From Candidatus Abyssobacteria bacterium SURF_5 (GTDB lineage: Bacteria > Abyssobacteria > SURF-5), in contig QZKU01000138.1 in assembly GCA_003598085.1 (NCBI GenBank), positions 1 through 16,880 of the forward strand: a stretch of 16,880 nt of DNA. Direction: 5' to 3'. The position numbers and the translations under genes are program-made. This document shows positions 1 through 16,880 of the stretch, in pieces; the stretch's first letter is position 1; the number at the start of each line of letters is the position of its first letter. The notes under the pieces are model-generated. The model saw nothing but the letters and a program-made list of their open reading frames with translations. It was not told the origin of the DNA and did no database searches.

Positions 1-114
1 ATACCCTCTGCGACATTGCTCTATTCCTCTTTCACCATAAAAACCCTGTCTTTGTGCCCTTTCACTCACTTCCGAATGTCGGGTTGCGGAATCGCTGCCG
101 GAACGGTTCGCCCG

Positions 115-144
115 TTGACTGCCTCTTTCAACATATGGTAAAAT
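115..144 (+). promoter_or_regulatory. sigma-70-type promoter of the sensor kinase operon
   Basis: A TTGACT hexamer at 115-120 and TAAAAT at 139-144 are separated by 18 bp, close to the housekeeping consensus. The predicted transcript starts near 151. This rules out kinase starts at 54 or 135 and supports the ATG at 195. A 5-bp hairpin (AACGG, loop, CCGTT) at 102-116 overlaps the first bases of the -35 box and may be the end of an upstream terminator or an operator. Confidence 0.6.
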
Positions 145-194
145 ACACACATAATTGGGTGGCTTTCTTGAATAAATCCCCGGGAACATATCGT

Positions 195-2252
195 ATGTAT
201 TCGCGGGCGCGGAATCCGCTTGTCCTGCTCTTGACGGTTGTTCTTGTCATCTCGAATATTTCGGCAGCGCCGGCTGCGGACGAAGCGGGAACTCTCTCGC
301 GGAGAACCCCGAGCAAGCTGATCATTGCGTCGCATTCCAATTATCCCCCCTATGAATATTACGATCATTTGAAGAACAGATTTGCCGGATTCAATGTGGA
401 GATTCTGGATGCGCTCGCGAAGGAGATGGGCGTCTCGGTCGAGTACCGGCGATTGAGCAAACTTGAAGGTCTTGCGGCTCTGCGTGAAGGGACCGTCAAC
501 GGCGTCTTGGGCATTGCTTACAGCATCGAGCGCGACGATTCATTCGATTTCACGAGTCCACTCTGCACGATTTCGGACGCGATTTTTGTGCGCGGAGACG
601 TGCAGGATATTAACAGCGTGATCGATCTGGAAAACCGCACGGTGGCGGTCGATCGCGGCGATTTTATCGGCGAGGTGCTCCAAAAAGGCAAACGCGTCCA
701 CATTGTGGTGAACGATTCGTATGAGAGCGCGCTTAGGATGCTGGATCGCGGCGATGTTGCCGCGTTTGCGGGGAATCAGCTGACGGCGCAGTACCTGGTC
801 AACAGGCTGGGCCTGCGCAACATCAATATTGTGGGGGCGCCAATCCATCAGGTTGGCTATTGCATTGCGGTTCAAGAGGGCAATCATGTCCTTGTCTCAT
901 CGCTGGAGAAAGCACTGAATGTCTTGAAGGAGAACGGCGAGTACGACCGGATTTTCGGGCGCTGGTTCGGAAGGGATTTGCGGAGACACTCGCCGCTCAG
1001 GCAGTTCATCTTCCTGTCGCTCGGACTTGTAGTTGCGGTGCTGGGTTTCGCGGGATGGATGGTAAACCGCAGGCTCAGGCGCAAAGTGGAGCTCAGCGCG
1101 AAGGAGTTGGCCGAGAGCAGGACGCGCTTTCAGCGGAAAGCCGACGAATATATTTCTTTGTTCGAAGGCGCGAATGACGCCATTTTCATTACGGATCCGA
1201 TCGACGGCCGATTCCTCGACGTCAACAAGAAAGCCGAAGAATTGACCGGCTACAATCGAAGTGAACTGCTGCAGCTGGGCATGCGCGACATTCATCTGCC
1301 GCGCGACGCCGCGCGTGTGGACAAGAGGATAGCCCAAATAGTAGCCGAGGGCTCCGCCAGTTTTGACGATGCGCCGTTTTTGCGGAAAGACGGTTCGGTC
1401 GGCCTGGTCGACATCAGCGCGAGCCTCATTGAATACTCGGGGCGCAAGGTATGTCAGAGCTTCCTGAGAGACGTGACGGAGCGGCGCCTGCTCGAGCGCC
1501 AGCTGGTGCAAACGGAGAAGCTGGCTTCCGTCGGCACGTTTACCGCCGGCCTCGCGCACGAGATTCGCAACCCGCTGAATTCTGTCAATCTGCAGTTGCT
1601 GTTGCTCGAGCGGCGTATCAGGGATGGCTCGAGAGACTACGAATCGGAGTCGATGCAGTTGATCAACATCGTTCGGGAAGAGGTATCGCGCCTCGATAAT
1701 TTGGTGACGGAATTTTTGTTTTTCGCAAAGCCGCTGAACCTGGACTGTCACCCGACCAACCTGCACCGCACGCTGGATGATGTCTTCGCACTGTTTCACG
1801 TCCGTATGACGCAGAACTCGATCTCGCTCGAGCGCAATTATATGGACAACCTTCCGTTGCTCTCGCTCGATGCGGAGAAAATGAAGCAGGCGTTCATTAA
1901 CGTCGTGCAGAATGCGATTGAGGCAATGCCGCTCGGCGGCATATTGAAGGTAACAACGCAGGAGACGCAAAGGCGGGTTATCCTGAACATAGAAGATACG
2001 GGAGACGGCATACCCGAAGAGGATTTGGACAAGGTATTCGAGGTTTTCTATTCGAGAAAAGAGACGGGAACGGGGCTAGGCTTGCCCATCTCTCTGCATA
2101 TTATTGAAATGCATGGCGGCACCATCGAAATCCAGAGCAAGCGCGATCATGGCACGACGTGTACGATTACGCTGCCGGTGGGTCCCGCCAAATATCAGCC
2201 TCTGAAGAGGGAGAATTCTTTCGGTGCGTCGAGCTACCTTACTCGTAGTTGA
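195..2252 (+). CDS. membrane sensor histidine kinase: periplasmic SBP_bac_3 domain, PAS, HisKA, HATPase
   Basis: This is a 685-residue sensor of the NtrB-like class that probably phosphorylates the regulator encoded next. From the ATG at 195 it begins with a Sec signal peptide (about 1-27, ending near AAPA). A family-3 solute-binding domain (about 41-260) follows, then one membrane segment (about 271-289), a PAS domain (about 316-430), the H-box with His455 in AHEIRNP, the N-box (Asn569/573), the G1 box DTGDGIP and the G2 box GTGLGLP. All catalytic motifs are intact. The frame stays open upstream to a GTG at 54, but the promoter at 115-144 and the signal peptide favour 195; the Shine-Dalgarno there is weak (GGGA, about 9 nt away). 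In amino-acid-binding relatives an Arg and an Asp hold the ligand. The Arg is present (in ERDD), but the usual C-lobe Asp region reads AFAGN, so the ligand may differ. The ligand is unknown. Confidence 0.9.
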   Translation: MYSRARNPLVLLLTVVLVISNISAAPAADEAGTLSRRTPSKLIIASHSNYPPYEYYDHLKNRFAGFNVEILDALAKEMGVSVEYRRLSKLEGLAALREGTVNGVLGIAYSIERDDSFDFTSPLCTISDAIFVRGDVQDINSVIDLENRTVAVDRGDFIGEVLQKGKRVHIVVNDSYESALRMLDRGDVAAFAGNQLTAQYLVNRLGLRNINIVGAPIHQVGYCIAVQEGNHVLVSSLEKALNVLKENGEYDRIFGRWFGRDLRRHSPLRQFIFLSLGLVVAVLGFAGWMVNRRLRRKVELSAKELAESRTRFQRKADEYISLFEGANDAIFITDPIDGRFLDVNKKAEELTGYNRSELLQLGMRDIHLPRDAARVDKRIAQIVAEGSASFDDAPFLRKDGSVGLVDISASLIEYSGRKVCQSFLRDVTERRLLERQLVQTEKLASVGTFTAGLAHEIRNPLNSVNLQLLLLERRIRDGSRDYESESMQLINIVREEVSRLDNLVTEFLFFAKPLNLDCHPTNLHRTLDDVFALFHVRMTQNSISLERNYMDNLPLLSLDAEKMKQAFINVVQNAIEAMPLGGILKVTTQETQRRVILNIEDTGDGIPEEDLDKVFEVFYSRKETGTGLGLPISLHIIEMHGGTIEIQSKRDHGTTCTITLPVGPAKYQPLKRENSFGASSYLTRS

Positions 2253-3567
2253 TGACGAGAAAAACACGCGGGAAGCGCTTTCAAAAATTCTGACTGAAGA
2301 CGGCTACCATGTCTTGACCGCAGCCGACGGCTATCAGGCGATTGAACTCGTGGGCAGGGAGCTCCCGGATCTCATTCTGGCCGACTTGAAGATGCCGGGA
2401 ATGGACGGAATTGAGCTGCTCTCGCGGACCCGGCTCAAAGGTTTTGATACCCCGTTTGTCATGATGACGGCATATGGGACCGTGGAGAGCGCCGTTGAAG
2501 CGATGAAAAAGGGCGCAGAAGACTATCTGACGAAGCCGGTCAACATCGAGGAACTCGAGCTTCAGATAAAGAGAATTCTGGCCCACCGCAACCTGGTGCA
2601 GGAGGCGAAAAATCTCCGGGAGAGATTGCGGGAGAAATACAAATACGAAAATATCATCGGCAATAGTCCGGCAATGCAGGCGATCTTCAAGACCATTGAG
2701 CAAGTCGCTCCCAGCCGGGCCACGATCCTTATCACCGGGGAAAGCGGTACGGGAAAGGAATTGATTGCATCGGCCATCCACCAAAATGGGCCGCGCGCAG
2801 ACAAGCCGTACGTGAAGGTAACCTGCAGCGCTCTCTCAGAGAATCTGCTGGAGAGCGAATTGTTCGGTCACGAGAAGGGGGCCTTTACCGGCGCGGTATC
2901 GACCCGCCAGGGGCGATTCGAGATCGCCGACGGCGGGACGATTCTGCTCGACGAAATCGGTGAAATCAGCCTTTCGACTCAGGTCAAGTTGCTCGGGTTC
3001 CTGCAGGATAGGACGTTCGAGCGCGTGGGCGGAAACAGAACGTTTACGGTTGATGTCCGGCTGATCGCGGCGACCAACAGAGATCTGGAGAAGGCGGTGG
3101 CCGAAGGAACTTTTCGAAAAGACCTGTACTACCGCCTCAACGTTATTACGATAAAGATGCCTCCACTGCGCGAGAAGATCTCAGACATCCCCGCGCTGGT
3201 GGATCACTTCACCATGAAGTACGCGAAGGAAAACGACAAGCCGGTCAGGGGTCTGTCTGCGGATGCGCTCGCCGCCATCATGTCCTATGATTGGCCGGGG
3301 AACGTGCGGGAACTGGAAAACATGATCGAGCGGGCCGTAGTCATGTGTAATGAGCCGCTGATCGGCCGCCAGCATTTTCCCATTCCCGCGGGAGTCGACC
3401 CTGCGGACGGTCATTCAGTACCGCCGATTCCGGGGTCCTCGCTGGAAGAGATCGAGAAGTACGCAATCCAGAGAACGCTCGAATCAGTGAGCGGTAATCG
3501 GACTCGAGCGGCTGAAATTTTGAAAATCAGCCTCCGAAAAATCCAGTACAAACTCAAGGAATTCTGA
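2224..3567 (+). CDS. NtrC-family sigma-54-dependent response regulator
   Basis: A 447-residue activator of sigma-54 promoters. It has a receiver domain (about 5-120) with phospho-acceptor Asp54 and the acidic DDE cluster near residue 10. The AAA+ domain (about 143-375) has Walker A GESGTGKE (172-179), the sigma-54-contacting GAFTGA loop (219-224), Walker B LLDE (241-244) and an R-finger region. A Fis-type helix-turn-helix closes the protein (about 405-445, ending QYKLKEF). The GTG start at 2224 lies 29 bases inside the kinase gene, with an AGAGGGAG ribosome site about 9 nt upstream, so translation is probably coupled. All motifs for ATP-driven open-complex formation are present. Its targets are not visible directly; a sigma-54-like site at 7967 is one candidate in this window. 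Confident family call; no specific gene name is justified. Confidence 0.95.
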
Positions 3568-3597
3568 AAACCGCTTTCCATCATCCCGCCATTCGAG

Positions 3598-3676
3598 CAC
3601 ATCTCAGCACTCCTAGAACACATCTCAGCGCTCTTGACCACAATACGGCACTCTTGAGAGATTCCACCACTCTTGA
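3598..3676. repeat. degenerate ~20-21 bp tandem repeats
   Basis: Four imperfect units with 19-21 bp spacing follow the regulator stop codon. ACATCTCAGC occurs exactly at 3599-3608 and 3620-3629. The CACTCTTGA-type half recurs at about 3609, 3630, 3650 and 3669. No convincing coding frame or terminator was found here. The function is unknown. Confidence 0.5.
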
Positions 3677-3693
3677 GCATCCGCCCGCCTCTT

Positions 3694-3722
3694 AGTCATT
3701 CCGAACGAAGTGAGGAATCTCT
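3694..3722. repeat. palindromic dispersed-type intergenic repeat
   Basis: The inverted pair ATTCC (3698-3702) and GGAAT (3714-3718) flanks GAACGAAGTGA, inside a GTCATTCCGAACGAAG context. This resembles the short palindromic repeats scattered between genes in many bacterial genomes. Only one copy is visible here, so dispersal cannot be shown from the window. Confidence 0.4.
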
Positions 3723-3753
3723 CCCGGTGCGATGCATAAAGGCAAACAAAATC

Positions 3754-3804
3754 CGGCGCTTTGCAGCGTCTTCTTCGAATGCGCTTCTGAGCATGGCAGC
3801 GCCG
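3754..3804. other. long inverted repeat in the convergent gap
   Basis: CGGCGCT (3754-3760) is exactly complementary to AGCGCCG (3798-3804). A smaller AGCG/CGCT stem is possible inside. It lies between the 3' ends of the regulator and cysE and could act as a bidirectional transcript end or protective stem. There is no clean U-run, so a terminator call is not secure. Confidence 0.35.
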
Positions 3805-3860
3805 TGATTAAGGACACAAGCTTGTAAAAGGAGGCACGTTCCCTCAGGGGAGTAGAATTC

Positions 3861-4553
3861 CTAAGACGGACGGAGCGTCGAGTCGCTTTTGAGGGCGGAG
3901 TTCGTGTCTGACCTCAACTCGCGGACTTCCCGCTGGAGATCATGGATCATATCGAGCAGACACCGGATGGCTTCGGAGGTCGGGTCCGGCAGGTTCCCAT
4001 GTTCGAGATCAACAGCGCTGAGAATGTCGGTTCGTTTTCCGTAAACGACTTTTCCGGGAATCCCGACGACGGTCGTATTTGGCGGGACGTCCTCGATAAC
4101 AACAGAGCCCGAACCGACTCGCGCGTTCTCGCCCACTCGAATGGGTCCCAGTACTGAGGCACCGGCGCCTATGATCACATTGTCGCCGATCGTGGGGTGT
4201 CTTTTTTCCTTCTTCCAGCTCGTGCCTCCGAGCGTAACGCCATGGTAGAGGGTGACATTATTGCCGACTTCCGCCGTTTCTCCGATGACGACACCCATGC
4301 CGTGATCGATGAAGAAACCGGAGCCGATAGTAGCTCCGGGATGAATTTCAATGCCGGTGAGAAACCTTGCCAGTTGCGAGATTAGTCGGCCAAAAAGCTT
4401 GAGGCGGCGATTCCACAGCCAGTGCGCAATGCGGTGGAACTGCAATGCGTGAAAGCCGGGATAGCAGAACACGACTTCAAACGTGCTCCGGGCCGCCGGA
4501 TCACGCTCAAAGACAGCCCTTATATCGGTCTGAAACGTTCGCAGAATGGACAT
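3861..4553 (-). CDS. cysE: serine O-acetyltransferase (short form)
   Basis: Makes O-acetylserine from serine and acetyl-CoA, the committed step of cysteine synthesis. The 230-residue protein has a helical N-terminal region (1-65) and a left-handed beta-helix of hexapeptide repeats (about 66-170). Key residues are Asp83-His84 in the DHG motif, GVVIGETA, and His119 in RHP, matching the catalytic and substrate residues of known serine acetyltransferases. It is the short type common outside enterobacteria (E. coli CysE is about 273 residues). The tail ends in a charged, coiled-coil-like helix (about 193-215) and a Ser/Thr-rich stretch, without the terminal Ile that docks enterobacterial CysE into CysK. 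A GAGGTG ribosome site precedes the ATG. It is transcribed alone from a strong promoter. No cysK is present in the window. Confidence 0.93.
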
Positions 4554-4558
4554 AAAAA

Positions 4559-4565
4559 CACCTCA
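4559..4565 (-). promoter_or_regulatory. cysE ribosome binding site
   Basis: Minus-strand TGAGGTG lies about 5 nt before the ATG at 4553. The promoter at 4572-4600 would start the transcript at about 4565, so the leader is very short and the ribosome site sits at its 5' end. Confidence 0.55.
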
Positions 4566-4571
4566 CAGATT

Positions 4572-4600
4572 ATTATATTGGCTTTTTATGAGTAAGTCAA
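4572..4600 (-). promoter_or_regulatory. cysE promoter, near-consensus sigma-70 type
   Basis: On the minus strand, TTGACT (4600-4595) and TATAAT (4577-4572) are separated by exactly 17 bp. This is one of the best promoter matches in the window. Confidence 0.75.
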
Positions 4601-4879
4601 CGGAAATGGTCAACAATGAAGGGTCCAGTCAGGATTCCAGGTCCCAGAATCCCGCACATTCGCATCTATCCCCACATTCCATTATAATGTCATCCGAAGA
4701 AGTCGTTATGGCGACTGCCGCAAGCGAAGGGGACTGGCCCCATTTGCGGAATTCACGCCCTTTTGAATTCGTGGAAAGGCGCCGGTCCCCGGAGCAAAAG
4801 CCAGTCGCTCAGTCGTCGGACACATTCGCATTGTTGCAGTCGGTCAGGATTTCAGAATGACCGCTCCGGAGGCAGGCCA
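4601..4879. other. intergenic region between cysE promoter and EFR1 gene
   Basis: No credible gene was seen. A perfect TATAAT lies at 4683-4688 on the plus strand but has no good -35 box, so it is only a weak candidate promoter for the downstream gene. Small inverted repeats occur: GGATTC/GAATCC at 4632-4652 and AGTCG/CGACT near 4700-4715. CAGTCG recurs three times between about 4800 and 4845. The plus-strand open frame of about 104 codons here has no ribosome site and no family resemblance. Confidence 0.35.
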
Positions 4880-5794
4880 ATGAAGAGTTTGATCATTTGT
4901 TTTTCGCAGACCGGCAATACCAGGAAAACGGCCGAACGTATCCGCTTGGGGATTATGAAGGTCAGCGGCCATTGCGAATTGATCAATTTTCGGGATGTCG
5001 AAGCGCATCGACTGGAAGAGTATGAGCTGGTCGGGCTGGGATGTCCGGTTTTCTATTATCAGGAGCCGTTCAATATCCGCGATTTCTTGCGGAACCTGCC
5101 TCCCCAAGCTGGCCGGCAGTGGTTCGTGTTCTGCACACATGGGTCGGTGATGGGGAACGCCCTCAACCTGGTGATTGGGCGCCTGCGGGAAAAGGGGGCT
5201 CTTGTGATCGGCTTCCACGACACCTACGCTGATGGCACGCTTCCGTTTTATCCGTATCCCACCTTGACCACCGGGCATCCGGATGAACTCGATCTGAAGG
5301 AAGCCGAGGAATTCGGCGTGGCCGTTGCGGAGAGGAGCCGGCGAGTCAGCGAAGGCGTCACAAGCCTGATTCCCAGTCCTGACGAGGTTCCGGAGGATTG
5401 GGTGCGGACGGCGGAGTTCCTGAGCCTTGAATTTCTGGGGCAGTCAATGCCGAAGCTGACTATCAATCCCGATAGATGCACGCACTGTGGCACGTGCGCA
5501 AGCGAATGTCCGGTGAGCGGAATTGACACCGAGGCAGAGCCTCCTCGAATTCAGCAGCCGTGTATTTACTGCTACTACTGCGCGAAAATCTGCCCGACTC
5601 TTGCCATAGAAGCTGACTGGGAGCAATTGGTTCAGATGGCGCCACAGAATTACGCCCGTTATCGAGAAGCGCTTGATGACGCGGTGGCCAAGGGGAAATT
5701 CCGGTGGCTGGTTTCGCCCGACTCGATGGATTTTGGGAATCCTCTCTACAAACAGAGAGAGAAAGAAATGAAAACTGCACACGGCGAAGCGTAA
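4880..5794 (+). CDS. EFR1-type flavodoxin-like / two-[4Fe-4S] ferredoxin fusion
   Basis: A 304-residue soluble electron-transfer protein. The flavodoxin-like N-terminal part (about 1-155) has the FMN phosphate loop SQTGNT (9-14). A bacterial ferredoxin domain (about 190-245) follows with two complete CxxCxxCxxxCP motifs at Cys200/203/206/210 and Cys228/231/234/238, enough for two [4Fe-4S] clusters. The ATG at 4880 is preceded by GGAGG with a 7-nt gap, so the open frame extending upstream is not coding. Proteins of this build are annotated as EFR1 family and occur mainly in anaerobes; their redox partners are mostly unknown. The C-terminal 60 residues are charged and helical with no motif I recognise. 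It stands alone between cysE (divergent) and the ParA-pair (convergent, 46-bp gap), so context does not reveal the partner. Confidence 0.88.
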   Translation: MKSLIICFSQTGNTRKTAERIRLGIMKVSGHCELINFRDVEAHRLEEYELVGLGCPVFYYQEPFNIRDFLRNLPPQAGRQWFVFCTHGSVMGNALNLVIGRLREKGALVIGFHDTYADGTLPFYPYPTLTTGHPDELDLKEAEEFGVAVAERSRRVSEGVTSLIPSPDEVPEDWVRTAEFLSLEFLGQSMPKLTINPDRCTHCGTCASECPVSGIDTEAEPPRIQQPCIYCYYCAKICPTLAIEADWEQLVQMAPQNYARYREALDDAVAKGKFRWLVSPDSMDFGNPLYKQREKEMKTAHGEA

Positions 5795-5840
5795 ATTGAG
5801 GTGCAATTCCGGCCGCGCATTTTGATTCTCTCTTCACCTC

Positions 5841-6578
5841 TCACTTTTCAGGCTTCTCTTCCCGGACGTGCAACCGGATTCGGGTTGTCTTCGAAGAGCG
5901 ATGTTTCTCGTCGGAAACGTCGGATCTGAGAGTGACGGTTGCATCGATTATGGAATAGCCGTCGAGCAAATATCGCAGTAATTCCTCCCGCAGGGCCTCT
6001 TCGGCCGTCAGATCTCCATACGGCTCGATCGTTACAGTTTTCTCTTGAACAGTCCGCTCTTCGACCGTATGGGGTGACTCGCGGACATACTCGGCGCTCA
6101 GCGTGCTGCCGTGGCTGCGCAGGATTTCCTCGATCTGGCCGGAGGTGATACGCATGAAGTAGACACAAGTGTGCCCCTGATGTAATGAAATCGCTTCCAG
6201 GGGTTTTACCTTGTGCTTGAAATGATCGACCGAATAGATACGGCACTGGAACGGCTGGCCCGCCCTGGCAATAAGATGTGCACAGGATGCACAGTTTTCC
6301 TTTCTGCGCATGGGCTGAAGCGAGCGCTGAGGGCTCGCGGTACTATTGTCGGAGAGCATAGGAGGGTTTTCATGTGCCTGGTGACCAGCCGTCCTTGCCG
6401 TATCAACTTCATCCGCCTCGGCCGCGGAAAGAAAATAGTGAGAAATATCCTTGAATCCTTTTTCCGGAGTCTTCCGATGGCGCCTGCCCATCGCCGGTAC
6501 CGTCGCTGTTGCCTGTTCTGAAGCTCGTCTAGCAGAAAGAAGCCCTCCCTCGAACGGTTCGGGGGATGGTTTTGTCAA
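5841..6578 (-). CDS. unrecognised Cys4 protein, coupled partner of the ParA-CBM fusion
   Basis: I do not recognise this 245-residue protein. Residues 1-90 look low-complexity and polar, with a basic patch [10 protein letters not shown] (31-40) followed by a short predicted helix, KDISHYFLS (43-51). A cysteine set (Cys96, Cys99, Cys112, Cys138, with nearby His) could bind zinc or a metal cluster. Residues 170-240 look like an alpha/beta domain ending in [12 protein letters not shown]. No signal peptide or membrane segment is seen. The TTG start at 6578 overlaps the ParA stop (TTGA), with GAGG about 4 nt upstream, so it should be made together with ParA. ParA partners often carry a short basic N-terminal peptide that stimulates the ATPase, and the basic patch fits that pattern, but this is inference. 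A later ATG (residue 30) is a possible alternative start. Confidence 0.75.
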
Positions 6579-7621
6579 TCCACCTCAATGACGGAGTTCT
6601 TTTGCCCGAATTCCCCGACAACCTGTGCAGGGTTCTCCGGGTCTTCCTTCCAGTCGCCATCGACAATAAACTTGTATTGATATTTGCCCGGCTGGAGCGG
6701 CAAACATAAACTCCATTTTCCGCTTCCCTCCCTCTTCAGCCGGTATTTGTCTGAGGCGTCCCACCCGTTGAAATTGCCGGCCACCTTCACATCGGCCGCG
6801 TTCTCGTCAAAATAGGAGAAAAGCACGCGCGCCGGAAACGGGGCGGGAGTATCAAACAAGTCCAGATCGCTCGACAGCTCGTGGGCGAGTTCCGCAAAAT
6901 CCTCATGGGCCGTCGAATATGGAGCAAATTTGCGTATCGGCAGTCCGCCCATCGCGCCTTCGGCCAGCTTGATGGTCCTGTGGATGAGCGTCTTGCAGAG
7001 GATATCCCCGAAATTCTCCGAAAGTAAAGAAAGGATTTTGCGGGCGAAAATGGTCCGCGGCTCATACATATTGACCACAATTCTCGTGCGAATATGGTGC
7101 GAGGTCCGGGTGCAGATCACATTGATCGTCTCGAGCAGCTTCTGCAGCCCTTGCAGAGAGAATCGGCTCATGTCGACCGGGATCAGCGCCACTTGAGCGG
7201 CCCTCAGAGCGTTCATGGTTAATATTCCGACGCTCGGGGGGGCATCAATAATGCAGAAATCGAAATGAGGAATTGCCTCGATAAGGACGTCTCGCAGCCG
7301 GTCTTCTCTTCCTCTTTTTCCGCTCAGTTGCTGCTCGAGCGCGCTGAGCATTATGTTGGAAGGCGCCACAGCCAAATTTTCATCAACCTGGACCTGCACC
7401 TGCCGGAAACAGCCCGCGTCCCCTTCTTCACTCATCGTGTCATAGATGGTCTTTTCCAACCGGTCAGCATCTATCCCCAAAGCGGCGCCGGAATGTCCTT
7501 GAGGATCCAGGTCCACCAATAGAACCCTCTCGCCGCCCGCAGCCAGACATGCAGCCAGATTTACCGCAATAGTGGTCTTCCCGCAGCCGCCTTTCTGGTT
7601 CACCACCGTCAGGGTCTTCAT
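6575..7621 (-). CDS. ParA-type ATPase with C-terminal AMPK-beta-like glycogen-binding (CBM48) domain
   Basis: A 348-residue fusion. Residues 1-255 form a complete small ParA/Soj ATPase: deviant Walker A KGGCGKTT with signature Lys10 and Lys15, Walker A' region VDLDPQGH, Walker B CIIDAPPS, and the late HRTIKLAEG segment that in Soj carries a DNA-contacting Arg. Residues about 265-348 match the glycogen-binding domain of AMPK beta. By motif alignment the sugar-contacting residues are kept: Trp287 in NFNGW, Lys317 in YQYKF, Trp324 in VDGDW and Asn342 in KNSVIEV. ATG 7621 is chosen because ParA proteins start MKTLTV-like next to the P-loop and GGGAG lies 9 nt upstream; ATG 7639 and GTG 7660 are alternatives. 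No HTH precedes the ATPase and no parB lies nearby, arguing against an ordinary chromosome-partition locus. It heads a two-gene operon. The granule-positioning role is inferred. Confidence 0.93.
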
Positions 7622-7704
7622 TGCTTCATGCTCCCGCATCTCGGCTCCCACTGAAATCACCCCATTCGTGGATGATTATCCGCTTCTCCGTGGTTTTCGC
7701 GGTA

Positions 7705-7733
7705 ATTATACCATTGAGTGTGCTTTAAGTCAA
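7705..7733 (-). promoter_or_regulatory. promoter of the ParA-CBM operon, near-consensus
   Basis: Minus-strand TTGACT (7733-7728) and TATAAT (7710-7705) have a 17-bp spacer. Upstream of the -35 box the minus strand is T-rich up to about 7766, like an UP element, and holds the palindrome CAATATATTG (7744-7753). The start point near 7698 gives a leader of about 77 nt to the ATG at 7621. Confidence 0.75.
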
Positions 7734-7966
7734 AGAAAAAATGCAATATATTGAAAAAAATTTGCAGGATAACACTATATATGGGGTTTTCTAGCCTCTT
7801 TGGCTGGCTTAGCTTCTCGTCGTCAAATCTCTGATACGAACTTGTACTATTTTGAACGCAATATCTTTTTTTTCTCCTGCTTTCTTACGAAATGTTTCTT
7901 GTTTGACTAAATATAAGCTTCTTACTGGACAAGGACTTATGAGAAGGTTGCCGCCCGAGGGCGAAG

Positions 7967-7982
7967 TGGCATATTAAGTGCT
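7967..7982 (+). promoter_or_regulatory. possible sigma-54 (-24/-12) promoter of the HDOD-GGDEF gene
   Basis: TGGCA at 7967-7971 and TGCT at 7979-7982 place GG and GC exactly 10 bp apart, as sigma-54 requires. The -24 element is perfect over TGGCA; the -12 element reads GTGCT instead of TTGCT. The predicted start is near 7993. This would fit an NtrC-type activator, one of which is encoded at 2224-3567, but no link between the two is shown. Confidence 0.35.
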
Positions 7983-7986
7983 AGTA

Positions 7987-8029
7987 GTGCGGCGCCAGGT
8001 TATTTACGCGTCCTTGTTGGCGGCAGCAC
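7987..8029 (+). other. large imperfect hairpin just upstream of the HDOD-GGDEF ribosome site
   Basis: GTGC plus GGCGCCA (7987-7997) pairs with TGGCGGC plus GCAC (8018-8029) with one mismatch and one bulged A, around a 20-nt loop. It ends about 20 nt before the GGAAG ribosome site. It could control translation or be an operator. It does not match a c-di-GMP riboswitch motif that I know. Confidence 0.4.
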
Positions 8030-8057
8030 CCGGAAGATATTTTCAGAAGGAAGCATT

Positions 8058-9602
8058 ATGATTCAAGAAGTTCAGATCAAGAAATTACTGATGCGATCCT
8101 CAAAACTGCCTACAATTCCCGCTGTGGCGAGACAACTGCTCTCTATTAGTGAATGGGAAACCGCCGATCTGAATCAGGTGGCCGAGATAATCAGCGCCGA
8201 CATCTCCCTTGTCTCCAGAATTCTGAGGATTGTTAACTCTCCTTTTTATGGTTTTCCCCATAAAATCAGCACAATCTCGCAAGCATTGGTGGTGCTTGGT
8301 GTCCGTGCAACCCGGTCATTGACGCTGAGTTTCTCGCTTTTACAGATGTCGTCGGCGGGTGGGGGTGGCAAATTCAATTATGCCGGTTTCTGGACTCGCT
8401 CGTTAAACACGGCCGTCGCGGCGCGCGAGTTTGCGCAGGCGGCGGGGTTGCGAGACATGGAGGAAGCTTTTGTGTCGGGCCTTCTTCAGGATATTGGGGT
8501 TCTGGTAATTGGGCATTGCGCCCCCAGGGAATACGCTCTCATCTCAAGAGAATCGCCCGACCAACTGGCTCCGCCATTGGCGGTGGAGAGAAGACATCTC
8601 GGGACTGACCACGTGGAACTCGCAAAACACCTGTTTGAGGAATGGAAACTCCCTCATTCACTTCTGATCCCCGTCCTGTACCACCACGAGCCACAGGGCC
8701 TGACCTCGACCGATCCGCAGACGATGCTCTCGATAAACATCCAATATTTTGCGGGGAGGATGGGAGAGTGGCTGTACGCGACCCACAAGAATGGGAATTC
8801 ATTCGACGGGTTAAGCGAGTTGGCCCTCGAGTATTTCGGGATTAGTCAGCTTGAGTTTGAGGCTTTGATGCGGCGGATCGATTGCCGCGTGAGCGAGATG
8901 TCGGAACTCTTTGAGGTGAATGACACCCGCCCCACCACATATGCAAACCTGCTCGAACAGGCGAACCAGGAGCTTGGTCGTATTGTCCATGAACAGGAGC
9001 GGTTGCTGAGGGATTTGGAGGCGGCAAAACTGGAGGCAAAGAAGCTGGCCGAACAGTTGCGGGAAGCGAACCTGAAGCTGGTGAGCGAATCGAGAAAAGA
9101 CGGCCTCACAGACCTGGCAAATCGGCGCCATTGTGAAGAATTTCTGGATAAAGAACTCAAACGTTCATTGCGCTACGGCCACCCGATCTCCGTCCTCTTC
9201 ATAGATATCGACAATTTCAAGTCGATCAACGACCGATGGGGACATCTCGCGGGAGACGCCAATATCAAGCAGTTCGCTGGAATCCTGAAGGAGTCCGTTC
9301 GTGCAAACGACCTCGTGGCGCGCTATGGGGGAGAGGAATTTCTTGTGATACTCGTGGAGAGCTCGAGCTCCGAGGCTGTTGTCGCCGCCGAACGCATTCG
9401 GCAGGCCGTTGAACAGACTCCTTTTTTCCGGGAGGATTCCGCTGTTCCCCTGTTCCTCACCGCAAGCATCGGTATTGCGAGCTGGATGCCTGGGGACGAA
9501 CAGATTGATATGCGAGCACTGTTGGGAAAGGCCGATGAGGCCATGTATCAGGCAAAGCGGGCCGGAAAAAACTGCGTCTCCGTCCTCGATGCCAATTCGT
9601 AG
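8058..9602 (+). CDS. HDOD-domain diguanylate cyclase (HDOD-GGDEF)
   Basis: A 514-residue cytoplasmic signalling protein predicted to make c-di-GMP from two GTP. The HDOD domain (about 12-215) has GLLQDIG (141-147) and a YHHEP motif near 208-212, but not the metal-binding HD-GYP signature, so phosphodiesterase activity is unlikely. A coiled coil (about 295-345) links to the GGDEF domain (about 346-512), which has LTDLANRR, metal-binding DIDNFKSIND, active-site GGEEF (424-428) and the inhibitory RxxD site RAND (415-418) five residues upstream. Everything needed for catalysis and product inhibition is present. The ATG at 8058 follows AGAAGGAAG. The gene is divergent from the ParA-CBM operon and shares its upstream region. 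What the HDOD domain senses is unknown. Confidence 0.93.
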   Translation: MIQEVQIKKLLMRSSKLPTIPAVARQLLSISEWETADLNQVAEIISADISLVSRILRIVNSPFYGFPHKISTISQALVVLGVRATRSLTLSFSLLQMSSAGGGGKFNYAGFWTRSLNTAVAAREFAQAAGLRDMEEAFVSGLLQDIGVLVIGHCAPREYALISRESPDQLAPPLAVERRHLGTDHVELAKHLFEEWKLPHSLLIPVLYHHEPQGLTSTDPQTMLSINIQYFAGRMGEWLYATHKNGNSFDGLSELALEYFGISQLEFEALMRRIDCRVSEMSELFEVNDTRPTTYANLLEQANQELGRIVHEQERLLRDLEAAKLEAKKLAEQLREANLKLVSESRKDGLTDLANRRHCEEFLDKELKRSLRYGHPISVLFIDIDNFKSINDRWGHLAGDANIKQFAGILKESVRANDLVARYGGEEFLVILVESSSSEAVVAAERIRQAVEQTPFFREDSAVPLFLTASIGIASWMPGDEQIDMRALLGKADEAMYQAKRAGKNCVSVLDANS

Positions 9603-9631
9603 TCTCTGCCCGCCCCACATGCGGTTGACGC

Positions 9632-10318
9632 TTAAAGGAATCTGCGCCGGCGAAACCCGCTCCGCCTCCGGAGAACGAGTAAGAGGAGGGCTCCCGCGAA
9701 GAATCCGCCGATGTGCGCGAACCAGGCGATCCCGCGCGCATCAACCGGTCCCGCCATCAAGGTTGGCAGGGCAAACAGAATCTGCATGAAAATGTAAAAG
9801 CCGAGGAACAGGAAGGCCGGCACCTCGACAAAGTAGAAGAACAGGAACACCGGAATCGCCGCAAGCACACGCGCCCGCGGGAAGAGGAGAAAGTATGCCC
9901 CCAGAACTCCCGAAACCGCGCCGCTTGCGCCGATCACGGGGATCGTTGAGCCGGGATGCGTAAAGATATGGCTGAAAGTCGCCGCCAGACCGGTCAGAAG
10001 ATAGAAGAAAACGAACTTGCCGTGACCGAAGTAATCCTCGACGTTATTCCCGAAGATCCATAAGAAAAGCATATTGCCGACCAGATGCAAAATCCCCCCA
10101 TGCATGAACATGCTTGTGAAAAGCGAGGTGAATTGATTCGGCGCCAGCGGCTCCGCCACGAATGTTTTGGGCACCAGGGCCAGGCTCATGACCACCTGCT
10201 CGAAATGTTGAGGCCCCTGGGAAATCTGATAGAAGAAAACCGCCACGTTCGCAGCAATCAGCAAGAGCGTGACCGCTGGAAAAAGGTCCGCAGGATTCCT
10301 GTCCTTGATAGGGATCAT
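9632..10318 (-). CDS. rhomboid-family intramembrane serine protease
   Basis: A 228-residue membrane protein with about six hydrophobic segments. The catalytic dyad is Ser132 in GASG (130-133) and His202 in AHIGGF (201-206). The oxyanion-side HGGILHLVGN motif (73-82) with Asn82 is also present, so it should be active. Rhomboids cut single-pass membrane proteins inside the bilayer; its substrate cannot be told from sequence. The C-terminus is Arg-rich (RRRSGFRRRRFL), consistent with a cytoplasmic tail. The ATG at 10318 overlaps the mannosidase stop (ATGA), and its AGGA is too close for a normal ribosome site, so translation probably depends on reinitiation after the mannosidase. The gene converges on the HDOD-GGDEF gene with a 29-bp gap. 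Confidence 0.92.
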   Translation of the reverse strand: MIPIKDRNPADLFPAVTLLLIAANVAVFFYQISQGPQHFEQVVMSLALVPKTFVAEPLAPNQFTSLFTSMFMHGGILHLVGNMLFLWIFGNNVEDYFGHGKFVFFYLLTGLAATFSHIFTHPGSTIPVIGASGAVSGVLGAYFLLFPRARVLAAIPVFLFFYFVEVPAFLFLGFYIFMQILFALPTLMAGPVDARGIAWFAHIGGFFAGALLLLVLRRRSGFRRRRFL

Positions 10319-13128
10319 TTCCTGTTCACCCGGATGGTTTTGATCTCGCCGGGCCGAAAGGAGATTCCTTTCCTGCTCAGGCTCAGCGGCCCTTGGGATA
10401 ATTGCCTCTCGAGAAAGTTCACCTCATGCGCGCCGTCCAACGGTTTCCAGAGGATCACGCGGGTGCGCTGAGAGGATTCTGTTCCATTGTACATCCGTAC
10501 GAGCAGCGAATCCTTCTGCCGAGAGCGTTCAATCGCGCTGATGATGATGTTGGAATTGTCCGCCGCAACCAGTGAAGCTCTGTTCCTCAGCTTTCCATTG
10601 TGGCGATTGGTTATGGCGGCGATGGGCGGGAAAGCATACGCATGCGCGGCGTGCGCAATCCCTGCATCAACAAAATTCCCGGCATAGCTGAGAAACGCGA
10701 ATTCGAACGAATGCCGTCCCTGTGATTGAGCGCCCGGCGTCTTGAACTGAGGGCCGGCGCCTCCCGGCCTGCAGAAAAGGTCATCTCTTGACAGCCAGCC
10801 GATGGAGCGGATCAGGGTGAGGGCGAGCGCCGAAATTTTCTCGTTGAAGAGGGCCTCGATTTCGGGGATGCCCCGATTGAAAAGAGCAAACCCGGTTGAT
10901 CCCCCCTCGAGACAGGTAAAGCATTTCTGCGGACCGGTGCCGACCGGTTTTTCCAGGAATCCTTCGGCCGGTTCGACCGAAACCGGCCGGCGGACTGTGC
11001 CGAAGGTCGTCTCCACGACGGCGTCGCTCGCTTTAAACGGGGCATGAAACCATACGCGGAGCCGGTGATCCTCGCTTTTGTTTTCCAATGAGACTCGAAA
11101 ATCGATCCGCTTTGTGTCCCTATATAAGGATATTTCGGTCTTGATCCTTGTCTCAACCGCCGCCGTCGATCGGGCATCACGTTCCGGCGTCAGCCGCTCC
11201 GGAATCCGGTACACCGCCTCGATCCGCACAGCAGCTCGCACCGGCCCGTTTTCAATGACCGACACGGCGACCGGCCCGACCGGGGCAGCGACCGGTTGGG
11301 CGCCCTGAACCTCATCAAAATTGTATGTGTCGCCCCGGTCACCTTCATCGATGAAGTGGAGGCATCGAGCGTATTCGATCGCCAGATCCTTGTCGAGAAT
11401 ATCTATCGTGCCGTCACTGTTGATCGTTATCCGGTAATGTTGGTTTTCCAGCTTCTCCTTTGAAGCCTCTAAACCACCGCTTGCGCTGCCGCCCGCGCTC
11501 TCGCCAGAGAGAGAGTACAGCGTGAGTCCGTGTGGAGCCAGTTCTTTCGCCGGGAAACGAATGGTCGTTCTGGCGCCGGAGATTCCCCTGATCTTCACCG
11601 TTGCGATTGTCGGATCTTCGAGCGCGGCCAACAATTCCTTGCGTCGTTTATCGAAATCAATTTCGCCGGCGGGCGCTCGCCCCATGATCAGGTTCAGGTG
11701 CAGAATATTGCCGTCCTTTCGCCAGAGGACATTGTTGATGTAATACCCGATCAGCTCGCGGTCTTCCATTCCTGAGACCATCGAGCGCACCATCTCCGGC
11801 GTCTCTTCGGTCTGCACAAAAAGCTCGCGCTCCCCGACCGTTTTCTGCAGGGGGATGATTGACCCATCGGCATCTTTCACGGATTGAATGAAGTCGGGCT
11901 CCTCAAGATCGACTTCAACGTCAACAAGCTGAAAGCGCGCCGCGGTAGGATTGAACACACAGAGGACGGGTGAATCCGCCGGAGCGTGACGGCTATCCAC
12001 CTGGCTTGCAAGGAATGACATGCAGTCTTTTTGCAGCGCTTTTCCCAACTGTTCGACGCGGTCGAATCGCGTTTCCATTTCTTCATGGACTTTGTCGACG
12101 CTGCAGCCGCAGATGCTGTCGTGTGGCTGGTTTTGGAGAATCAATCGCCATGCATGTTCGATGAAACTGCCGTGAGGCCGGGTATCTCCGCACAAGCCGG
12201 CCCAAGCCGACAACGGCTCAACATATCTTTCCAGCAGCCGGCAGCACTCAAAAGCGCGCTGCTTCTGCCTGATCCTGGTGGAGGTTACCCCGGGAAGCAG
12301 CGGCGCTCGCTCCGGGCTTCGAAATTCGCCGCGATGAACCGACAAAGAGCGCGCCTGTTTTCTGGCCTGTTGAATGAATGCATCGAGCGAGCCGATCTCG
12401 GCCGTCACTCCCTCCAGCCTGCGCACCGCCTTCTCCAACTGTTCTGGCAGGCCCTCCTGCGGCTCGAGATGATCGAGCCCGTTCATGATCAGCATGCTGC
12501 GAATCGAGCAGTATGGCTCCAATTTCTGGATGACCCTCCGCAGGCTGTCGCTTAACTGCTTTGGGTTGAGAGGCAGGAATGCTCCGTTGCCATAGGAAGT
12601 GGCGAGGTAGACGGTGAATAGTTGCGTTCCGTCCGGCGACTCCCACAGAAATTGCGTTTCGGTAACGGTCCGGCCGACTCCTCTCCACACCACCGCCGAA
12701 CGAATCCCGAATCCCGCCAGTACCTGCGGCATCTGGGCAATATGCCCGAATTGGTCGGGCAGGTAGCCGACCGAAGAAGCCTTCCCGTATTTTTTCGCTG
12801 AGCGGATTCCCATCCTCAGGTTTCTTATGAGCGACTCGCCGGTGACGAGGAACTCGTCGGGCTGCACATACCACGGGCCGATCAGGATTCTTTCCTGGCG
12901 GATTAGCTTTTCCAGCCGCTTGCGATTTTCCGGTCGTATTGCGAGATAATCGTCGAGGAGAATTGTCTGCCCGTCCAGCTCAAAGCAGGTGAACGCGCGA
13001 TCGTTCTCCAGGACCTCCAAGAGATGATCGACCATCGAGACGAGCCGTTTTCGGAATCGCTCGAACGGCATATACCATTCCCGATCCCAATGAGTGTGGG
13101 GAACAACAACCAGGTGCCTCAGGTTCAT
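10315..13128 (-). CDS. GH38 alpha-mannosidase family glycoside hydrolase (MngB-like)
   Basis: A 937-residue glycosidase, about the usual family size. The N-terminal catalytic domain has zinc ligands His13 and Asp15 in HTHWDREW, nucleophile Asp125 in GYLPDQFGH, and the third ligand region His336 in PHDSICGCSVDKVHEE, followed by the C-terminal beta domains. The motif wording is close to E. coli MngB, which hydrolyses mannosylglycerate derivatives, but no PTS or glycerate gene is nearby, so the substrate stays at alpha-mannosides in general. The ATG at 13128 is chosen because GGAGG lies 6 nt upstream; the in-frame extension to 13173 lacks a comparable site. No signal peptide is seen, so it acts in the cytoplasm. 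It overlaps the rhomboid gene by four bases. Confidence 0.92.
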   Translation of the reverse strand: MNLRHLVVVPHTHWDREWYMPFERFRKRLVSMVDHLLEVLENDRAFTCFELDGQTILLDDYLAIRPENRKRLEKLIRQERILIGPWYVQPDEFLVTGESLIRNLRMGIRSAKKYGKASSVGYLPDQFGHIAQMPQVLAGFGIRSAVVWRGVGRTVTETQFLWESPDGTQLFTVYLATSYGNGAFLPLNPKQLSDSLRRVIQKLEPYCSIRSMLIMNGLDHLEPQEGLPEQLEKAVRRLEGVTAEIGSLDAFIQQARKQARSLSVHRGEFRSPERAPLLPGVTSTRIRQKQRAFECCRLLERYVEPLSAWAGLCGDTRPHGSFIEHAWRLILQNQPHDSICGCSVDKVHEEMETRFDRVEQLGKALQKDCMSFLASQVDSRHAPADSPVLCVFNPTAARFQLVDVEVDLEEPDFIQSVKDADGSIIPLQKTVGERELFVQTEETPEMVRSMVSGMEDRELIGYYINNVLWRKDGNILHLNLIMGRAPAGEIDFDKRRKELLAALEDPTIATVKIRGISGARTTIRFPAKELAPHGLTLYSLSGESAGGSASGGLEASKEKLENQHYRITINSDGTIDILDKDLAIEYARCLHFIDEGDRGDTYNFDEVQGAQPVAAPVGPVAVSVIENGPVRAAVRIEAVYRIPERLTPERDARSTAAVETRIKTEISLYRDTKRIDFRVSLENKSEDHRLRVWFHAPFKASDAVVETTFGTVRRPVSVEPAEGFLEKPVGTGPQKCFTCLEGGSTGFALFNRGIPEIEALFNEKISALALTLIRSIGWLSRDDLFCRPGGAGPQFKTPGAQSQGRHSFEFAFLSYAGNFVDAGIAHAAHAYAFPPIAAITNRHNGKLRNRASLVAADNSNIIISAIERSRQKDSLLVRMYNGTESSQRTRVILWKPLDGAHEVNFLERQLSQGPLSLSRKGISFRPGEIKTIRVNRK

Positions 13129-13323
13129 GCGGATCCTCCCAGGGAGATGAGACTGAATAGTTTCTCGCTGCAAACCGGGTGGAGCGGGACACTGCTCAAA
13201 AAGCGGATTGGTGCAGTTCCGCGAGCCCGGGTTCGCCTCGTGAGATTGGCGAGGGACAGAACTATCTCCACCTTTTGCGCCGCGGGTTCGCCTGAAAGAC
13301 GGGCCCGCCTGTTCGCCTGATCA
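13129..13323. repeat. intergenic region with three AGGCGAAC repeats
   Basis: On the minus strand AGGCGAAC occurs three times, at 13318-13311, 13293-13286 and 13238-13231. The latter two extend to the exact 11-mer AGGCGAACCCG, 55 bp apart. No promoter or terminator is obvious. Short open frames crossing it have no ribosome site. The repeats may be part of a dispersed element or a processing site between the radical SAM and mannosidase genes. Confidence 0.45.
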
Positions 13324-14796
13324 TTATCTTGACTGGCCGTCGATGGTGGGTTTTTCGAAGCCGGCCTGCTTGAGTTTGTCGGCAATCCTGATTATCTGAG
13401 TGTTCAGTTCCTCATACAGTTCGTTCTTTAACTTATAATAGAAGTCCTTGTTGAAACGATCCCACTTCCTCAACAGATGATTGGCGTACCCCTTGATGAT
13501 GGCATGGCGGAGATCGCCCTTGAACAGGCTCTTCAGCATCTGCGCGCGCGAGAAAAACTTCTTCATCGCCCGGACCGCCTCTTTCTGGAGCACGATCGGC
13601 ACCATGTTTTTGGGCTTGAAAACGACATGATGCCCGTCATACAGTGTCCAGTCGTACGTAAATATCTTTTTACCTTCGTCGAACTCATGAAAGATTTCGG
13701 AACCCGGTATCGGTGTCAGGATCATGAACTGGACGGTGTCGATTTTGACTTTTTTCGCAAATCGAGCGGTCTCCCGGATTATCCGCACATCGTCTTCATC
13801 GGAGCCGAGGACGAACATCCCGTGGATCTGGATGCCGTGCTCGTGCAGTTTCCTGATGCTTTCCTTGATGTCCTCGAGCGTTTGGCCCTTCGAATACAGA
13901 TCCAGCGTTCTCGGATTTATCGATTCGAACCCGATATATACGGTGGAGCATTTGGAGCGCTCCATCAGGTCGAGCAGCTCGTCGTCCTTCGCCACGTCCG
14001 CACGCACCTGCGCGGTCCAATCCGGCGTCAGCCCCTCCTCGATCATCCGGCTCAGCAGTTCCTTTGTGCGCTTTTTGTTCGCCGTAAAATTATCATCATA
14101 GAAGAAGATAGTGCGGTCGACGTATGGCCTGATATCCTCCAGCACTTTCTCAGTCGAGCGAAACCGATACTTGCGGCCAAACATCGGCGTGACCGAGCAG
14201 AATTTGCAGTTAAACGGACAGCCGCGCGAGGTGATGACCGGTATGATGTTCGGGTTGCGAAAGAAGCTCCGAGTGCCGGTACCAAAGCCGGCGATCAGCG
14301 AGAGGTCCGGCGAGGGATGGGCGTCCAGATCGGGGCACAATTCGCGGGACCTGTTGTGAGTGATCTCCCCATTTCTCCAATAGGAAAGCCCCGCAATCGT
14401 TTCAAGCGGCCGCTTTCCGTCGACGGCGTCGAGCAGCTCCACCAGCGCCTCTTCGCCTTCACCTCGAATCACGAAATCGGCATGTTCCATCGCCTCATCC
14501 GCCAGAAACGTCGGATGCGCCCCGCCCATTACCACTTTCACTCCCTTCGCGCGCACTTCATCGGCAAGCGCATAGGCCCGGGGGGCCGTGGACGTGATCG
14601 TCGAGATACCCACAAGGTCTGAGGCGAACAGATCGTCTTTATCGACCCGCTGTATCTCCTCCACAAATACCTTTACGTCATGCCCGCGATTGCGCAGGAT
14701 GGTCGCAAGAATCACCGTTCCCAGCCGCGGCAGCGACCACTTTGAATATATGTGAAATCCCGGGGCTTTCGGTTCAACGAAAACTATTTTCTTCAT
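13324..14796 (-). CDS. B12-binding-domain radical SAM protein
   Basis: A 490-residue enzyme of the cobalamin-dependent radical SAM class (BchE/methylase-like group). Residues 1-135 form a B12-binding Rossmann domain, with GGAHPT at 91-96 but no DxHxxG base-off motif seen. The radical SAM domain (about 183-400) has the cluster motif CxxxCxxC at Cys193, Cys197 and Cys200. The C-terminal segment with DGHHVVFKPKNM and a basic helical tail is typical of this subgroup. Members methylate or cyclise lipids, tetrapyrroles and natural products; the substrate here is unknown, and neighbours do not form a recognisable biosynthetic cluster. The ATG at 14796 has an AAGGAAA about 11 nt upstream. It is probably first in the leftward run radSAM-mannosidase-rhomboid, although a 195-bp gap separates it from the mannosidase. 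Confidence 0.9.
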   Translation of the reverse strand: MKKIVFVEPKAPGFHIYSKWSLPRLGTVILATILRNRGHDVKVFVEEIQRVDKDDLFASDLVGISTITSTAPRAYALADEVRAKGVKVVMGGAHPTFLADEAMEHADFVIRGEGEEALVELLDAVDGKRPLETIAGLSYWRNGEITHNRSRELCPDLDAHPSPDLSLIAGFGTGTRSFFRNPNIIPVITSRGCPFNCKFCSVTPMFGRKYRFRSTEKVLEDIRPYVDRTIFFYDDNFTANKKRTKELLSRMIEEGLTPDWTAQVRADVAKDDELLDLMERSKCSTVYIGFESINPRTLDLYSKGQTLEDIKESIRKLHEHGIQIHGMFVLGSDEDDVRIIRETARFAKKVKIDTVQFMILTPIPGSEIFHEFDEGKKIFTYDWTLYDGHHVVFKPKNMVPIVLQKEAVRAMKKFFSRAQMLKSLFKGDLRHAIIKGYANHLLRKWDRFNKDFYYKLKNELYEELNTQIIRIADKLKQAGFEKPTIDGQSR

Positions 14797-14858
14797 CGGC
14801 CTATCATTTCCTTTTTCGCGTCTTCATCATTTTGGTGTTGCGCTGCATTTGATGCATT

Positions 14859-14887
14859 ATAATACTCCAATCGCGCGGGCAGGTCAA
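14859..14887 (-). promoter_or_regulatory. promoter of the radical SAM gene
   Basis: Minus-strand TTGACC (14887-14882) and TATTAT (14864-14859) have a 17-bp spacer; TATAAT also overlaps three bases further on. The leader is about 55 nt. It lies back to back with the pyrG promoter, with only 16 bp between the two -35 boxes. Confidence 0.6.
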
Positions 14888-14903
14888 ACTTTTCCGGCCT
14901 CTT

Positions 14904-14933
14904 TTGACTCGCGATATCTAACTATGATAGAAT
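14904..14933 (+). promoter_or_regulatory. pyrG promoter
   Basis: TTGACT at 14904-14909 and TAGAAT at 14928-14933 are separated by 18 bp, giving a leader of about 60 nt before the ATG at 15003. No GGGC-type initial repeat or attenuator of the kind known for Gram-positive pyrG was seen. Confidence 0.55.
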
Positions 14934-15002
14934 AATCTGTGTTTTTAGAATAATATAAATCGATATTTGCAATTCCGCTATTCGCTTCTGTAAACGATAA
15001 TT

Positions 15003-16673
15003 ATGAAACCCACCAAATGGATAGTTGTGACCGGCGGCGTGTTGTCCGGCCTTGGAAAAGGCGTTGTCTCCGCCTCCATAGGCCGCCTGCTCGTCCCCAC
15101 CTACAAAGTCATTCCGATCAAGTGCGACGGCTACCTGAACGTCGACCCCGGAACCATGAACCCGGTGGAGCACGGGGAAGTATTCGTTCTCGACGACGGT
15201 GGGGAAGTCGATCTTGATTTCGGGCATTATGAGCGCTTCCTTAACATAAGCTGCAAGTCGGAGTGGAACCTCACGTCGGGTAAAATCTTTCAGTCCCTCG
15301 TCGAAAAGGAGCGCCGCGGCGATTTTCTCGGGAAAACCGTACAGGTGATTCCTCATGTCACCGGTGAGATTCGGGCCCGGTTGAAGCAGATCGCGCGCAA
15401 GGAGCAGGCGGACGTCGTGCTCGTGGAGATCGGGGGAACCGTCGGCGACATCGAGAACCTCTGGTTTCTGGAAGCCGTGCGCGAATTGAGTGCGGAGGTC
15501 GAGCCGGAAGATATTCTCTTCGTCCACCTCGGATTGGTTCCCGTCCTCGATGAGATGGGTCAGCAAAAGACCAAGCCGATGCAGCAGAGCATCCTGTTCC
15601 TGCGCGAGCGCGGACTGATCCCGCAGGTGATCATCGGCCGCTCGAAGGAGAGGCTCACCGAACGCACCAAAATGAAGATTCACTGGCTGTGCAACGTGCC
15701 GACGCAAAACGTGATCAGCGATCCGCATCTGGATTATGTATACGAGTTGCCCGTGGTGTTCGAAGAAGAAGGGCTGCGGCGCGTGCTGGCGAAACAGTTG
15801 AACTTGAAGATTCCCAACCGGGTCGAACAATGGAAGCGACTGGTTAATCGCATCAAGAACCCGAAAAAATCCATCACGATCGCAATTTGCGGCAAGTATA
15901 CAGAACTCGCCGATTCCTACATCAGCATTGAAGAAGCGCTGGTCCATAGCGCCGCACATCTCAATTGCAAGGTCAACAGGAAATGGGTGGAAACCACGGA
16001 CATCGAGCGGGGAAAGCTGACCGTCCAGGAGGCGCTTCGGGGATGCCAGGGCGTCATCGTCGCCGGCGGGTTCGGCGCGCGCGGCGCGGAAGGCAAAATT
16101 TCCGTTATCAAGTATGCCCGCGAGAATAATATCCCCTTCCTCGGCCTGTGTTACGGCCTGCAGTTGGCGGTCGTCGAATTCGCTCGCAACGTCTGCGGAT
16201 TGAAGGGCGCCAACAGCCGAGAAATTTGCACCGCCTGCAGACATCATGTGATCGACTACCTTCCCGAGCAGATCGGCATAACGAATATGGGCGGCACCAT
16301 GCGGCTTGGCGGCCATGACGTCATCGTCAAGAAGGGTACCCGCGCGTATTCGATGTATGGGAACAAGACCCGCAAGCGGTTCCGCCACCGGAACGAAGTC
16401 AATCCCAAATACATCAAAGTACTCGAGAAGGGCGGCATGATCTTCTCGGGCAAGGCGCGCGGCAAGCCGATTATGCAGATTATCGAGTTGAAGGATCATC
16501 CCTTCTTCATGGCCAGCCAATTCCATCCCGAGCTCACGTCGACCCTCGACAAACCTTCCAAGATGTTTTATCATTTCGTCGAGACCGCATTACAGTTATC
16601 AGAGCAGGCGCTGCCCAAGCCTCAGCGAGAGGAAAAGCCGATCCCTGTCGCCGCTCTTTCGACCGTGAGATAG
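15003..16673 (+). CDS. pyrG: CTP synthase (glutamine-hydrolysing), divergent
   Basis: Converts UTP to CTP using ATP and glutamine-derived ammonia. The 556-residue protein has the synthetase domain (1-270) with SGLGKG (15-20), CDGYLNVDPGTM, HGEVFV, the VDLDFGHYERF metal motif and VEIGGTVGDIE, and a class-I amidotransferase domain (about 290-530) with nucleophile Cys383 in GLCYGLQ, oxyanion loop GGFGARGAEGK, and His508/Glu510 in FHPE. All catalytic residues are present. Several near-invariant stretches differ: the usual SSLGKG reads SGLGKG, KxDPY reads KCDGY, and the UTP-site KTKPTQH reads KTKPMQQ (Met193). It is therefore a distant lineage of PyrG or a specialised version. A tail of about 25 residues after the last domain is Pro/Lys-rich. 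No strong ribosome site was found before the ATG. Confidence 0.92.
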   Translation: MKPTKWIVVTGGVLSGLGKGVVSASIGRLLVPTYKVIPIKCDGYLNVDPGTMNPVEHGEVFVLDDGGEVDLDFGHYERFLNISCKSEWNLTSGKIFQSLVEKERRGDFLGKTVQVIPHVTGEIRARLKQIARKEQADVVLVEIGGTVGDIENLWFLEAVRELSAEVEPEDILFVHLGLVPVLDEMGQQKTKPMQQSILFLRERGLIPQVIIGRSKERLTERTKMKIHWLCNVPTQNVISDPHLDYVYELPVVFEEEGLRRVLAKQLNLKIPNRVEQWKRLVNRIKNPKKSITIAICGKYTELADSYISIEEALVHSAAHLNCKVNRKWVETTDIERGKLTVQEALRGCQGVIVAGGFGARGAEGKISVIKYARENNIPFLGLCYGLQLAVVEFARNVCGLKGANSREICTACRHHVIDYLPEQIGITNMGGTMRLGGHDVIVKKGTRAYSMYGNKTRKRFRHRNEVNPKYIKVLEKGGMIFSGKARGKPIMQIIELKDHPFFMASQFHPELTSTLDKPSKMFYHFVETALQLSEQALPKPQREEKPIPVAALSTVR

Positions 16674-16880
16674 CTCGGCCGGAAAAACGGCGACTGCAGT
16701 CGTTTCTCGATGCACCCGGAAAGGACTTGCTCCAGCGCCGCACGACGCTGAAAGACGCGCACCGCTTCCCTTGCCTCGCATCGCGCGCAGGGCTTACGCA
16801 TCTAAATTCCGAGTAATTTCTGTAGGAAAGTTTGATCGAGGGCGGCTTTTGTTCTTTTTCTTCTGAGTGATAGCTTTGGT
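16674..16880. other. downstream of pyrG, no gene seen
   Basis: This stretch has no supported gene on either strand. The perfect palindrome CGACTGCAGTCG (16691-16702) is followed by TTTCT and may be a weak terminator, though the stem leaves only a four-base loop. A T-rich run at about 16848-16863 lacks a preceding stem. The next gene lies beyond the window. Confidence 0.35.

Follow-up and report, generated by a model that had tools for sequence, protein, structure and literature searches.

The locus and its genes

The window, by which we mean the whole 16,880 nucleotide stretch of Candidatus Abyssobacteria bacterium SURF_5 DNA that was analyzed (contig QZKU01000138.1), contains on its minus strand a gene that encodes a ParA-type ATPase joined to a glycogen-binding type domain, and a second gene that follows it in the same operon. 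The main features are as follows.

6575–7621, minus strand: ParA-CBM48 fusion gene, 348 amino acids, ATG at 7621
6872–7621, minus strand: ParA/Soj-type ATPase domain, residues 1–250 (AAA_31 match, E = 8.6e-49; Soj-like fold)
7571–7594, minus strand: deviant Walker A motif KGGCGKTT, residues 10–17, read directly
6830–6871, minus strand: linker, residues 251–264, from the alignment
6578–6829, minus strand: AMPK-beta/CBM48 glycogen-binding domain, residues 265–348 (AMPK1_CBM match and alignment with 1z0m)
5841–6491, minus strand: partner gene, 216 amino acids from an ATG at 6491, next in the operon and directly downstream of the fusion gene

An earlier note on this DNA had described a ParA ATPase fused without a frame break to an AMPK-beta/CBM48 domain at 6575–7621, and both the open-frame check and the Pfam matches agree with that description; the strand it implied was wrong, however, as the gene runs from 7621 to 6575 on the minus strand. 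A plus-strand reading of 6575–7621 is ruled out by stops that interrupt that register. The minus-strand frame is unbroken through both domains, the two halves have similar GC3 (0.656 in the ParA half and 0.674 in the CBM half), and an alternative GTG start at 7660 would add 13 residues. Full-length orthologs that are 62–64% identical are present in two sister genera of the window's family, and because of these copies and 77 more fusion loci we dismiss chance or an assembly artefact as the origin of the fusion. An AlphaFold2 model made with a 40-sequence family alignment as input has a mean pLDDT of 92.9. The linker reaches up to about 160 residues in other aligned fusions. Visual inspection of the sequence shows no signal peptide, which would leave cytoplasmic glucan as the sole obvious ligand.

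The surrounding genes include an ordinary two-component pair at 3–3567 (a periplasmic-binding-domain/PAS sensor kinase followed by an NtrC-type sigma-54 response regulator) and, convergent with the partner gene at 4763–5794, a flavodoxin-like domain fused to a 4Fe-4S ferredoxin domain (EFR1-like) that appears unrelated. Rhomboid and GH38 genes lie at 9632–13173, separated from the fusion by an opposite-strand HDOD-GGDEF gene (8058–9602). In one sister genus (L003, 66–3214) the order GH38 (alpha-mannosidase), rhomboid (protease), fusion, partner occupies a single strand, so the GH38-rhomboid-fusion gene order is partly conserved between the two loci.

The ATPase half

The Pfam AAA_31 match spans fusion residues 1–177, and the closest solved structures by sequence, over residues of about 4–250, are ParA/Soj proteins (E values of 1e-39 to 1e-35), to which this half is 34–37% identical. 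A structure search with the ParA half of the model matched Soj with Z scores of 36–39 (9a6n, Z 39.4 and rmsd 1.2 over 250 residues; 2bej, Z 36.0 and rmsd 1.5 over 242). The Walker A lysines K10 and K15 and the second-motif aspartates D37 and D39 are present in 83 of the 83 sequences having that end. Soj contacts DNA through arginines R189 and R218 (Soj numbering); the window fusion has R189 and K218 at these positions, and in the alignment position 189 is R in 76/81 fusions and position 218 is K or R in 64/81. Judged from its sequence, the ParA half keeps both the catalytic signatures and the DNA-contact residues, and retention of these basic residues would argue for nucleoid rather than membrane binding.

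The glycogen-binding half and its sugar pocket

Pfam AMPK1_CBM matches residues 272–348 with an E value of 6.8e-16 and 58.7 bits, against a curated cut-off of 26.8, and the closest solved structure to the tail by sequence is the AMPK beta-1 glycogen-binding domain 1z0m (E = 2.7e-9). The domain's pLDDT in the AlphaFold2 model is about 83–97 by block; since the ParA half took all of the Foldseek rows, the CBM half was assessed by sequence only. The four residues expected to hold the sugar are listed below.

6761–6763, minus strand: pocket Trp287, Trp in 81/81 fusions
6671–6673, minus strand: pocket Lys317, K or R in 81/81 fusions
6650–6652, minus strand: pocket Trp324, Trp in 81/81 fusions
6596–6598, minus strand: pocket Asn342, N or D in 79/80 fusions

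In the 1z0m alignment W287, K317, W324 and N342 fall on FNNW, YKF, DGQW and VNN, respectively, so the proposal in the earlier note of an intact Trp/Trp/Lys/Asn pocket holds, with all four on AMPK beta-1 contact residues. That note would have abandoned its reading had the Trp/Lys pocket been lost across the family, and no such loss is seen: both tryptophans and a K or R are universal among the 81 fusions, whose median pairwise identity is 38%, and the four pocket positions rank among the most conserved of the domain. Because the scan that gathered them orders matches by likeness to the window query, there is some bias toward conserved copies. Such conservation is what sugar binding predicts, and it makes the domain a candidate glucan binder.

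The partner gene

The downstream partner gene, which the earlier note had overlooked, is the strongest clue to mechanism. Two of its features bear on this.

6426–6485, minus strand: partner N-terminal motif, a proposed ATPase-activating peptide, from motif enrichment downstream of fusions
6165–6293, minus strand: partner C67, C70, C83 and C109, invariant in a five-sequence alignment

An alternative partner start, TTG at 6578 with GAGGTG just upstream, would give a 245-residue protein whose gene overlaps the fusion stop. The window partner starts with a basic peptide and DISHYFLS; the consensus among partners is K..xRGLEDISHLFLS. Of the 61 loci with a same-strand gene downstream, 35 have this motif at the start of that gene, versus 20 of 555 genes lying over 1.5 kb from the fusion. 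The enrichment is about 16-fold, though the motif pattern behind the count was loose and the gene calling crude. LG[KR]G[LIF], of the LGRGL/LGKGL type, occurs in eight partners (for example MGKKRLGRGFNDISDIFLS and MKKDKRLGKGLEDISHLFLS), one of which (L093) sits beside a CBM-less ParA; genuine ParBs downstream of ordinary ParAs start MKKKALGKGLDALI, MKNKVLGRGLEALI and similar, with LGKGLDAL/LGRGLEAL. With its 25 residues the peptide is too small to yield a significant database match, so this ParB likeness is a side-by-side reading that carries no E value. Pfam and NCBIfam profile searches of the window partner gave no match and no ParB-type homology, and searches with real partners against Pfam and with a composite of the N-terminal peptide against the PDB gave nothing meaningful (one PRDM9 zinc-finger row is a chance match).

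Beyond the motif the partner bodies vary. Window-type partner genes, with Cys-rich bodies, adjoin the fusion also in L003, L004, L018 and L019, and their four cysteines could possibly form a metal site; the AlphaFold model of the window partner has low confidence (pLDDT 41.7) and a disordered N-terminus. Other partners have degenerate MinD/ParA-like folds (L021, minD_arch 4.5e-12; L036, L043 and L044) or an ExeA-like AAA body (L030, AAA_22). In L060 the partner (1614–2969) combines the motif with a MerR-like HTH, a coiled coil, one transmembrane helix and the C-terminal domain of RodZ (RodZ_C), which suggests a tie to the cell-shape machinery in its lineage. Many Planctomycetota fusions have no recognisable partner next door. 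A shared N-terminal peptide on varied bodies is the pattern described for activators of ParA/MinD-family ATPases, in which a short N-terminal activator peptide is found on unrelated bodies (PMC7993993, PMC10241942).

Distribution and phylogeny

The fusion is not an isolated case. The earlier note had proposed a profile search for others; many were found, in many phyla, by a collection scan and by whole-genome HMM searches. The collection scan was seeded on ParA peptides and retained the best 80 matches to the window query; 77 of these carry the CBM, so there are at least 77 further full-length fusions, although the seeding and the best-80 selection favor full-length fusions and prevalence is not derivable from this number. 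Hosts among the listed matches include Omnitrophota, Planctomycetota/Phycisphaerae, Desulfobacterota, Zixibacteria, Latescibacterota, Eisenbacteria, Krumholzibacteriota, Rokubacteria, Acidobacteria, Gammaproteobacteria and others. One record (L047) is labelled as a Methanomassiliicoccales archaeon, yet has a Desulfobacterota-like fusion and GlgB; probably the bin is mislabelled or a mixture. The whole-genome HMM searches, which give a fairer count of prevalence, found a full-length fusion in about 101 of 146 sampled Omnitrophota genomes (about two thirds), in roughly 13–15 of 238 bacterial genomes from families other than that of the window, and in all three genomes examined of the window's phylum.

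In a tree, 11 chromosomal-type (Soj) ParAs form a clade with support of 1.0, most of them encoded directly upstream of a genuine ParB, and the fusion ParAs lie outside it. Two genomes (G001 and G002) hold separate ParAs besides the fusion. Searches of plasmid and phage proteins gave best matches that cover the ParA part only, and the only plasmid DNA similarity is a 135-base ParA match. Three loci (L083, L092 and L093) encode CBM-less ParAs whose downstream genes bear the same N-terminal partner motif; those of L083 and L092 branch beside canonical Soj, and the three may either predate acquisition of the CBM or reflect its later loss.

Glycogen metabolism genes in fusion-carrying genomes

The window's genome encodes two GlgA, four GH57, a GlgB-type enzyme, an alpha-glucan phosphorylase and a GH13 cluster, all away from the fusion. 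A strong GlgA is present in about 43 of 53 fusion genomes, and GlgA or phosphorylase in 50 of the 53; glycogen genes are also present in 12 of 14 control genomes. The exceptions are a Rokubacteria genome, in which other GH13 enzymes were found, the genome of L047, where GlgB is nevertheless right beside the fusion, and a MAG (G086), the only fusion genome with no detected GlgA, phosphorylase, GH13 or GH57; its fusion (L082) is one of the two that have lost the pocket Asn. Within Omnitrophota the excess of GlgA among fusion carriers is modest: 94 of 101 have it, compared with 28 of 37 genomes lacking the fusion (p = 0.013 with phylogeny ignored). Planctomycetota fusion genomes lack a strong GlgA; most of those tested have phosphorylase and/or GH57.

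Glycogen genes lie near the fusion at about 8 of roughly 80 loci, and one clade accounts for five of these. GlgB is adjacent in L047 and nearby in L060, and five related Omnitrophota loci (L026, L033, L041, L059 and L064) share the order GH57, single-TM membrane protein, fusion. The single-TM protein of those five loci starts with a look-alike of the partner motif, IYDYLANTYISN. The earlier note had asked whether glycogen genes accompany the fusion and had regarded homologs in genomes free of them as counting against a glycogen role. The accompaniment is indeed nearly general and G086 is the sole genome of the latter kind, but because glycogen genes are common in bacteria, the controls included, co-occurrence supports a glucan role weakly and hardly discriminates.

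Relationship to known systems

The nearest relative of residues 1–250 in both sequence and fold is Soj/ParA of chromosomal ParABS systems, which shares with the fusion the deviant Walker A motif, the DNA-contact basic residues and a downstream partner with a basic N-terminal peptide. The fusion differs from it in having the glycogen-binding C-terminal domain, DPQGH and KGGCGKT variants and a separate clade, and from chromosomal and plasmid ParABS in a partner without any ParB domain (Pfam, NCBIfam). McdA/McdB would work in a like manner, with a ParA-type ATPase, a small unrelated partner and non-DNA cargo; McdA is about 21% identical to the ParA half (fold Z 31.5, rmsd 2.0 over 245 residues). 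Unlike in that system, the fusion ATPase itself bears the cargo-type domain and its partner lies outside the described families, and no carboxysome genes are present within the window. AMPK beta has the same CBM48 domain, with all four named contact residues retained in the fusion, although on a kinase scaffold rather than a ParA ATPase. BcsQ, a ParA/MinD-like protein of cellulose biosynthesis, has no sugar domain; Pfam CBP_BcsQ also matches the fusion (54 bits), but the fusion falls far under the NCBIfam TIGR03371 equivalog cut-off (88.7 vs 157.85 bits), and no bcs genes were seen in the window. The PhaM/PhaF phasins follow the logic that we propose for the fusion, one protein tying a storage polymer to the nucleoid, but have no ATPase switch and bind PHB instead of glucan (PMC13052382).

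The earlier note knew of no described system with this domain order, and the open literature searched likewise contains no description of it; subscription papers and preprints were outside the scope of that search, so novelty is provisional. With the same proviso, the components are known and their combination, distribution and partner motif are new. ParA/MinD ATPases place chromosomes, plasmids, carboxysomes, flagella and chemotaxis clusters, and in the published literature searched we found no storage polysaccharide among their cargoes. Carboxysomes, magnetosomes and granules of PHB and polyphosphate are discussed in a 2025 review on how bacteria position their organelles; glycogen is absent from it (PMC13052382).

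Possible functions of the fusion and its partner

Our preferred reading, which we hold tentatively, is that the fusion and its partner are a ParA-type ATPase/activator pair that tethers or positions cytoplasmic alpha-glucan. A more specific and more speculative form of it is a ParA-type partition system with storage polysaccharide as its cargo, in which granules would be tethered to the nucleoid and released by the activator. On binding ATP the ParA-CBM protein would form a dimer that, like Soj, attaches to the nucleoid without sequence specificity. Its C-terminal CBM48 would at the same time hold glycogen chains, so that the protein would tether stored glycogen to the chromosome under the control of an ATP switch. 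The basic/DISHYFLS peptide at the partner's N-terminus would then enter the ParA dimer, trigger ATP hydrolysis and free the tether, so that glycogen granules might be spread over the nucleoid or inherited with it. Four elements of this scheme are inferences from the features above: that the protein binds glucan, that it binds the nucleoid, that the partner activates it, and what the pair achieves in the cell. Counted in its favor are the Soj-like ATPase, the invariant pocket and the motif-bearing downstream gene, the ParA clade apart from Soj and the separate ParAs of G001 and G002, the GH57 order in five Omnitrophota loci and the GlgB genes near the L047 and L060 fusions, and the full glycogen toolkit of the window's genome. 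Against it we count the architecture, which is atypical in having the cargo-type domain on the ATPase itself, since the cargo link of known ParA systems is on the partner; the lineage-varied partner bodies, which fit signaling or varied anchoring equally; and the partnerless Planctomycetota fusions, the sparse glycogen linkage and G086.

The same anatomy would serve a glycogen-gated switch, a close rival that we consider possible if rather doubtful, in which the CBM would sense glycogen or malto-oligosaccharide and thereby alter ATP binding, dimerisation or partner contact; the output, via the partner, would be regulatory (gene expression, division or metabolism), as with AMPK-beta, FleN or BcsQ. 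The HTH, RodZ_C, AAA_22 and degenerate MinD bodies of the partners resemble signaling or adaptor modules more than one cargo adaptor, MinD-like regulators such as FleN are structurally related to the ParA half, and glycogen is reported to inhibit AMPK through this very domain (PMC2642990). The best-supported reading is nonetheless the tether, as the fusion retains DNA-contact residues of the kind found in nucleoid-bound ParAs and its ParA half is closer to Soj than to FleN or BcsQ in both sequence and fold.

Some enzymes have CBM48 modules that lack sugar binding, and the domain could in principle have become a protein-docking or structural module on a protein that positions some other cargo. 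The lack of a strong GlgA in Planctomycetota fusion genomes would fit this, but most of those tested retain phosphorylase and/or GH57, and invariant exposed aromatics with a K/R and an N/D across 81 divergent fusions fit sugar binding and not docking, so we regard it as unlikely. Very improbable is an ordinary chromosome or plasmid partition ParA with an incidental domain: the identity of the ParA half to Soj favors it, but there is no ParB gene beside the fusion, separate ParAs are present in G001 and G002, the fusion ParAs fall in a distinct clade, the best plasmid and phage matches span only the ParA part, and the domain pair has been maintained across phyla.

If storage polysaccharide is indeed the cargo of such a partition system, this would be the first known machinery that positions glycogen or secures its inheritance in bacteria. 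The fusion and its partner make up a family of two genes, with a sugar pocket that is open to testing, found in many mostly uncultured phyla and in most sampled Omnitrophota, and through it the distribution of glycogen between daughter cells, or its sensing by the machinery that organises the cell, becomes directly testable.
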